Notes: a model not told the origin generated them from the sequence alone. A stretch of DNA of 64,000 nucleotides from Desulfuromonadales bacterium (GCA_016931615.1 JAFGEL010000040.1:1-64000), one strand, 5' to 3'. Shown: positions 1 through 64,000, counted from the first letter of the stretch. Program-made: numbers and translations.

Positions 1-417
1 CAGCGGGCAACGGTTGTCACGGTGTTTATCCGCACCAGCCCCTTCCGCCCCGGTGATGCCTATGACAGCAATGCCGCGACCGGAACGCTTGTTCAGGCCA
101 GCTCCGACACTCGGGAGATCCTGCAGCTGGCCATGCAGCTGTTTGACAGGATCTGGAAAGCCGGCTACCGCTACGCCAAGGGGGGAGTCATGCTGGGGGG
201 ATTCTGTCGCGAAGACCAGGTGCAATACCGGTTATTCCACCCGCAGCGACAGAGCGAACAGGATGATCGGCTGATGCGCACCCTCGACACCATCAACCAG
301 GGCAGCGGATCGGTCTGGTTCGGCGGCCAACAGGCCAGAAAAGACTGGTTTATGACCCGGGAAAATCTTTCACCGGCCTATACCACCCGCTGGGACTCCC
401 TGCCGCGAATCGGGTGA
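1..417 (+). CDS. umuC: UmuC-like Y-family DNA polymerase V subunit, 3' end
   Basis: Only the last 138 codons are in the window; the start lies before base 1. The reading frame is open from base 1. The protein matches the C-terminal tail of UmuC: TSPF near its start, GYRYAKGGVML in the middle, and LSPAYTTRWDSLP before the stop, the pattern that ends the DUF4113-type tail. UmuC is the catalytic subunit of the error-prone, SOS-induced polymerase V and works with processed UmuD. A LexA box or umuD cannot be checked because the upstream part is missing. A good intrinsic terminator follows immediately. Confidence 0.93.
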   Translation, partial: QRATVVTVFIRTSPFRPGDAYDSNAATGTLVQASSDTREILQLAMQLFDRIWKAGYRYAKGGVMLGGFCREDQVQYRLFHPQRQSEQDDRLMRTLDTINQGSGSVWFGGQQARKDWFMTRENLSPAYTTRWDSLPRIG

Positions 418-421
418 TTCC

Positions 422-445
422 GTGTCGGGCCTGCGGCACTTTTTT
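422..445 (+). terminator. Rho-independent terminator after umuC
   Basis: A 6-bp stem (GTGTCG with CGGCAC, one G-T wobble) and a 6-base loop are followed directly by six T residues. It starts 5 bases after the umuC stop and separates umuC from the convergent SseB-like gene. Confidence 0.65.
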
Positions 446-465
446 GCGGCAGAGGATCAAGACGA

Positions 466-894
466 CTACGGCTCCGCTGGTTCCTCACCGTTATCGGGAG
501 GTTGTTGGTCACTGTCCTCTTTGGCTTTCTGAACAACGCTCTTAAGCCAGCTGATCTCATCCGGTTCGAAAAACTTCTGTGATTCCGTACCGTAGTTCAG
601 CGCCCAGTAAATATTGCCGGACGACATTTCGGTGATACCGTGCCCGGTGACGGGCAGATATCTGGTTTTTTTGTCCGCCCAATCGGTCAATCGGCTGATG
701 GTGTCGAAGAGCATCAGGTAGGTTTTGTCGTTCGCTTCGACCAACAACGGCAGAGCGCCGTCTTCATTGATCCGGCTGTCCTGTTCCGCAATGATCGGCA
801 CATAGAAATGCGAGTTCAAAAACAGGTTGTAGAAATCGGGCCAGTTTTTCTCGTTCTCACTACAGAGTTGAATGGCCTCATCGAGTCTGGTCAT
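466..894 (-). CDS. SseB-like family protein
   Basis: About 142 residues, resembling the N-terminal SseB domain: FYNLFLNSHFYVPII near the start, then PLLVEANDKTYLMLFDT. SseB-domain proteins are small, soluble and mostly uncharacterised; in E. coli SseB affects serine-sensitivity phenotypes. The C-terminus is acidic and proline-rich (KAKEDSD to PAEP). A GTG at 909 is possible, but an AAGGA seven bases before the ATG at 894 favours the later start. It converges on umuC. The family match is moderate and the function unknown. Confidence 0.7.
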   Translation of the reverse strand: MTRLDEAIQLCSENEKNWPDFYNLFLNSHFYVPIIAEQDSRINEDGALPLLVEANDKTYLMLFDTISRLTDWADKKTRYLPVTGHGITEMSSGNIYWALNYGTESQKFFEPDEISWLKSVVQKAKEDSDQQPPDNGEEPAEP

Positions 895-1043
895 AATCTC
901 GTCCTTCACATGGGTCTAAGTTCCAGGGTATTCAACCGTTACCGGTCAAGCATTTTGAGATGGCCGACATCCTAACACAGCCGCCAACAATATAACATGC
1001 GCAGGTTCTCCACCCATTTGTGGTGATTTATTCCGGTCCCGGG

Positions 1044-1071
1044 TTGAAAAGCCCCTGATTACAGGTAGGAT
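1044..1071 (+). promoter_or_regulatory. Putative sigma-70 promoter for the nitrilase-like gene
   Basis: TTGAAA at 1044-1049 and TAGGAT at 1066-1071 are separated by 16 bases, about 70 bases before the ATG at 1140. This is a consensus match by eye only. Confidence 0.45.
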
Positions 1072-1139
1072 TGTATCAGGCGGGTAAAGCAGGCAATCCG
1101 CAAAGCGACTGACCGACAGACGATCAACAACGGGCCGGC

Positions 1140-2333
1140 ATGTTCAGAATTGTCGATAAAAAACTCCACCTCGAGTTTCCGCGGGGCCATCATCACCACT
1201 GCATGATCTGTCAGATCCCCAATCAGCTGAGGTTGGAAAACCATGCCTACACGCTGGTTGATCCGGAAGACAAATGGCGTAAGATCCTCTCCATCCTCGA
1301 GCTGATCAGCTCGGCCAAAGGCAGCTTGAGCAAACTCCATTTCCTGCTTTTTCCCGAGACGTCCCTGCCCTACCGTTCGATCCCCGCCCTGATTGCCTTC
1401 ATCACCCGGCATTTCACCCCCAACCGTGTGGTGGTGATCGGCGTCGAACATATCGACCTGCTCAGCTACGTCGACCTGCTGGAAACTTATCGCGCCGACA
1501 ACGCCGAAGCGCTGGAGAGCGTCAGAAAAGACAAAGATTCCGGCGAAATCAACGGCATCCCGGTGAATTGCTGCCTGACCATCGTCAAGGAAGCTGCCGG
1601 CACCGTGCGGGTTTTCATTCAGGCCAAAAGCCATCCGTTCTTCGGTGAGGAGACGGTCGACCCGTTCCACGATCTTTATCGCGGCAAGGTTTTTCCGCTG
1701 TTCAACTGTCAGCCGACCGGGTTCAATTTCATGTCGCTGATCTGCCTCGACTATATTTACCGTGACCTCTACAGTTCCAATATCGCCATGGTCATCGACA
1801 AGGCCAACGACCTGTTCTTTCGGACCCGCCAACGGCTCGATCTGCTCTGCGTTCTTGAATGCAACCACAAACCGGAGCACCAGGCGTTTCGCGATGTCGT
1901 CAACGGTTTCTACGGCGAGTATCTGTCCTATACACCCGGCGTGCGCCATACGACGACGGTCTTCTGCAACAGCTCCAACGAGACCACCGGACTGGGACAT
2001 GAGACCCAACCGGCTTTCGGCTGTTCGATGGTTCTTCTGCACCACAGCCATAAAATCGCCGCCAGCCGTCACAGCGGTTTCAGCACTGATGATTTTGACG
2101 GTCTGCCGGTGTGTCGCTATCGCTTCGGCAATGAGACCCGCCTGTACTATTTCAACCTGCCGCTGTTCCACGAACTGGATCCGCGCACAACCCGCTTTCC
2201 GCTGAAAATTCATGCGATTTACCGCCCCGAAGGCCAGGGCTGGAGCCGGGTCAACGGCGACTCCACCCAGGCCGACCTGGCTGAGTATGACTTTGCCGCT
2301 GCCGTGCGGCTTGACGCCGCGGAAAAAAGCTGA
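1140..2333 (+). CDS. Stand-alone nitrilase-superfamily (C-N hydrolase fold) protein
   Basis: 397 residues. I infer a carbon-nitrogen hydrolase fold from three motifs in the right order: Glu73 in LLFPETSLPY, Lys163 in QAKSHPFF, and Cys202 in SLICLDYIYRDLY. Together they form the Glu-Lys-Cys triad of nitrilases and amidases. It is longer than ordinary nitrilases (about 260-330), has a His-rich N-terminus (HHHHC at 17-21), and lacks the usual small-amidase signatures, so its substrate is unknown. The ATG at 1140 has a poor ribosome site, but an in-frame stop at 1110-1112 rules out a longer protein. A nitrilase-like domain of this sort is fused to reverse transcriptases in UG1/DRT1 defence proteins. 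No reverse transcriptase is present here. It lies between umuC and a DNA-repair-type radical SAM gene. Confidence 0.65.
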   Translation: MFRIVDKKLHLEFPRGHHHHCMICQIPNQLRLENHAYTLVDPEDKWRKILSILELISSAKGSLSKLHFLLFPETSLPYRSIPALIAFITRHFTPNRVVVIGVEHIDLLSYVDLLETYRADNAEALESVRKDKDSGEINGIPVNCCLTIVKEAAGTVRVFIQAKSHPFFGEETVDPFHDLYRGKVFPLFNCQPTGFNFMSLICLDYIYRDLYSSNIAMVIDKANDLFFRTRQRLDLLCVLECNHKPEHQAFRDVVNGFYGEYLSYTPGVRHTTTVFCNSSNETTGLGHETQPAFGCSMVLLHHSHKIAASRHSGFSTDDFDGLPVCRYRFGNETRLYYFNLPLFHELDPRTTRFPLKIHAIYRPEGQGWSRVNGDSTQADLAEYDFAAAVRLDAAEKS

Positions 2334-2399
2334 CCTTTCAAGCGGCCGCCCTGCCCTGATTCTCGACCATGCTGCAGAATTTCATGTACGAGCCAATGC

Positions 2400-2418
2400 T
2401 GTGACTTTTTCTGTCACG
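2400..2418. repeat. Short inverted repeat upstream of the radical SAM gene
   Basis: GTGAC (2401-2405) and GTCAC (2413-2417) flank a T-rich 7-base loop, about 47 bases before the ATG at 2465. It could be an operator or a weak hairpin. No poly-T run follows, so it is not a convincing terminator. Confidence 0.3.
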
Positions 2419-2464
2419 ATGATTATTTAAACTCATCACCAACTGAGACAGAAAGGCACCGGCG

Positions 2465-3790
2465 ATGAGCGTGAATCAACCGGCACCACTGAGGCCGCCG
2501 GCAATAAAAAGGGGCCCCGACCTGGCGGAGAAACTGCGCATCCTTTCCGCCGCAGCCAGATATGATGCATCCTGTGCCTCAAGCGGCAGCAACCGTCAGG
2601 GGCGCGGTGTCGGTGCGGCCCATACCAGCGGCATCTGTCATTCCTGGTCGGCCGATGGACGCTGCATTTCACTGCTCAAGGTGCTGTACAGCAACCACTG
2701 CCTGTTCGATTGCGCCTATTGCCTCAATCGCCGCTCAAACGACCACCCGCGCGTCAGCTTTACCCCACGCGAGCTGGCTCAACTGACTGTTGACTTCTAC
2801 CGCCGCAACTACATTGAGGGGCTCTTCCTCAGCTCCGCTGTGTTTGCCAGTGCCGATGACACCATGCTGCAACTGCTGGAAACCCTGCATCTGCTGCGCA
2901 GCGAATACGCCTTTCACGGCTATATCCACCTGAAAATCATTCCCGGCTGCAGTGCCGGACTGCTCAGTGCAGCCGCCGAACTGGCCGATCGCATGAGTGC
3001 CAATATCGAACTTCCGACCAGGCGCAGCCTGGAGCTGCTGGCCCCGGAAAAAAAGGAACATGACATCCTCAACGTCTTTGACCAGGTCAATCAGCAGCAT
3101 GCGGAGCAACATCCGCGAGCACTGCAGCACCGTGGCAGAACGATCAATCCGGCCGGTATGAGTACCCAGATGATCATCGGCGCGACAGCCGACAATGACC
3201 TTGCCATCCTGAGCCGTGCGGACCAGCTTTATCGTCGAGCACAACTCAAGCGCGTCTATTATTCAGCCTATATTCCGGTCAATCAGGACGGACGCCTGCC
3301 CGGACGGGAAGGGCCACCGCCGTTACTGCGGGAACATCGTCTCTACCAGGCGGACTGGCTGCTGCGGCAGTATCGGTTCAGGCTTGAAGAACTTATCGCT
3401 GCGGAAAACCCCTATCTAGACAACGACCTCGATCCCAAAGCGGCCTGGGCTCTGCGTCACCTTGAATATTTTCCCGTCGATATCAATCGTGCGACCAAGT
3501 CCGAACTGCTGCGCGTGCCGGGTATCGGTCTACGCTCGCAGCGCCGCATCCTGGCCGCGCGGCGCCAGACCAGGCTGCGGATTGATGACCTGGCCCGGCT
3601 CAGCGTGGTGATGAAGCGCGCCCGCTATTTCCTGCACGATGGCTTCAGTGCGGCCTTCAACACTCCCCTGAGGGAAGATAGCTTGCGTGGGTTGTTGACC
3701 GCCGACAGCCGCCGTCCAGCAGCCCAGCTGAGCTTTAATTTCAATCCTCCCGCCGAAGACGCGCTCAGTGCCCTGTGTGGAGAGCTGTGA
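2465..3790 (+). CDS. Putative DNA modification/repair radical SAM protein (TIGR03916-like)
   Basis: 441 residues. The radical SAM CxxxCxxC motif is present as Cys79, Cys83 and Cys86 (HCLFDCAYC), which should bind a 4Fe-4S cluster that cleaves S-adenosylmethionine. Around it are the family-typical KVLYSNHC and SSAVFASADDTM stretches. Near residues 345-400, DINRATKSELLRVPGIG forms a helix-hairpin-helix DNA-binding motif. Family knowledge links this protein to uracil-DNA-glycosylase-type genes, and the next gene is its usual partner. The substrate is not established. The stop overlaps the next start (TGATG), indicating translational coupling. ATG at 2465 has AAAGG eight bases upstream. Confidence 0.88.
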   Translation: MSVNQPAPLRPPAIKRGPDLAEKLRILSAAARYDASCASSGSNRQGRGVGAAHTSGICHSWSADGRCISLLKVLYSNHCLFDCAYCLNRRSNDHPRVSFTPRELAQLTVDFYRRNYIEGLFLSSAVFASADDTMLQLLETLHLLRSEYAFHGYIHLKIIPGCSAGLLSAAAELADRMSANIELPTRRSLELLAPEKKEHDILNVFDQVNQQHAEQHPRALQHRGRTINPAGMSTQMIIGATADNDLAILSRADQLYRRAQLKRVYYSAYIPVNQDGRLPGREGPPPLLREHRLYQADWLLRQYRFRLEELIAAENPYLDNDLDPKAAWALRHLEYFPVDINRATKSELLRVPGIGLRSQRRILAARRQTRLRIDDLARLSVVMKRARYFLHDGFSAAFNTPLREDSLRGLLTADSRRPAAQLSFNFNPPAEDALSALCGEL

Positions 3791-4539
3791 TGATTCTCCA
3801 TTACGACGGCAGTCTGTGCGGTTTTCTCTGTCTGGTGGGCCGGGGTCTCAAAGAAGGTTTGCCGATCAGCCGCATTGAGCGCTCAGCAACCCGCAGTGGT
3901 GACCTGTTTGCCGCTGAACTCAGCATCACCAGCGATTCCGCCACGGCGGCTGAGGTGGCACTGCGCTTGGAAAAACTGGTGGGTAAAAGCTTCATGCCCC
4001 GGCTGGCGCATGCCCTGTTCAGTGAAGAAGACCGAATTGAAGAGGATCTGGTGGAACTGTTCCAGCGTGTTCGCCGTGAAGGGCGCAGCCTGCTCATGAA
4101 CCCGCCCGATCTCCTGGTCAACCGCATCGACCGGGCAGCACAGCGGACGCAGCGTGAACGCCACCGGCTGCTCGGACTGGTGCGTTTTGAGAGACTGGTT
4201 GACAGCTCATACCTGGCGCGCTGTCGGCCTCGCACCAATTGCGTGCCGTTACTCGGCAGTCATTTCAACAAGAGGCTCGGCGGACAGATCTGGTTGATAT
4301 TCGATGAACAGCGCAAAGTCGCGGTTTGTGGCGATGGCCATCACTGGCAGGTCAACGAGCAGGTCGACATCGCCGCTGACCTGCCCCGGCACCCTACGGA
4401 AACCCAGATGAGCGATCTGTGGCGGGATTTCTATCACAGTATCAGCAACCCGGCCCGAACCAATCAGCGCCTGCGGCAGCAATTCATGCCCCACCGCTAC
4501 TGGGCTTTTCTGACTGAGCTGCAGCCCTTTCGGCGCTGA
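3790..4539 (+). CDS. DUF4130 / TIGR03915-type putative DNA metabolism protein
   Basis: 249 residues from the ATG at 3790, which overlaps the previous stop by one base and has GGAGAG upstream. Family features include RHRLLGLVRFERL, a PLLGSHFNKRL block, WLIFDEQRKVAV, and the closing QQFMPHRYWAFLTEL. This family occurs next to TIGR03916 radical SAM proteins, either alone or as the N-terminal half of a UdgX uracil-DNA-binding fusion. Here no UDG domain follows and the protein ends after DUF4130. The pair is predicted to process a nucleic-acid lesion or modification; the chemistry is unknown. Confidence 0.85.
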   Translation: MILHYDGSLCGFLCLVGRGLKEGLPISRIERSATRSGDLFAAELSITSDSATAAEVALRLEKLVGKSFMPRLAHALFSEEDRIEEDLVELFQRVRREGRSLLMNPPDLLVNRIDRAAQRTQRERHRLLGLVRFERLVDSSYLARCRPRTNCVPLLGSHFNKRLGGQIWLIFDEQRKVAVCGDGHHWQVNEQVDIAADLPRHPTETQMSDLWRDFYHSISNPARTNQRLRQQFMPHRYWAFLTELQPFRR

Positions 4540-4562
4540 TTCAAAAGCCGAGGAATCATCAT

Positions 4563-5051
4563 TCAACGCGGGCTATTGAGGAAACCGATCAGCTCACGGT
4601 TCAAAGTGAGCAGCAGAGGCCGAATGGCATCCATGTCACGCTTTGACCAGACCGGTGAACTCATTCCGGGGTTTGAGCCTGTCGGCGGAGACAACAGTCG
4701 AATATTCAGAAAGCGGGTTTCAACCGAGCCGTCCGCAGCCTTGACATACATCTCGAAAGCGACTGTCCAGTCACCTTTGGCAATACATCCGGCACCAGAG
4801 CAGGGATACTCGATCTGCTGACGGCCGATAATTTTGCCGTCTTCGCGGTCGGCGGCGATGATCGGATCGGGGTAAGCGTTCAGCTCTCTCTCCATCCAGA
4901 TCAGGGTTCTATCAATCATCAACGCCTGTGTCAGCCCGGCCACTTCGGAGTTTATACGAATCACCTTATCCGCCTCAGAGACAGGTGAAAAGCTGCCGGA
5001 ACAGGCCGTCACAATTATCGCCATAAGGATCAGAAGTAACTTTTTCATCAT
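4563..5051 (-). CDS. Small hypothetical lipoprotein
   Basis: 162 residues. The N-terminus is a lipoprotein signal: MMKKLLLILMAIIV followed by lipobox TAC with Cys17, so it should be lipidated and probably outer-membrane anchored. The mature part is charged, contains IEYPCSGAGC with two further cysteines, and ends in an amphipathic stretch. I recognise no family. Two adjacent ATG codons (5051 and 5048) are possible starts; GGAG lies seven bases before the first. It converges on the DUF4130 gene, 23 bases apart, and is divergent from the GAPDH/arsJ pair. Confidence 0.75.
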   Translation of the reverse strand: MMKKLLLILMAIIVTACSGSFSPVSEADKVIRINSEVAGLTQALMIDRTLIWMERELNAYPDPIIAADREDGKIIGRQQIEYPCSGAGCIAKGDWTVAFEMYVKAADGSVETRFLNIRLLSPPTGSNPGMSSPVWSKRDMDAIRPLLLTLNRELIGFLNSPR

Positions 5052-5079
5052 CAGAGGTCTCCCCGCCAGGGTTTTCTGA

Positions 5080-5108
5080 ATTATACCAGCCGATCATTGA
5101 GCTGTCTG
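5080..5108 (-). promoter_or_regulatory. Extended -10 promoter for the lipoprotein gene
   Basis: On the minus strand TGGTATAAT (extended -10; hexamer 5080-5085) lies 17 bases from CAGACA (5103-5108). The predicted transcript start is about 20 bases before the ATG. Confidence 0.5.
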
Positions 5109-5125
5109 TTGTATAGAGCCCCCAA

Positions 5126-5141
5126 TCAGGAAAAATCCTGA
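5126..5141. repeat. Perfect palindrome upstream of the GAPDH-arsJ pair
   Basis: TCAGGA-AAAA-TCCTGA, a 6-4-6 inverted repeat in the divergent region between the lipoprotein gene and GAPDH, about 64 bases before the GAPDH start. It could be an operator for an unlinked regulator. There is no T-run for termination. Confidence 0.4.
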
Positions 5142-5204
5142 CTGGAGATGGCATCAGCTTTCTGTTACTCTGCGCCGCAACTCTTCTGTGGAAGGAGCTT
5201 TATC

Positions 5205-6215
5205 ATGAGTATTCGCGTCGGCATCAACGGTTTCGGACGCATGGGCCGGCTGGCCCTGCGGGTTGCCGGCGACTGGCCGGAATTTGATATTGTTCACATC
5301 AATGAAGCCGAAGGTGGCCCTGAAACGGCCGCCCATCTTCTGGAATTCGATTCCATTCATGGCCGTTGGAACAGGCCCGTCAGCTTTACGGACGAGGACA
5401 TCGTTATCGGTGAAAGAACGATCGGCTTCAGTGCTTTCACATCTCCCGAAAAAATCCCGTGGAAACACCATGGTGTCGACATCGTCATTGAAGCGACCGG
5501 AAAATTCAAGACAGCCGGAACCATTCAACCGCACTTTGATCAGGGGGCCAGGAAAGTCATCGTGGCGGCTCCGGTGAAGCAGGATGCGTTAAATGTCGTC
5601 ATGGGGGTGAACGATCATCTCTACGAACCGGACAGGCATCATCTGTTGACCGCGGCCTCCTGTACCACCAACTGCCTCGCCCCGGTGGTCAAAGTACTTC
5701 ATGAACAGATCGGTATTGAGCATGGGGTCATTACCACCATTCATGATGCGACCAACACCCAGGTGATCGTCGATGCCCCGCACAAGGATCTGCGCCGTGC
5801 CCGGGCGGCCGGGATGTCCCTCATCCCCACCACCACCGGAAGCGCAACGGCGATTACTCTGATCTACCCGGAACTCAAGGGCAAATTAAACGGGCACGCG
5901 ATCCGTGTCCCTTTATTGACCGGATCACTCACCGATGCCGTATTTGAAATGTCCGAAGCGGTCACGGCAGACGAGGTCAATCAGCTTTTTCGCCTGGCCG
6001 CGGCGACCGATCTCAAAGATATCCTCGCGGTGGAAGAGCGTCCGCTGGTGTCGATCGATTTCAAAAGCGATCCGCACTCAGCGATTATCGACGCCCTCAG
6101 CACCATGGTCGTTGACGGCACTCAGCTGAAAGTTTACGCCTGGTACGACAACGAAATGGGCTATGCCCACCGCCTGATGGAACTGTGCAGGAAGGTTGCC
6201 GGTTCACTGTCATGA
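5205..6215 (+). CDS. gap: ArsJ-associated glyceraldehyde-3-phosphate dehydrogenase
   Basis: 336 residues. The Rossmann motif [10 protein letters not shown] (6-15) binds NAD, and Cys153 in ASCTTNC is the catalytic cysteine. HDATNTQ and [11 protein letters not shown] are further family blocks. ATG at 5205 is chosen over the in-frame ATG at 5148 because GAAGGAGC sits just before it and it gives the normal N-terminus. With arsJ immediately downstream (ATGA overlap), the likely role is making 1-arseno-3-phosphoglycerate from glyceraldehyde 3-phosphate and arsenate, which ArsJ then exports. A glycolytic role is less likely but not excluded. Confidence 0.92.
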
Positions 6216-7423
6216 CCAGCGTCAGGAACTACAGCCTGGTAACCGGCGCTTACTGGGGCTTCACCCTGACCGATGGGGCCCTGCGCATGCTGGTTCTGCT
6301 GCACTTTCACCAGCTGGGATACCGTCCCGTCCAGATCGCTCTGCTCTTTCTGTTTTACGAATTTTTCGGCATCGTCACTAACCTGGTTGGTGGCTGGATC
6401 GCTGCCCGCATGGGTCTCAAAGTGACTCTGTTTGTGGGACTTGCGCTGCAGGTCCTGGCCCTGACGGCCCTTTCGTATCTGAACCCGAACTGGCCGGTCG
6501 GGTTTTCGGTCATTTTTGTCATGGCCCTTCAGGCCCTCTCCGGTATTGCCAAGGACCTGACCAAGATGAGCAGTAAAAGCGCCATCAAGGTGCTGATCCC
6601 GGAGCATGCCGAAACCACCCTGTTCAAATGGGTCGCCCTGCTGACCGGGTCGAAAAATGCGCTGAAAGGGGCCGGATTTTTTCTCGGTGGGCTGCTCCTT
6701 GCGTGGATCGGCTTTCGAGCCGCGTTGCTGGCCATGGCTGCGGGCCTGATGATTATCCTGACGGCGACCCTGTTATCCCTGCCCCGAGAACTGGGTCGAT
6801 CCGGCAAAAAAACCAAATTCAGCGCCGTTCTTTCAAAAAGCCGTAACATCAACCTGCTGTCTGCGGCACGCTTGTTTCTGTTCGGTTCGCGAGACATCTG
6901 GTTTGTCGTCGGGTTGCCGGTTTATCTGGCCACAACGCTCGGCTGGAGCCACACCGCTGTCGGCTCCTTTCTGGCCCTCTGGGTTATCGGCTACGGTGGC
7001 GTCCAGGCTCTGGCTCCAAAACTGCTCAGGAGCTGCTTCAAGACCGGGACTCCCCGTGGCGGAACAGCGGTTCTGGGAGCCCTGCTCCTGGCGGCACTGA
7101 CGTTCCTGCTGGCCTTCGGCAATCTGGTCGGGATTTCTCCCTGGCTGAGTATTCTTCCCGGGTTGGCCCTGTTCGGGGCGATTTTCGCCGTCAACTCTGC
7201 AGTTCACAGTTACCTGATCCTGGCTTACACCGATCATCAGGATGTTACCCTCAATGTCGGTTTTTACTACATGGCCAATGCAGCAGGACGGCTGCTCGGC
7301 ACGCTCCTCTCGGGAGTGATTTTTCAGTTTGCCGGTCTGGTCGGTTGCCTTCTGGTGGCTGGGGGATTTATTCTTGTCGCCGCCGCTTTTTCCCTGTTGC
7401 TGCCCCGTACGAAAACGGCCTGA
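6212..7423 (+). CDS. arsJ: Organoarsenical efflux MFS transporter ArsJ
   Basis: 403 residues with many hydrophobic segments typical of a 12-helix major-facilitator protein. The conserved start [20 protein letters not shown] and the internal [13 protein letters not shown] motif identify ArsJ. It exports 1-arseno-3-phosphoglycerate, which then decays outside the cell to arsenate, giving arsenate resistance together with the adjacent GAPDH. The start at 6212 overlaps the GAPDH stop (ATGA), so the two are translationally coupled. No arsR, arsC or other ars gene lies nearby. Confidence 0.93.
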
Positions 7424-7454
7424 GACGAGAGATTTCTTGAAATCACAGCTGCAG

Positions 7455-7478
7455 GGCGGTAAAATCCGCCATGTTTTG
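7455..7478 (+). terminator. Possible weak terminator after arsJ
   Basis: GGCGG (7455-7459) pairs with CCGCC (7466-7470) across a 6-base loop and is followed by a T-rich but broken tract. A second small inverted repeat, GATTTC/GAAATC, lies at 7431-7444. Confidence 0.35.
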
Positions 7479-7508
7479 CTGTTTCCCTGTCTCCAAGGAG
7501 AATTGTAA

Positions 7509-8189
7509 ATGAAAAGCTTCTCGCCCCTGTTTCTGGCCGTGTTGCTCTGCACCACACTGATTTCACCGGTTGCGGCAGAAACCCGCTACGTTTCCGATCT
7601 GCTCGTGGTGACGGTCAGAGACCAGAAAGGAGACCAGTATAAAACCTTGGAAACAATCCTCACCGCCACCCCGGTGGAGATCCTTGAGGAAGATAAAACC
7701 TACGTCAAAGTGCGAACCCCAAAAGGGACTGAAGGTTATGTCCGCAAGCAGTACATCACCAAGGAGCTGCCGAAAAACCTTCAGATCGAGCAGCTGCAGG
7801 CCGAAGTTCTCGACCTGCGACAGAAACTGGAAGAGATTCAGCAGAATTCCCAGCAGAGCATTGCCGACGCCAGTCAGCATCAGTCCCGGGTTGAAACCCT
7901 GACCAGTCAGCTGGAACAGTCACAAGAGGAACTGAACGCGGTCAAACTCAAGTATGAGGAGCTGTCGAAAAATTCGGAAAATGTCCTGAACCTGACGGCG
8001 GAAAATGAACAGTTGATCGAGCAGAATGGTTTGATCAACAGTGAACTGCTGATGCTGCGTGAGGAAAATCAGAATTTTCACCGCTCCAACATGATTCAGT
8101 GGTTCATTGCCGGGGCGGGTGTGTTCTTTTTCGGCTGGCTTATCGGTAAAATCTCGCGCAAAAAACAGCGTGGCTTTTCACGCTTGTAG
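7509..8189 (+). CDS. SH3-domain, coiled-coil, membrane-anchored protein (TIGR04211/YgiM-like)
   Basis: 226 residues. A signal peptide (1-23, ending VAA) is followed by a bacterial SH3-like domain (ETRYVSDLLVVTVRD to VRKQYI, about 24-83). A long coiled coil rich in Q, E and L follows (about 90-190), then one transmembrane helix near the C-terminus (MIQWFIAGAGVFFFGWLIG) and a basic tail. This matches the TIGR04211 SH3 family that includes E. coli YgiM, an envelope protein. Most of it should face the periplasm. AAGGAG lies eight bases before the ATG. It is probably monocistronic. Confidence 0.85.
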   Translation: MKSFSPLFLAVLLCTTLISPVAAETRYVSDLLVVTVRDQKGDQYKTLETILTATPVEILEEDKTYVKVRTPKGTEGYVRKQYITKELPKNLQIEQLQAEVLDLRQKLEEIQQNSQQSIADASQHQSRVETLTSQLEQSQEELNAVKLKYEELSKNSENVLNLTAENEQLIEQNGLINSELLMLREENQNFHRSNMIQWFIAGAGVFFFGWLIGKISRKKQRGFSRL

Positions 8190-8286
8190 AGATCTCCAAC
8201 CGCCATTCTCAAACAGCTCTCGGGCCAGAGCCGTTACTTTTCTGACCTTTTATTCTTCATTCAATTCTTTTATTTTCATAAAATAC

Positions 8287-8314
8287 TTGAAATCAAAGGG
8301 TTATAGTATATTTT
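8287..8314 (+). promoter_or_regulatory. Putative promoter for the HipA-like gene in an AT-rich patch
   Basis: TTGAAA (8287-8292) and TATTTT (8309-8314) are 16 bases apart in a stretch (about 8240-8340) clearly richer in A+T than its surroundings. Other -10 choices (TATAGT, 8303-8308) are possible. Confidence 0.35.
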
Positions 8315-8347
8315 TATATGCAATAAATCATTCGGTATGGCGATCCT

Positions 8348-9694
8348 ATGCGCGACAGACAGAAACAGCAGCTGTACAACCTGCTCAGTCATCGGGCTCT
8401 CACCTCACGAGAGTTGGTGCAGGGTCTCAACATCAGCCAACCCACTCTTTCACGCCTGATTCAAAGCCTGAGCCACGACATTATCGTCATGGGCAAAGGC
8501 CGTGCAACCAGTTACGGACTGCCGCGTCACAGTGATGGCCAGGGCAGCCGGTTGCCGATCTATATCATCGACCCGCGGGGAGATGCTCAGATTTTCGGTC
8601 ATTTAATCGCGCTACAGGGTGGCCAGTACTGGCTCGAACAGGCGGAAGGCTCCGGGGAACTTCACTCGGGGATTCCCTGGCAGTTGCAGGATCTGCTCGT
8701 CAGCGGTTACGTCGCTCGTTCATTTGCCTATCGCCATTGCGAGTCACTGCACCTTCCCCGGCGCCTCGCTGACTGGAGTAGCGAGGACAAACTGCTGGCC
8801 GCCAGTCGTTTTGGTGAAAACCAGATCGGCAACCTGTTGATCGGTGAAGAATCTCTGGCCCGCTACTTTGCACAGGCCCGGGAAGAAAAGCCCTTGATTG
8901 AACTGGACGACAGACCCTGGATGTACCCCCAACTGGCCCAGAAAACTTTGACCGGAGAGGTCAATAACGCTCTGTTCAGCGGAGAACAGCCAAAGTTTTC
9001 CGTGTGTATCAATGATCAGGGCACCCCTTGCCACATGTTGGTCAAATTTTCCCCTGCCGTCGACAGCAACGAAGCCCGCCGCTATGCCGATCTTCTGGTC
9101 TGTGAACACCTGGCCCTGGAGGCGGTTCGCACCGCGGGACACAATACCGCCCGGTCGCGGGTTGTCATCGCCGGACATCAGGCCTTCCTCTGTCTTAAAC
9201 GCTTTGACCGGCGCGGCCTGCTCGGCAGGCTTCCCAGTTTATCCCTGAAAAGTCTCCATGCCCGAATTGAAAGCCCATGCGACAATTGGATCGACGCCGC
9301 GATAAGGCTTGAAAAAAAAGCTCTGATCAATACCAAAGACGCGCAGAAACTCCGCTGGTTGTCGCTCTTCTCAGATCTGATCGGCAACACCAATCAGCAT
9401 TTTCATAATATCTCCCTGATCCCTCACCAACGCAACTATATCCTCGCCCCGGTATACGGTATCCGCCCGACCCTCTATGAGCCTATTGCCGGTGAAATTC
9501 CCCAGCGCCTGTTCACTCCTCCCTCAGTGCGTAACGATGTGGCTGCTGATCTTCCCAGCGCCATGGAGGCAGCGATTTTTTTCTGGAAGAGTGCGGCCGT
9601 CGATGAACGCATTTCAGCCGAATTCCGCCAGATCTGTTACGAAAACTGCGAACTACTGAAACTTCAGCAGCAGGGCCCCAGATTGATCCTATAA
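8348..9694 (+). CDS. yjjJ: YjjJ-type HipA-family protein, probably inactive as a kinase
   Basis: 448 residues. The N-terminus is a winged-helix-like DNA-binding segment (RELVQGLNISQPTLSRLIQ, 21-39), as in YjjJ-type HipA proteins, which lack a separate HipB. The rest is HipA-like: QPKFSV near 214, the ATP-lysine region VKF (Lys233), and the C-terminal kinase block. In active HipA the catalytic and metal-binding aspartates sit in GNTD and in a later Y-D motif. Here they read GNTN (Asn349) and VYG (Gly371), so kinase activity is doubtful. It appears monocistronic, with no antitoxin gene beside it. A role as a DNA-binding regulator is an alternative. Confidence 0.8.
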   Translation: MRDRQKQQLYNLLSHRALTSRELVQGLNISQPTLSRLIQSLSHDIIVMGKGRATSYGLPRHSDGQGSRLPIYIIDPRGDAQIFGHLIALQGGQYWLEQAEGSGELHSGIPWQLQDLLVSGYVARSFAYRHCESLHLPRRLADWSSEDKLLAASRFGENQIGNLLIGEESLARYFAQAREEKPLIELDDRPWMYPQLAQKTLTGEVNNALFSGEQPKFSVCINDQGTPCHMLVKFSPAVDSNEARRYADLLVCEHLALEAVRTAGHNTARSRVVIAGHQAFLCLKRFDRRGLLGRLPSLSLKSLHARIESPCDNWIDAAIRLEKKALINTKDAQKLRWLSLFSDLIGNTNQHFHNISLIPHQRNYILAPVYGIRPTLYEPIAGEIPQRLFTPPSVRNDVAADLPSAMEAAIFFWKSAAVDERISAEFRQICYENCELLKLQQQGPRLIL

Positions 9695-9720
9695 ATTCTT
9701 TTGAAAATATTAATTCCCTG

Positions 9721-9757
9721 TTAACAATTTCTAGAAATTATGAGATACTAATCTCAT
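9721..9757 (+). promoter_or_regulatory. Promoter overlapped by two palindromes, upstream of the REC-HDOD gene
   Basis: TTAACA (9721-9726) and GATACT (9744-9749) are 17 bases apart. The spacer holds the perfect palindrome AATTTCTAGAAATT (9726-9739). The -10 lies inside ATGAGAT-ACTA-ATCTCAT (9740-9757, two 7-base arms). This arrangement suggests repressor binding, although the second palindrome could instead form an RNA hairpin. Confidence 0.45.
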
Positions 9758-9795
9758 CGATATCGACCAAGCTGACCTATCAACAGGGCCCTGTC

Positions 9796-11034
9796 ATGGA
9801 CAACTGTGCTGCCAAAATTCTGTTTATCGACGATGAGACCGCTATTCTGGATGCACTTCAGGGGCTGATGGTGGACGAAACATGGGATTGCCGCTTTGCC
9901 GCAAGCGGCGCGGAGGCTCTGGCTGTTCTGGAAACTGAGCATTTTGACCTGGTCGTTTCCGACATCGGCATGCCGGAGATCAATGGAATTGAGCTGGCAA
10001 AAAAAATTCGTCAGAATTATCCGCAGATCGTACGGATATTCCTCAGTAACGGGGTCGATCAGAAGTTGGCGGTCACGGCGCTCGCTGAAGGATACACCCA
10101 GCAGATCGTGCCGAAACCCTGGAACGACCAGGAACTCAAGGAAATCATCCGCAGCGCTTTACGCCAGCAGGCCCAGCAGCAGAAGCACAGCAGTGAATTT
10201 CAGGCACTGATCAACTCAATCCCGCTGTTGCCGACCCTGCCTGAAAGCTATTCAAATGTGCGCTCCTGCATTGTCGGAGATGAAGTTGATATCGAAAAAA
10301 TGGCTGACTATATCAGCCAGGACGTTTCCATCTCTTCGCTGCTGCTTCACTGGGCCAACTCGGCACTGTTCGGTCAGAGATTCCAGGTTGATACGATTAA
10401 AAAAGCGATCATCGTCCTCGGTACCGATATCGTGGAGAACCTCGTCCTTTCGGAAGCAGTCAACCGGAATATTGCCGGGGCCCTGCCCGACCTCAAGGGT
10501 TTTGACTTCAAAAAATTCAAAAAACATTCAATGGCAACGGCAGTGATTGCCCGACTGTTGATCAAATCCATCTACAGCAGCGATTATGTCAAGCACGATC
10601 GCGCCTTTATCGCCGGACTGCTGCACGACATAGGCAAACTCGCCGCAGCAAGCTTTTTTCCGAAACGTTTTGAACAGGCGATTGCCGTGGCGATTCGTAC
10701 GCGCTGCTCGCTGTCTGACGCCGAGTATCAGGTCTACGGGACCGATCATGCTGAAATTGGTGCTTTTCTGGCCGAGTGGTGGGCCCTCCCCCCGTTTATT
10801 TTTAATGCCATTCACCGCCACCACCAGCCTTATTCAAGCCCCGTTGATCAGGATGTCATCGCTGCGGCCCATGTGGCCAACCTGTTAAGTTACCAGTTTC
10901 ACTACGGCTCCAACGGCGACACTCTGCCCCGCACAATCAGCGATGAATACCGAGGGAAATTTTACCTGAGTGAAGAGGCGATCGAAATTCTGCGTGCCGA
11001 GACGGACAAAACGCTCAGCGCTCTGAATCGCTGA
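9796..11034 (+). CDS. Response regulator with HDOD output domain
   Basis: 412 residues. Residues 1-125 form a receiver domain with DD (12-13), phospho-acceptor Asp56 in VVSDIGMPE, and the KPW lysine. Residues 140-340 form an HDOD domain (INSIPLLPTLPESY, ISQDVSISSLLLHWANSALFG, IVLGTDIVENLVL, and GLLHDIGKLAAASFFPKRF). HDOD proteins are metal-dependent-hydrolase-like scaffolds used in signalling and motility in deltaproteobacteria; enzymatic activity is not assured. No histidine kinase is adjacent, so the input is unknown. It converges on the Lol-like cluster with an 11-base gap. Confidence 0.9.
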   Translation: MDNCAAKILFIDDETAILDALQGLMVDETWDCRFAASGAEALAVLETEHFDLVVSDIGMPEINGIELAKKIRQNYPQIVRIFLSNGVDQKLAVTALAEGYTQQIVPKPWNDQELKEIIRSALRQQAQQQKHSSEFQALINSIPLLPTLPESYSNVRSCIVGDEVDIEKMADYISQDVSISSLLLHWANSALFGQRFQVDTIKKAIIVLGTDIVENLVLSEAVNRNIAGALPDLKGFDFKKFKKHSMATAVIARLLIKSIYSSDYVKHDRAFIAGLLHDIGKLAAASFFPKRFEQAIAVAIRTRCSLSDAEYQVYGTDHAEIGAFLAEWWALPPFIFNAIHRHHQPYSSPVDQDVIAAAHVANLLSYQFHYGSNGDTLPRTISDEYRGKFYLSEEAIEILRAETDKTLSALNR

Positions 11035-11045
11035 TGGCAGCACCC

Positions 11046-12254
11046 TTAAAAGTAGAAACGTACAAACAGCCCGCCGCTGTCGCCGCGTGAACCGAATTCA
11101 CTGCGCACGACCGAAAGCCCGCTCAGCGCGTCAATGCCCGTTTTACTTCCGAATGTCAACGCCCAGAAAAAATCCAGCTGCAGATTATCCGCCAGCGAGA
11201 AGACGACCCGGGGCCGCACCAGGCCGGAACGATCTTCAAGGTTGTATATCAACAGCCCGTCAAAGTTGATCAGGGGATGAAACTGGTATGACGGCGCGAG
11301 CATCAGGTAATGTCTGGCGAGAAGAAAACCCAGGCCTTCTCTGACCGGGGCCGACGCGGCCACCACTGGATATTCATTCGGGTCATGGGTGCCGAAGCCG
11401 TTATAAAGATACTCTCCGATCAGCACGATACCATTGTCAAACCGATACCACCCCTCGACCGCGGCAACAGAAAACCGTTGCTGCAGATCGCCGTCGGGCC
11501 GGCCGACATCTCGACCGCGGTACCAGCTTATCTCAGTTTTCAGTCCGACTTTGCCAAGCTCCCCGGCCAGACCGAAACCGAGCAATGAACGGCCCCGCAA
11601 CTTCCCCCCGAGGAAAAGCAGATCAACGGCATTGATGTTGTCCCCTGCCGTAACCAGGTAACTGTTGTACTGCGAATCTTCAGCGGCCACCATGACCCCT
11701 CCCAGTTGCCCGGCCAGACCCGCAAAGCGGGTCAACTGGAGGGCATCAACTCCGGGGCGCACATCGGTATCAAGAGCCTCCGGTGAAAAGGGCGCAATAA
11801 CGTCGAGAGGTGAAAACAGACTGATCCGACCAAACCCGATAGCCTGGCGGCCGATGGCCCAGGACAGGCGTCCCGCATCACCATGCACAAGAAGGCGGTC
11901 AATTTCAAGCTGTCCGCTGAGACGTTCACTCTCGCGCCGGGTTTTCTCCAGGTCAAAGAAACGGTTGGACTGCAGGTCCGGGAGCGTCACGGTTGAAGGG
12001 CGACTGGTCCATAGCAGCCGCTGATTAACTGCCAGTTCAAACCCCTTTTGACCAGCCAGCTGTAGGCTCAAATCGAAACGGGCGTGCCCCGTCGCAACAA
12101 CACCATCAGCAGAGCCCGGTGGGAACCTCTCGAGGTAGAGATTGAGTGATTTGAGGGCGCCACTGACGGAAAGACTCTCGCCATCAATCGCCCTGGCCTG
12201 GATGGGCGAAAGCAGCCAGCACAGCAGGAAAAATATCGCTAACGGGCTTTTCAC
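11046..12254 (-). CDS. Outer-membrane beta-barrel protein of the Lol-like cluster
   Basis: 402 residues with a signal peptide ([22 protein letters not shown]). The rest shows alternating hydrophobic/aromatic strands, many Gly/Arg turns, and a C-terminal aromatic end (LFVRFYF) typical of a beta-barrel recognised by BAM. I do not recognise the exact family. GTG is the start and overlaps the ATPase stop (GTGA), so it belongs to the same operon. The link to an exporter suggests it receives or anchors the exported lipid or lipoprotein, or is itself the cargo. That is inference. Confidence 0.7.
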   Translation of the reverse strand: MKSPLAIFFLLCWLLSPIQARAIDGESLSVSGALKSLNLYLERFPPGSADGVVATGHARFDLSLQLAGQKGFELAVNQRLLWTSRPSTVTLPDLQSNRFFDLEKTRRESERLSGQLEIDRLLVHGDAGRLSWAIGRQAIGFGRISLFSPLDVIAPFSPEALDTDVRPGVDALQLTRFAGLAGQLGGVMVAAEDSQYNSYLVTAGDNINAVDLLFLGGKLRGRSLLGFGLAGELGKVGLKTEISWYRGRDVGRPDGDLQQRFSVAAVEGWYRFDNGIVLIGEYLYNGFGTHDPNEYPVVAASAPVREGLGFLLARHYLMLAPSYQFHPLINFDGLLIYNLEDRSGLVRPRVVFSLADNLQLDFFWALTFGSKTGIDALSGLSVVRSEFGSRGDSGGLFVRFYF

Positions 12255-12928
12255 AGCTCCTGCTCCAGATGCCCGTCGAGCAATTTAATCACTCTCCTGG
12301 CGTGGGATATCACCAGCGGGTCATGAGAACTGAAAATAAACGTGGCGTTGCGCTCACGATTGAGTTTCTGCATCAGGATCATAAGCTCTTCACTGGCCTG
12401 GGAATCGAGACTGGCGGTGGGTTCATCGGCAAGGATCACAGCCGGTTCCGCAACCATGGCCCGAACAATGGCAACGCGTTGCTGCTGGCCTCCCGATAAA
12501 TCTGCAGGTTTACGGTTCTCCAACCCGTCAAGACCCAATTCTGAAAACAGCTCCAGAACCCTTTGACGGCGGTTTTTTTTGGCCATACCCATGAGCATCA
12601 GGGTAAACTCGGCATTCTCGGCTGCAGTCAACACGGGAATCAGGTTATAGGCCTGAAATATAAATCCGATCTTATTCAGCCGAATATCGGCCAGGGCCTT
12701 TTCTCCGGCCCGAGTCACATCCTGGCCGGCCAACCATACTTCGCCGGAAGTTGGTCGATCAAGGCATCCGATCAGATTCAGAAGTGTGGTTTTCCCGCTT
12801 CCCGAAGGGCCGGCCAGAACACAGAATTCCCCTGTTTCCACTTCCAGGGAAAAATCCTGAACTGCGGCAACCTGCTGATTTCCCACCCTGTAAATTTTAC
12901 TCACCGCTTTCAGTTCAATCAGCGCCAT
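12251..12928 (-). CDS. LolD/MacB-type ABC transporter ATPase
   Basis: 225 residues. It has Walker [11 protein letters not shown]-loop [16 protein letters not shown], signature [14 protein letters not shown], Walker [13 protein letters not shown], and the switch histidine in FSSHD. It resembles LolD, which powers FtsX-like permeases acting mechanically on periplasmic or outer-membrane cargo. ATG at 12928 is preceded by GGAAA and is preferred over the upstream in-frame start at 12970, which would extend into the permease gene. It overlaps the barrel gene by four bases. Confidence 0.92.
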
Positions 12929-12947
12929 CGCTTTCCTTTCTTTACCG

Positions 12948-14180
12948 TCAATAGTGGCGCATCGCCGCAACAGGGCAGATTCGCCCGGCCTTGATCGCCG
13001 GATACAGAGCCGCCAGGAAAGACAGTACCAGCAGATAAAAAGATATCCTGAGCATCCAGGGAAGATCCCAGGCGGCCCTCAGAACCGGATCAAAAACCAC
13101 CCCGCCGAATTCGAGGGTTTCACTGACAAAAGTGCGCATATCAATGCCGACGGCCACCAGGTACCAGGTCAACAACGCCCCGAGACATGAACCCACAATC
13201 ATTGCTACGAGCCCCATCAGCAGGGCTTCAGTAAGAATCAACAGGCGCAACCTCACCGTTCTCGCCCCGACGGCCAGGATGACTCCGAATTCACGAAACC
13301 TCTCCATCACCGACATCAATAGCGTGTTGACGACACCGATGGCGACGATCAGCAGCAGGATAACAAAGATGAAATTCGAACTGGCGTAATCGAGCCTTAT
13401 GGCATTGTACAGATTCGGCATTGCCTCTTCCCAGCTGTAGGTGGCAATATCCGGCCGTTTTTGGAGCAGCATTTTGACCTGCGGCCAGACCTGAGGTTCG
13501 GCATTCTGATCCATCAGGATGATCGCCAGTTCATGAACCTTTCCCTTAACCCCGACCAAGGCTGCCGCCCGGTCGAGCCCGACCATCATCAAGGTGCTGT
13601 CGACGGTTTTGATTCCGGTTGCAACAACACCTCGCACCCGGAACATGTCACTGACCAGTTCACCCGACTGATGCTGCATGGTCACGACAAATTTCTGCCC
13701 CGGTTTCAGTTTCAGTTCCTTGAGCAGCCTGCTGCCGAGGATCGCTTCATGGCCGTCCGAGGCACTGAACCACTCGGAGGCAGGAAGTTTTCTCAAGAAA
13801 GGGTTGAGCATTTTCTCCACGGACGGATCAACCCCGGTCAGCAGAATTCCCCGGCTCTCACGGCTGGATTGTGCCAAACCGGGCAGGTAGAGACGTGGCA
13901 GCACGGCCTCAACCTTTGGAAGAGCAGCAATTTCAGCCGTCAGATCAGTCGGTGCAAAGGTCAATTTTTCATCCCGGCTGTCGAGGTAATGGCGCTGGTA
14001 GATGACCATATGTCCGGATCCGGCCCGCACACCACTGTCGATCATCGATGAATAAACCCCATGTGAAAGATTATGCGACCCCTGCAGCAGCATCAGACTG
14101 AAGCTCAAAGCGATCAGGGTAATCAGCGTGCGGCGACGGTTTCTCCAGAGGTTTTTCCAGGCCAGGCTGAGCAGATTCAT
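12948..14180 (-). CDS. FtsX-family ABC permease (second of two)
   Basis: About 410 residues from the ATG at 14180, which gives the standard N-terminus MNLLSLAWKNLWRNRRRTL and has GAGG six bases upstream. There is one N-terminal helix, a large periplasmic domain (MacB-PCD-like, about 45-270), and three C-terminal helices with the FtsX pattern VNTLLMSVMERFREFGVILAVG. It should pair with the upstream permease as a LolC/LolE-like heterodimer. The gap to the previous stop is one base. Confidence 0.9.
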   Translation of the reverse strand: MNLLSLAWKNLWRNRRRTLITLIALSFSLMLLQGSHNLSHGVYSSMIDSGVRAGSGHMVIYQRHYLDSRDEKLTFAPTDLTAEIAALPKVEAVLPRLYLPGLAQSSRESRGILLTGVDPSVEKMLNPFLRKLPASEWFSASDGHEAILGSRLLKELKLKPGQKFVVTMQHQSGELVSDMFRVRGVVATGIKTVDSTLMMVGLDRAAALVGVKGKVHELAIILMDQNAEPQVWPQVKMLLQKRPDIATYSWEEAMPNLYNAIRLDYASSNFIFVILLLIVAIGVVNTLLMSVMERFREFGVILAVGARTVRLRLLILTEALLMGLVAMIVGSCLGALLTWYLVAVGIDMRTFVSETLEFGGVVFDPVLRAAWDLPWMLRISFYLLVLSFLAALYPAIKAGRICPVAAMRHY

Positions 14181-14181
14181 G

Positions 14182-15402
14182 TTAATCCTCGCGAATAGCG
14201 TCGATCGGCTGCATGCGGGCTGCACGGCGAGCGGGGAAAAACCCGGCCAGCAGGCTGACAAACAACAGGCATGCAGCAGGGATAATGATGTTCGCCGGTT
14301 CAATCACTGCGTAAAGCCGGGGAAGAATGGTCCCTCCGGCATAGGTAATAGGAGTCAGTGTCCCGGACAGATCTATACCGAACCGAGCCATATAAAGACT
14401 GAGTGCGACCCCGACAACGACACCACAGACCAGGGCCAGGCAGCCCATGAACAGCGTCTCCAGAAAAACCATCCACCTGATCTGTCCGGGCTTCATACCG
14501 AGAGCCTTCAGCACCCCGAACTCTCTGGTGCGCTCCATGACCGACATGAAAAACGTGTTGAGAATCCCCAGACCGGTGGCGATATAGAGGATGGTGACGA
14601 TAATCATCCTGGACACGTCATAACTGGCGACCACTTCACGCATCTCAGGCAGCATCTGACCCCAGTCAAGGATTTCCAACGAATCGGGCAACCGTTTCCT
14701 GAAGCGCTCGGCAAGGACAGCGGCATTGAGGGGCTGATTGGTGCGCACCGCAATTTCATGCAGTTGACCCGGAAGGGTCAGAATATTCTGCAACCAGATC
14801 AGGGGCACCAGAGCCAGGGAATTATCGTGACCGGCATCACCCGTCCTGAAAACGCCCCGGACCGTCAGCAGGTCGTTGCCGATGGAGCCGTCAGCGGCCT
14901 GAGTCACAAAAACCAGCTGAGCTCCCGGAGCAACCCCGAGGCGCCTGGCCAGACCGGACCCCAGGACCACCCCATCATGATCGTTTGCAGACAAATATGT
15001 GCCGGCCACCAGGGCATCCTGCAAACCGGTCACCTTTTTTTCCCGCTCAGGCAGAATACCGAGAACTTCAGCCGGAGCGCTGTCCTGACGATGGGAAAGC
15101 AGCCCGAAATTTCTCAGTCTCGGAGAGGTTCCGAGGATCACATCGGTATGCGAAAGAAAGGACAATGATTCGCGGTCAGAAAAATAACGGAACAGGTCAC
15201 GATCATCCTGATAGCCCCTGGCGCTGATCACCAGGTGCCCGTAATACTGCTCAGTCGCCGTCGCCAGCAGATCACGCAGCATTCCGGAAAACACCCCGAG
15301 GCAGAGGATCAGCAACGCCGAAGAAACGATCATGGCCGAAAGGGTCAGCAGAGTCCTTCGGCGATTCCTCCAGATATTGCGCAACGCCAGTCGGTAAAGC
15401 AT
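14182..15402 (-). CDS. FtsX-family ABC permease (first of two)
   Basis: 406 residues. It begins MLYRLALRNIWRNRRRTLLTL, like the other permease, and ends with the FtsX three-helix region (LNTFFMSVMERTREFGVLKALG) and a final PIDAIRED. The large central region is periplasmic. The two permeases are paralogous by eye. The ATG overlaps the LolA-like stop by one base, indicating coupled translation. Cargo is unknown. Confidence 0.9.
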   Translation of the reverse strand: MLYRLALRNIWRNRRRTLLTLSAMIVSSALLILCLGVFSGMLRDLLATATEQYYGHLVISARGYQDDRDLFRYFSDRESLSFLSHTDVILGTSPRLRNFGLLSHRQDSAPAEVLGILPEREKKVTGLQDALVAGTYLSANDHDGVVLGSGLARRLGVAPGAQLVFVTQAADGSIGNDLLTVRGVFRTGDAGHDNSLALVPLIWLQNILTLPGQLHEIAVRTNQPLNAAVLAERFRKRLPDSLEILDWGQMLPEMREVVASYDVSRMIIVTILYIATGLGILNTFFMSVMERTREFGVLKALGMKPGQIRWMVFLETLFMGCLALVCGVVVGVALSLYMARFGIDLSGTLTPITYAGGTILPRLYAVIEPANIIIPAACLLFVSLLAGFFPARRAARMQPIDAIRED

Positions 15403-16154
15403 CAGTGCCGCCTTTTTAATTGCGCCAGCGAAAAGAAATCGCTCTTCAGATCAACATCGAATTCAAGCGCCTGATAGTGCATGACCGTCCTCTCCTCCGG
15501 CTTTTCCAGAGGTAAAACGGTCATTTTCAGCGGCACCGTGCGATCGCCTATGGTTTGAACGTCGGAGAAAAGAATCCGCCGCACGAGGACATCTTCCTCA
15601 TCAAAATAATCAATCTGCCGCGGAATCAGGTGATCCTTCAGCACCACGTAAATGATTTTCCCCCAGACGACCGGAGCATCAGGTTTGGGCTGACCCAGAA
15701 TTGTCCACTCCGTTGTATCTTCGTCAAGGAGGGTAAACAGGTAATCCTGGTCAATGTGGTTGGCTTTAACCAGATCATCATTGGTGATGTGGCTGCCCAT
15801 CCAGGCACCACCCATCATCGACGGAGGAATACGAATGACGCGATCAACCCGGGGGAGAAAATTCCATACCTCATTTTCGACCTTGAGGGTCGCGACCCCT
15901 TTTTCTTTGGCGGGAGCAAGAATCCGAATGAGAAAGCGCTCGCGCCCCAGGGACCAGGATTCCATCGTCAGGTGGCGTTCCCAGTGGCCGGTCACCACCG
16001 TCATAGTGACAGTGGCGATCGAGGACTGGCCCGAATACTGCTGTTCAACCCGGCGGATTAATTCGGACAGCTCGGGCATTTCCGCCCTGAGCGGCAGGTG
16101 GGACGAAAGCACAACAAGTATGACGGCGAAGCAACATATCACCTTAGGCATCAT
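15402..16154 (-). CDS. LolA-like outer-membrane lipoprotein-sorting protein
   Basis: 250 residues with a signal peptide (MMPKVICCFAVILVVLSSHLPLRA) and a LolA-like fold. The signature is an early helix (ELIRRVEQQYSGQSS) and the stretch LKVENEVWNFLPRVDRVIRIPPSMMGGAWMG, recognisable in the LolA_like group annotated as outer membrane lipoprotein-sorting protein. It is predicted to be a periplasmic carrier of acyl chains or lipoproteins, loaded by the two permeases and LolD-like ATPase encoded next. First gene of the five-gene operon; ATG at 16154 or 16151. Confidence 0.85.
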   Translation of the reverse strand: MMPKVICCFAVILVVLSSHLPLRAEMPELSELIRRVEQQYSGQSSIATVTMTVVTGHWERHLTMESWSLGRERFLIRILAPAKEKGVATLKVENEVWNFLPRVDRVIRIPPSMMGGAWMGSHITNDDLVKANHIDQDYLFTLLDEDTTEWTILGQPKPDAPVVWGKIIYVVLKDHLIPRQIDYFDEEDVLVRRILFSDVQTIGDRTVPLKMTVLPLEKPEERTVMHYQALEFDVDLKSDFFSLAQLKRRH

Positions 16155-16188
16155 AAACAGGCTCCCACGTTTGCGCCCTGACAGTTAA

Positions 16189-16217
16189 ATTATCGGTGAT
16201 AGAAGCAGGAAAGGCAA
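16189..16217 (-). promoter_or_regulatory. Putative promoter of the Lol-like operon
   Basis: On the minus strand TTGCCT (16212-16217) and GATAAT (16189-16194) are 17 bases apart, about 35 bases before the LolA-like start. Confidence 0.45.
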
Positions 16218-16251
16218 AGGCCCGGTGCGCTTTTTTGTCAATATTGAAATC

Positions 16252-16281
16252 TTGCACAGCAATCTGGCTCTATGCTATCAA
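16252..16281 (+). promoter_or_regulatory. Possible promoter of the MoxR operon
   Basis: TTGCAC (16252-16257) and TATCAA (16276-16281) are separated by 18 bases, about 40 bases before the MoxR start. A weak match. Confidence 0.3.
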
Positions 16282-16319
16282 TAGCTGACAATTGAGGTCT
16301 TATTTTGGAGCGTCAGACA

Positions 16320-17381
16320 ATGAACATTGAACAGATGAAAGCCGTGCTGAAAGAAATTCTCACAAAAACCGATCTGACACCCTGCGTCGTCGGACACCGG
16401 GGAGTGGGTAAAACTGCGGGAATCATTCAGGTCTGTCGTGAAATCGCCCATGATTATGTGGCGTTGCGCCTTGGACAGATGGAAGTTGGTGACCTGGTGG
16501 GGATTCCTTACCGCAATGAAGACACCATGCACTGGTCGCGGCCGTCCTGGTGGCCTCAGGATCATGCCGCTCCAACAGTCGTTCACTGTGATGAGCTTAA
16601 CCGGGCTCAGCAGGAAGATACCCTTCAGGCCATCTTTCAGTTTGTCGAACCCCCTGCCGAGGGGCAGCAGAGAGCCCTGCATACCCACAAGCTGGCCCGC
16701 CAGCACCGTGTCGTTGTGGCGATCAACCCTCCCGACGGCAGTTACCAGGTGGCTCCGCTGGACCGCGCTCTGCTTGATCGCATGGTTGTCATCCAGGTTG
16801 AAACCGATCCGGATTGCTGGGCTCAATATGCTGTTAAAGCTGACTTCGATCTTCAGGTTCGTCAGTTTATTGCCGGTAATCAACGGCTGTTGTCGACCAA
16901 TATCTCCAGCTATGACATGCAGGTCGAACCTTCGGAAAGAGCCTGGGAGATGGTCAGTCAGTTAAAACAACACTGCCGCTTTCCACAAGAGCTGGAAATG
17001 GAAGTCTACAGTGGGGTGATCGGTCGTGAAGCGGCGGTCAGTTTTCTGCACTGGTGTGCGGAACAGCATCAACGGCCACTGCTGGCCGATGAGGTCCTCA
17101 ACCACTGGGACGCAGTCAGTCACCAGGCTGAAAGCCAGCGTGACGATATCCAGGCCGCGACCATGAGTGATCTTGTCGCCCGGCTGCAGAATAATGACAG
17201 TCTGGATGATCAGCAGCAGGACAACCTGGTGGCCTATATTGCCATTCTTCCTCGTGACATGCGTTTCGGTTTGATAAAATCATTGCTGAGGATTCCCGCC
17301 ACTGCCGACATTCTCTGTCAGGATAGATACGATGCGACAGTCCTCGAAGCCATTCGCCAGATAAGTCAGGACGTCGCCTGA
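16320..17381 (+). CDS. MoxR-family AAA+ ATPase
   Basis: 353 residues from the ATG at 16320 (GGAG nine bases upstream); a TTG at 16305 is less likely. Walker A is GHRGVGKT (25-32), Walker B VVHCDE (87-92), and the sensor region reads AINPPDGSYQVAPLDRALLDRM. MoxR ATPases act with VWA proteins as chaperones that insert cofactors or remodel complexes. The next gene is such a VWA protein, four bases away, so the two should work together. The target is unknown. Confidence 0.9.
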   Translation: MNIEQMKAVLKEILTKTDLTPCVVGHRGVGKTAGIIQVCREIAHDYVALRLGQMEVGDLVGIPYRNEDTMHWSRPSWWPQDHAAPTVVHCDELNRAQQEDTLQAIFQFVEPPAEGQQRALHTHKLARQHRVVVAINPPDGSYQVAPLDRALLDRMVVIQVETDPDCWAQYAVKADFDLQVRQFIAGNQRLLSTNISSYDMQVEPSERAWEMVSQLKQHCRFPQELEMEVYSGVIGREAAVSFLHWCAEQHQRPLLADEVLNHWDAVSHQAESQRDDIQAATMSDLVARLQNNDSLDDQQQDNLVAYIAILPRDMRFGLIKSLLRIPATADILCQDRYDATVLEAIRQISQDVA

Positions 17382-17385
17382 GTCG

Positions 17386-18579
17386 ATGCGACCGCTTGAA
17401 GATGCGATTGTCCGGCTGCTGAAACATCGCCCGTTTTACGGCCAGTTTCTTTTGCAGTTCCGGCGCCGTCAGCATACCGGCCCCAAGGCCGTCGGGGTGA
17501 CGATAACCGATGCCATTCCGACCCTGGTGATCGATCCTGATCATTTTGCTGTTTTCTCACCACCCGAACAGGAAGCTCTGCTCGAGCATCTGGTCAAACA
17601 CATTCTCCATCTTCATCCCAGTCGCCGCAAAGAGCGTCATCCGCGGCTCTGGGATCTGGCCTGCGACCTGGCGATTAATCCGGGGATCGAACATCTCCCT
17701 CCCGAGGCCACTCAGCCCCAGCGTTTTCGCCTGCCTGGCGGTCTGGCCGCCGAAGAGTATTACACCAGACTGCTGCTCATGCCGGAACTGGGAGACCACC
17801 GGGACGGCGGCAGCGGCGATCAGCTCAATGAACGGCCCAGCGACCTGGTTGCTGTCGGCAACTCGGATGAGCGGGTTCAACTTGACTCTGAAACGATCGA
17901 CAGTCACGAAGACTGGAAGGACGCCGACCGCACCCCTCAATCGCTGTCGGAACAGGTCGTTCGCCAGATGGTGCAAACCGCCTGGAAAAGAAGCCAGGGA
18001 GAGACGCCCCGGGAACTGCGCGAATTGATTGAGCAGTTTTTGCGACCCGAGGTTATCCCCTGGCAGCAGATTCTCAGACAGTTTATCGGCAGTGCCGGAC
18101 GGATCGGTAGAAAAGGTACCTGGAAACGCGCTCATCGCCGTTTCGGTCATGAGACCCCGGGAATCCGCAAGCAGCATTACCTCAATCTGGTGGTCGGAGT
18201 TGATGTCAGTGATTCCACAGACACCCAACCATTGCGGGAAGCCTTTGCCCGTGAACTGTTGAATATCGCCCGCGGACGCCGGTGTCGCTTTACGGTTCTC
18301 TATGCGGGAAGCAGAATTCAGAAAATCGTCCAGTTCAACGGTCAGCCCCAGGTAACCGAGGTCTTTCGTGGCGGTGGATTTACCGATTTAAGACCGGTCT
18401 TTGATTATGCGAAAATGCTCCAACCCCGTCCCGCAGCAATCATCTATCTGACCGATGGTTATGGCCCGGCCCCCGAACAATCCACTTTCCCCACCCTCTG
18501 GGTGCTGTCGCCGGACGGACGCAAACCTGTCGATTGGGGTCTGGAATTACGTCTGAAAACACACAAGGAGAAATCATGA
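17386..18579 (+). CDS. DUF2201 VWA-like protein with degenerate peptidase motif
   Basis: 397 residues. The N-terminal metallopeptidase-like domain (about 1-130) has HLVKH (68-72) where the family usually has HExxH, followed by WDLACDLAIN. The glutamate is replaced by leucine, so proteolysis is doubtful. The C-terminal VWA domain (about 265-395) keeps a metal site: DVSDS (Asp273, Ser275, Ser277), Thr333 and TDG (Asp357). It is the usual operon partner of MoxR-type ATPases. It overlaps the next gene by four bases (ATGA). Confidence 0.88.
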   Translation: MRPLEDAIVRLLKHRPFYGQFLLQFRRRQHTGPKAVGVTITDAIPTLVIDPDHFAVFSPPEQEALLEHLVKHILHLHPSRRKERHPRLWDLACDLAINPGIEHLPPEATQPQRFRLPGGLAAEEYYTRLLLMPELGDHRDGGSGDQLNERPSDLVAVGNSDERVQLDSETIDSHEDWKDADRTPQSLSEQVVRQMVQTAWKRSQGETPRELRELIEQFLRPEVIPWQQILRQFIGSAGRIGRKGTWKRAHRRFGHETPGIRKQHYLNLVVGVDVSDSTDTQPLREAFARELLNIARGRRCRFTVLYAGSRIQKIVQFNGQPQVTEVFRGGGFTDLRPVFDYAKMLQPRPAAIIYLTDGYGPAPEQSTFPTLWVLSPDGRKPVDWGLELRLKTHKEKS

Positions 18580-18983
18580 CACAACCACAGGCCATGTCAG
18601 AAGAGAGCGTCCGCACCCTGCTGGAACATCACGGCGCTCAAGTCAAAAGCCGCTCAGGGCGCAATGAGCATTACGGTTCACCACGGGATTTTTCTTTTGA
18701 AGTCAGGGCCATTTTCGCCAACAACCTCGCTCTGCAGATTGTGGCGAGGCAGTACAACTATCGCGATCCCTGGGAAGCCACAGGGCGGATTAATGACCTG
18801 ATTGACATCTCTTTACTCTATAAGGGGCAATTCAGTGAACTCCCCAAGGGTGCGGATTTTTTCCAGGGATGCGACACGGAAGCAGATGTCGACTATGAGA
18901 CCTTTCTGAAGATCATTGAAACGGTAAAAGCCATCAATCCTAAACTGTTTATTCTCCAGTCTCTGACCGGTGACCTGCGCTGA
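18576..18983 (+). CDS. Small conserved-looking protein of the MoxR-VWA operon
   Basis: 135 residues from the ATG at 18576, with AAGGAG five bases upstream and ATGA overlap with the VWA gene. Soluble, acidic, no signal peptide. Notable stretches are NEHYGSPRDFSFEV, ARQYNYRDPWEATGRI and FFQGCDTEADVDYETF. I do not recognise the family. Its place in the operon suggests an accessory or substrate-adaptor role with the MoxR and VWA proteins; this is inference. Confidence 0.75.
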   Translation: MTQPQAMSEESVRTLLEHHGAQVKSRSGRNEHYGSPRDFSFEVRAIFANNLALQIVARQYNYRDPWEATGRINDLIDISLLYKGQFSELPKGADFFQGCDTEADVDYETFLKIIETVKAINPKLFILQSLTGDLR

Positions 18984-19014
18984 AACAACGAGAAAATCAT
19001 CCAAAAAATTAGAT

Positions 19015-19043
19015 TTGACTAACCACATGTTTATCGGCATAAT
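19015..19043 (+). promoter_or_regulatory. Sigma-70 promoter for the GGDEF-EAL gene
   Basis: TTGACT (19015-19020) and CATAAT (19038-19043), spacer 17. A 6-3-6 inverted repeat (GAATTT-TAT-AAATTC, 19063-19077) lies in the predicted leader. I do not see a GEMM riboswitch core in the leader. Confidence 0.55.
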
Positions 19044-19145
19044 AGCAAGGCGGTACCCATGAGAATTTTATAAATTCCGCGTTGACGTCATCAGCTTTTC
19101 ATCGCCATCGAAATGGCCTCAACAGCTGGAGGAATATTTCAGACC

Positions 19146-21338
19146 ATGGATCAACGTAAGCACCCCGTTATCCTGACAATCGATGACGAAGAAAATATTC
19201 GAGAAAGCTTCCGGCTGTTTCTTGAAGACTATGATTATAACGTTCTGGAAGCCAGTAACGGGCAGGAAGGTCTCGAAATTTTTGCCAGAGAGCAGCCGGA
19301 TCTGGTCCTCTGTGATCTGCGCATGCCCGAGATGGACGGTCTAGAAGTTCTTGAAAAAATTAAACAGCAGGCCCCGGACACCCCGATCATCGTCATTTCC
19401 GGAACCGGCGTTATCGGCGATGCCGTAGAAGCCATCCATCAGGGGGCCTGGAATTATCTGCTCAAACCGATTCAGGACATGTCGGTCCTGATCCACGCCA
19501 TCAATCAGGCTCTTGAACGCTCCCGCCTGATTGTCGAAAACCGCGCTTACCAGGAACACCTTGAAGAGGAGGTCACCCGCAGGACCGAAGCCCTGCAGAA
19601 GGCGATCAAGGACTTGAACCGTTCGCACCTGAAACTCAAAGAGAGCGAGGAAAAATACCGTTCGATCTTTGAGAATCTTCAGGATGTTTATCTTGAAATG
19701 CGCCTTGATGGGGAAATCACCGAAATCAGTCCTTCCATCTCCAGCTTTACCCAGTACCGACGTGAGTCCCTTCTGCACACGAACGTCCAGAATCTGTTTC
19801 CCAGCCTTCAGGACCGCGAACATCTGTTTGCCCGGCTCAAAGCAGAAAACAAAATCAGTGATTACGAACTTTATCTGCTGGATCAGGACGAAACCCTGAT
19901 TCCCTGCTCCCTGAATGCCAGTTTTCAATCTGGAGAAACTTTTCAGGATGACAGAATTTGCGCGACATTGCGCAATATTACGGAGCGCAAACAGGCCGCA
20001 GCCAGGATCGAATACCTGGCCTACTACGATGCCCTGACGGAACTGCCGAACCGCAGGCTGCTGCTCGACCGGCTGGAGCAGAACATCTCGCGCGCGCGCC
20101 GTTACGGCCTCTACGGTGCCATGCTCTTTCTCGACCTCGATCGCTTCAAAAATATCAATGATTCCCTGGGGCATCCGGTCGGAGACGCGCTGCTGAAAGA
20201 GGTTGCACAGCGCCTTCTTCATGATCTGCGCGCCGAAGATACGGTTTCCCGGCTCGGAGGGGATGAATTTGTCATGCTGCTCTCCGACTTGGGCACCAAT
20301 GAGAACGAGGCGGCAGCCGCGGCACAGCTGAAGGCTGAGAAGATCAAAAACCACCTGGCAAAAGCATACGACATTGACGGCCATGAACTTCATGTCACCC
20401 CGAGCATCGGGGTTGCCATGTTCCCGTCGAGTCAGGGAGAGCAGGAATCGGGTAACGACATTCTGCGTTATGCCGACACAGCCATGTATCGCGCCAAGGA
20501 TGACGGCCGTGACACCATCAGGTTTTTCCTGCCGAGCATGCAGGCCGCGGCGGATACGCGCCTGGCCATTGAAAAAGAGCTCCGTTATGCCCTGGAACGC
20601 CGGCAGATCAACCTGTTTTTTCAGCCGCAGGTCAACAGCAGAGGTGACATCATCGGCGCGGAAACCCTGGCGCGCTGGGAGCACCCAGATAAAGGTTTTA
20701 TTTCGCCAGCAACGTTCATTCCCATAGCCGAAGCCACCGGCCTGATCCTGCCGATCGGCGAATGGATTCTGCGTACCGCTTGTGAGCAGCTGAAAAACTG
20801 GAACGACCAGGGCCTCGACATCACCCACCTGGCGGTCAACGTCAGTCCGCGGCAGTTCCGGCAACCCAATTTCATCGCCCAGGTCCAGGGGATTCTGGAT
20901 GAAACCGGTGCCGACCCGACCAGGCTCGGACTGGAATTGACAGAAGGCATGGTGATTGACAATATCGTCGACACCATCGAAAAAATGCAAGCTCTGAAAA
21001 AGCTCGGCCTGGAACTGTCGATTGACGATTTCGGGACAGGTTATTCCTCCCTCGCCTACCTGAAAAAAATGCCTTTGGATATTCTCAAAATTGATCAGTC
21101 CTTCGTCCGCGATATTGAAACGGACGTCAACGATGCGGCGATCGTTGATACCATTATTTCCATGGCCAAACACCTTGATCTGAAAGTCATCGCTGAAGGG
21201 GTGGAAACCCGGTTCGAGCTTGATTTTCTCGAAAACAAGGGGTGCCGTCTTTATCAGGGCTATTTGTTCAGCAGGCCGATCCCCAAGGATCAATTTACGG
21301 AACTGCTGCGCAGAGGAACAACGCTCAGCCAGGATTGA
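19146..21338 (+). CDS. REC-PAS-GGDEF-EAL c-di-GMP signalling protein
   Basis: About 730 residues. Receiver domain (1-120) with Asp57 in LCDLRMPE; coiled coil; PAS domain (about 165-285, SEEKYRSIFENLQDVYLEM); GGDEF domain with intact RLGGDEF and an I-site RAED five residues before it; EAL domain with ETLARW, NVSPRQF, DDFGTGYSSL, KIDQSFVRD and AEGVET. Both catalytic domains keep key residues, so it may make or degrade c-di-GMP. The ATG at 19146 is chosen because it starts the receiver fold; GGAGG lies 13 bases upstream, rather far, and an in-frame ATG at 19113 is possible. No kinase is adjacent. Confidence 0.92.
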   Translation: MDQRKHPVILTIDDEENIRESFRLFLEDYDYNVLEASNGQEGLEIFAREQPDLVLCDLRMPEMDGLEVLEKIKQQAPDTPIIVISGTGVIGDAVEAIHQGAWNYLLKPIQDMSVLIHAINQALERSRLIVENRAYQEHLEEEVTRRTEALQKAIKDLNRSHLKLKESEEKYRSIFENLQDVYLEMRLDGEITEISPSISSFTQYRRESLLHTNVQNLFPSLQDREHLFARLKAENKISDYELYLLDQDETLIPCSLNASFQSGETFQDDRICATLRNITERKQAAARIEYLAYYDALTELPNRRLLLDRLEQNISRARRYGLYGAMLFLDLDRFKNINDSLGHPVGDALLKEVAQRLLHDLRAEDTVSRLGGDEFVMLLSDLGTNENEAAAAAQLKAEKIKNHLAKAYDIDGHELHVTPSIGVAMFPSSQGEQESGNDILRYADTAMYRAKDDGRDTIRFFLPSMQAAADTRLAIEKELRYALERRQINLFFQPQVNSRGDIIGAETLARWEHPDKGFISPATFIPIAEATGLILPIGEWILRTACEQLKNWNDQGLDITHLAVNVSPRQFRQPNFIAQVQGILDETGADPTRLGLELTEGMVIDNIVDTIEKMQALKKLGLELSIDDFGTGYSSLAYLKKMPLDILKIDQSFVRDIETDVNDAAIVDTIISMAKHLDLKVIAEGVETRFELDFLENKGCRLYQGYLFSRPIPKDQFTELLRRGTTLSQD

Positions 21339-21458
21339 TCCGGCCCGCTCATTCAAAACCGAAAATCCCCTTGAAATTTAGCGTTCATGGCGACATTATA
21401 CCCCGTGCCGTGAAAACATCTTTTTCCAGCTGTCAGTCCAATCCACAAGGAGCGAACC

Positions 21459-21968
21459 ATGAGTGTCCAGCCGATCGTCAAAATGCAGACCAGTAAAGGG
21501 GAAATTGTCATTGAGCTCAATGCCGAAGAAGCCCCGGTCAGCGTTGAAAATTTCCTCAATTATGTCCGTCAAGGCTTTTATCAGCAGACGATTTTTCATC
21601 GTGTGATTCCCAACTTCATGATTCAGGGCGGTGGGTTCACCCCGGACATGGCACAGAAGAAAACCGGGGCGGAAATCAAGAACGAAGCGGACAATGGGCT
21701 TAAAAATCTGCGTGGAACCCTGGCCATGGCCCGGACCCAGGTTGTCGACAGTGCAACCAGCCAGTTCTTCATCAACCTGGTTGACAATGCCTTTCTCAAT
21801 CATCAGGGAAAAACCCCCAACGCTTACGGGTATGCCGTTTTCGGTCGCGTCACTGAGGGGATGGAGATTGTTGACGAGATTGCCGGAGTAAAAACCGCAA
21901 ATCACGGGCACCATCAGGATGTTCCGGTAGAGCCCGTTGTGATTGAAAGTGTGGCGATCGCTGAATAG
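21459..21968 (+). CDS. ppiB: Cyclophilin-type peptidyl-prolyl isomerase
   Basis: 169 residues, the normal length for a single-domain cyclophilin. Core motifs are [30 protein letters not shown] and [19 protein letters not shown]. No signal peptide, so it is cytoplasmic, like PpiB. It accelerates proline isomerisation in folding proteins. AAGGAG lies seven bases upstream of the ATG. A possible promoter (TTGAAA at 21371, TTATAC at 21396) has a long spacer. Confidence 0.95.
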
Positions 21969-22140
21969 ATTCGGAAAATATACTTTTCGAAAAGGTTGTT
22001 TTTTCCAATCCGGATGTCTTGGCTGAACACACTCTTCAAGACTTGATCTTCTCTCAGCACAGCCTTTATTGTCGCCGGTGTTGATGGCAAAACAGAGATC
22101 CCTGCCTTGCTGTCAGGCCGCGCTGACCCCACTGCTGCCC

Positions 22141-22707
22141 ATGGATGGAATCACCCTCACCGCGATTGCCGTTGCCCTGGCGATGGATGCATTTGCCGTC
22201 GCCCTGGCAACCGGGCTGACACTTCCCGAGTTGACGGGGCGCCACCTGTTCCGCTTCGGTTTTCATTTCGGCTTATTTCAAGCATTGATGCCGATCTGCG
22301 GCTGGCTGGCGGGGATCAGCCTGCGGGCCCAGATTGAAGCGGTCGATCACTGGGTGGCTTTTACCCTGCTGGTTTCCGTCGGCGGCAAAATGCTCTGGGA
22401 CGCCTGTCACAATGACGATGACAATCCGCGCAGCGGGGATCCAACCCGGGGGATATCCCTGGTGATGCTGTCCATCGCGACCAGTATTGACGCCCTGGCT
22501 ATCGGTCTCAGTCTGGCGGTTCTGGGTATCAGGATCTGGACCCCCGCTCTGGTAATCGGGCTGACCGCCGGGGCGTTGACCGTTGTCGGCATGTTGCTGG
22601 GTCGACGTCTCGGATCCATCTGGGGATTCCGGGTCGAAATAGCCGGTGGTGCCTTGTTGATTCTCATCGGCTGCAAGATTCTTATTGAACAGACGCTGTT
22701 CGCGTAG
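22141..22707 (+). CDS. mntP: Manganese efflux pump MntP
   Basis: 188 residues from the ATG at 22141, six predicted helices. The two repeats contain LAMDAFAVALATG and SIATSIDALAIGLSL, the MntP/YebN signature with conserved aspartates that handle Mn2+. The start is uncertain: 22141 gives the family N-terminus but has no clear ribosome site; an in-frame ATG at 22084 would add 19 residues. I looked for a yybP-ykoY manganese riboswitch in the 170 bases upstream and saw no GGGGAGTA-type core. The next gene begins 15 bases later. Confidence 0.9.
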   Translation: MDGITLTAIAVALAMDAFAVALATGLTLPELTGRHLFRFGFHFGLFQALMPICGWLAGISLRAQIEAVDHWVAFTLLVSVGGKMLWDACHNDDDNPRSGDPTRGISLVMLSIATSIDALAIGLSLAVLGIRIWTPALVIGLTAGALTVVGMLLGRRLGSIWGFRVEIAGGALLILIGCKILIEQTLFA

Positions 22708-22722
22708 ACAGGTTGCGACCCG

Positions 22723-23760
22723 ATGACAGAACAAACACATCAGAACAGACTTCCGGCCGAGTGGGAGCCCCAGGATGCCGTGCTGATCGCCTGGCCTCAT
22801 CAGCACACCGACTGGGCTCCACTGCTTGCCGAGGTAGAGGACGTTTATCTTGCCCTGACCCGGGAGATTTCGCGATTTGAAACGGTCATTATCGTCACTC
22901 CACAGGCCGCGGCGCTGAAAAACCGGTTACTGAACGAAAACCTCAACCTCAGCCGGGTCAGAATTATTGAGATCGCAACCAACGACACCTGGGCGCGGGA
23001 CTTCGGGCCCCTGACGGTTTACCGGGGAACACACACCCGGCTGCTCAATTTCGTTTTCAACGGGTGGGGAGGCAAATTTTCGGCGGAACTGGATAATCTG
23101 GTGACCACAAAGCTGCACGCTTCAGGGATTTTCAAAAAAACCTCCCGGCAGGATATCGATCTGGTTCTTGAAGGAGGCAGTATCGAAGTTGACGGTTGCG
23201 GCAGTCTGCTGACGACATCGCAGTGCCTGCTCAATCCCAACCGCAATCCCCATTTGAGCCGCCAACAGCTGGAAGAGCTTTTATCCGAGCATTTCGGAGT
23301 TGATCATTTTCTCTGGCTCGATCATGGCGATCTGGTCGGCGATGACACCGATGCGCATATCGATACCCTGGCCCGCCTCTGTCCCCAGGATACGATCCTG
23401 TATGTCTCCTGCCCCGACCGGAGTGACGAACATTTTCATCCCCTGCAACAGATGGAAGAGCAGCTCAGAAGCTTTGTCAGCAGAGCGGGGCAACCCTTTC
23501 GCCTGCTGCCCCTGCCCTGGCCCCGGGCGTGTTTTGAAGAGGGTCGGCGCCTGCCGGCCACGTATGCCAATTTTCTGGTTATCAATCAGGCGGTTCTGGT
23601 CCCGACCTATTCTGACCCAGCGGACGCCATCGCCTTGCAGACTATCGCTCAGGCCTTTCCGCAGCGGGAAATAATCGCTATTGACTGTCGCCCCCTGATC
23701 AGACAGCATGGCTCATTACACTGCGTCACCATGCAGTTGCCGCAAGGAGTCCTCACATGA
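22723..23760 (+). CDS. aguA: Agmatine deiminase
   Basis: 345 residues, normal family length. It has RLPAEWEPQDAVLIAWP at the start, NDTWARDFGP, LEGGSIEVDG, DDTDAHIDTLAR, and the catalytic cysteine Cys334 in GSLHCVTMQLP. It converts agmatine to N-carbamoylputrescine and ammonia, the first step of the agmatine route to putrescine. It overlaps aguB by four bases (ATGA), so the two steps are coupled. Confidence 0.96.
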   Translation: MTEQTHQNRLPAEWEPQDAVLIAWPHQHTDWAPLLAEVEDVYLALTREISRFETVIIVTPQAAALKNRLLNENLNLSRVRIIEIATNDTWARDFGPLTVYRGTHTRLLNFVFNGWGGKFSAELDNLVTTKLHASGIFKKTSRQDIDLVLEGGSIEVDGCGSLLTTSQCLLNPNRNPHLSRQQLEELLSEHFGVDHFLWLDHGDLVGDDTDAHIDTLARLCPQDTILYVSCPDRSDEHFHPLQQMEEQLRSFVSRAGQPFRLLPLPWPRACFEEGRRLPATYANFLVINQAVLVPTYSDPADAIALQTIAQAFPQREIIAIDCRPLIRQHGSLHCVTMQLPQGVLT

Positions 23761-24638
23761 ACAACCTGGCCATAGGCCTTGTCCAGCACAGTTGCACAGC
23801 GGATATCGACGCCAACATACAGAAAAGTATTGACGGCATTAAACGGGCTGCGGATCTAGGTGCGGAGCTCGTCGTCTTACAGGAACTGCACCGCACCCCC
23901 TACTTCTGCCAGAGTGAAGAGGTCACCAATTTTGACCTGGCCGAAGAAATCCCCGGTCCAACCACTGAAATCTTTGCGGCGCTGGCGCAGGAATGCCGGG
24001 TGGTGGTTGTATTGTCACTGTTTGAACGCCGGGCCGCGGGTCTCTACCATAATACCGCAGTGGTTCTGGAAAAAGACGGGAGTATCGCCGGAACCTACCG
24101 GAAAATGCACATTCCCGATGATCCCGGATATTACGAAAAATTTTATTTCACCCCAGGAGATCTGGGCTTCCAGCCGATCGATACGTCGCTGGGAAAACTC
24201 GGGGTGCTGATCTGCTGGGACCAGTGGTTTCCGGAAGCGGCGCGGTTGATGACTCTGGCCGGAGCCGAGATCCTGATCTATCCGACCGCCATCGGCTTTG
24301 ACCCGAACGATTCCCGGGAAGAGCAACAGCGTCAGATGGAAGCCTGGATCACGGTCCAGCGGGGACACGCGGTCGCCAACGGAATTCCTCTGGTGGCCGT
24401 CAACCGGGTCGGTTTTGAAGCCGACCCCAGCGGCCGGGGTCAAGGAGCCCGCTTCTGGGGTAACAGCTTCGTCGCCGGACCCCAGGGAGAAATGATTTTC
24501 CACAGCGGTGAGGACGAGGGGGTGTTCTGCGTTGAAGTGAAACGGGATCAGAGCGAGGCAGTACGACGCATCTGGCCCTTTTTACGTGATCGTCGAATCG
24601 ACGCTTACCAGGATTTGATCAAACGCTTCCGCGACTGA
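23757..24638 (+). CDS. aguB: N-carbamoylputrescine amidase
   Basis: 293 residues of the nitrilase superfamily with the triad Glu43 (LQELHRTPYF), Lys116 (YRKMHIPDDPGYYEKFYF) and Cys153 (LICWDQWFPE). The P-D-D-P-G-Y-Y-E block is characteristic of AguB. It hydrolyses N-carbamoylputrescine to putrescine, CO2 and ammonia. Its start lies inside the end of aguA. A strong stem-loop separates it from the convergent metK. Confidence 0.96.
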   Translation: MNNLAIGLVQHSCTADIDANIQKSIDGIKRAADLGAELVVLQELHRTPYFCQSEEVTNFDLAEEIPGPTTEIFAALAQECRVVVVLSLFERRAAGLYHNTAVVLEKDGSIAGTYRKMHIPDDPGYYEKFYFTPGDLGFQPIDTSLGKLGVLICWDQWFPEAARLMTLAGAEILIYPTAIGFDPNDSREEQQRQMEAWITVQRGHAVANGIPLVAVNRVGFEADPSGRGQGARFWGNSFVAGPQGEMIFHSGEDEGVFCVEVKRDQSEAVRRIWPFLRDRRIDAYQDLIKRFRD

Positions 24639-24657
24639 ATTTCAGCCGGCTCAAACC

Positions 24658-24689
24658 ACGACAGGCAAGCCGTTCGGCTTGCCTGTCGT
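24658..24689. terminator. Long perfect stem-loop between convergent aguB and metK
   Basis: Two 14-base arms (24658-24671 and 24676-24689) pair perfectly around a GTTC loop. Placed between converging genes it probably ends transcription from both sides, although neither side has a strong T-run. Confidence 0.6.
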
Positions 24690-24712
24690 AGAAAAGTACC
24701 CAACACTGAGAG

Positions 24713-25882
24713 TTATAGTCCCGCCCGCGCCCGGATCGATTCGGCGCGATCTGTCACCTCCCAGGTGAATCCCGGCAGTTCACGACCGAAATGCCCGTAA
24801 GCCGCAGTCTGACGGTAAATAGGCCGCAGCAGGTCAAGCTGCTCGATAATCGCGGCAGGACGCATGTCGAATTCCTCGCGAACAATCTCTGCAATCTTGT
24901 TGGAAGGGATTTTCCCGGTCCCGAATGCATTGATCATCACCGAGACAGGTTCAGCAACCCCGATGGCATAAGCCAGCTGGACTTCACATTTGCGCGCCAC
25001 TCCGGCAGCGACGATATTTTTAGCGATATAGCGTGCCATGTAGGACGCACTGCGGTCCACCTTGGAGGGGTCCTTACCACTGAAAGCGCCACCGCCGTGT
25101 GAGCCCTGGCCACCGTAGGTATCAACGATAATCTTACGTCCCGTCAGACCACAGTCGCCCATCGGGCCGCCGACAACGAAACGCCCCGTCGGATTGATCA
25201 GGTAACGGGTTTCCTTATCAATCAAAGCGGCAGGAAGAACCGGCATAATCACTTCCGCAATGATGGCCTCTTTGAGGTCAGCGTAACTGACGTCCGGGTT
25301 GTGCTGCGATGAGACAACCACGGTATCAATGCGTGTCGGTTTATCATCAATGTACTGAATAGACACCTGCGATTTGCTGTCAGGGCGCAGAAAACCGAGC
25401 TGACCACTTTTTCTCACATCGGCCATCTTTTTCGTCAGCTTATGAGCCAGAGTGATCGGCATCGGCATCAACTCCGGAGTTTCATCACAGGCGAAACCGA
25501 ACATCAGGCCCTGGTCACCAGCACCCTGTTCTTTGTACAAACCTTCACCGGCGGTGACCCCCTGAGAAATATCGGGGGACTGCTGATCAATGCTCGTCAG
25601 AACCGCGCAGGTTTCATAATCGAAACCCATGGCGGAATCGTTATAGCCGATTTCCTTGATTGTCTGGCGGACAATGGCAGGGAAATCGGCGTAGGCCGTT
25701 GTAGTGATCTCCCCGGCAATCATCGCCATCCCCGTGGTGACCAGCGTTTCACAGGCGACCCGGGCATTCGCATCCTGACTCAGAATTGCATCGAGAATTG
25801 CATCGGAAATCTGGTCGGCGACCTTGTCGGGATGGCCCTCGCCAACGGACTCGGATGTAAATAAGAAATCTGTCATTGCCAT
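24713..25882 (-). CDS. metK: S-adenosylmethionine synthase
   Basis: 389 residues. Family motifs: [31 protein letters not shown], and [23 protein letters not shown]. It makes S-adenosylmethionine from methionine and ATP. GGAGG lies nine bases upstream of the ATG. It follows ptsI on the same strand by 88 bases, but that gap contains its own promoter. The gap is too short for a typical SAM-I riboswitch and I see none. Confidence 0.98.
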
Positions 25883-25931
25883 ATCAAAATATCCTCCAGT
25901 TTTATAGCGTCACTTATTCTGACCGGCTGGC

Positions 25932-25960
25932 ATCCTATGAAGAACGCTACTTTCGGTCAA
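25932..25960 (-). promoter_or_regulatory. Sigma-70 promoter of metK
   Basis: On the minus strand TTGACC (25955-25960) and TAGGAT (25932-25937) are 17 bases apart, about 50 bases before the metK start. A good match, suggesting metK can be expressed apart from the pts genes. Confidence 0.6.
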
Positions 25961-25970
25961 CTGTTTTCTG

Positions 25971-27752
25971 TCAGATCAGGGGTTGTTCAAAAATGTCCGG
26001 CAGCCGGGCACGCATTTCCTTATCGATCATAGTGGTAACATCCTTACTGACAGGGAGCGCCAGAAGTTTGGCGATCAGGGCCTCACCTTCAGCTTTGGTG
26101 ATCTGACGCAAGACCCTCTTGACCCGTGGGATGCACGCGGGATTCATCGACAGCTCATTCAGTCCCAGCCCTGCGAGTGCCATGGCATAAAGCGGTTCAC
26201 CGGCCATTTCACCACAGATACAGACCGGAATCTGAGCGGCATTGGCTGCGTCACAGACAACCTTCAGAGCTCTGAGGACAGCCGGATGGAGCGGATCATA
26301 AAGATAGGCGACGAATTCGTTGCCTCGATCCACAGCCAGCGTGTACTGAATCAGGTCATTCGTCCCGATGGAAAAGAAATCGACCTCCTGAGCCAGTAAG
26401 TGAGAAATAATCACAGCGGCCGGCGTTTCTATCATGATCCCGACAGAAATATTCGTATCATAAGCGATCCCTTCACGGTCGAGATCTCTCTGGACATCAT
26501 TCAGAATCGACCGACAGGCGCGAACTTCAGCAACTCCGGTAATCATCGGAAACAGCAGGCGAACCCGCCCGCAGGACGACGCCCTGAGGATCGCTCGCAG
26601 TTGGGTTCTGAACAGGGATTCTTCACGCAGGGAAAAACGGATGGCGCGTAATCCCATGGCCGGGTTGGCTTCGTCCTCGAGATTCAACTCGGGAATGAAT
26701 TTATCCCCCCCGATATCCAGAGTCCGAATGGTTACCGATTCCTCGCCGGCTTCTGTGAGTATTCTGCAGTAGGCCTCATATTGCTCCTCTTCCGTAGGGG
26801 GCTCGGAGCGGCCGAGAAACAGAAACTCGGTCCGATAGAGGCCGACGCCTTCGGCGGCGTGTTTTTGCGCCAGCTGAAACTCGCTCTCCATTTCCAGGTT
26901 CGCACGCAGAGTTATTTTGACCTGATCTGCGGTAACGGCCGGAAGGTCCCTGTAGGCTTCGAGCTCTTCTTCGAGGAATTCATATTTCTGTTTGCGCGCC
27001 AGATATTCTTTGAACGTCCGTTCCGAAGGGTTGAGGATAACCACACCGGTAGAGCCATCAATGATGACGGGCATCTGATCAACGGCGAGTGAGGTCACCG
27101 ATTCCAGACCGACAACCGCAGGAATATCAAGGGAACGGGCCAAAATTGCCGTATGCGACGTGCGTCCACCCTTGTCGGTGATAAAACCGAGAATCTTGGT
27201 ACGGTCCATCTGCATGGTTTCCGCGGGCGACAGATCATGAGCCACAACCAGCGATTTAGTGCCGATTTTACCGAGTGAGCGTTCACTGACACCGGTCAGA
27301 ATTCTGATCAGCCGTTCACCCACGGCGTCGACATCCGAACGTCTCTCGCGCAGATACTCGTCTTCGATATCGTTGAACAGCATCCGCAACTGATCAAGGA
27401 CCTTGGTCAGAGCACTTTCGGCATTGAACTGCCGGCGGATCTGCTCTTCGGTCTGCTGAATCAGCATCTCGTCATCCAGGATCAGCAGGTGGGTGTCCAG
27501 AATATAAAGGTGTTCACGCAAATGCTGTTGACGCGACACCGCCTGCTTGATTTTTTTTAACTGGTGACGGGCCGATTCGACCGCGCGGTGAAAACGCTTA
27601 ATCTCGTCTTCAATCTCGGTAACCTCAATCAATGATTCATCGATCAAAGGCCGCTGATCAACAAGACTGATTTCCCCAATGGCGATCCCCGGAGAAACTC
27701 CGATTCCGACCAGGTATGTGTCCTGTGTAACTCTAGTCTTCCCCAAAACCAT
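25971..27752 (-). CDS. ptsI: PTS enzyme I (phosphoenolpyruvate-protein phosphotransferase)
   Basis: About 593 residues. The phospho-histidine motif GGRTSHTAILARSLDIPAVVG is near residue 200. The PEP-binding barrel follows (LYRTEFLFLGR, IRTLDIGGDK, SIGTNDLIQYTLAVDRGNE, CGEMAGE). It transfers phosphate from PEP to HPr. The start is uncertain: ATG at 27752 is used here, TTG at 27758 is possible; either way it overlaps the end of ptsH by about 20 bases in another frame. Confidence 0.96.
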   Translation of the reverse strand: MVLGKTRVTQDTYLVGIGVSPGIAIGEISLVDQRPLIDESLIEVTEIEDEIKRFHRAVESARHQLKKIKQAVSRQQHLREHLYILDTHLLILDDEMLIQQTEEQIRRQFNAESALTKVLDQLRMLFNDIEDEYLRERRSDVDAVGERLIRILTGVSERSLGKIGTKSLVVAHDLSPAETMQMDRTKILGFITDKGGRTSHTAILARSLDIPAVVGLESVTSLAVDQMPVIIDGSTGVVILNPSERTFKEYLARKQKYEFLEEELEAYRDLPAVTADQVKITLRANLEMESEFQLAQKHAAEGVGLYRTEFLFLGRSEPPTEEEQYEAYCRILTEAGEESVTIRTLDIGGDKFIPELNLEDEANPAMGLRAIRFSLREESLFRTQLRAILRASSCGRVRLLFPMITGVAEVRACRSILNDVQRDLDREGIAYDTNISVGIMIETPAAVIISHLLAQEVDFFSIGTNDLIQYTLAVDRGNEFVAYLYDPLHPAVLRALKVVCDAANAAQIPVCICGEMAGEPLYAMALAGLGLNELSMNPACIPRVKRVLRQITKAEGEALIAKLLALPVSKDVTTMIDKEMRARLPDIFEQPLI

Positions 27753-27999
27753 CCTCAATCAACTCTGCTATCACATCCATGGCTGTTTCTTCATCGTCTC
27801 CTTCAATCGACACGGAGACACCGGTCCCCTTGGGGGCCGCCAACAGTAAAATACCCATGATACTTTTGCCGTTCACCTCGACGTCGTCCTTGATCAACTT
27901 GACTTCGGACTTGAATTTATTTGCGGTCTGAACAAGCTGTGCCGCAGCCCGGGCATGCAACCCGAGACGATTTTTTATGATAAAGTCACGATTCAGCAT
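27733..27999 (-). CDS. ptsH: Phosphocarrier protein HPr
   Basis: 88 residues. His15 in GLHARAA is the PEP-dependent phosphorylation site and Ser46 in NGKSIMG is the regulatory site. The serine fits the HPr kinase/phosphorylase gene about 3 kb upstream in the same cluster. HPr passes phosphate from enzyme I to the mannose-type IIA or to the nitrogen-type IIA (PtsN), both encoded here. Confidence 0.97.
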   Translation of the reverse strand: MLNRDFIIKNRLGLHARAAAQLVQTANKFKSEVKLIKDDVEVNGKSIMGILLLAAPKGTGVSVSIEGDDEETAMDVIAELIEDGFGED

Positions 28000-28014
28000 A
28001 ATCCTTCATACCCC

Positions 28015-28791
28015 TCAGATTTTTAATAACAGTGCCACATCGGCCCAGAACAAGCCGGCACAGACGATACAGACTGAAGTTATAATCACCAGCATCAGAG
28101 TCGATATCCCCTTACGCGCCACCAGGCTGAGCAGAATCATCGGCAGCAGCGTCAGCAGCCCCAGCCAGCTGGTCAGCTGCTTGAGATTGAGATGACTGAA
28201 GACCATGAAAGCACTCAATCCCCCCAGGACAACAACGGCGGCCTCCTTGGTATGAATTGCCCAGTCCGGCAGGTTGTGCTGCTGGATGAATTCGACCGAC
28301 CTCAGACCTTGACGGTACCCACGCAGGAAAAAGGCGGTTCGGAACCACATGGGTGCCAGGTTGAAAAATACCAGGAAGATCAGTGGCGCCCAGAGAATCC
28401 CTTTGACCGCAAAAAACAGTGTCACCCCGGCCACCAGCGGCCGCAGACCTCCCCAGAAAAGGGCATCACCAATGGCTGCGTAGGGGGCGGCGACCATCTC
28501 TTTAAACTCTTCAATGGCGATACTTTCATCACCACGCTTGGCAGCTCGCTCTTCCTCCAGTTTCAGCACCGCTCCGGCAACCAGTGGGGCCAGATAGGGA
28601 TGAGTGTTGAAATAGCCGACGTAGTTTTTACTCACGCTCAGGACCTGTTCTTTACTGTAGAGTTTTTTCAGACCGGGCAGCAGCGCGTAGAAAAAACCGA
28701 TCCCCTGTAATCGCTCAAAGTTCCAGCTCGCCTGCAGCAGCAGCAGACGGAGCCAGACATGCAGGCGGGTTCTCCAGGACAGGGTCATCAT
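28015..28791 (-). CDS. Mannose-family PTS membrane component IID
   Basis: About 258 residues from the ATG at 28791, which overlaps the IIC stop by one base. Recognisable IID features are LLLQASWNFERLQGIGFFYALLPGL near the start, EEFKEMVAAPYAAIGDALFWGGLRP, and a C-terminus with several helices. With IIC it forms the sugar-translocating channel. Slightly shorter than typical IID (about 275-285). Confidence 0.92.
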   Translation of the reverse strand: MMTLSWRTRLHVWLRLLLLQASWNFERLQGIGFFYALLPGLKKLYSKEQVLSVSKNYVGYFNTHPYLAPLVAGAVLKLEEERAAKRGDESIAIEEFKEMVAAPYAAIGDALFWGGLRPLVAGVTLFFAVKGILWAPLIFLVFFNLAPMWFRTAFFLRGYRQGLRSVEFIQQHNLPDWAIHTKEAAVVVLGGLSAFMVFSHLNLKQLTSWLGLLTLLPMILLSLVARKGISTLMLVIITSVCIVCAGLFWADVALLLKI

Positions 28792-29483
28792 TACACCAGC
28801 CACATCAGTAAAAAGGCCATCCCGAAGGAAGCACAAAACAGGGTAATCGCGCGACTGACATTGATGGTCCCGAGGATCACTGCGATGCCTACCAGGGGCA
28901 GAGCCAGAGCCAGCCAGTCACTGGAGTAACTTAAAGGTTCATGAAACAACGGCCAGATGAGCGGAACAATGATCAACCCTCCGGCCAGGATGACTGCATA
29001 AGTCGCCACCGCGGCGAGAGAGAAGCTGACCAGTCCACGCAGATGCTGCCATTCAGCCATGGCCAGTGACCCTCTTTCAAAGGCCAGCTCAACCTGTTTC
29101 GACAGGCGCACATTATAGTGTCTGGCATAGTGATCAAAGTACTGGCCAACCTTGCCGAGCGGGACAGTCACCAACAGGGCGAGCAGAATCAACTCCAGCC
29201 CACCGGCGTCGAGTACCCGCCCGAGGATGATCACCAGCACTGAACTGGCAATAGCGACCTGGGTGTCATCCGGGGGCACTGCGGCACCGACCGGAAGCCT
29301 GGCCAGCCACAAAAGCTCAACCAGCAGGCCGATTTGCAATCCGACCTGGGGATCTCCCAGTACCAGACCCGTCAACGGTGCCGCAACAATCGGTCGAGAG
29401 ATCATAAACTGAAGAATCGCCACGCGATCGAGACCACAGAACAGGGCGATCAAAGCTCCTAAAAACAGGTCAACGGAGATCAC
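28791..29483 (-). CDS. Mannose-family PTS membrane component IIC
   Basis: 230 residues, a polytopic membrane protein with the IIC stretch LTGLVLGDPQVGLQIGLLVELLWLARLPVGAAVPPDD. GTG start overlaps the IIB stop (GTGA) and AAAGGAGG precedes it. Rather short for the family (about 250-270). The substrate cannot be read from the sequence. Confidence 0.92.
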   Translation of the reverse strand: MISVDLFLGALIALFCGLDRVAILQFMISRPIVAAPLTGLVLGDPQVGLQIGLLVELLWLARLPVGAAVPPDDTQVAIASSVLVIILGRVLDAGGLELILLALLVTVPLGKVGQYFDHYARHYNVRLSKQVELAFERGSLAMAEWQHLRGLVSFSLAAVATYAVILAGGLIIVPLIWPLFHEPLSYSSDWLALALPLVGIAVILGTINVSRAITLFCASFGMAFLLMWLV

Positions 29484-29974
29484 TCGGCCTCCTTTACCGT
29501 GGCAATCAGTTTGCGCCAGGGACGTTCACCGTCAGCAGGAATACACCGGGCAGTGATCTTCACCCCCGCCTGATCAAGCAGCTCAAGGTCATCCATATCA
29601 GCCGCGTCAAGGAAAACCGTGCAGCTGAGCCGCGCCTTGCCCTTATCGGCGTGCAGGTTCCCGAGGTTCAGTTTGGTAAAAAAGAGACCCTCTCGATAGG
29701 CACGTAACGCATCGGTCGTGGTGCCAAAAAGCAGCAGGGTACGACACCTGTCAAGATCACTGGAGTTGAGCAGAGTGACGATCTCTTCAATTTTTCCGAT
29801 TTCAACCCTGATACGGCTGGGAACCGAAGCTTGCATCATCATTTTTTTCAGCGGATTTGACGCGATGTCATCGTTGGCGACGAGAATACAATCAGCCTTA
29901 ACAAAGGGAACCCAGGCTTCCAGGACCTGACCGTGAATAAGACGATTATCGATACGCGTCAACACCAGGTTCAT
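29480..29974 (-). CDS. Mannose-family PTS component IIB
   Basis: 164 residues. RIDNRLIHGQV carries the phospho-acceptor His14, followed by WVPFVKADCILVANDD. It receives phosphate from IIA and passes it to the sugar on the IIC/IID channel. It lies six bases after the IIA stop. Confidence 0.95.
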   Translation of the reverse strand: MNLVLTRIDNRLIHGQVLEAWVPFVKADCILVANDDIASNPLKKMMMQASVPSRIRVEIGKIEEIVTLLNSSDLDRCRTLLLFGTTTDALRAYREGLFFTKLNLGNLHADKGKARLSCTVFLDAADMDDLELLDQAGVKITARCIPADGERPWRKLIATVKEAE

Positions 29975-29980
29975 AAGCTT

Positions 29981-30388
29981 TCAACCCTCTTGTTTCAACA
30001 ACTCTGAAGGACACATGATCGCTTTCTGCGCATAGTCCTTGAGAAGAGTTGCCAGACTTCCGGGCTCCTGCTGCGAACGAGACCCAAGACACTTGATCAC
30101 CATCGGCAGGTTGACCCCGGTGACGATTTCAACGACCCCCGGCCGTAAAAATTCAGCGCTGATATTGGTCGGCGTGCCGCCGAAAAGATCGGTCAGAATC
30201 ACGGCTCCGTCACCGTTTTCAGCGACCTCGTTCAAGGCCTTTTCAAGAGCGTTTTTAGCATGATCCACAGATGACTCGCGGTCAATACTGATGGTTTCTA
30301 CAGCCTCAAGCGGTCCAAGAATCATCTCCGCCGCATTTTTCAGCTCGTGAGCCAGTCCCGCATGAGTCACAATAACAATACCGACCAT
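29981..30388 (-). CDS. Mannose-family PTS component IIA
   Basis: 135 residues. VTHAGLA carries phospho-acceptor His9, and LTDLFGGTPTN is the second family block. Cytoplasmic, phosphorylated by HPr. It starts three bases after the rapZ stop. In related bacteria such IIA proteins often serve regulation rather than sugar uptake; here all four EII parts exist, so transport is possible. Confidence 0.95.
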   Translation of the reverse strand: MVGIVIVTHAGLAHELKNAAEMILGPLEAVETISIDRESSVDHAKNALEKALNEVAENGDGAVILTDLFGGTPTNISAEFLRPGVVEIVTGVNLPMVIKCLGSRSQQEPGSLATLLKDYAQKAIMCPSELLKQEG

Positions 30389-30391
30389 GTT

Positions 30392-31255
30392 TTAGCCTTT
30401 TTCGACATCCCGGTGATTAACCCGCAACACCGCATTTGCATCGGGAAAACTTTTCGCCAGATCTTCGACGATTGAAACACTCCGGTGACGCCCCCCGGTA
30501 CAGCCAACGGCAATCGTCAGATAACTTTTCCCCTCTTCACGGTAATGTGGCAGCAGAAATTTCAACAGCGGGTCGAGATGATCTCGAAAATCTCGACATG
30601 CCTGTTGATTCAAAACAAATTCGCGCAGCTTGGGATCAAGACCGGTCAAAGGACGTAATTCTTCAATATAGTGCGGATTCGGCAGAAAACGCACATCAAA
30701 AACCAGGTCGGACGCCGGAGGCAGCCCATAACGATAGCCAAAAGACTCAAGATTGACGATCAGTAGTGCGGTCCCATGCTCTTCACCAAGAAAATCCAGC
30801 ATCAATTCACGCAGCAGCCGCGAATTCAGATTAGTGGTATCAATAATTCTTGTCGCCGCTTCACGCAGCAGCCGCAGCTGCTGACGCTCACGGTCTATTC
30901 CCGCCTGGACCGTTTCCGCAGCAGCCAGGGGGTGAGAACGCCGCGTCTCTGAATAACGCCGTCTGAGGATCGCGTCGGTGGCTTCAAAAAAAAGGATATC
31001 CAGAGTGTGGCCCTGATCCTCAAGATATTTGAATGTCCCCGAATGGTCAGTGAGAAAAGCGCGGTTGCGCACATCAATAACCACGGCCACACCGGTCAAC
31101 GGCTTGAGGCTTTCATTGACGCGCTGCATAAAATCCGGGAGCATCACCAGGGGAAGGTTGTCAACGACGAAAAAACCCTGATCCTCAAGGACACGAGCAG
31201 CGGTACTTTTACCGGATCCGGACAGCCCGGTGATAATCAGCAGCCGCCTGCTCAT
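30392..31255 (-). CDS. rapZ: RNase adapter protein RapZ (YvcJ family)
   Basis: 287 residues. Walker A GLSGSGKS (9-16) starts the NTP-binding half, with FFVVDNLP after it. The C-terminal half has FDVRFLPNPHY and GCTGGRHRSV, typical of RapZ/YvcJ. In E. coli RapZ senses glucosamine-6-phosphate and steers RNase E to the GlmZ RNA; whether that role holds here is unknown. Start overlaps hprK stop (ATGA). Confidence 0.95.
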   Translation of the reverse strand: MSRRLLIITGLSGSGKSTAARVLEDQGFFVVDNLPLVMLPDFMQRVNESLKPLTGVAVVIDVRNRAFLTDHSGTFKYLEDQGHTLDILFFEATDAILRRRYSETRRSHPLAAAETVQAGIDRERQQLRLLREAATRIIDTTNLNSRLLRELMLDFLGEEHGTALLIVNLESFGYRYGLPPASDLVFDVRFLPNPHYIEELRPLTGLDPKLREFVLNQQACRDFRDHLDPLLKFLLPHYREEGKSYLTIAVGCTGGRHRSVSIVEDLAKSFPDANAVLRVNHRDVEKG

Positions 31256-32226
31256 TCCAGATCGTCCCCGATAATCGTGTGTGAATGCAGATGGGCCGTT
31301 TCGGCCATACGTTTTTCCAGCAGATCCTGAAATTCACGGGCACTGTGATAACCCATCTCTTTAAGCAGTTGATTACGTGCAGCAACTTCAACAATGGTGC
31401 TGATATTCCGCCCCGGGGCGACAGGAACCCGAACAAAAGGCAACTCAACGCCGTGAATACTGTAGAACTGCTGCTCCAGGCCCAGGCGGTCATACTCTTT
31501 GTCATCATCCCATTGAACAAGTTCGACGACCAGATCAATTTTTTTGCGCTCGCGGATCGCGGCCACCCCGAAAAGGTGCTTTATATTGAGAATGCCCAAG
31601 CCGCGGATTTCCATATGATAATGCAGCAGGTCCATCCCTTCCCCGAAAATCACCGAGGGGAGTTTAAAACGCACTCTGATAATATCATCAGCCACCAGGC
31701 GATAACCGCGTAAGATCAGCTCGAGGGCACACTCGCTCTTGCCGACGCCGCTTTTCCCCTGGATCAGCACCCCGATGCCGAGAACGTCCATCAGCACTCC
31801 GTGCAGGGTTGAAGTCGGCAACAGACGTTCTTCAAGAAACCGGGTGAGCAGGGCGATAAAATTTGAACTGAGATGCCGGGTCCGCAACAGAGGCGTATCT
31901 CCGGCATTGGCGTGCGCAACCAGATAATCGGGAGGATCCTGGTTCTTGGTAATAATCAGACAGGAAAGATTATGGCGACAAAGTTCAGCCAACTGCTCTA
32001 CGGCCTGAGCGCGGGGCAGGGTATCCAGAAAGCTCAACTCTGTAGAGCCAAGAATCTGAATGCGATCAGGATGAAGACTTTGAGTATAACCCGCCAGAGC
32101 GAGGCCGGGCTTTTGAATGCGCGGAACGGAAATGGTCTTTGCCAAACCACCTGCTCCGGCTAACAGCTCCAGGTCAAGTCCGGCCTCTTCTTCTTCGAGA
32201 ATTTCCTTGATGGTCAACTTCGGCAT
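31252..32226 (-). CDS. hprK: HPr kinase/phosphorylase
   Basis: 324 residues. P-loop GKSGVGKS (157-164), followed by the HprK signature EIRGLGILNIKHLFG. It phosphorylates and dephosphorylates Ser46 of HPr. A hairpin-capable repeat (GGGATCA/TGATCCC, 32249-32286) lies in the 85 bases between ptsN and hprK. Confidence 0.97.
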   Translation of the reverse strand: MPKLTIKEILEEEEAGLDLELLAGAGGLAKTISVPRIQKPGLALAGYTQSLHPDRIQILGSTELSFLDTLPRAQAVEQLAELCRHNLSCLIITKNQDPPDYLVAHANAGDTPLLRTRHLSSNFIALLTRFLEERLLPTSTLHGVLMDVLGIGVLIQGKSGVGKSECALELILRGYRLVADDIIRVRFKLPSVIFGEGMDLLHYHMEIRGLGILNIKHLFGVAAIRERKKIDLVVELVQWDDDKEYDRLGLEQQFYSIHGVELPFVRVPVAPGRNISTIVEVAARNQLLKEMGYHSAREFQDLLEKRMAETAHLHSHTIIGDDLE

Positions 32227-32311
32227 AGTTCAGGCCCGGAATAAATAAGGGATCAGGAGCCCAACTGTCCCGCCGGCATTGATCCCATGGCATAACAAGC
32301 TGGTTTGCCCG

Positions 32312-32776
32312 CTAGGCTTCCTCGTCAAGAATAACCTGGTAGATATCCTGCTGGTCAACTGCGTCCATCAACTTTTTCCTGACGATCGAATCTTTCAGCA
32401 GCTTTGAAATCCTGGCCAGAGTTTTCAGGTGAACACCGACCGACTCCTCAGGCGCAATCAGCAGAAAAAACAGGTAGGCGGGCTGTCCGTCCATCGATTC
32501 AAAGTCAATGCCGCCCTGGCTGCGGCCGAAAACCAGCTTCAATTCGGGGATTCCCGCCAGTTTGCCATGAGGAATCGCGACACCATCGCCGATCCCCGTA
32601 CTACCCAGCTTTTCCCGCTCCTGCAGAACGGCTATGACGTTCTCCCGGCTCAGCGAGGGCTCACAGGCAATCAGGGTATCGGTCAACTCGGCCAGAGCCC
32701 TGGTTTTATCTTTGGCCTGCAGGTCGGCAACAATAGCCTGAGGACTTAAAAGTTCAGAAATTTTCATACTTCCCAT
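32312..32776 (-). CDS. ptsN: Nitrogen-type PTS IIA protein
   Basis: 154 residues (151 if the ATG at 32767 is used). IPHGKL contains the active His70. Other family blocks are KISELLSPQAI and AKDKTRALAEL. PtsN is a regulatory phosphocarrier usually found next to rpoN and hpf, as here. No PtsO/PtsP paralogue is in the window, so HPr and enzyme I may feed it. Confidence 0.95.
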   Translation of the reverse strand: MGSMKISELLSPQAIVADLQAKDKTRALAELTDTLIACEPSLSRENVIAVLQEREKLGSTGIGDGVAIPHGKLAGIPELKLVFGRSQGGIDFESMDGQPAYLFFLLIAPEESVGVHLKTLARISKLLKDSIVRKKLMDAVDQQDIYQVILDEEA

Positions 32777-32789
32777 CTACACTCTGTCA

Positions 32790-32838
32790 GAAAAGAATAA
32801 AGTGCGGGTCCCGACCGCAATAGCAGGCGAGACCCGCA
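32790..32838 (-). terminator. Hairpin between hpf and ptsN with T-rich tail
   Basis: TGCGGGTC (32803-32810) pairs with GACCCGCA (32831-32838). On the minus strand the stem is followed by a T-rich stretch (32790-32801). It may end or attenuate transcription after hpf. Confidence 0.5.
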
Positions 32839-32846
32839 GACACAAT

Positions 32847-33395
32847 TCAGCTCCCCTGGGGAACGATCAAACCATAATTTCCATCTTTACGTCGATAGAC
32901 GACGTTCATCTCTTCTGAGCGATCATCGGTAAAGACAAGAAAATCCTTATCAAGCAGATCCATCTGCATGACCGCTTCTTCAACCGACATCGGCTTCACA
33001 AAAAAGGAATTGCTGCGGATAATTTCCGGATTACCATCCCCATCATCAACACTCGGAGCGGCGATAACGGTCTTTTCAACCCGACGTTGCCCACTACTGG
33101 TGCCTTTATGCCGCTTCAGCTTTTCTTTGTAGCGTTTCAGTTGCCGCTCAATTTTGTCGACCATCAGGTCAATCGCGGCGTACATATCATCTTTATCCTC
33201 AGCACTCTTCATGGTCAATCCTTTGGCAACCATGGTGACCTCTGCCCGATGATGAATTTTCTTTTGCACGGACAGAACCACTTGAGCGTCAATCGGTTCA
33301 TCAATGTATTTCTTTACCCGAGCCAGTTTTTCTTCCACATAACCACGAACGGCATCACTGCTTTCCATATGACGGAAGGTAACGGCAATTTGCAT
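32847..33395 (-). CDS. hpf: Long-form ribosome hibernation promoting factor
   Basis: 182 residues. The N-terminal domain (1-100) binds the small ribosomal subunit (VRGYVEEKLARVKKYIDEPIDA). The C-terminal extension (about 125-182, IIRSNSFFVKPMSVEEAVMQMDLLDKDFLVFTD) is the dimerisation domain of long HPF, which makes 100S ribosome dimers on its own. A near-perfect ribosome site (AAGGAGG) lies upstream. Confidence 0.96.
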   Translation of the reverse strand: MQIAVTFRHMESSDAVRGYVEEKLARVKKYIDEPIDAQVVLSVQKKIHHRAEVTMVAKGLTMKSAEDKDDMYAAIDLMVDKIERQLKRYKEKLKRHKGTSSGQRRVEKTVIAAPSVDDGDGNPEIIRSNSFFVKPMSVEEAVMQMDLLDKDFLVFTDDRSEEMNVVYRRKDGNYGLIVPQGS

Positions 33396-33446
33396 AGGTA
33401 ACCTCCTTAGGTCTCAGACCCCGGAATTGGGCCCTGCTTATCTAGC

Positions 33447-33452
33447 ATTATA
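33447..33452 (-). promoter_or_regulatory. Possible hpf promoter, -10 element
   Basis: TATAAT on the minus strand, about 50 bases before the hpf start. The -35 position is poor, so confidence is limited. Confidence 0.35.
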
Positions 33453-33502
33453 ACTCAGAAAAGGGTCCGGCACACGTTGCCCTGAACCACGACTTGATCT
33501 CT

Positions 33503-34957
33503 CTAAAACAGTCTTTTCCGCTCCGTCGAAGAACCGATCCCAAGCATTTCACGGTATTTTGTCACCGTACGCCGGGCAATATTGATGTCCTGGGCCTTGA
33601 GCAGGTCGACAATTTTCTGGTCTGAAAACGGTTTCTTCGGGTCTTCGCCGGCAACAATCTCCTTGATGCGGCTTTTTACACTTTCTGAGGCCACCGCATC
33701 CCCATCCGCCGTATTGATGCCGCTGTTGAAAAAATATTTCAGCTCAAAAAGCCCCTGCGGCGTCTGCACGTATTTGTTTGTCGTAACCCGGCTGACGGTT
33801 GATTCATGCATTTCAATATCCTCCGCCACATCTCTTAAAACCAGCGGCTTGAGGTATTCAATACCATGATCAAAAAATTCTCTCTGGAACTTGACGATGC
33901 TTTTCGTCACCTTGTAAATCGTGCGCTGACGCTGATGGATACTTTTAATCAACCAGACGGCACTGCGCATTTTATCCTGAATATATTCACCGGCCTTCTT
34001 ATCCACCGACTTGTTGTCAGTCAGCGCATTGCGGTAAAACGCGTTGATCCTTAAATTCGGCAGTCCTTCATCGTTCTGGGTAACAACATATTCGTCCCCA
34101 ACCTTGTGTACAAAGATGTCCGGGACAATATAGTGGACATCCTCTTCGTTAAAGGCGCGCCCGGGGCGGGGATCGAGTCCTGAAATCAGTTTGGCAGCTT
34201 CAAGAACCTCGTCCAGGGAAACTTTCTGGGCTTTTGCAATCAGCGGATATTTGCGCCCTTCGAGTTCGGCAATATGATCACGTAAAATCTTCGCCGCCAG
34301 AGAGTCGGACATCTCAAGACGCTCAAGTTGCAGCAGCAAACATTCCTGAAGATTTCGGCAAGCCACCCCCGCAGGATCGAACTGCTGTACTCGAGCGAGC
34401 GCCTTTTCAACCACCGCCAAATCTCGTTGACAAGCGTCAGCCAACTCCTCAAGGGAAGCGTGAAGGTACCCGGCCTCATCAAGGTTGCCGATAATTTCAG
34501 CCGCGGCAAAACGCTCCTCTTCCGCAAAAGAGGACATGCTGAGCTGCCACATCAGATGATCGTTGAGGCTGCTTTTTTTGGTCAGAAGGCTTTCGTAGGA
34601 CGGGCGGTCCTCCAGGTCTTCATAACTGTTCCGGGTGTCACTGCTGTTGAGGCTGTAACCCTCCAGATAGGTCTGCCAGTCGATATCATCCATCCCCTCG
34701 GATTCCCCTTTGACTTCCTGCTCAGGTGAAACTTCGGAAGCTGAGGAATCTTCTGACTGACGTCCCTCGAGTTCGTCCTCGCGGGCTTCTTTCGGATCCA
34801 CACCCTCTTCCAGCAGAGGGTTTTCAGCCAGTTCCTCGGTGACAACGTCTACCAACTCCATGCGCGACAATTGCAACAGCTTGATCGCCTGCTGCAGTTG
34901 CGGCGTCATCACCAGTTGTTGACTGAGTTTAACCTGTAAACGGAGGTCTAAAGCCAT
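33503..34957 (-). CDS. rpoN: RNA polymerase sigma-54 factor
   Basis: 484 residues. The Gln/Leu-rich activator-interacting region begins the protein (QQLVMTPQLQQAIKLLQLSR), an acidic linker follows, and the RpoN box ARRTVTKYRE is near 461-470. It directs polymerase to -24/-12 promoters and needs enhancer-binding ATPases; none is encoded here. Genes lptB upstream and hpf downstream match the conserved lpt-rpoN-hpf order. Confidence 0.98.
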   Translation of the reverse strand: MALDLRLQVKLSQQLVMTPQLQQAIKLLQLSRMELVDVVTEELAENPLLEEGVDPKEAREDELEGRQSEDSSASEVSPEQEVKGESEGMDDIDWQTYLEGYSLNSSDTRNSYEDLEDRPSYESLLTKKSSLNDHLMWQLSMSSFAEEERFAAAEIIGNLDEAGYLHASLEELADACQRDLAVVEKALARVQQFDPAGVACRNLQECLLLQLERLEMSDSLAAKILRDHIAELEGRKYPLIAKAQKVSLDEVLEAAKLISGLDPRPGRAFNEEDVHYIVPDIFVHKVGDEYVVTQNDEGLPNLRINAFYRNALTDNKSVDKKAGEYIQDKMRSAVWLIKSIHQRQRTIYKVTKSIVKFQREFFDHGIEYLKPLVLRDVAEDIEMHESTVSRVTTNKYVQTPQGLFELKYFFNSGINTADGDAVASESVKSRIKEIVAGEDPKKPFSDQKIVDLLKAQDINIARRTVTKYREMLGIGSSTERKRLF

Positions 34958-35023
34958 AGGGTTTCTATTCCAACCAAGTTTTTTTCACGTCTGGTTTCAG
35001 AGCTTTCATATCGTGGGTCAAAT

Positions 35024-35749
35024 TTAAAGTCTGAACTTCTCACCCAGATAGATTTCCCGCGCTATCCGGCTTTGAGCAATATCTTCCGGGGTTCCGTACT
35101 CAAGGACCTGGCCCTGATTGAGAATATAAGCCTGATCACAGACCCCCAGGGTCTCTCTCACATTATGGTCCGAAATCAGAATACCGATCCCCCGATCTTT
35201 CAGCCGGGAAATAATATTCTGGATGTCGATCACGGCAATCGGATCGATCCCTGCGAATGGTTCATCCAGCAGCAGGAATGCGGGTTCAAGAACCAGTGAC
35301 CTGGCTATTTCCACCCTGCGCCTTTCACCCCCCGAGAGAGCATACCCTTTTGAAGCTCTGATGTGGGAAATATTTAAATCATCCAGCAGAGCTTCGAGAT
35401 GCTGTTTCTGTTCCCCCGCGGACAGCCCGAGAGTTTCAATGATCGCCCGCAGATTGTCTTCAACGGAAAGCTTACGAAACACGGATGCTTCCTGGGGCAG
35501 ATACGACAGACCGGAACGTGCCCGCTGATACATCGGCCGCGCGGTGATATCCTGATCGTCAAGATAAACCCTGCCCTGATCCGGCCTGGCCAGACCGACA
35601 ACCATGTAGAAACTGGTTGTTTTACCTGCCCCGTTAGGCCCCAGAAGACCGACAACCTGCCCTGACCGCAGTTCCAGGTTCACGCCGGAGACAACCTGTC
35701 GACCACCGTAAGACTTATGCAGATCGCTGGCCCTCAGCAGTCTGTTCAC
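35024..35749 (-). CDS. lptB: LPS export ABC transporter ATPase LptB
   Basis: 241 residues. Walker [10 protein letters not shown]-loop [12 protein letters not shown], signature [14 protein letters not shown], Walker [14 protein letters not shown]. It powers LPS extraction from the inner membrane with LptF and LptG, which are not in the window. GTG start overlaps the lptA stop (GTGA). Confidence 0.97.
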
Positions 35750-36240
35750 GGAGACTCTTTACGGGTTTCAGGCACGATCAAGGCCCTGACCCGCTCCTGG
35801 GTCGAACTGTTGACAACACTGCGGTTCTCAGCAATGTAGAGAACAATCTCATCACCTGCTATACGGTTGCCACCCTGCTCAACCTGAGCATGTCCGCTGA
35901 GCTTGAGGATTTCATCACGCTGATAATACACAGCTCTGTCGGCGTTCGCTGTGCGATCAAGCTGGCGAACAACGACCTGGCCAAAAGCCTCAAGGCGCTC
36001 GATCTGATTGTTTTCCGCAAAATAAACCCTCAGTTCAGCAGCGGTCAGGGTCATATCTCCCTGCCGGGCCACCACCTGACCGGAAAAAACCGATTTTCTC
36101 TCCAACTGAAAGACCTCCAGTTGGTCCGAAGTAATTTCAATCGGTTGATTCCGGTCGATTTCAGCACTGTTCTGCACTGCCTGGGCCGCAGAGCTCAGAG
36201 ACAGGGCAGCGAACATAATTATCAGGACAGCTTTCTTCAT
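35746..36240 (-). CDS. lptA: LPS transport periplasmic protein LptA
   Basis: 164 residues with a signal peptide ([21 protein letters not shown]). The beta-jellyroll OstA-like repeat is seen as [35 protein letters not shown] and VQLDR-type strands. It forms the periplasmic bridge for LPS. Its ATG overlaps the lptC stop by one base. Confidence 0.93.
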
Positions 36241-36812
36241 CAGTCAATACTATTTCCCTGTGCAGGGACCAAAAGTGCGTTTACGTCGGTTTTAACCAGC
36301 AATCGTCCCTGATCGATATCAAGCTGCAAGCCCGTTCCCGTCAACTCGAGGCGCGGAGAGATAAAACGAAACGGAACAGAATTACTCAGCTGTCGCTGTA
36401 TATCATCATAATGTAAACGCTCGGTTAAAAGCCGGTCTTTCCGTTCAGTCACCACAACCACATCACCCCAGACGTCGAGCTGGCGGGTGGTCTGATCAAA
36501 TTCACCGTGCGCGGCTCTCAACGTGACGTCTCCAAAGGCACCGGCCTGATAATAGGTCAAACTGACCGCATCCAACTTTGCCCTGCTGCTGTCACGCAGA
36601 TACTCGGCCCTGTCGGCGTCCAGGGTCCAGCGCCGCTGACCATCTTCATTCTGCGTATAATGCAGATCTTCAAGAGCCAGATCCACATCGTTCGGCAGAA
36701 GATTAAGTATTTCCTCAGGCCCTTGCTGGTTAAGATGGTTCCAGATCACCGCACCCAAAACAAGGACGGAAAGCACAATCACTACACCCAGCAGACGTTT
36801 CAGACTCAACAT
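36240..36812 (-). CDS. lptC: LPS export protein LptC
   Basis: 190 residues: one N-terminal membrane anchor (LLGVVIVLSVLVLGAVIW) and a periplasmic jellyroll domain (DLALEDLHYTQNEDGQRRWTL, RAEYLRDSSRAKLDAVSLTYY). It hands LPS from LptBFG to LptA. Sequence conservation in LptC is low; position between kdsC and lptA supports the call. Confidence 0.9.
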   Translation of the reverse strand: MLSLKRLLGVVIVLSVLVLGAVIWNHLNQQGPEEILNLLPNDVDLALEDLHYTQNEDGQRRWTLDADRAEYLRDSSRAKLDAVSLTYYQAGAFGDVTLRAAHGEFDQTTRQLDVWGDVVVVTERKDRLLTERLHYDDIQRQLSNSVPFRFISPRLELTGTGLQLDIDQGRLLVKTDVNALLVPAQGNSID

Positions 36813-36863
36813 CCGGACCCCGGCACTGAAACACCTTCAAGCGCTCCAGCAACACTGTCGTGA

Positions 36864-37379
36864 TCAATCATGGAAATAACGTGCCGTCAGGTCATCCCAG
36901 CGCCCGCAGGCTTTCAACAGCATGTCGCAAACCTCCCTGACGGCTCCGCATCCCCCGTTACGCTGCGTGACGTAGTCAACCCGGGACAGGACTTCCGGCA
37001 GGGCATCAGCGGCAGTCGCGCTGAATCCGACCCGCCGTAATAGCGGTAAATCAACGATGTCATCACCCATATAGGCGACCTGCTCATCAGTGAGGGCGAG
37101 GTCACTGAGAATTTCAAGGTAAGGCGTCAGCTTTTGCAAGGCCCCCTGATAAAGAATGTCGATTCCCAGCTCATCGGCTCGCCTGGCCACAACGGCAGAG
37201 GTTCTTCCGGTAATAATTCCGATCCGAATGCCGGCCCGTTGGAGCATTTTCAGACCATGCCCGTCTTTAACATCAAAGGCCTTAAGCTCATTGCCCTGGT
37301 TGTCATAAATGATCCGGCCATCCGTCAGAATACCGTCAACATCCAGCAGCAGAAGCCTGATCCCGGCAAGTTGCTGCAT
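36864..37379 (-). CDS. kdsC: 3-deoxy-D-manno-octulosonate 8-phosphate phosphatase
   Basis: 171 residues, a HAD-superfamily C0 phosphatase with LLDVDGILTDG, ITGRTS and MGDDIVDLPLL. It removes phosphate from Kdo-8-phosphate. ATG overlaps the kdsD stop by one base. Confidence 0.96.
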   Translation of the reverse strand: MQQLAGIRLLLLDVDGILTDGRIIYDNQGNELKAFDVKDGHGLKMLQRAGIRIGIITGRTSAVVARRADELGIDILYQGALQKLTPYLEILSDLALTDEQVAYMGDDIVDLPLLRRVGFSATAADALPEVLSRVDYVTQRNGGCGAVREVCDMLLKACGRWDDLTARYFHD

Positions 37380-38341
37380 CAGACAACACCTGACCGTAAC
37401 AGGTCGTGAAGATGGATGATCCCGATGGGAATAAGGCTGTCTTCATCATCAAAGACGAACAGCGAGGTAATCGAATGATCCTCCATGGTTCTCAAGGCTT
37501 TGGCCGCAAGATTTTTGCGCAGGATGCGTTTGGGCGACACTGACATCACCGCATTGATCGGCTGTTGAAGGCTGTCGAGGCCCTTCTCCATGACCCGGCG
37601 CAGATCACCGTCGGTAAAGACCCCGAGCAGGTTTCCCTGAGCATCGGTAACACCGGTCACCCCCAGCTGCTTGCTGGTAATTTCAAACAGCGCCTCGCGC
37701 AACAGGGTCTCCTGAAAAACCAGGGGGACCTCTTGTCCGACATGCATCAGATCCTCAACGCGCAGGAGCAGTTTTTTACCCAGCGCGCCTCCCGGATGAA
37801 ACAGGGCAAAATCCTCGGCCTTGAACCCCCGCTCATTGAGCAATGCCACCGCCAGCGCGTCCCCCATCGCCAGAGTTGCTGTGGTACTGGCCGTCGGCGC
37901 CAGGCCGAGGGGACAGGCTTCTTCGGTCACACTGACGTCCAGATGGACGTCTCCGGCTATGGCGAGGGTACTTTTGGGATTTCCGGATACGGCGATCAGG
38001 GGCAGGCCCATGCGCTTGATAATCGGCAGGATCCGACTGACCTCCTCCGTCTCCCCGGAATAGGAGACTGCGATAACGACATCCCCCTTGGAGAGCATGC
38101 CCAGATCTCCATGGATCCCTTCCGCCGGATGAAGAAAGAAGGTCGGAGTACCGGTTGATGCCATGGTCGCAGCAATTTTCTGACAGATCAGTCCTGACTT
38201 GCCCATGCCGGTCACAACAACTTTGCCCTGGCAATCCAGAATCATCCGCACGGCAGTCGAAAAACCGCCGTCGATTCGTGATTTCAAAGCCAGAACCGCT
38301 TCGGCTTCAATCTGCAACACGCGCTTCGCTGTTTCAATCAT
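37379..38341 (-). CDS. kdsD: Arabinose-5-phosphate isomerase
   Basis: About 320 residues. An SIS domain ([32 protein letters not shown]) is followed by two CBS domains (about 205-320). It converts ribulose-5-phosphate to arabinose-5-phosphate for Kdo synthesis. ATG at 38341 is chosen, overlapping kdsA by eight bases; an in-frame ATG at 38359 is also possible. Confidence 0.95.
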
Positions 38342-39179
38342 GGTTTGACTGTCCCACATTCACCTGCTTGAAGATCGCGTCAAATTCAAGAATCTGCTGC
38401 AGCAGAACTTTGACCTGGTGGAGAGGAAGAGAATTGGCTCCGTCACAAAGGGCCTTGTCCGGATCCTCATGAACTTCCCAGAACAGGCCGTCAATCCCCG
38501 TGGCTGCGGCCGCCCGCGACAGGGCCCCGACAAACTCCCGTTGACCGGACGATGCACCACCGGCACCCCCCGGAAGTTGAACGGAATGGGTGGCGTCGAA
38601 AACGACCGGATAGCCGAGGTCGCGCATGATCACCAGGGAGCGCATATCGGTCACCAGGTTATTGTACCCGAAGGTAGCGCCCCGTTCAGTCAGGATAATA
38701 TTGTCGTTACCCGTTGATGCTATTTTTTTGACCCCATGTTCGACATCCCACGGGGCCAGAAACTGGCCCTTTTTCAGATTGATCGGTTTACCCGTCTGCC
38801 CGGCAGCCACCAGAAGATCGGTCTGACGACAGAGAAAGGCCGGGATCTGCAGGATATCCAGAACTTCGGCCGCAGCCTTAACCTGACTGACGTCGTGAAT
38901 GTCGGAAATAATCGGCACTTCAAATTCCTTGTTGACCCGCTCAAGGACACGCAGCCCGCGCTCTACCCCAAGACCGCGAAAAGAGGTCACCGAAGTACGG
39001 TTGGCTTTATCATAAGAGGCTTTGAAAACAAACTGGCAGCCAAGGTCTTGAGTGATTTTCTTCAGCCCCTCGGCGATTCTCAAGGTCAGATTTTCATCCT
39101 CAATGGCACAGGGTCCGGCGATCAAAGTGAGGGGCTTGGCGCCACCGAAAGAAACGGGGCCGACATTGACGATTTTCAT
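38334..39179 (-). CDS. kdsA: Kdo-8-phosphate synthase
   Basis: 281 residues, normal length. [39 protein letters not shown] and [11 protein letters not shown] are class-defining. It condenses PEP with arabinose-5-phosphate. The start follows the pyrG stop directly. Confidence 0.98.
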
Positions 39180-40784
<1,605 letters not shown>

Positions 40785-40952
40785 TTAACCCATTCCAATC
40801 CGCCGTATACTTATGACTGTCTTGAATATTAACTGCAACACATTGACTTATGACCTACGAATGGCTGATTCTACACGCAAATCAAGGCGAATGAAAGCCT
40901 CAACATGCAAAAAACCGTCCACTTTTATTTTCAGCTCAACAACTTGTTTTAA

Positions 40953-41717
40953 TTAAATATTTTCCGCGTTCAGCAGACGGGAAACACGCTCAAGATCCTC
41001 AGGAGTATCAACCCCGTGGCAGCTGTATTGCGTTACGGCAACGTGCAGTTTGACGCCCCGCTCCAACGCCCTCAGCTGTTCGAGATTTTCCAGCGCCTCA
41101 AGAGGTGTTTGCGGCCAGGACGGGTAGGCCAGCAGCAGATCGCGCCGATAGACATACAGACCGATATGCCGCAACAGTTCCATCTGCGGCAGCCTTGCGG
41201 CGAGCTGCTGACGACTGAGATCCCGCGGACAGGGGATCGCCGAGCGGGAAAAATACAGCGCCAGACCGTTCTGTTCAAGAACAACTTTCACCACGTTCGG
41301 GTTATAAAAATCATCGACCTCGGTGATCCGCGTCGCCAGAGTCCCCATCTCATATTCTGGGTGCTGCAGCATCGGCTCAACAGCCTGATCAATCATGCGT
41401 GGGTCAATCAAGGGTTCGTCCCCCTGAACATTGACGACCAGATCCACGTCAATCTTATTCGCCACCTCGGCCAGACGATCCGTCCCTGTCGCATGCTCCG
41501 GGTCTGTCAACATCGCCTCCCCGCCAAAGTGTCCCACAGCATCAGCAATCCGCTGATCATCCGTGGCGACGATGACCCGATCAATACTCCGGGCCTGAAC
41601 AACACGCTGGTAAACATGCTGAATCATCGGCAAACCTTGGATTAATGCCAGGGGCTTTCCGGGGAAACGGCTCGAAGCGAAACGCGCGGGGATCAGAGCG
41701 ACAACCTTTTGCATCAT
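40953..41717 (-). CDS. kdsB: CMP-Kdo synthetase
   Basis: 254 residues. IPARFASSRFPGKPLA and VNVQGDEPLID are the nucleotide-binding motifs of 3-deoxy-manno-octulosonate cytidylyltransferase. Two ATG codons (41717, 41714); AAGGA is seven bases upstream. The 168-base gap before pyrG is AT-rich; I see no gene or clear terminator in it. Confidence 0.97.
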   Translation of the reverse strand: MMQKVVALIPARFASSRFPGKPLALIQGLPMIQHVYQRVVQARSIDRVIVATDDQRIADAVGHFGGEAMLTDPEHATGTDRLAEVANKIDVDLVVNVQGDEPLIDPRMIDQAVEPMLQHPEYEMGTLATRITEVDDFYNPNVVKVVLEQNGLALYFSRSAIPCPRDLSRQQLAARLPQMELLRHIGLYVYRRDLLLAYPSWPQTPLEALENLEQLRALERGVKLHVAVTQYSCHGVDTPEDLERVSRLLNAENI

Positions 41718-41788
41718 TGACAGGTCCTTCCTTGCTCACTGTCGACAGGCCGGGCAAATGCTCTGTCGTTAAGTCAATAAAGGTCAGG

Positions 41789-41817
41789 ATCTTTGCCTGT
41801 TTTCGGGCGAATGTCAA
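41789..41817 (-). promoter_or_regulatory. Putative kdsB promoter
   Basis: On the minus strand TTGACA (41812-41817) and AAAGAT (41789-41794) are 17 bases apart. Consensus -35, weak -10. Confidence 0.4.
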
Positions 41818-41825
41818 CGCCCTTA

Positions 41826-43601
41826 TCAGACCTCCCTGGGAACATAGAGCCTGGCGATCCTTTTGCTCAGAGAGTAGATCTGTTTCAACTTGTCGGTCAT
41901 TTCAAATTCCAGCTGGAGTGTTTGCAGACGGGTCAATTCACTCTGCGCCAGACTTCTGGTCTGTTGCTGAAAGGCCTGATCAACTGCATCATTCACCGCT
42001 GATCTCAGACTCAGGACATCCTGTGCGGCCAGCTGATCATTATCGACAACAGCTCGCACCGCCGCCTCCAGAGCTTTGAAAATCTGGCCATGTAAGATCT
42101 CCATGATCTGCTGCGTGGTGACACTCGGTTGCAGACCATTGCGCACCATGCGTAATCCTAATCTGGACAGGTCGGACTCAAGGATATCGCCAATCCCCTC
42201 AAGAGTATCTGCCGCCTGGGTCAACCGAAAATAATCCTGTGCCTGAACTTCCGTCAGGGGGCTCTTACCGATGCGGTTGAGGTATTCAAGAATTGCATGA
42301 TGCAGGATGTCGGCGAGGTCATCGGCTTTTTCTATTTCGCGGTAGAGATCTTCAGACTGTTTTTCCAGGGCGACCTTGGCCATCGTCATCATCATCATCA
42401 CCTGATAACCGAGCTGACCAATCTCCATTCGTGCCACGTTAAGAGCTGCTGAAGGCGTTTCCAGAAGATGGTTGTCAAGAAATTTCGGAGCAATGATCGG
42501 CTGCCCACTTCGGGGCAGCCTGTCGGGAAAGATTCGCGTCACCAGGCGACTCAACCAGGGGGTAAAAGGGATGAAAAACAGCGTATTGGCAATGTTGAAA
42601 AGAGTGTTGGCATTGGCAATCTGACGTGGAGCCTCCGCAGCAACCCTGGAAACTCCGGTTAAATGCCCGTAGGCAGGTGAAATCGCGATGGAAATCCCGG
42701 CCAGAACGTCAATTAAGCCAATCCAGACCACCACTCCGGCAAGGTTGAACAATACATGGCTGGCTGCGGCACGCAAGGCGACCCTGGGTTTGCCGATGCT
42801 GGCCAGCATTGCCGTCACGCAGGTGCCGACATTTGCCCCCAGGGAAAGGGCAATTCCTGCAGACAGGGAAATAAACCCCTGGCTGGCCAAAACAATGACG
42901 ATCCCAGTAGTGGCCGAAGAGGACTGAATCAACGCGGTAAAAAGTGCTCCGACAAGAATCCCGAGTAGCGGATTCTGCATCTTGACCATCAGTTCGATAA
43001 AAGGCGCGTAATTTCTTAATGGCAGCATGGTCTCGTTCATGATGCTCATGCCGAAAAACACCAAACCTAAACCGAAAATCATCCCGCCATAGTGCCGCGT
43101 CTGTTCCTGACGCCCCCAGAATAACAGCGGAAATCCGATGGCCACGAACAGCAGGGAGAAGTGCGTTATCTTGAATGCAATGATTTGCGCCGTGATCGTC
43201 GTGCCGATATTGGCGCCCATAATCACCCCGATCGACTGGCTGAGGGTCATCAGGCCGGCACTGACAAAACCGACGACCAGCACGGTTGTCACCGATGAAG
43301 ATTGAATCACCGCAGTGACAATCGCCCCAACCAGAGCACCGCTGAAGCGATTACTGGTAAAACGCGCCAGAACTGTCTGCAGATGAGTTCCTGCTGCCGC
43401 TTTCAACGCCTGTGTCAGGGTGTCCATGCCGAAAAGAAACAGGGCCAGACCGCCGACGACTCCCATCCCCATAGCGGTCCAGACGAGAGGCTCATCACCA
43501 CCGCCGGCGGCATGCATCGGGGCAGGAAAACAAAACAGGAGCATGATCAGGGTCAGCAGCAACGATCTGCTCCTGATCCGCTTCCACGCAAACCAAACCA
43601 T
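41826..43601 (-). CDS. Na/Pi cotransporter family protein with PhoU-like domain
   Basis: 591 residues. N-terminal hydrophobic segment, then two inverted repeats each with a QSSS motif (VIQSSSVTT near 100, LIQSSSATT near 235), as in NptA/PNaS transporters. The C-terminal 200 residues form a helical PhoU-like domain. It is predicted to take up phosphate with sodium, or to act in phosphate signalling. No pst genes are nearby. Confidence 0.92.
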   Translation of the reverse strand: MVWFAWKRIRSRSLLLTLIMLLFCFPAPMHAAGGGDEPLVWTAMGMGVVGGLALFLFGMDTLTQALKAAAGTHLQTVLARFTSNRFSGALVGAIVTAVIQSSSVTTVLVVGFVSAGLMTLSQSIGVIMGANIGTTITAQIIAFKITHFSLLFVAIGFPLLFWGRQEQTRHYGGMIFGLGLVFFGMSIMNETMLPLRNYAPFIELMVKMQNPLLGILVGALFTALIQSSSATTGIVIVLASQGFISLSAGIALSLGANVGTCVTAMLASIGKPRVALRAAASHVLFNLAGVVVWIGLIDVLAGISIAISPAYGHLTGVSRVAAEAPRQIANANTLFNIANTLFFIPFTPWLSRLVTRIFPDRLPRSGQPIIAPKFLDNHLLETPSAALNVARMEIGQLGYQVMMMMTMAKVALEKQSEDLYREIEKADDLADILHHAILEYLNRIGKSPLTEVQAQDYFRLTQAADTLEGIGDILESDLSRLGLRMVRNGLQPSVTTQQIMEILHGQIFKALEAAVRAVVDNDQLAAQDVLSLRSAVNDAVDQAFQQQTRSLAQSELTRLQTLQLEFEMTDKLKQIYSLSKRIARLYVPREV

Positions 43602-43681
43602 AACAGACTCCCTGGCTCAAGGGGCTGCCTATATTATAGCGAATTGACACAGGAATGGGTCGGACAGGCGGAACGATCCGA

Positions 43682-45202
43682 CTACGCAGAGCGTTTCCGG
43701 CTGAAAAGCATCACACCCAGAAAAACCAGACTGAAGAGCCCACACAGGCAGGCAAAGACATCGCCATAGCGCGAATAGAAGGTTGCTTGGGAACCCAGAC
43801 CAACACTCCCGTTGAGAGACAACGCCGCAAAAACAGGAGTATCAGAAACAATCTTTCCGGACGGGGAAATTAAAGCGGAAATTCCCGTGTTGGCCGCACG
43901 AGCCAACCAGATACGATTTTCAATGGCTCTGAATTTCACCATGGCCAGATGCTGGTAAGGCGCTGAAGATTTCCCGAACCAGGCATCATTGGTCAAATTG
44001 ACCAGCAAACGACTCCCCTGACGGACATAAGCCCGGGCAAGCGACGGAAAAATAGCTTCATAACAGATCAGCACCCCGATACGGTCATTGTTCAACACCA
44101 GGGGGCGAAGTTTGCCGGGAGAAAAATCCCCCACACCGACAACCAGTTTATTGATAAATGAGAGGAGACGTCCCAGAGGCACATACTCACCAAAAGGGAC
44201 AAGGTGCACCTTGTCTGAACGTCCCAGGGTCTGCCCCTGAGCAGAAAGCAGAAAGGCGCTGTTAAAATATTCGTAGCGGCCGTCATCCAGCTGCTGATAG
44301 GCAGGACTGCCGAAAAGCAGCGGCACCGCCAGCGTTGCAGCTAAGCTGCGGACCTGCAGAGCTTCGTCCGATTCATCCTGAACAAAAAATGGCGTGGCCG
44401 CCTCGGGCCAGATCAACAGATCCGCCGGTTCCTGCAGGGCTTGAACAGAAAGGCTCCGGTAGATCTCGATCGTCGCCTGGCGGTTCTCCGGGACCCATTT
44501 CTGTGCCTGATCAATATTCCCCTGAATCAGGGCTACACGAAGTTTTTCAGCACGTTCGTCAAGCGGCTGCCCATTTCTCCACAAGCCATAGCCGAGATGT
44601 GATGTCGTCATCAACAGAACTGCGCCAAAGCCTACCCAGGCCAGACCCTTACGGGGTTCGCTGAGCAGCCAGGCGAGAGCACAATTGACACTGACCAGAA
44701 GAAAACTGACGCCGTAAACACCAGTCACATCGGCACTCTGTATAGCTGCCGAGAAGGGGTGCTGCGAATAGCCGAGCAGTGCCCAGGGAAACCCGGTCAG
44801 GAGCGTTGCCCGCAAAAATTCACAGGCCACCCAGAGAAACGGCACAGTGACCAGATAGGGCAACCCCAGAACATCCTTCAGACGACAGGAGAGCCAGGTA
44901 ACCGCGGCGACGTAAACAGCCAGATAGGTGATCAGAAACAGATATGCCAGGAGGGAAAAAAGCGGCTGCAATCCTCCATAGGAGGTCATGACAATATTGA
45001 GCCAGTACAAGACCACGGAAAAAAAGACCGCTCCGGCAGTAAAGCCGGTTGCGAAGGGACGGCGCTGCATGACCAACAGCAACGGAATCAGCCCCACCCA
45101 GGCCAGAGGATAGAGATCGGGTCGGGGATAAGCCGCCGCCAGCAGCAGACCGGACAGGGCTGAAGCGACCAACGAAGGGTCAATACGCCGCAGACAGCTC
45201 AT
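43682..45202 (-). CDS. lnt: Apolipoprotein N-acyltransferase
   Basis: 506 residues. About six N-terminal helices are followed by a nitrilase-fold domain with triad Glu267 (WPEAATPFF), Lys331 (DKVHLVPFGEY) and Cys380 (GVLICYEAIFP). It adds the third acyl chain to lipoproteins. It lies next to a CorC-like gene, the common arrangement. The ATG has a weak ribosome site. Confidence 0.96.
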   Translation of the reverse strand: MSCLRRIDPSLVASALSGLLLAAAYPRPDLYPLAWVGLIPLLLVMQRRPFATGFTAGAVFFSVVLYWLNIVMTSYGGLQPLFSLLAYLFLITYLAVYVAAVTWLSCRLKDVLGLPYLVTVPFLWVACEFLRATLLTGFPWALLGYSQHPFSAAIQSADVTGVYGVSFLLVSVNCALAWLLSEPRKGLAWVGFGAVLLMTTSHLGYGLWRNGQPLDERAEKLRVALIQGNIDQAQKWVPENRQATIEIYRSLSVQALQEPADLLIWPEAATPFFVQDESDEALQVRSLAATLAVPLLFGSPAYQQLDDGRYEYFNSAFLLSAQGQTLGRSDKVHLVPFGEYVPLGRLLSFINKLVVGVGDFSPGKLRPLVLNNDRIGVLICYEAIFPSLARAYVRQGSRLLVNLTNDAWFGKSSAPYQHLAMVKFRAIENRIWLARAANTGISALISPSGKIVSDTPVFAALSLNGSVGLGSQATFYSRYGDVFACLCGLFSLVFLGVMLFSRKRSA

Positions 45203-45211
45203 TGAAAGAGG

Positions 45212-46063
45212 CTAATCATCTTCCGGGGGCGAGGCAGGAAAAATCCGAATCTGGCGAATGGCCCGCTGATCGCCCTGCTCGATAAGCATTTCAAAATTCC
45301 CAACCCTGATTTTTTCGCCGACCTGGGGGACCCGGCCGTGATGTTCGACAATATAACCACCGACCGTATCGAACTTTTCGCGCGCAACCTCAACATCGAA
45401 ATATTCTTCAAACTCTTCGATATTCAGCCGCCCATCAGCCAACAAGGAACCATCGGGCTGTTCAACCAGCCACTCTTCGACCCGGTCGTACTCATCCTGG
45501 ATTTCCCCGACGATTTCCTCAATCATATCCTCAATTGTCACCAGCCCCGAAGTTCCCCCATATTCGTCGATGACAATGGCAATATGCACACGGCTTTCAC
45601 GCAGTTCCTTCAGCAGGACGCTGACGAGCTTAGATTCCGGGACCAGGTAGGGCTCTCTTAAAACTTCTTCCAGAGGAAGCTCATCGATAGGGCGGCCCCA
45701 GTAACGCAACAGATCCTTGGCGTACACAAGACCGATGATATTGTCAATATTCCCCCGGTAAACAGGGATCCGGGAGTGCCCGGATTTGAGAATTTTGGAG
45801 AGAATCTGGCTGAAAGGCGCGTCGGCGTCGGCACACACCATTGCCGTGCGCGGTACCATGATTTCACGCAGGATGGTCTCATCCAACTCCAGGATCGACT
45901 GCAGCATATCGCCTTCATGCTCATCGATGATACCCTGCTGTTCCGAAGCGTCGATCAGCTCATGAAGCTCTTCCTCGGAGTGAGCCTGCGGACGAGAACT
46001 CAGTCGGCGGGTCAGTTTTTTCAGCCACCCTCCCGGTTCCGTTGATGAATGGTCACTTTCCAC
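45212..46063 (-). CDS. CorC-like CBS-domain protein
   Basis: 283 residues, no membrane helices. An N-terminal HELIDASEQQGIIDEHEGDML region, MVPRTAMVC, two CBS domains (about 65-190) and a CorC_HlyC C-terminal domain (about 205-275). Family members were linked to Mg/Co efflux; the direct role is unclear. GTG start. Confidence 0.92.
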   Translation of the reverse strand: MESDHSSTEPGGWLKKLTRRLSSRPQAHSEEELHELIDASEQQGIIDEHEGDMLQSILELDETILREIMVPRTAMVCADADAPFSQILSKILKSGHSRIPVYRGNIDNIIGLVYAKDLLRYWGRPIDELPLEEVLREPYLVPESKLVSVLLKELRESRVHIAIVIDEYGGTSGLVTIEDMIEEIVGEIQDEYDRVEEWLVEQPDGSLLADGRLNIEEFEEYFDVEVAREKFDTVGGYIVEHHGRVPQVGEKIRVGNFEMLIEQGDQRAIRQIRIFPASPPEDD

Positions 46064-46093
46064 CCGTCTCTGTCTCCCCGTTCTTCAAATCAG

Positions 46094-46552
46094 TCAAACC
46101 GTCAATGGAAATTCACGTTTCAGAAGACCGAAGATTTCACTTTCCTTGGCCTCCATCCGTTCAGCATCTTCAAGACTGCCGCGTTCATGATCATATCCCA
46201 CCAGATGGAGAATGCCGTGAAGCAGCAAAAACCAGAGCTCATGTTCAAAAGGGACACCGGCTTCACGGGCATCGTCAGCAGCCCTCTCAGCTGAAATAAC
46301 GACGTCACCCAGAATCAGGGGATGCAAACCGGCGCCTTCTCCCTCCTGCATCGCAAAAGAGATGACGTTCGTCGGTCTGTCCCGCTTCAGATAGTCCCGA
46401 TTGATAAGCTGAATTCCGGCGTTATCGACAATCAGAATCGACAACTCGGCGTCAGGATATCCCAAGGCGCTTAAGATCCTCAGGGCGACTTTTCGCATGG
46501 GCCGCTTCAGGATCCTGTATTTCTTCTGGCGATTTTCTATCTGGACCTGCAC
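46094..46552 (-). CDS. ybeY: Endoribonuclease YbeY
   Basis: About 152 residues. The zinc motif HGILHLVGYDH is intact and RPTNVISFAM precedes it. YbeY matures 16S rRNA 3' ends and takes part in ribosome quality control. GTG at 46552, with GGAG six bases upstream, gives the normal N-terminus; this means the gene starts about 100 bases inside the end of pgpH. Confidence 0.95.
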   Translation of the reverse strand: MQVQIENRQKKYRILKRPMRKVALRILSALGYPDAELSILIVDNAGIQLINRDYLKRDRPTNVISFAMQEGEGAGLHPLILGDVVISAERAADDAREAGVPFEHELWFLLLHGILHLVGYDHERGSLEDAERMEAKESEIFGLLKREFPLTV

Positions 46553-48866
46553 CTCTGGCTCCGATCTTCTGTTCCGGTGAAAGTTTCGCCTCCACGGCAG
46601 TTTTTTCACGCACAATGTGTACCGGTTCAGGATAATCAACGCGGTGATGAAATGAGCTGGAAAGAACCCGGTTGAAACTCTTGGCAATCATGTTCAGATC
46701 TTTCAGGGTCAGATCGCACTCATCCAGCTGACCATCAATAAAAATATTGTTGATCAGCTTTTTCACCATACCCTGAATCCGCGCCGGAGTGGGGTCCGTC
46801 AACGTCCGGCTGGCCGCCTCAACGGCGTCTGCCAGCATGATCAGGGCCGCCTCACGCGTCTGCGGCTTGGGACCATGGTAGCGATAATCGCGCTCATCAA
46901 CCTGCTGCATACCGGGATCCGCGAGACTTTTGGCCCGATCATAAAAAAACTTGATCAGGGTTGTCCCGTGGTGCTGCTGAATGATGTCGATCAGCTCGGC
47001 TCCCAGTTTGTGCTCCCGGGCCAGTTCCACGCCATCTTTGACATGAGAGGTCAGGATCAGGGCACTCATCGAAGGCGCAAGTTTATCGTGTTTGTTGCGC
47101 TGCCCGCCGGAATTTTCAATAAAATAAAGCGGTTTCCTGATCTTGCCGATATCATGGTAATAAGCCGAAACCCGGGCCAGAAGAGGATTTGCGCTGATCG
47201 ACTCGGCGGCAGCCTCGGCGAGGTTACCGACCAGGATCGAATGGTGATATGTCCCGGGAGCCTCAATCATCAGCTGGCGCAGAATCGGCGCGTTCATATT
47301 TGCCAGTTCCAGCAATTTAATGTCGGTCGTGTATTTAAAGAATGACTCCACCAGGGGGACCGTGCCATTGACAAAAACAGCGCTGATCAAACCGCCGAAA
47401 AATCCGAATCCGAGTTTCCACAGCAGTTCCAGTTCGGCATTACGGCCGGCCAGTAGATGAATCCCCAACAGCAGGGCCATGTTCGTCAGCCCGATCCACA
47501 AGCCCGCGCGATACAAAGTTGTCCGCGCCTGGCACTGCCGTACGCCATGCGCCCCGACGAGGCTTGCAGCGAGCGCGTAGAGAGCCATCAGCAGACTGTT
47601 ACCGAACAGGATACCTACCAGCACGGCACTGCACACGGCAAACAGAAAAGCGGTCTCCGAGTTGAGGACAATCCGCACCAGCATGGCTCCCAAGGCAAAG
47701 GGAATGGCATAAAAATAAACTGTGGAATCGATATAGGCAAAGGTGTTGCCCATACCGGTGCTGATGAAAATCGACACTTTGGTGAGGAGAAACTGGGAGA
47801 GGAAAACCACCGCCAAAAAGATCAGGTCGCGTGAATCCGGGTGAAATTTGCTGATGTTTCCGCGGGCAAAATGAAAGCCGACATAGATCAGCAGCAAAAT
47901 ACAAATCAGCAAACCTGCTGCGGTCTGCAAGCTTCTGTTGTCGCGCCCTGATTCCCTGATCGCCCTGAGTTTGAGGATCTGGTCGGCGCTGACCCGCTCC
48001 CCTTCCCGGACCACCATTTCACCTTTTTTGATCTGAAACAGAACCGGTGCCACCTGCTCCTCAGCGGCGATTTTGCGCTTTTCGGTCTCCGGCTGATCGA
48101 ATAACAGGTTCGGACGCAACTGCTGTTGCACCAGTTTGAGCAACGTCTGCTGCTGCAGGGCTGACATCCCGGGAATCTGGGTCAGGGCCTCTTTGGCCTG
48201 TGAGAGCGCATCATTTAGACTGATGGTCCTGTCAAGCAGGGCGGCATTCAGTTCTTCGCCACTGTTGCGATCAAGCAGCATGAGACCCTGAAGACGATCC
48301 TTCTCAAAGGAGGCAAAGCTGGCCACGATCGGCAAGGCAAAAACCGGACGCAGAGCATCAACAGTAGAGACGGCCAGGTCACGATCAAGGGGTAATTTGA
48401 TCAGGGGCCTGAACTCGTCCCCGGTCAGAGGAACGCCAAAATCAGCCTCCAGCTGCTGGAGCAGAATTTCCGGGCTTTGTCGGTCTTCAACTCCGCTCTG
48501 TTGCTGCAGCAACAGCTCAAGCCCGCTCTTCAGGCGCCTGATCGCTTCTACACCCAAGAGCCTGTCAAACTGATAAACCAACGGCACGGCATTGGCCGCT
48601 TCGAGCCGCTTGGCCCGGGTCAGCTCCACATCTTCAACGAGCAGATCACGTGGCGATTTAATATCCCGTGAAGCAACGTCCCCCGGAGCGTGATAATCGG
48701 GGATCAGTCCTCCTTTGGGGACAATGATCAGAGTCAGCAACAGTGCTACAGTCAACAGCAGCCAGCCTCCGAGGCGATTCTTCTGTCTATGCCTCAGGCT
48801 CTGAACCCCTTCGCCGAAAATCGCGGCACGCCCCTGCTGCGATTTGTTTTTTTCTTCTTTGGTCAT
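46452..48866 (-). CDS. pgpH: 7TM-HD (PgpH-type) cyclic-dinucleotide phosphodiesterase
   Basis: 804 residues. One N-terminal helix, a large extracytoplasmic domain (7TMR-HDED, about 60-330), seven helices (about 340-540), and a cytoplasmic HD domain with AYYHDIGKI and QHHGTTLIKFFYDRA. Characterised PgpH proteins hydrolyse c-di-AMP. No diadenylate cyclase gene is in the window. Acidic, low-complexity C-terminus overlaps ybeY. Confidence 0.94.
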   Translation of the reverse strand: MTKEEKNKSQQGRAAIFGEGVQSLRHRQKNRLGGWLLLTVALLLTLIIVPKGGLIPDYHAPGDVASRDIKSPRDLLVEDVELTRAKRLEAANAVPLVYQFDRLLGVEAIRRLKSGLELLLQQQSGVEDRQSPEILLQQLEADFGVPLTGDEFRPLIKLPLDRDLAVSTVDALRPVFALPIVASFASFEKDRLQGLMLLDRNSGEELNAALLDRTISLNDALSQAKEALTQIPGMSALQQQTLLKLVQQQLRPNLLFDQPETEKRKIAAEEQVAPVLFQIKKGEMVVREGERVSADQILKLRAIRESGRDNRSLQTAAGLLICILLLIYVGFHFARGNISKFHPDSRDLIFLAVVFLSQFLLTKVSIFISTGMGNTFAYIDSTVYFYAIPFALGAMLVRIVLNSETAFLFAVCSAVLVGILFGNSLLMALYALAASLVGAHGVRQCQARTTLYRAGLWIGLTNMALLLGIHLLAGRNAELELLWKLGFGFFGGLISAVFVNGTVPLVESFFKYTTDIKLLELANMNAPILRQLMIEAPGTYHHSILVGNLAEAAAESISANPLLARVSAYYHDIGKIRKPLYFIENSGGQRNKHDKLAPSMSALILTSHVKDGVELAREHKLGAELIDIIQQHHGTTLIKFFYDRAKSLADPGMQQVDERDYRYHGPKPQTREAALIMLADAVEAASRTLTDPTPARIQGMVKKLINNIFIDGQLDECDLTLKDLNMIAKSFNRVLSSSFHHRVDYPEPVHIVREKTAVEAKLSPEQKIGARGAGPDRKSPEEIQDPEAAHAKSRPEDLKRLGIS

Positions 48867-48896
48867 ATTTTTCCGAACTCTCCCATCAGCATGACG

Positions 48897-49883
48897 CTAC
48901 CCCACGCTGCGGGGGGTTCGCTCCGTATTCCGGCGGTCGGCCCGCTGATAAGCCTGGACAATCGCCTGAACAATCGGATGACGGACAACGTCCTGATCAC
49001 TGAAATGAGTGAAGGCAATCCCGGGAACTCCCACGAGAACTTCGATGGCATGTAACAGGCCGGAATGGCAGCCGCGCGGCAGGTCGATCTGGGTGACATC
49101 TCCGGTGATCACCGCCCTGCTGCCGAAACCGAGTCGGGTCAGAAACATTTTCATCTGCTCGGCGGTCGTATTCTGAGCTTCATCCAGAATCACAAACGCA
49201 TCATTCAGCGTGCGGCCCCGCATGAAAGCCAGGGGAGCAACCTCAACCACGCCGCTTTCAACCATGGTCCGGGCCTTTTCCAAATCGGTCATATCGTACA
49301 AGGCATCGTACAGCGGGCGCAGGTAGGGATTCACCTTCTCGGCCAGATCACCCGGCAGGAAACCGAGTTTTTCTCCCGCTTCCACCGCAGGACGGACCAG
49401 CATGATACGGCTGACTTCCTTGCGCATCAGTGCCGCGACCCCCATCGCCATAGCCAGGTAGGTTTTGCCGGTTCCGGCCGGACCGACACCGAAGACGACA
49501 TGGTTTTCACGGATGTTATCGATGTAACTCTTCTGAGCGAGGCTTTTAGGGGTGATAATTTTGTTGCGCGCGGAAACAAAAACCGTATCCAGGAAAATGT
49601 CGCGTAACGATGTGGATGAATCGGCAGAAAGAATTCGAACGGCGTAATCGATATCGGCAGGATAAAGAGGCATGTCCTCCCGCAACAGCAGGCTGAGCTC
49701 CTCGAGAAGGCGCAAACCGACCTCGACCTGCGCAGGATCACCTGAGAGATGAACCTGGGTACCCTGGCTCCCAAGACGAATCCCGAGTTGTTTTTCGATC
49801 AGTTTTAAATGCTTGTTCTGTTGGCCGAACAGTTGCACAGCCAGAGCCGCATCGCCGACATCAAAGTGTTTGTGCAGGCTCAT
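48897..49883 (-). CDS. phoH: PhoH family ATPase
   Basis: 328 residues. Walker A GPAGTGKT, LVRPAVEAGEKLGFLPGDL, and Walker B FVILDEAQN are PhoH-like. N-terminal KH-like region (GSQGTQVHLSGDPAQVEVGLRLLEEL). The neighbours pgpH and ybeY match a conserved ribosome-related operon. Divergent from the HEAT/HD-GYP module. Confidence 0.96.
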   Translation of the reverse strand: MSLHKHFDVGDAALAVQLFGQQNKHLKLIEKQLGIRLGSQGTQVHLSGDPAQVEVGLRLLEELSLLLREDMPLYPADIDYAVRILSADSSTSLRDIFLDTVFVSARNKIITPKSLAQKSYIDNIRENHVVFGVGPAGTGKTYLAMAMGVAALMRKEVSRIMLVRPAVEAGEKLGFLPGDLAEKVNPYLRPLYDALYDMTDLEKARTMVESGVVEVAPLAFMRGRTLNDAFVILDEAQNTTAEQMKMFLTRLGFGSRAVITGDVTQIDLPRGCHSGLLHAIEVLVGVPGIAFTHFSDQDVVRHPIVQAIVQAYQRADRRNTERTPRSVG

Positions 49884-49997
49884 AAACAGGTATCTGCTTG
49901 AATAGTATCCATATCACGGCGGAAATTTAGCACCAAACCTTCACGAATGCAATAGAGGAGCTTTTGCATCAGAAGATATCAAAAATTGGCAAAAACC

Positions 49998-50006
49998 TGC
50001 TATAAT
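49998..50006 (+). promoter_or_regulatory. Extended -10 promoter of the HEAT/HD-GYP module
   Basis: TGCTATAAT: consensus TATAAT (50001-50006) with the TG extension, 34 bases before the GTG start. The -35 region is weak, as expected for this class. Confidence 0.5.
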
Positions 50007-50040
50007 CGGCCCTATTCAAAGAGCTCGAAGCGAGGACGGC

Positions 50041-52188
50041 GTGAACCGGCAGAAAGACATCCCACAGGCAATCAACCCCGACAAACCTCTTTTAAGCAGT
50101 TTCCTTCACGAACTGAACCTGTCCAGACGCAAACTCGCGCTTTACCCCACTAATCACCCCCAGATCAGCACCTCAACGGAAAAGACCCTTGGACTGCTCA
50201 ACGATCTGTTCCATTCAAAGCGCACGATCAGTCTGGGCATCACTCCCCGCGCGATATTATTTGAGCAACAGTGGCTGGACAAAGAGGATTCCGCCAATCT
50301 TGAGTTTGCGCGGTTTTTTTCGTCGCTGGGAATCGCCTCGGTAAGCTTTCACTTCGGGCTTCAGGGTCAGGAACTGATCCGCTTTAACCAATTGCTCCGC
50401 TCCGATCGCGAGACGATTGAATCTTTTGGTGGGTTCGAACGCCTGCTTGAAGATCAGCAGATCGAGCATGTGTCTGTCATCCCCGTCGACTACGCCGCCT
50501 TTCAGTCGAGCAAAAATCTTATCGCCCAGCAGGATCAGCTCTGGGACATGTTTCTTCATGGCCTGCAGAACGGCATTCTCGACTTCGGAGAGAGTGATTC
50601 GGCAGATGACATCTCCACGGTTGCCGATCTGTTCAATGAGAAATTCTCTGCCGGGGACAGACCTGCAGAAGACTTCTCCCGGAGTCTTGATCAATATATT
50701 GAAAAGCGTATTCAGGATCATGCAGGGACTCAGACCGTCACGGAAACCGACCGGCGTTTCAATTCTCTGCTTGAGCAACTCACCCCGGAGGCACGGAACC
50801 AGATCTTCTCCAGCATTTTCAGGGTCCTCGACCGTGACCACACCCATGCGCCGGGATTACTCAAGAAACTTCCATCCCGGCTGGTGCATGACGCCATCAA
50901 CAGCAAAACCCGGCAGAACCTGAAGATCTCTTCACGGCTTTTCGCCCTGGCAACCACTCTGGCCACTGGTGCGTCTTCTGAGTTTGAACGAAAAGTGGCC
51001 TCGCCATCGGAGCAACTCTCCGCGGATATGGTTCGTGCCCGACTTGACGTGCTTTTCAGCGAAGAGCGCCAGGATCTTTACATGCCGTCGCGTTATCAGG
51101 CGGCACTGGACAGCATGCTGAGTTGTGATATCTCCGGCAGTATTCCCGAGGATGTTAAACTGAACCTGAAAGAACAGTTGGAAACACAATCGACGGAACG
51201 CAACACCCTGGCGATTCTGCTTGACATGCTGCATCAGCCGATAGCAGCCGACCAGGAGAATGCCATTCAGCAGAACCTGCTTGAACTTTCGCGCTTTTTT
51301 CTCGACACCGGCGACTTCCGCAGCCTCAAGGATATTTTTCAATCCTGGTCGCGCTACCTCTATGGCGGCCAGGCGCATGCAAGTATCTTTGATGAAAAAG
51401 TCCTGGCGAACCATACTCAACAGAGTTTTATGGCTGAAGTCATCGACGCATTTGAACTCTGGGAAGAAGACAGCCACTCCGATATCATCGCCTACATCAC
51501 CACGGTTGGAGAACCCTACAGTGACCTGATCATCGAACAGCTCGGGCTGGCCCCAACCTGGCAGGAGAGACGCCTGTTGATGCAGCTCCTCGGAGGGCTC
51601 GGCGGAGATGCGCAACAAAAAATCATCAGGGCCCTCGACGACGAACGCTGGTATCTCCAGCGCAACCTGCTCACCGTGCTGGGCAAAACCCTGGATCCAA
51701 AAAACATCAAAACCATTCAGCAGCTCTGTCACCACGAGCATCCCCAGGTGCGCAAGGAGGCGGTGCGGATTCTTTTTATCTGCAACCCGGCGACAGCCAA
51801 CCGGCAATTACTTGCCGACCTGGCCGGCGACGACCCGCTGGCCCGTCTGGCAGCCATAGACATTGCCGATCTGAGTAGCGACCCGAAGGTTCTCGGCCTG
51901 CTGCACAAAACCCTTGAACAGGACCCCGGCAACGATCAGGAGTTGAAAATTCTCCAGGCGACGGTCCGCACGCTGGTTCGCATCGGCAACCAGGAGAGTC
52001 TGCCGATTTTCAGGCGGGTCCTGAAAAAATCTGGCCTGCTGGTCAATCGTCGCATTCGCCAGCTTCAGCTCGAAATCATCCAGGGTCTTGGGCAGTTCCC
52101 GGGCCGGCGCGCGACGCAACTGCTTGATGAGCTGTCAACCGGGAAATTCAAGCAGAAAGCTCTTATCGCCCGGGAGCAACGCCAATGA
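50041..52188 (+). CDS. HEAT-repeat protein, copy 1 of a duplicated module
   Basis: 715 residues, no signal peptide or membrane helix. Residues about 18-120 form a domain with ALYPTNHPQI (33-42), an alternating strand region, and GLQGQELIRFNQLL. Copy 2 (53421) aligns with it without gaps here, and the following HD-GYP protein seems to begin with the same domain. The middle is mainly helical. From about 495 to 700 come HEAT-like repeats (ALDDERWYLQRNLLTVLGK, HPQVRKEAVRILF). GTG start with GAGGA upstream. It overlaps the HD-GYP gene by four bases, so the products are likely partners. Function unknown. Confidence 0.85.
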   Translation: MNRQKDIPQAINPDKPLLSSFLHELNLSRRKLALYPTNHPQISTSTEKTLGLLNDLFHSKRTISLGITPRAILFEQQWLDKEDSANLEFARFFSSLGIASVSFHFGLQGQELIRFNQLLRSDRETIESFGGFERLLEDQQIEHVSVIPVDYAAFQSSKNLIAQQDQLWDMFLHGLQNGILDFGESDSADDISTVADLFNEKFSAGDRPAEDFSRSLDQYIEKRIQDHAGTQTVTETDRRFNSLLEQLTPEARNQIFSSIFRVLDRDHTHAPGLLKKLPSRLVHDAINSKTRQNLKISSRLFALATTLATGASSEFERKVASPSEQLSADMVRARLDVLFSEERQDLYMPSRYQAALDSMLSCDISGSIPEDVKLNLKEQLETQSTERNTLAILLDMLHQPIAADQENAIQQNLLELSRFFLDTGDFRSLKDIFQSWSRYLYGGQAHASIFDEKVLANHTQQSFMAEVIDAFELWEEDSHSDIIAYITTVGEPYSDLIIEQLGLAPTWQERRLLMQLLGGLGGDAQQKIIRALDDERWYLQRNLLTVLGKTLDPKNIKTIQQLCHHEHPQVRKEAVRILFICNPATANRQLLADLAGDDPLARLAAIDIADLSSDPKVLGLLHKTLEQDPGNDQELKILQATVRTLVRIGNQESLPIFRRVLKKSGLLVNRRIRQLQLEIIQGLGQFPGRRATQLLDELSTGKFKQKALIAREQRQ

Positions 52189-53345
52189 GACATCATTCTC
52201 ATCCAGCCGAGAGCTATTTTCAGACCTGGGCACGACTGCTGACCACAGCCGCCGCCAATGCCGCTCTGTATCATCCGCAGCATCGCCAGGTGCTGAGACT
52301 CAACCGGCAGACCCTTGAAGCCCTGCAGAAGATTTTCGCCCAACAGGGAAGCTTGACGGTCAAAATCATTGACGAACAGGTGATTTTTGCCGACCAGCCG
52401 GTCATGAACAACCTCTCGGTCGAAAGACTGCAGAACGCCCTGACCCGCAACGGCATCAGCCACCTCCATATTGAACCCGGTATTTACGCCGAAGAACTGC
52501 TCGGACTGGTCAACATTCTAAGTAAAAATCCCGACATCCAGACGAACATTTCCGACAGTGAACACATCGCTTACGGCAGGGTGGCAATCCGTTATCAGCA
52601 GACGGCCGGCAGGTCGGCCCCTGTTCTCGACCTGTCCGATATCGTCGGTTTTGAAGCTGATCGCTACATGGATATCTATGACCGAGTGAAAAAGAAACAG
52701 AAACTTGAATTGTCCGGCATTGAGGAGATCGTCAGCGGCTTCATCAATGCCTTCAACAGTCAGAGCGAAGCATTTCTGGCGATTGCGCCGCTGCGCTCCA
52801 TGGATGAATATACCTACACCCATTCAACCAATATCTGCATGCTCAACCTGGCCCAGGCGAAGGTTCTCGGCATCGAGGGACAACTGCTCAATGACATCGG
52901 TATCGCTGCCATGCTTCACGATGTGGGAAAAATGTTTATCTCTCCGGAAATCCTCAGCAAATCGGAGCAGCTGAACGAAGATGAATGGCGAATCATGCAA
53001 CAGCACCCGCGCCTCGGAGCCGAATACCTGATCAACACACCGGGCGTGCCACGCCTGGCCGTCGTGACGGCATTTGAACATCACATGCGCTACGATCATC
53101 AGGGCTACCCTCAAACAACTCAACCCTGGCCGCAACACCTGGCCTCTCAGATGACCGCCATTTCCGATACCTATGATGCAATGCGAACCCATCGGGCCTA
53201 TGAAGAAGCCCTGGAACTGGATCAGATCATGGCCATCATGCTTGACCTGGCAGGAACCAAACTTCACCCCCAACTGACCTACAGTTTCTTACAGGTCCTC
53301 AGCGGATTTGATAAAAATACTCCCGACCAGAATAATATTTGTTAA
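52185..53345 (+). CDS. HD-GYP protein, copy 1 of the duplicated module
   Basis: 386 residues. N-terminal domain (about 18-115) with AALYHPQHRQV and EPGIYAEELLGLVNIL, matching the neighbour's N-terminus. The HD-GYP domain (about 195-375) has THSTNIC, HD at 245-246 (AMLHDVGKM), HH at 299-300, but DHQGYP (304-309) instead of DGxGYP. HD-GYP enzymes degrade c-di-GMP; the altered glycine may affect this. The ATG overlaps the HEAT gene stop. Confidence 0.9.
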   Translation: MRHHSHPAESYFQTWARLLTTAAANAALYHPQHRQVLRLNRQTLEALQKIFAQQGSLTVKIIDEQVIFADQPVMNNLSVERLQNALTRNGISHLHIEPGIYAEELLGLVNILSKNPDIQTNISDSEHIAYGRVAIRYQQTAGRSAPVLDLSDIVGFEADRYMDIYDRVKKKQKLELSGIEEIVSGFINAFNSQSEAFLAIAPLRSMDEYTYTHSTNICMLNLAQAKVLGIEGQLLNDIGIAAMLHDVGKMFISPEILSKSEQLNEDEWRIMQQHPRLGAEYLINTPGVPRLAVVTAFEHHMRYDHQGYPQTTQPWPQHLASQMTAISDTYDAMRTHRAYEEALELDQIMAIMLDLAGTKLHPQLTYSFLQVLSGFDKNTPDQNNIC

Positions 53346-53380
53346 TTTTCATTTTATTTTATTTATTTTTATCTTATAAT
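53346..53380 (+). promoter_or_regulatory. AT-rich promoter region of module copy 2
   Basis: About 50 bases are almost pure A+T and contain TATAAT (53375-53380), 40 bases before the GTG start of copy 2. The -35 is not clear. The region may act like an UP element. Confidence 0.4.
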
Positions 53381-53420
53381 TTCTCAACTGAAAACTTGAT
53401 CTGTCTGCCTCGGGGGAAAA

Positions 53421-55604
53421 GTGCCACACAACTCAGAAAGATCCGCAACGATTGATCTGGATACCCAACTGCTGTCCGATTTCATCTATGCCCTTAACAT
53501 CGCCAGGCGCCAGCTGGCCCTTTATCCACCCGAGCACCCTCAAATTCAGGCCAGCAGTGAAGCCGCTCTGGCCATTTTCGCCAAACTCTGCCAGTTCAGA
53601 GAGACTATTACCCTGGGCGTTGCCCCCGAGACCCTGGTCTTTGAAAACAACTGGCTGGATGGCAGCAATCCTGTTTATCGGGATTTTTCTCACTTTCTTT
53701 CCGCTCTCGATATCGCCGCCATCAGTTTCCACAGCGGCCTCGACGCTCAAGAACTGATACAATTCAACCAGATTCTCAGTCAAAGCTGGCCAGAGGGTGA
53801 AGAAGCTAATGATATCCCACAGCGGCTGGCGATCGCGAACATCACTCATGTTGCGGTAATGCCCGTCAACTACGCCGTCTTTCAAGGCGCCGAAGGCGCA
53901 GCCCAAGAAACCGAATCCGGTCTGCTGTGGGAGGACTTTCTTCACGGACTGCTCGGCGAGCAGCTGGATCCGGATGGCCATGCTATCGGCGTAGCGGACC
54001 GGCTCAACAGCGAACTGCTGGCTGAGATCATGAACAGTTCGGAACAGGGGCTAAGTGGTAAAAATATTGATTACGACCAGGTCATCAGCTCGTTTGTGGC
54101 TAAAATACAGGGACAGGAACAGCAGTCACTCGGTGCAGTCAGCGCAGAGTTCGGCCAGTTGACCCAGAAGCTCAACCCCGCAATGAAACGTAATTTTCTC
54201 AACAGCACCTTTCGAGCCCTCAGGCAGCATCCACAGGCCGCTGAAACGCTGCTTCAGAACTTTCCCCAGGAGCTGCTCCAGGCGTCCCTTCACCACGTCA
54301 ATTCGCAGGAAGACAATATATCAGCGCGGCTCGTTGACCTGCTGGGACAATTTTCGACTGCGGCCAGCAGCGACAAGCACCTGACCTCCGGAACCTCGGC
54401 AAAACTTCCGGACGAGATTTTACAATCACGCATCGATGTCCTGCTGCTTGAAGACAATCATGACGAGTTTCTTCCCAGTGACTATCAGAAAACGTTAGAT
54501 AAAATTTTAACCGGCGAAATCCGCGGAACCATAGAACCTCAGATGGCCCGCGACCTGAAAAACAATCTGGAGAAACAATCAGTCGAAAAACAGTGCTGCA
54601 CAATTATCTTCAATATGCTGCACAACCGGGTCGATCAGGACGTCGAAAACCTGCTTCAGGACAATCTGTCCGAACTGTCCCATTTCTTTCTCGACACCGG
54701 TGATTTTCAGGCCCTCAGAGACATCTACCTGGGCTGGTCTCAACATCTCTACAACGGCATGGCCCAGGCACGCTTTCTGGATGAAAAGGTCCTGGCCGAA
54801 CATACCGGGGATGTCTTCATGAACCTGGTGCTCGACAGCATTGAGTTGTGGGGCAAAGACAAGTATGACGACATCTGCGCTTACATCAAAGAGATTGGCG
54901 AACCCTATACCGAACTATTGATTGAGCGACTGGCCAACGATGAGCAGATGAGCCAGAGAAAAACCTGGATGAAACTCCTTGTTGAACTCGGGAAAAAAGG
55001 CCACCAGATTATCTTCCAACATCTGGATGACAAACGCTGGTACCTGATCCGCAACCTGCTGATCGTCCTCGGCAAGCAGAGAGAAGCCATGCCGATGAAA
55101 GCAGTCCACCAGTTGACCGCGCACCCTCACCCGAAAGTCCGCCAGGAGGCGATCAGAATCCTCTTCCGCCTCAACCCGGCCACGGCGAATCGCCTGCTGC
55201 TGAAGGAGCTGTCCAGCGGCAACCGGCAGTCGCTTCCGGCGGCCGTGCAACTGGCTGAAATCAGTCAGGATGACAAGGTGCTCAATCAACTGCACCACCT
55301 TCTTCAGTCAGAAGGCCATACGGAAGAAGATTTCGCCCTGAAGAAGCAGATCCTCAACACCCTGGCATTTCTGGGTCGACCGGAAAGCATTCCTGTCCTG
55401 GCAAAACTGCTCAAAAAGAGGGGGTTTATCCGCTCCCGCAGAGACAAGGACTTTCACCAGGAGATTATCAACCACCTGGGGGCCTACCCAAGACATGCCA
55501 GCGAGCCCCTGCTTAACGCCATCATCAACGGCCGCGACCGCAGCGCAAGCCACCTGGCGAGAAGGCAGATCGAACTGCACCAGGTTCAAGGAGCACCAAA
55601 GTGA
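53421..55604 (+). CDS. HEAT-repeat protein, copy 2 of a duplicated module
   Basis: 727 residues, colinear with copy 1 over its whole length. The N-terminal domain (18-120) reads ALYPPEHPQI and GLDAQELIQFNQIL at the same positions. A shared central stretch is FFLDTGDF, then DEKVLAEHT. The HEAT region is near 510-720 (HLDDKRWYLIRNLLIVLGK, HPKVRQEAIRILFRLNPATANR). Divergence from copy 1 is large, so the duplication is old. GTG start. Overlaps the next gene by four bases. Confidence 0.85.
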   Translation: MPHNSERSATIDLDTQLLSDFIYALNIARRQLALYPPEHPQIQASSEAALAIFAKLCQFRETITLGVAPETLVFENNWLDGSNPVYRDFSHFLSALDIAAISFHSGLDAQELIQFNQILSQSWPEGEEANDIPQRLAIANITHVAVMPVNYAVFQGAEGAAQETESGLLWEDFLHGLLGEQLDPDGHAIGVADRLNSELLAEIMNSSEQGLSGKNIDYDQVISSFVAKIQGQEQQSLGAVSAEFGQLTQKLNPAMKRNFLNSTFRALRQHPQAAETLLQNFPQELLQASLHHVNSQEDNISARLVDLLGQFSTAASSDKHLTSGTSAKLPDEILQSRIDVLLLEDNHDEFLPSDYQKTLDKILTGEIRGTIEPQMARDLKNNLEKQSVEKQCCTIIFNMLHNRVDQDVENLLQDNLSELSHFFLDTGDFQALRDIYLGWSQHLYNGMAQARFLDEKVLAEHTGDVFMNLVLDSIELWGKDKYDDICAYIKEIGEPYTELLIERLANDEQMSQRKTWMKLLVELGKKGHQIIFQHLDDKRWYLIRNLLIVLGKQREAMPMKAVHQLTAHPHPKVRQEAIRILFRLNPATANRLLLKELSSGNRQSLPAAVQLAEISQDDKVLNQLHHLLQSEGHTEEDFALKKQILNTLAFLGRPESIPVLAKLLKKRGFIRSRRDKDFHQEIINHLGAYPRHASEPLLNAIINGRDRSASHLARRQIELHQVQGAPK

Positions 55605-56740
55605 GTCAGCACGATAAACATCTGCAGCTGTTTATCCGTCAGATAACTACCGCCGCAGCCAACGCGGCGCTCTATCAGTTGGAGCATCCACAGGTTCTCA
55701 ACCTGTGCAGGCAGGCCCTTGATCAGTTAAAAATTCTCTTCAGCCAGACCCCCGAGATCACTTTCAAAATCATCGAAAACCGTCTGATCTTTGCCGACCA
55801 CCCGGTCACCAGCAACCTTTCGGTTGAACGCTTTGTCGAGGCGTTAAAAGCGCTGAAGATCAGCTTTATCCAGATCTCTCCCGGACTGACCACTGAAGAA
55901 TTACTGATTCTCGCGGGTCATCTGAGCAAAAGAACCGCCCAGCACCAGAACTTGAGGAAAACCGAGAATATCCGTTACGGTCAAGTTGAAGTTCGCTACC
56001 GTGACCCAGCCTCCGGACCCGAAAAATCCTCAGTTCTGGCCGATTTTTCCGCTATCAGCGAAAAAGACCGCGACAAGTTCATGGATATCTACCAGGGCGT
56101 GAGTCGCAAAAAACAGCTCAACGTCCTCGGAATCACCGAAATTGTCGCTGATTTCGTCAGCACCTTTGAAACCCACAGCAATATTCTTCTGGCGCTGGCA
56201 CCGCTGCGCTCCATGGACGAATACGCCTACACCCACTCGACCAATATCTGTCTGCTGAACCTGGCCCAGGCCAAACTGTTGGGGATAGAGGGGCCGCTAC
56301 TCAACGAGATTGGCGTTGCCGCCATGCTCCATGATGTCGGCAAGATGTTCATCTCCCCGGACATCCTGAACAAACCGGGCAAACTGGACCCGGACGAGTG
56401 GAAAATGATGCAGCAGCATCCCCAGTTGGGTGCGGAGTATCTGTTGAACGCTCCCGGCATCCCCCGCCTGGCGGTGGTGACCGCTTACGAACATCATATC
56501 GGCTACGACGGTCGAGGTTACCCGGCAACCCCCCGCAGCTGGCCGCTGAATACCTGCAGTTACATGACCAGCATCTCTGACGTTTACGATGCCCTGCGCA
56601 CCCGCCGTTCCTACAAGGAGCCGCTGACCTTCGACCAGATCAGCACCATCATGCTGGAGAGTGCGGGCAAATCCCTGCATCCCGACCTGACCCGGTCGTT
56701 TCTGAAGGCCCTGGCCGAACTGGAAAGCCCCTCACACTGA
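55601..56740 (+). CDS. HD-GYP protein, copy 2 of the duplicated module
   Basis: 379 residues. N-terminal domain (about 12-110) with AALYQLEHPQV and SPGLTTEELLILAGHL. HD-GYP domain with THSTNIC, HD (AMLHDVGKM), EHH, and canonical DGRGYP (303-308), so more likely an active c-di-GMP phosphodiesterase than copy 1. GTG start inside the end of the HEAT gene. No receiver domain is present, so input must come through the N-terminal domain or the partner. Confidence 0.9.
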   Translation: MSQHDKHLQLFIRQITTAAANAALYQLEHPQVLNLCRQALDQLKILFSQTPEITFKIIENRLIFADHPVTSNLSVERFVEALKALKISFIQISPGLTTEELLILAGHLSKRTAQHQNLRKTENIRYGQVEVRYRDPASGPEKSSVLADFSAISEKDRDKFMDIYQGVSRKKQLNVLGITEIVADFVSTFETHSNILLALAPLRSMDEYAYTHSTNICLLNLAQAKLLGIEGPLLNEIGVAAMLHDVGKMFISPDILNKPGKLDPDEWKMMQQHPQLGAEYLLNAPGIPRLAVVTAYEHHIGYDGRGYPATPRSWPLNTCSYMTSISDVYDALRTRRSYKEPLTFDQISTIMLESAGKSLHPDLTRSFLKALAELESPSH

Positions 56741-56759
56741 CACCCCGCACGCGAACATC

Positions 56760-56789
56760 TTGCATCGGTCCCAAACACAATGCTATACA
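56760..56789 (+). promoter_or_regulatory. Sigma-70 promoter of ettA
   Basis: TTGCAT (56760-56765) and TATACA (56784-56789), spacer 18, with a TG extension before the -10. About 45 bases before the ettA start. Confidence 0.6.
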
Positions 56790-56832
56790 GTCGCTTTCCT
56801 TGAAACCTCTCCCGAACTGAAGGCAGGCGACG

Positions 56833-58509
56833 ATGAGCGAAGATACAAAAAAAATCATCTATTCGATGATGCGGGTCAGTAAAAGCTATAACAAACAACC
56901 GATTATCAAAGACATTTCCCTGTCCTATTTTTACGGTGCCAAAATCGGCGTTCTCGGCCTTAACGGCTCGGGAAAATCAACCCTGCTCAAGATCATGGCT
57001 GGGGTCGACAAGGAATTCAACGGTGAAGCGGTCTTATCGGAAGGCTACAGTGTCGGTTACCTGGAGCAGGAGCCACAGTTGGACGAGAGCAAAACCGTCC
57101 GCGAAGTGGTCAAGGAAGGAGTCCAGGAGATCGTCGACCTGCTGGCCGAATTCGAGGAGATCAACAACGCTTTTGCCGATCCAGACTGTGACATGGACAA
57201 GCTGCTGGCGCGCCAGGCTGAGGTCCAGGACAAACTCGACGCCGCTGATGCCTGGGAGCTCGACTCACGTCTTGAGCTGGCAGAAGAGGCCCTGCGCTGT
57301 CCTGCGCCCGAAACCCCGATCAAGGTTCTTTCCGGAGGGGAAAAAAGGCGGGTCGCCCTGTGTCGGCTGCTGTTGCGCAAACCCGACATCCTACTGCTCG
57401 ACGAGCCAACCAACCATCTCGACGCCGAAACCGTCGCCTGGCTGGAACAGCACCTGCAGCGTTACCAGGGGACCGTCATCGCCGTCACTCACGATCGCTA
57501 CTTCCTCGACAACGTCGCCGGCTGGATTCTCGAACTCGATCGCGGCCACGGCATCCCCTGGAAAGGCAACTATTCGAGCTGGCTGGAGCAGAAGCAGGAA
57601 CGCCTCAGACGTGAGGAAAAAACCGAAAGCAAACGTCAGCAGACCCTCCAGCGCGAACTTGAATGGATCCGCATGTCGCCCAAAGGCCGTCATGCCAAAG
57701 CCCAGGCGCGGATTAACTCTTATGAACAACTGCTCGGCAATGCCGGGCTGGAGAAAGAAAAAAGTCTCGAACTCTATATTCCACCGGGGCCACGTCTCGG
57801 TGATATCGTTGTTGAAAGCCGGAACGTCAGCAAGGGCTTTGGTGACCGATTACTGATCGACAACCTCAGCTTCAATCTGCCGGCCGGGGGCATCGTCGGG
57901 ATCATCGGTCCCAACGGGGCGGGAAAATCAACCCTGTTCAACATGATCACCGGCAAAGAGGCCGTCGACAGCGGCACGTTCAAAGTCGGTGAAACGGTGC
58001 GTCTCGGTTACGTCGACCAGAGCCGTGAACTGGACGGGAATAAAACCATCTGGGAAGAAATTACCGGAGGACAGGACCAGATCATGCTCGGTGGGCAATC
58101 CGTAAACTCGCGCGCCTACGTTGCCCGCTTCAATTTTTCCGGTGCCGATCAGCAGAAGAAGGTCGCGGTTCTCTCCGGTGGAGAGCGCAACCGCGTTCAC
58201 CTGGCCAAGATGCTGCGCGAAGAGGCCAACGTGCTGCTGCTCGACGAGCCGACCAACGACCTTGACGTCAACACCATGAGAGCCCTCGAAGAAGGCCTGG
58301 AAAATTTCGGCGGCTGCGCCGTGGTCATCAGTCACGATCGCTGGTTCTTAGACCGTATCGCCACCCACATGCTGGCTTTTGAGGGGGATTCGCAGGTCGT
58401 CTGGTTTGAAGGCAACTATTCCGAATACGAGGCCGATCGCAAGCGCCGCCTCGGCAAAGATGCCGACCAGCCGCAGCGCATCCGTTACCGTTCACTGACG
58501 CGCCAGTAA
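56833..58509 (+). CDS. ettA: Energy-dependent translational throttle protein EttA
   Basis: 558 residues, ABC-F family with two ATPase domains (GLNGSGKST and GPNGAGKST Walker [14 protein letters not shown] and [13 protein letters not shown] signatures) and no membrane part. The linker has the EttA stretch [20 protein letters not shown]. EttA binds the ribosomal E site and gates the first elongation step by ATP/ADP ratio. Confidence 0.97.
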
Positions 58510-58518
58510 TGCACTAAA

Positions 58519-58543
58519 GGCCGTGCTCTAGCACGGCCCTTTT
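58519..58543. terminator. Bidirectional terminator between ettA and the HIT gene
   Basis: GGCCGTGC-TCTA-GCACGGCC, an 8-bp stem and 4-base loop flanked by AAA and TTTT, so it can work on both strands. Confidence 0.8.
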
Positions 58544-58546
58544 AAA

Positions 58547-58951
58547 TCAGCAGCCGAGTGCCGCCGCTAGAACCTGCTGCAACAGTTCAGCGGTCACCGG
58601 ATCATAGGCAACTGCCGGAGAGTGCCCCCAGACCGGCCCCGGCCAGGCGGGGTCATCGCTGCACCGACCGACGTGGTGAAGATGCAGCTGGCTGACAACA
58701 TTTCCCAGGGCGGCAACGTTCAGCTTGTCATAGGCAAAGTAGCCCTCCATCCACAACGCCAGCCTTCGCGACTCTGCCCACAGCTGCAGCTGATCAGCTT
58801 CCGAGAGGTGATGAATTTCCCTGATCCCTTCACGCTGCGGCACCAGAATGAACCAGGGATAACGACTGTCGTTCATCAACAGCACACGGCAGAGCTCCAG
58901 GCGTCCGCAGTCAAAAGTATCCTGAGCCAGTCGCTGATCGAGAACAAACAT
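58547..58951 (-). CDS. HIT-family protein
   Basis: 134 residues. SRYPWFILVPQREGIREIHHLSEAD, LNVAALGNVVSQLHLHHVGR and DPAWPGPVWG are typical of the HIT subfamily in which the third histidine of the triad is not strictly kept. Such proteins hydrolyse or transfer nucleotides; substrate unknown. Followed by the shared terminator. Confidence 0.9.
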   Translation of the reverse strand: MFVLDQRLAQDTFDCGRLELCRVLLMNDSRYPWFILVPQREGIREIHHLSEADQLQLWAESRRLALWMEGYFAYDKLNVAALGNVVSQLHLHHVGRCSDDPAWPGPVWGHSPAVAYDPVTAELLQQVLAAALGC

Positions 58952-58960
58952 CGTTTTCCC

Positions 58961-61117
58961 CTATTCAAGTCTCTTGATCATCCAGCAATTGTGAATGCGC
59001 GGATTACGTTCATAGTCGTACGGAATTGTCCGATTTGTGATATCTTCAATCTGCAAATGTGAGAGAGCGCTGAAATCCATTTTGAATTTACGCAGATTAT
59101 TGGAAAAAACCAGGGTTCCCTCGGGAGCCAGCAGGGTGACAACCTTGTTCAACAAGGCGACATGGTCACGCTGGACATCAAAAGTCCCATCCATGGTCTT
59201 GGAATTCGAAAATGTCGGTGGATCGAGAAAAATCAGGTCAAAAACCTCTGCAGCCGATTCCAGCCAGGCCAGGCAATCAGCCTGAATCAAACGCTCTGCA
59301 GCGGGATCAAATCGGTTGAGCTTGAAATTCTTTCCGGCCCAGTCGAGATAGGTCGCTGACATATCCACGGTTGTTGTCGTCAGCGCACCCCCCATCAAGG
59401 CATGAACGGTTGCTGCACCGGTATAGCCGAAGAGGTTGAGAAAACGTTTGCCCGCAGCCAGTTGCTGAATCATTTGGCGGGTCAGACGGTGATCGAGAAA
59501 AAGACCGGTATCCAGATAATCACTCAGATTCACCAGGAACCGACAGTTCCCTTCCCGAACCTCCTTAAAAATACCGCGCCTGGCCTGCTTCTGATATTGC
59601 TGCCGACCCTTCTGCGGTCGGCGGGTTTTCAGATGAATCTTATCCGCTGCGATATCCAGGACCTGGGGCAAAGCCTCCAGCACATCCTGCAGCCGCGCAG
59701 CAGCCTTATTTACATCAATATCTTTAGGAGCCTGATATTCCTGGAGATGAACTTCATCGGCGTAAAGATCAACGGCAACGGCATATTCAGGAAGGTCGGC
59801 GTCATAAACTCGAAAACAGTCAATTTGCTCGCGTTTTGCCCACTTGGCGTACTTTTTGAGATTTTTCCGCAACCGGTTGGCAAACATCTGCCCTCCGGGT
59901 GACAACGTCTTCTTGACCGCCCGCCCGGCACCATTCTCAAGGGATTGCCAATGATTCCCCTCATCCAGATCAAATTGCAGCAGCTGACATTTCAGTGCCC
60001 CGTTATACAGAACGTTGATTTTATCAGCACGCAGGCCGATACTTCGGCCGAGCTGTTTGCTTGAAGTGATCACCGCCGCATGCCAGCCCCGGCAGTGCCC
60101 GGCCATTTTCTCCCCAAGTTGATTGTACAACCCTGCAAGATCGGCCTCAGAACCGAGGCGTTCGCCATAGGGGGGATTTGCGACCACCAGCCCTTTATTG
60201 TTCACGGCTGGGACACTGAACTCGGACAAGCTGCGCCGCTCGAAGTGAATATTCTTTTCCAGACCGGCTTTTTCAGCATGTTGCCAGGCGGCTTTAATTG
60301 CCCTTCGGTCCTCATCAAACCCGACGATCAGGTTGCGCAACTGCGCCATCCCCTGCTGCTGGCGGGTTCGGGCCTCTTCAAGCAGTTCATTCCACGCCAC
60401 TTGCCGATGTTGTACCCAACCACTGAAACCGTAGTAGCTGCGTAACAAACCGGGGGCAGAATCAGAAGCCATCAACGCCGCTTCGATCGGCAGCGAGCCG
60501 GAACCACACAGTGGATCGATCAGCGCACCACCTGCGGCAGCGATATCAGGCCAACCGGCCCGGATCAGAATCGCCGCTGCCAGGTTTTCCTTCAACGGCG
60601 CATGAACTCCATCGACACGGTAACCACGCCGGTGCAGGCTCTCTCCGGAGAGATCAATGCTGAGAGTAGCCCGGTCACGCACTATATGCAGATTCACCCG
60701 CACGTCAGGGCGCTCAACCGCCACCGATGGCCGCAGGCCGACACGTGATCTGAACTGGTCAACAATGGCATCTTTAACCCGCAAAGCAGCATAACGGGTG
60801 TGGGTTATTGTGGCGTTAACGAGGGTGCAGTCAACCGCAAAAGTCCGATCGGTCGTGAGGTGCTCAGTCCAGTCGAGGTTCAACGCCCCGGTATAAAGCT
60901 GATCAGCGTCAGCAGCGGCAAATTCGCCCAGGGGCAGCAAAATTCGGCTGGCCAGGCGTGACCAGAGACAGACCCGGTAGGCTGTCGCCAGGGATCCCTG
61001 AAAACGCACCCCGGCACGCACCTCACCCACATCGTCGGCACCGAGCTGAATCAGCTCAGCCGCCAGCAGGGGCTCAAGCCCGAGAGCGGCTGTCACAAAA
61101 AAATCTTTCTTGTCCAT
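58961..61117 (-). CDS. rlmL: Bifunctional 23S rRNA methyltransferase RlmKL
   Basis: About 718 residues. A THUMP domain (about 40-155), an N2-guanine methyltransferase domain with NPPYGERLG, then a C-terminal m7G methyltransferase domain with NLFGYTGAATVHAL and FLDPPTFSNSK. It modifies G2445 and G2069 of 23S rRNA (E. coli numbering). ATG at 61117 gives the standard start MDKKDFFVTAALGLEPLL; a TTG at 61138 is less likely. Confidence 0.95.
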   Translation of the reverse strand: MDKKDFFVTAALGLEPLLAAELIQLGADDVGEVRAGVRFQGSLATAYRVCLWSRLASRILLPLGEFAAADADQLYTGALNLDWTEHLTTDRTFAVDCTLVNATITHTRYAALRVKDAIVDQFRSRVGLRPSVAVERPDVRVNLHIVRDRATLSIDLSGESLHRRGYRVDGVHAPLKENLAAAILIRAGWPDIAAAGGALIDPLCGSGSLPIEAALMASDSAPGLLRSYYGFSGWVQHRQVAWNELLEEARTRQQQGMAQLRNLIVGFDEDRRAIKAAWQHAEKAGLEKNIHFERRSLSEFSVPAVNNKGLVVANPPYGERLGSEADLAGLYNQLGEKMAGHCRGWHAAVITSSKQLGRSIGLRADKINVLYNGALKCQLLQFDLDEGNHWQSLENGAGRAVKKTLSPGGQMFANRLRKNLKKYAKWAKREQIDCFRVYDADLPEYAVAVDLYADEVHLQEYQAPKDIDVNKAAARLQDVLEALPQVLDIAADKIHLKTRRPQKGRQQYQKQARRGIFKEVREGNCRFLVNLSDYLDTGLFLDHRLTRQMIQQLAAGKRFLNLFGYTGAATVHALMGGALTTTTVDMSATYLDWAGKNFKLNRFDPAAERLIQADCLAWLESAAEVFDLIFLDPPTFSNSKTMDGTFDVQRDHVALLNKVVTLLAPEGTLVFSNNLRKFKMDFSALSHLQIEDITNRTIPYDYERNPRIHNCWMIKRLE

Positions 61118-61203
61118 CTGTTCGGCTTTCGCAAGCAACGGTCAACAGTTACGGACCGCCACTCCTCGGCCCGAGGCGCGGCCCATGACTGATCGGGCAA
61201 CAA

Positions 61204-64000
61204 TCAGCCTTTGCGCAACTCCAGGGGTTGGTCTCCCAACTGCTCATTGACCTCGCGCAAAGCGGTTTCTCCGGCCAGAACCGAAATGGCACTCTGTCCC
61301 TGCTGCAGATAGCGCTGTGCGACCTTTTTCAGAGTCGCACTGTCAACGGCAAGCAGTTGGCGCCGCATGTGGTTTCTCATTTCCAGGGTCATCCCCTGAC
61401 GCAGGTTGGCAAATTCCTGGGCTCCTGTTCCCGCCGGCGACAAGGGTTTATCGAGGTCACTGAAAACCGCCAGGATGGCTTCCTTCACGGCGTCAGTCGG
61501 ATAGTCTCCGCTGACCGCCCAGGCGATCGCCTGATCGTAAACATCCAGAGTTCTGTGAATGTGCGGATCGCGGTAGGACAACATACTGAACAGTCCCGCT
61601 TCGGCATTATATCCGGCCAGCCCGCCATAGGCGCCACCTTTCTCACGTATTTCACGATGAAGAAATTCGGCGCGCAGCAACTTTGACAAGACGGTCAATG
61701 CCGCAGCATCCGGATGGGTGTAGGGAACCGCACGGAAAACCCGGGTAACATAATTCACCGGCAGCGACCAGCTGATCCCCTGACGCCGCGGTTGGGGAAC
61801 AAAATCAACCCGATGCTCTCCGGTAGCAGCTGCGCGAAGCGGCAGTTGTTCAAGCAGCTTTTTGAGAGGCGCTTCAAAAACTGAAAAATGTGTTCTCTCA
61901 ACTGTGACAGCAGTCTGCAGGCCCGTTCGAGTAAAAAGTTGCGCGGCAATGCTTTGACAGATGGCAACCAGGGTCCCAAGGTCATCATCGCTCCCTGAAG
62001 CCAGTTCCCTGATCAGCGCCACCTGGGTTAATCCGTTCCACTGCTCACGCAGATACGCCGCGGGAGACAGGCAGGCGGCGGCCGTTCTGGCCGCGTAGGT
62101 GTGCCCGGAATGGGGCACCGAATTTTCCAGTGACACCTGCAGCTGGTTCAGCACGGTGCGAATACGCTGCAAATCACTGAAATCGGGAGTCAGCAGAAAA
62201 TCACGCAGCAGTTCACTGAGCGGGTCAGTGTTGCGGATCAGGGCCTTACCCTTGACTTCAAAGCTGGCCGAGTAACGATCGAAATTTACAGGATCATCCA
62301 GCAGAGAGGTCCGGGCGGAAATTCCACCGGTGACGGCTTCCAGTTCTTCGGCCATCTGCAGATAATCCCTTCCCCCGGCCCCGACCTGGGTCAACAGGCT
62401 GGCAAAGACCGGCAGGTAGGTCAGCTGTTCATCACTCAGGCCGGTGATAGGGAAATTCAGCGTCACCACCCCGATGCCGTTGGTCGGCTGATCAAACCAG
62501 AACTCGCGCACCCCCTTATCTTCGCGCTGATCGACATGAACCGGTTTTTCTGCGGGTGGAATATCACTCAGCTCCAGAGTCGGCAGGCAGGAGAGATCTT
62601 CAGGTTGTTCCTGGGCCGCCTTGAGCTCGAGAGCCTGTTGAACAAGCTGCTGCCGCTGTTCAGCGGTGAGCTGTTTTTCGATCTGTTCAAGGGTTTGTCG
62701 GATGGCCGCATCCTGTTGCGGCCCCAGTTCGGTATCCGGTTTGAGACAGAGGGTGACCCGATGATGATTGTCCAGCAGCCGGGTTCGAATCAGGTTTTCA
62801 AAGAAGGGTCCCTGATCCAGTTCCCGGCGCAGACGCTGCAGGTTTTCTTCAAAATTCAGCGCAGCCAGGGGATCGCCACCGTGAATCCACGGGCCAAGCA
62901 GGCGCATCAGCAGCAACAGCGCATAGGGATAGCTGTCTCCGGTGACTTCGCGGTTGGAAAACTCCAGCCGATGAATAGCCGCCTCGATGCGCTTTCGAGT
63001 AAAGCCTTCAGCCGCGACCGCTTCCAGGGTGTTAAGAATCAGTTGTTCGATCTTCGCAACCTGTTCCGGATCAGTCCCCTGCAGCCCTGCGGCGAAGTAG
63101 GTCGAGCGGTTGTCGTCATGGTAGCCGGACCCCGGAGTCAGGTTTGCGCCCAGCCCCGAATCAAGCAGCGCCTTGTACAGGGGCGCCGCCGGGTTGCCGA
63201 GCAGCAGTGACGACAGCAACGACATGGCCAGTCGCTCAAAACTGTCATTGATATCCCCGGCGAGCCAGGCTACCTGCACCAGGGCACGTTTCTCCAGCGA
63301 CTCACCTTCATCCAGCGGATAGGGCTCGACAACCTGCAGGGGCTGCGGCAGAGGCTGTTCAAGAGGAACTTCACTGTCCGGCTCGATGCGCTCAAAATGC
63401 TGCAGAACACGATCTTCTACAACCGTCAGCAGGGCTTCAAGATCGAGGTTTCCCGAGCTGAAAAACCAGGAATTACTTGGGTGATAGTAGCGGGCATGAA
63501 AATCCCTCAGCTGCTGCCAGGTCAGATCAGGAATGTTCTCCGGTTCCCCCCCGGAATTATGGTGATAGGTGGTCGTCGGATAAAGATGCCGGTCCATGCG
63601 TCGCGACAGCAGTGACGAAGGATCCGACATGGCGCCTTTCATCTCGTTGTAAACCACTCCTTTGTATTCAAGGGGTGATTGCGGGTTATCGAGTTCGGCA
63701 TATTCCAGACGATGCCCTTCCTGGCGGAAATCCTGCTCCGTGAGCCGCGGGAAGAAAGCCGCATCCAGATAAATATCGAGCAGGTTGTTGAAATCCTTAC
63801 GATTGGTACTGGAAAACGGGTACAGGGTCCAGTCGCTGGCCGTCATGGCATTCATGAAGCTGTTAAGGCTGCGTTTGAGCATGGAAAAGAATGGATCCCT
63901 GACCGGAAAGCGCTGTGAACCGCAAAGGGCGGTATGTTCCAGGATGTGCGCAACCCCGGTTGAGTCCTCCGGTGGAGTGCGAAACCCGACACTGAACAGA
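61204..64000 (-). CDS. M16C (PreP-like) zinc metallopeptidase, 3' part
   Basis: The gene enters from beyond base 64000; at least 930 codons are present. The frame stays open upstream of the first in-window ATG (63882). The zinc motif HxxEH is seen as HILEH, followed by LCGS and RFPVRDPF at the edge of the window, then FMNAMTASDWTLYPFSS. This is the presequence-protease type of pitrilysin family, about 970-1000 residues. It degrades peptides; in bacteria the role is not settled. No signal peptide can be judged because the start is missing. Confidence 0.94.
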   Translation of the reverse strand, partial: LFSVGFRTPPEDSTGVAHILEHTALCGSQRFPVRDPFFSMLKRSLNSFMNAMTASDWTLYPFSSTNRKDFNNLLDIYLDAAFFPRLTEQDFRQEGHRLEYAELDNPQSPLEYKGVVYNEMKGAMSDPSSLLSRRMDRHLYPTTTYHHNSGGEPENIPDLTWQQLRDFHARYYHPSNSWFFSSGNLDLEALLTVVEDRVLQHFERIEPDSEVPLEQPLPQPLQVVEPYPLDEGESLEKRALVQVAWLAGDINDSFERLAMSLLSSLLLGNPAAPLYKALLDSGLGANLTPGSGYHDDNRSTYFAAGLQGTDPEQVAKIEQLILNTLEAVAAEGFTRKRIEAAIHRLEFSNREVTGDSYPYALLLLMRLLGPWIHGGDPLAALNFEENLQRLRRELDQGPFFENLIRTRLLDNHHRVTLCLKPDTELGPQQDAAIRQTLEQIEKQLTAEQRQQLVQQALELKAAQEQPEDLSCLPTLELSDIPPAEKPVHVDQREDKGVREFWFDQPTNGIGVVTLNFPITGLSDEQLTYLPVFASLLTQVGAGGRDYLQMAEELEAVTGGISARTSLLDDPVNFDRYSASFEVKGKALIRNTDPLSELLRDFLLTPDFSDLQRIRTVLNQLQVSLENSVPHSGHTYAARTAAACLSPAAYLREQWNGLTQVALIRELASGSDDDLGTLVAICQSIAAQLFTRTGLQTAVTVERTHFSVFEAPLKKLLEQLPLRAAATGEHRVDFVPQPRRQGISWSLPVNYVTRVFRAVPYTHPDAAALTVLSKLLRAEFLHREIREKGGAYGGLAGYNAEAGLFSMLSYRDPHIHRTLDVYDQAIAWAVSGDYPTDAVKEAILAVFSDLDKPLSPAGTGAQEFANLRQGMTLEMRNHMRRQLLAVDSATLKKVAQRYLQQGQSAISVLAGETALREVNEQLGDQPLELRKG

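Follow-up and report, generated by a model that had tools for sequence, protein, structure and literature searches.

The locus at 50041-56740 of a Desulfuromonadales genome holds a gene for a HEAT-repeat protein followed by a gene for an HD-GYP protein, and this arrangement occurs twice in tandem. It raises the question whether each pair works as one unit and whether the two copies do the same work. In our study, this question was addressed by computational analysis of the window, which is the whole stretch of 64,000 nucleotides containing the locus, and of homologous loci from related genomes.

Organization of the locus

The region had been read in the initial annotation as a duplicated two-gene module; the reading frames, all four of which were recovered where they had been placed, the gene overlaps, the alignments and the Pfam domains confirm this. 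All features of the module are on the plus strand. The HEAT protein of the first pair (HEAT1; 50041..52188, 715 aa, GTG start) consists of an N-terminal domain, here called ALYP (residues 14-160; 50080..50520), a helical middle part and a C-terminal HEAT-repeat solenoid (residues 481-715; 51481..52185). Its partner HD1 (P0002; 52185..53345, 386 aa) carries an ALYP domain at residues 9-140 (52209..52604) and the HD-GYP domain at residues 160-375 (52662..53309). An A+T-rich gap of 75 bases (53346..53420) separates it from the second pair, in which HEAT2 (53421..55604, 727 aa) has its ALYP domain at 53448..53900 and its solenoid at 54873..55580, the borders of the latter being approximate and taken from the Pfam match and the alignment to HEAT1. 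HD2 (55601..56740, 379 aa) has the ALYP domain at 55613..55999 and the HD-GYP domain at 56078..56716.

The genes of each pair overlap by four bases, ATGA at 52185-52188 and GTGA at 55601-55604, as had been described. The start codons had also been said to follow one style, which is correct for the HEAT genes (GTG in both) but not for the HD-GYP genes, where HD1 begins with ATG and HD2 with GTG. End-to-end similarity of the copies was likewise borne out, with 38% identity over 710 aa (E 8e-167) between HEAT1 and HEAT2 and 55% identity over 371 aa (E 1e-149) between HD1 and HD2. Pfam recognized HEAT_2 in HEAT1 and HEAT2 and HD_5/HD in HD1 and HD2. Upstream, on the minus strand, are two divergent genes (46452..49883) coding for a PhoH-like protein (48897-49883) and a 7TM-HD protein resembling PgpH (46452-48866), whereas an EttA-like ABC-F protein is encoded downstream on the plus strand (56833..58509); the names of all three come from sequence reading. 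No RNA element in 40000-64000 exceeded the Rfam thresholds, and the promoter and terminator scan gave sites no commoner than in shuffled sequence.

Conservation of the pair across genomes

A HEAT homologue is encoded in 58 of the 60 sampled relatives, the weaker matches among these covering the HEAT part alone. For the analysis of gene neighbourhood, 56 loci, mostly from the order Desulfuromonadales, were picked by their HEAT matches only. An HD-GYP gene follows directly on the same strand in 55 of them, the single exception being a contig end, and the two genes overlap by four bases in 41 loci and by one base in five. Recurrence in 55/56 homologous loci excludes chance as the origin of the arrangement and shows the pair to be a genuine and strictly conserved unit. 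A shorter and more divergent form of the pair (HEAT protein of ~530-600 aa, HD-GYP protein of ~450-480 aa) is found in the order and the phylum (L080, L081, L083 and L202). In Desulfuromusa kysingii a single pair was detected (L036). Pairs are also present outside the phylum of the window, in that of L043, an 'uncultured actinobacterium' record (L043, L187, L188, L193 and L194). The ALYP domain was detected in 83 of 197 genomes of the window's phylum and in 21 of 149 from the phylum of L043. No description of a HEAT/HD-GYP unit turned up in the literature searched, in agreement with the earlier suggestion that it is undescribed.

The surroundings of copy 1 are conserved too: the phoH-like and pgpH-like genes are found upstream, in divergent orientation, in about 20 loci, and in 19 the pair is followed by an ettA-like gene, as in the window. 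The 7TM-HD neighbour resembles PgpH, a c-di-AMP phosphodiesterase, so that two kinds of HD phosphodiesterase are adjacent in about 20 genomes. Copies that are split by a frameshift or contain an in-frame TGA were observed in L049 (4860-6948), L062 (4990-5931) and L072 (2112-4007), which may reflect errors of assembly, decay or recoding.

Co-evolution of the partners and history of the duplication

The maximum-likelihood trees of the two protein types are concordant in their main supported groups and the mirror-tree distances correlate with r = 0.94. In the seven tandem genomes the true assignment of partners ranks first among 128 possible swaps, any swap worsening the fit. The concordance and the best fit of the true pairing indicate that the pairs evolved as fixed units; they speak against the exchange of partners between copies that had been considered possible and argue for partners that stayed together.

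The second copy of the window clusters with the second copies of three other genomes (G008, G017 and G021) as the sister of the copy-1 clade. The hypothesis that the tandem second copies all share one origin was rejected by AU tests (HEAT p 4e-6, HD p 2e-4), by which the second copies of four other genomes represent an older paralogue. As judged from these trees, the second tandem position is occupied by two different paralogue lineages.

A common N-terminal domain

All four proteins open with a common domain of ~130 residues, which had been overlooked in the initial annotation. We coined the name ALYP for it from its conserved L-Y-P-x-x-H-P stretch. Within pair 2 the similarity of the HEAT2 and HD2 N-termini is already visible by BLASTP (E 4e-6), profiles of the HEAT type and of the HD type each find the other type across loci, and profile-profile comparison of the two N-domains gave a probability of 98.7% (E 2e-16). 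The predicted order of elements, helix-helix-strand-strand-helix-strand-helix-strand, is identical in the AlphaFold models of HD1 and HEAT1, which were built from eleven sequences each and have mean pLDDT values of 72 and 75, a moderate confidence.

A scan of 32 members for the domain (residues 14-160 of the HEAT and 9-140 of the HD proteins) gave no consistent Pfam or NCBIfam family, only isolated weak matches of one member each. No consistent PDB sequence match pointed to a known fold, the fold searches having dealt mostly with the HD and HEAT regions; the match to 4zv6, a designed protein, was taken as chance. In the genome of the window the ALYP domain is confined to these four proteins, and adjacent pairs account for 80 of 88 ALYP hits in 26 genomes.

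Class and likely activity of the HD-GYP partner

The partner had been taken for an HD-GYP protein, and it is a complete one by sequence, fold and motifs. HD1 matches PmGH (structure 4mcw) by sequence with E 1.8e-20, and Foldseek with the HD1 model retrieved the HD-GYP structures 4mcw (E 1.8e-7) and 4r8z (E 6e-6). The fold comparison gave VIA Z values of 19.7 to Bd1817 and 14.7 to 4mcw. The metal ligands of HD1 are H213, H245, D246, H274, H299, H300 and D328, and K249 and G307-Y308-P309 complete the motif. The seven-ligand set H...HD...H...HH...D is kept in all 55 HD-GYP partners, as are the GYP triad, the lysine near the metals (K249) and the aspartate D331 (also listed as D308); the D183 aspartate is kept in 54/55. 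The intact metal ligands make it likely that the partners are active phosphodiesterases.

Bellini et al. (PMC4159591) defined the Y/F and the trinuclear E/D-T-G subfamilies of HD-GYP proteins. The position of the eighth ligand of PmGH, E185, where the trinuclear type has a carboxylate, is occupied by tyrosine in 55/55 partners (Y209 in HD1), within the motifs Y-T-Y or Y-T-F. This tyrosine, together with the other seven ligands, places the partners in the Y/F subfamily (PMC4159591; PMC8177086), and the Y/F-type partners are thus probably dinuclear. The GYP region reads HHMxYDxxGYP and departs from the common HHExxDGxGYP.

The HEAT part and its fusions to GGDEF domains

That the C-terminal part of the HEAT proteins is an alpha-solenoid was upheld by HEAT_2 scores of 51.6 bits in HEAT1 (1.2e-13) and 39.6 bits in HEAT2 (6.6e-10), both above the curated cut-off of 27.7, as well as by the HEAT1 model and its Foldseek matches to alphaRep and HEAT structures. 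The HEAT proteins contain no catalytic domain.

Several other members of the window's phylum have ALYP-HEAT fused behind a GGDEF domain and a STAND-like ATPase (AAA_16) in one chain of ~1,400 residues, usually with two ALYP domains. Such fusions are encoded on the minus strand in L183 (50-4393 and 4896-8999), L184 (3039-7334) and L186 (1931-6256) and on the plus strand in L185 (2530-6774) and, partially, in L196 (60-3113); Pfam was run on those of L183, L185 and L196. The GGDEF domain of the fusions retains the AGDEF motif and the canonical Asp. No description of these fusions was found in the literature searched. Fusion to GGDEF in some lineages and pairing with HD-GYP in others tie ALYP-HEAT to both synthesis and degradation, and this independent line of evidence suggests a platform by which second-messenger enzymes are regulated. 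L189 (3658-7278), L190 (1076-4306) and L192 (3955-6930), from the phylum of L043, encode ALYP-HEAT proteins whose tails are long and rich in proline, with no HD-GYP gene detected beside them.

Substrate pocket and cyclic-dinucleotide context

In PmGH the contacts to the guanine of c-di-GMP are made by R314 and K317, with L310 packed against the nucleotide (PMC4159591). Arg at the R314 position is invariant among the 55 partners. The K317 position is Glu or Asp in 19/19 copy-1-clade proteins, Lys in 4/4 of the copy-2 clade and mostly Lys or Arg elsewhere, and the L310 position is Met in the same 19 proteins and Leu in the same four. HD1 accordingly has E340 and M333 at the K317 and L310 positions, whereas HD2 has Lys (in RSYKEPL) and Leu. 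The acidic change is placed on the tree as one event. Where lysine donates to the carbonyl of guanine, a Glu or Asp could instead accept the amino group of adenine. On the other hand, the R314A and K317A mutants of PmGH did not have substantially lowered activity (PMC4159591) and, by analogy, the copy-1 change at the K317 position may be of little consequence.

The same genome encodes a Rec-GGDEF protein with the Hypr serine (GHLAGS...GGDEF; L107/L148, G000:C55:6933-7394). This serine is a signature of cGAMP synthases (PMC6456294), and the protein is therefore a candidate cGAMP synthase, which makes 3',3'-cGAMP a candidate substrate of copy 1. Of the 60 genomes sampled from the order, 58 show a Hypr-like DNA pattern, whichever type of pair they have; since Hypr GGDEFs are nearly universal in the order, they show no specific correlation with the acidic copy-1 pocket. 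Five GEMM-I riboswitches (RF01051; L203-L207) were also observed in this genome. The substrates of HD-GYP enzymes vary, and PMC8177086 gives pGpG as preferred by PA4781 and cGAMP as preferred by PmxA, ascribing the selectivity of the latter to a glutamine near the active site. Copies 1 and 2 are probably specialised in substrate, as judged from their pocket residues.

Proposed mechanism and alternative explanations

On balance, it is reasonably probable that each pair constitutes a dedicated two-subunit, HEAT-controlled HD-GYP phosphodiesterase unit for cyclic dinucleotides, the tandem copies being probably specialised in substrate. This reading is favoured because of the pairing in 55/56 loci, the correlated trees, the common ALYP domain and the intact metal site, and because of the GGDEF fusions of ALYP-HEAT, the clade-specific changes at the K317 and L310 positions and the Hypr Rec-GGDEF protein. 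The enzyme type, a dinuclear Y/F HD-GYP, is well supported, whereas we infer the complex formation, the HEAT control, the catalytic activity and the substrate. One subunit would be the non-catalytic HEAT solenoid and the other the dinuclear (Tyr/Phe-type) enzyme, with the ALYP domain serving either as the site at which both recognize each other or as a common reader of a signal. The solenoid may act as an input or targeting arm, which by binding a partner protein would place or gate the enzyme. The overlapping stop and start codons would couple translation and so hold the ratio of subunits fixed. The tandem copies would then be two units with fixed partners, of which copy 1, with its altered nucleotide-contacting residues, would probably act on a different cyclic dinucleotide (with 3',3'-cGAMP as the candidate) than copy 2.

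The two proteins may also be co-expressed without forming a complex, their N-domains each binding a common small ligand or membrane partner and the HEAT protein acting elsewhere in the pathway, e.g. as an effector. Co-occurrence and co-divergence are expected from any shared pathway, many regulatory domains recur in one operon and yet do not bind one another, and the N-domain occurs with HEAT alone in larger proteins with no adjacent HD-GYP detected (L189, L190, L192 and L198). The near-invariant adjacency, the translational coupling and the presence of pairs in at least two phyla nevertheless exceed what is usual for membership in one pathway, and within the order the N-domain is used almost only in the HEAT/HD-GYP pair, so we regard the absence of a complex as rather unlikely. 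A less probable alternative concerns the substrate, which may not be an intact cyclic dinucleotide but, for instance, linear pGpG or pApG, with copies 1 and 2 differing in this respect. It would suit the altered base contacts of copy 1 and the variable range of HD-GYP substrates, for which PA4781 and PmxA are the examples (PMC8177086), but the invariant Arg at the R314 position and GYP Tyr, and GGDEF fusions that indicate cyclic dinucleotides, make it unlikely.

The least probable of the alternatives is an HD-GYP subunit that serves as a non-catalytic nucleotide receptor whose bound state is relayed by the HEAT protein. Catalytically dead HD-GYP receptors are known in sulfate-reducing relatives (DvhD of Desulfovibrio vulgaris, PMC13090378), and the HHMxYDxxGYP loop differs from the common one. 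DvhD shares the HD-GYP fold, but it is a membrane-bound protein with dCache and PAS domains that has lost the HD and HH ligands, whereas all ligands, the catalytic lysine and GYP are kept here in 55/55 partners over a large divergence; a dead receptor is therefore unlikely.

Comparison with known systems

The HD-GYP fold, the seven metal ligands, the catalytic Lys and Asp and the GYP triad are common to HD1, HD2, PmGH (4mcw), V-cGAP3 (5z7c) and the Y/F subfamily. In comparison to the known HD-GYP phosphodiesterases, however, the N-terminal domain is ALYP and not REC, GAF or PAS, the HEAT neighbour gene is obligatory and the GYP loop is of the HHMxYDxxGYP type; PmGH further differs from the present proteins in having E185 where they have Tyr, and K317 where the copy-1 clade has an acidic residue. 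In RpfC/RpfG a separate protein likewise feeds an HD-GYP enzyme (PMC4212101), whereas here there is no receiver domain and no kinase, and the partner is a HEAT solenoid with the enzyme's own N-terminal domain. The likeness to the Hypr GGDEF/cGAMP pathway of Geobacter (GacA) and to PmxA lies in the Hypr-serine Rec-GGDEF of this genome, whereas cGAMP hydrolysis by a HEAT-paired HD-GYP enzyme is hypothetical. The solenoid fold is like that of the PP2A A-subunit and other HEAT or alphaRep scaffolds, which does not imply functional homology. HD-GYP enzymes as such are known; what is new is the two-gene unit, the common ALYP domain and the GGDEF fusions.

A wider reading is offered tentatively, as possible though doubtful. 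ALYP may be an undescribed docking or sensing domain, through which one HEAT platform would control a phosphodiesterase in trans and, elsewhere, a diguanylate cyclase in cis behind a STAND-type ATPase. The unit would have been duplicated in this genus, one copy serving guanine-only signals and the other adenine-containing signals (cGAMP).

HD-GYP enzymes are usually viewed as controlled by sensor domains of the same chain. If the proposed unit is real, a separate HEAT subunit would be another way of gating or placing second-messenger turnover in at least two phyla, and a large set of hypothetical proteins annotated as 'HEAT repeat' would gain a testable role. Moreover, cGAMP controls extracellular metal respiration in Geobacter relatives, and the clade-specific change in the guanine contact would provide a concrete handle on how HD-GYP enzymes choose between c-di-GMP and cGAMP in these organisms.
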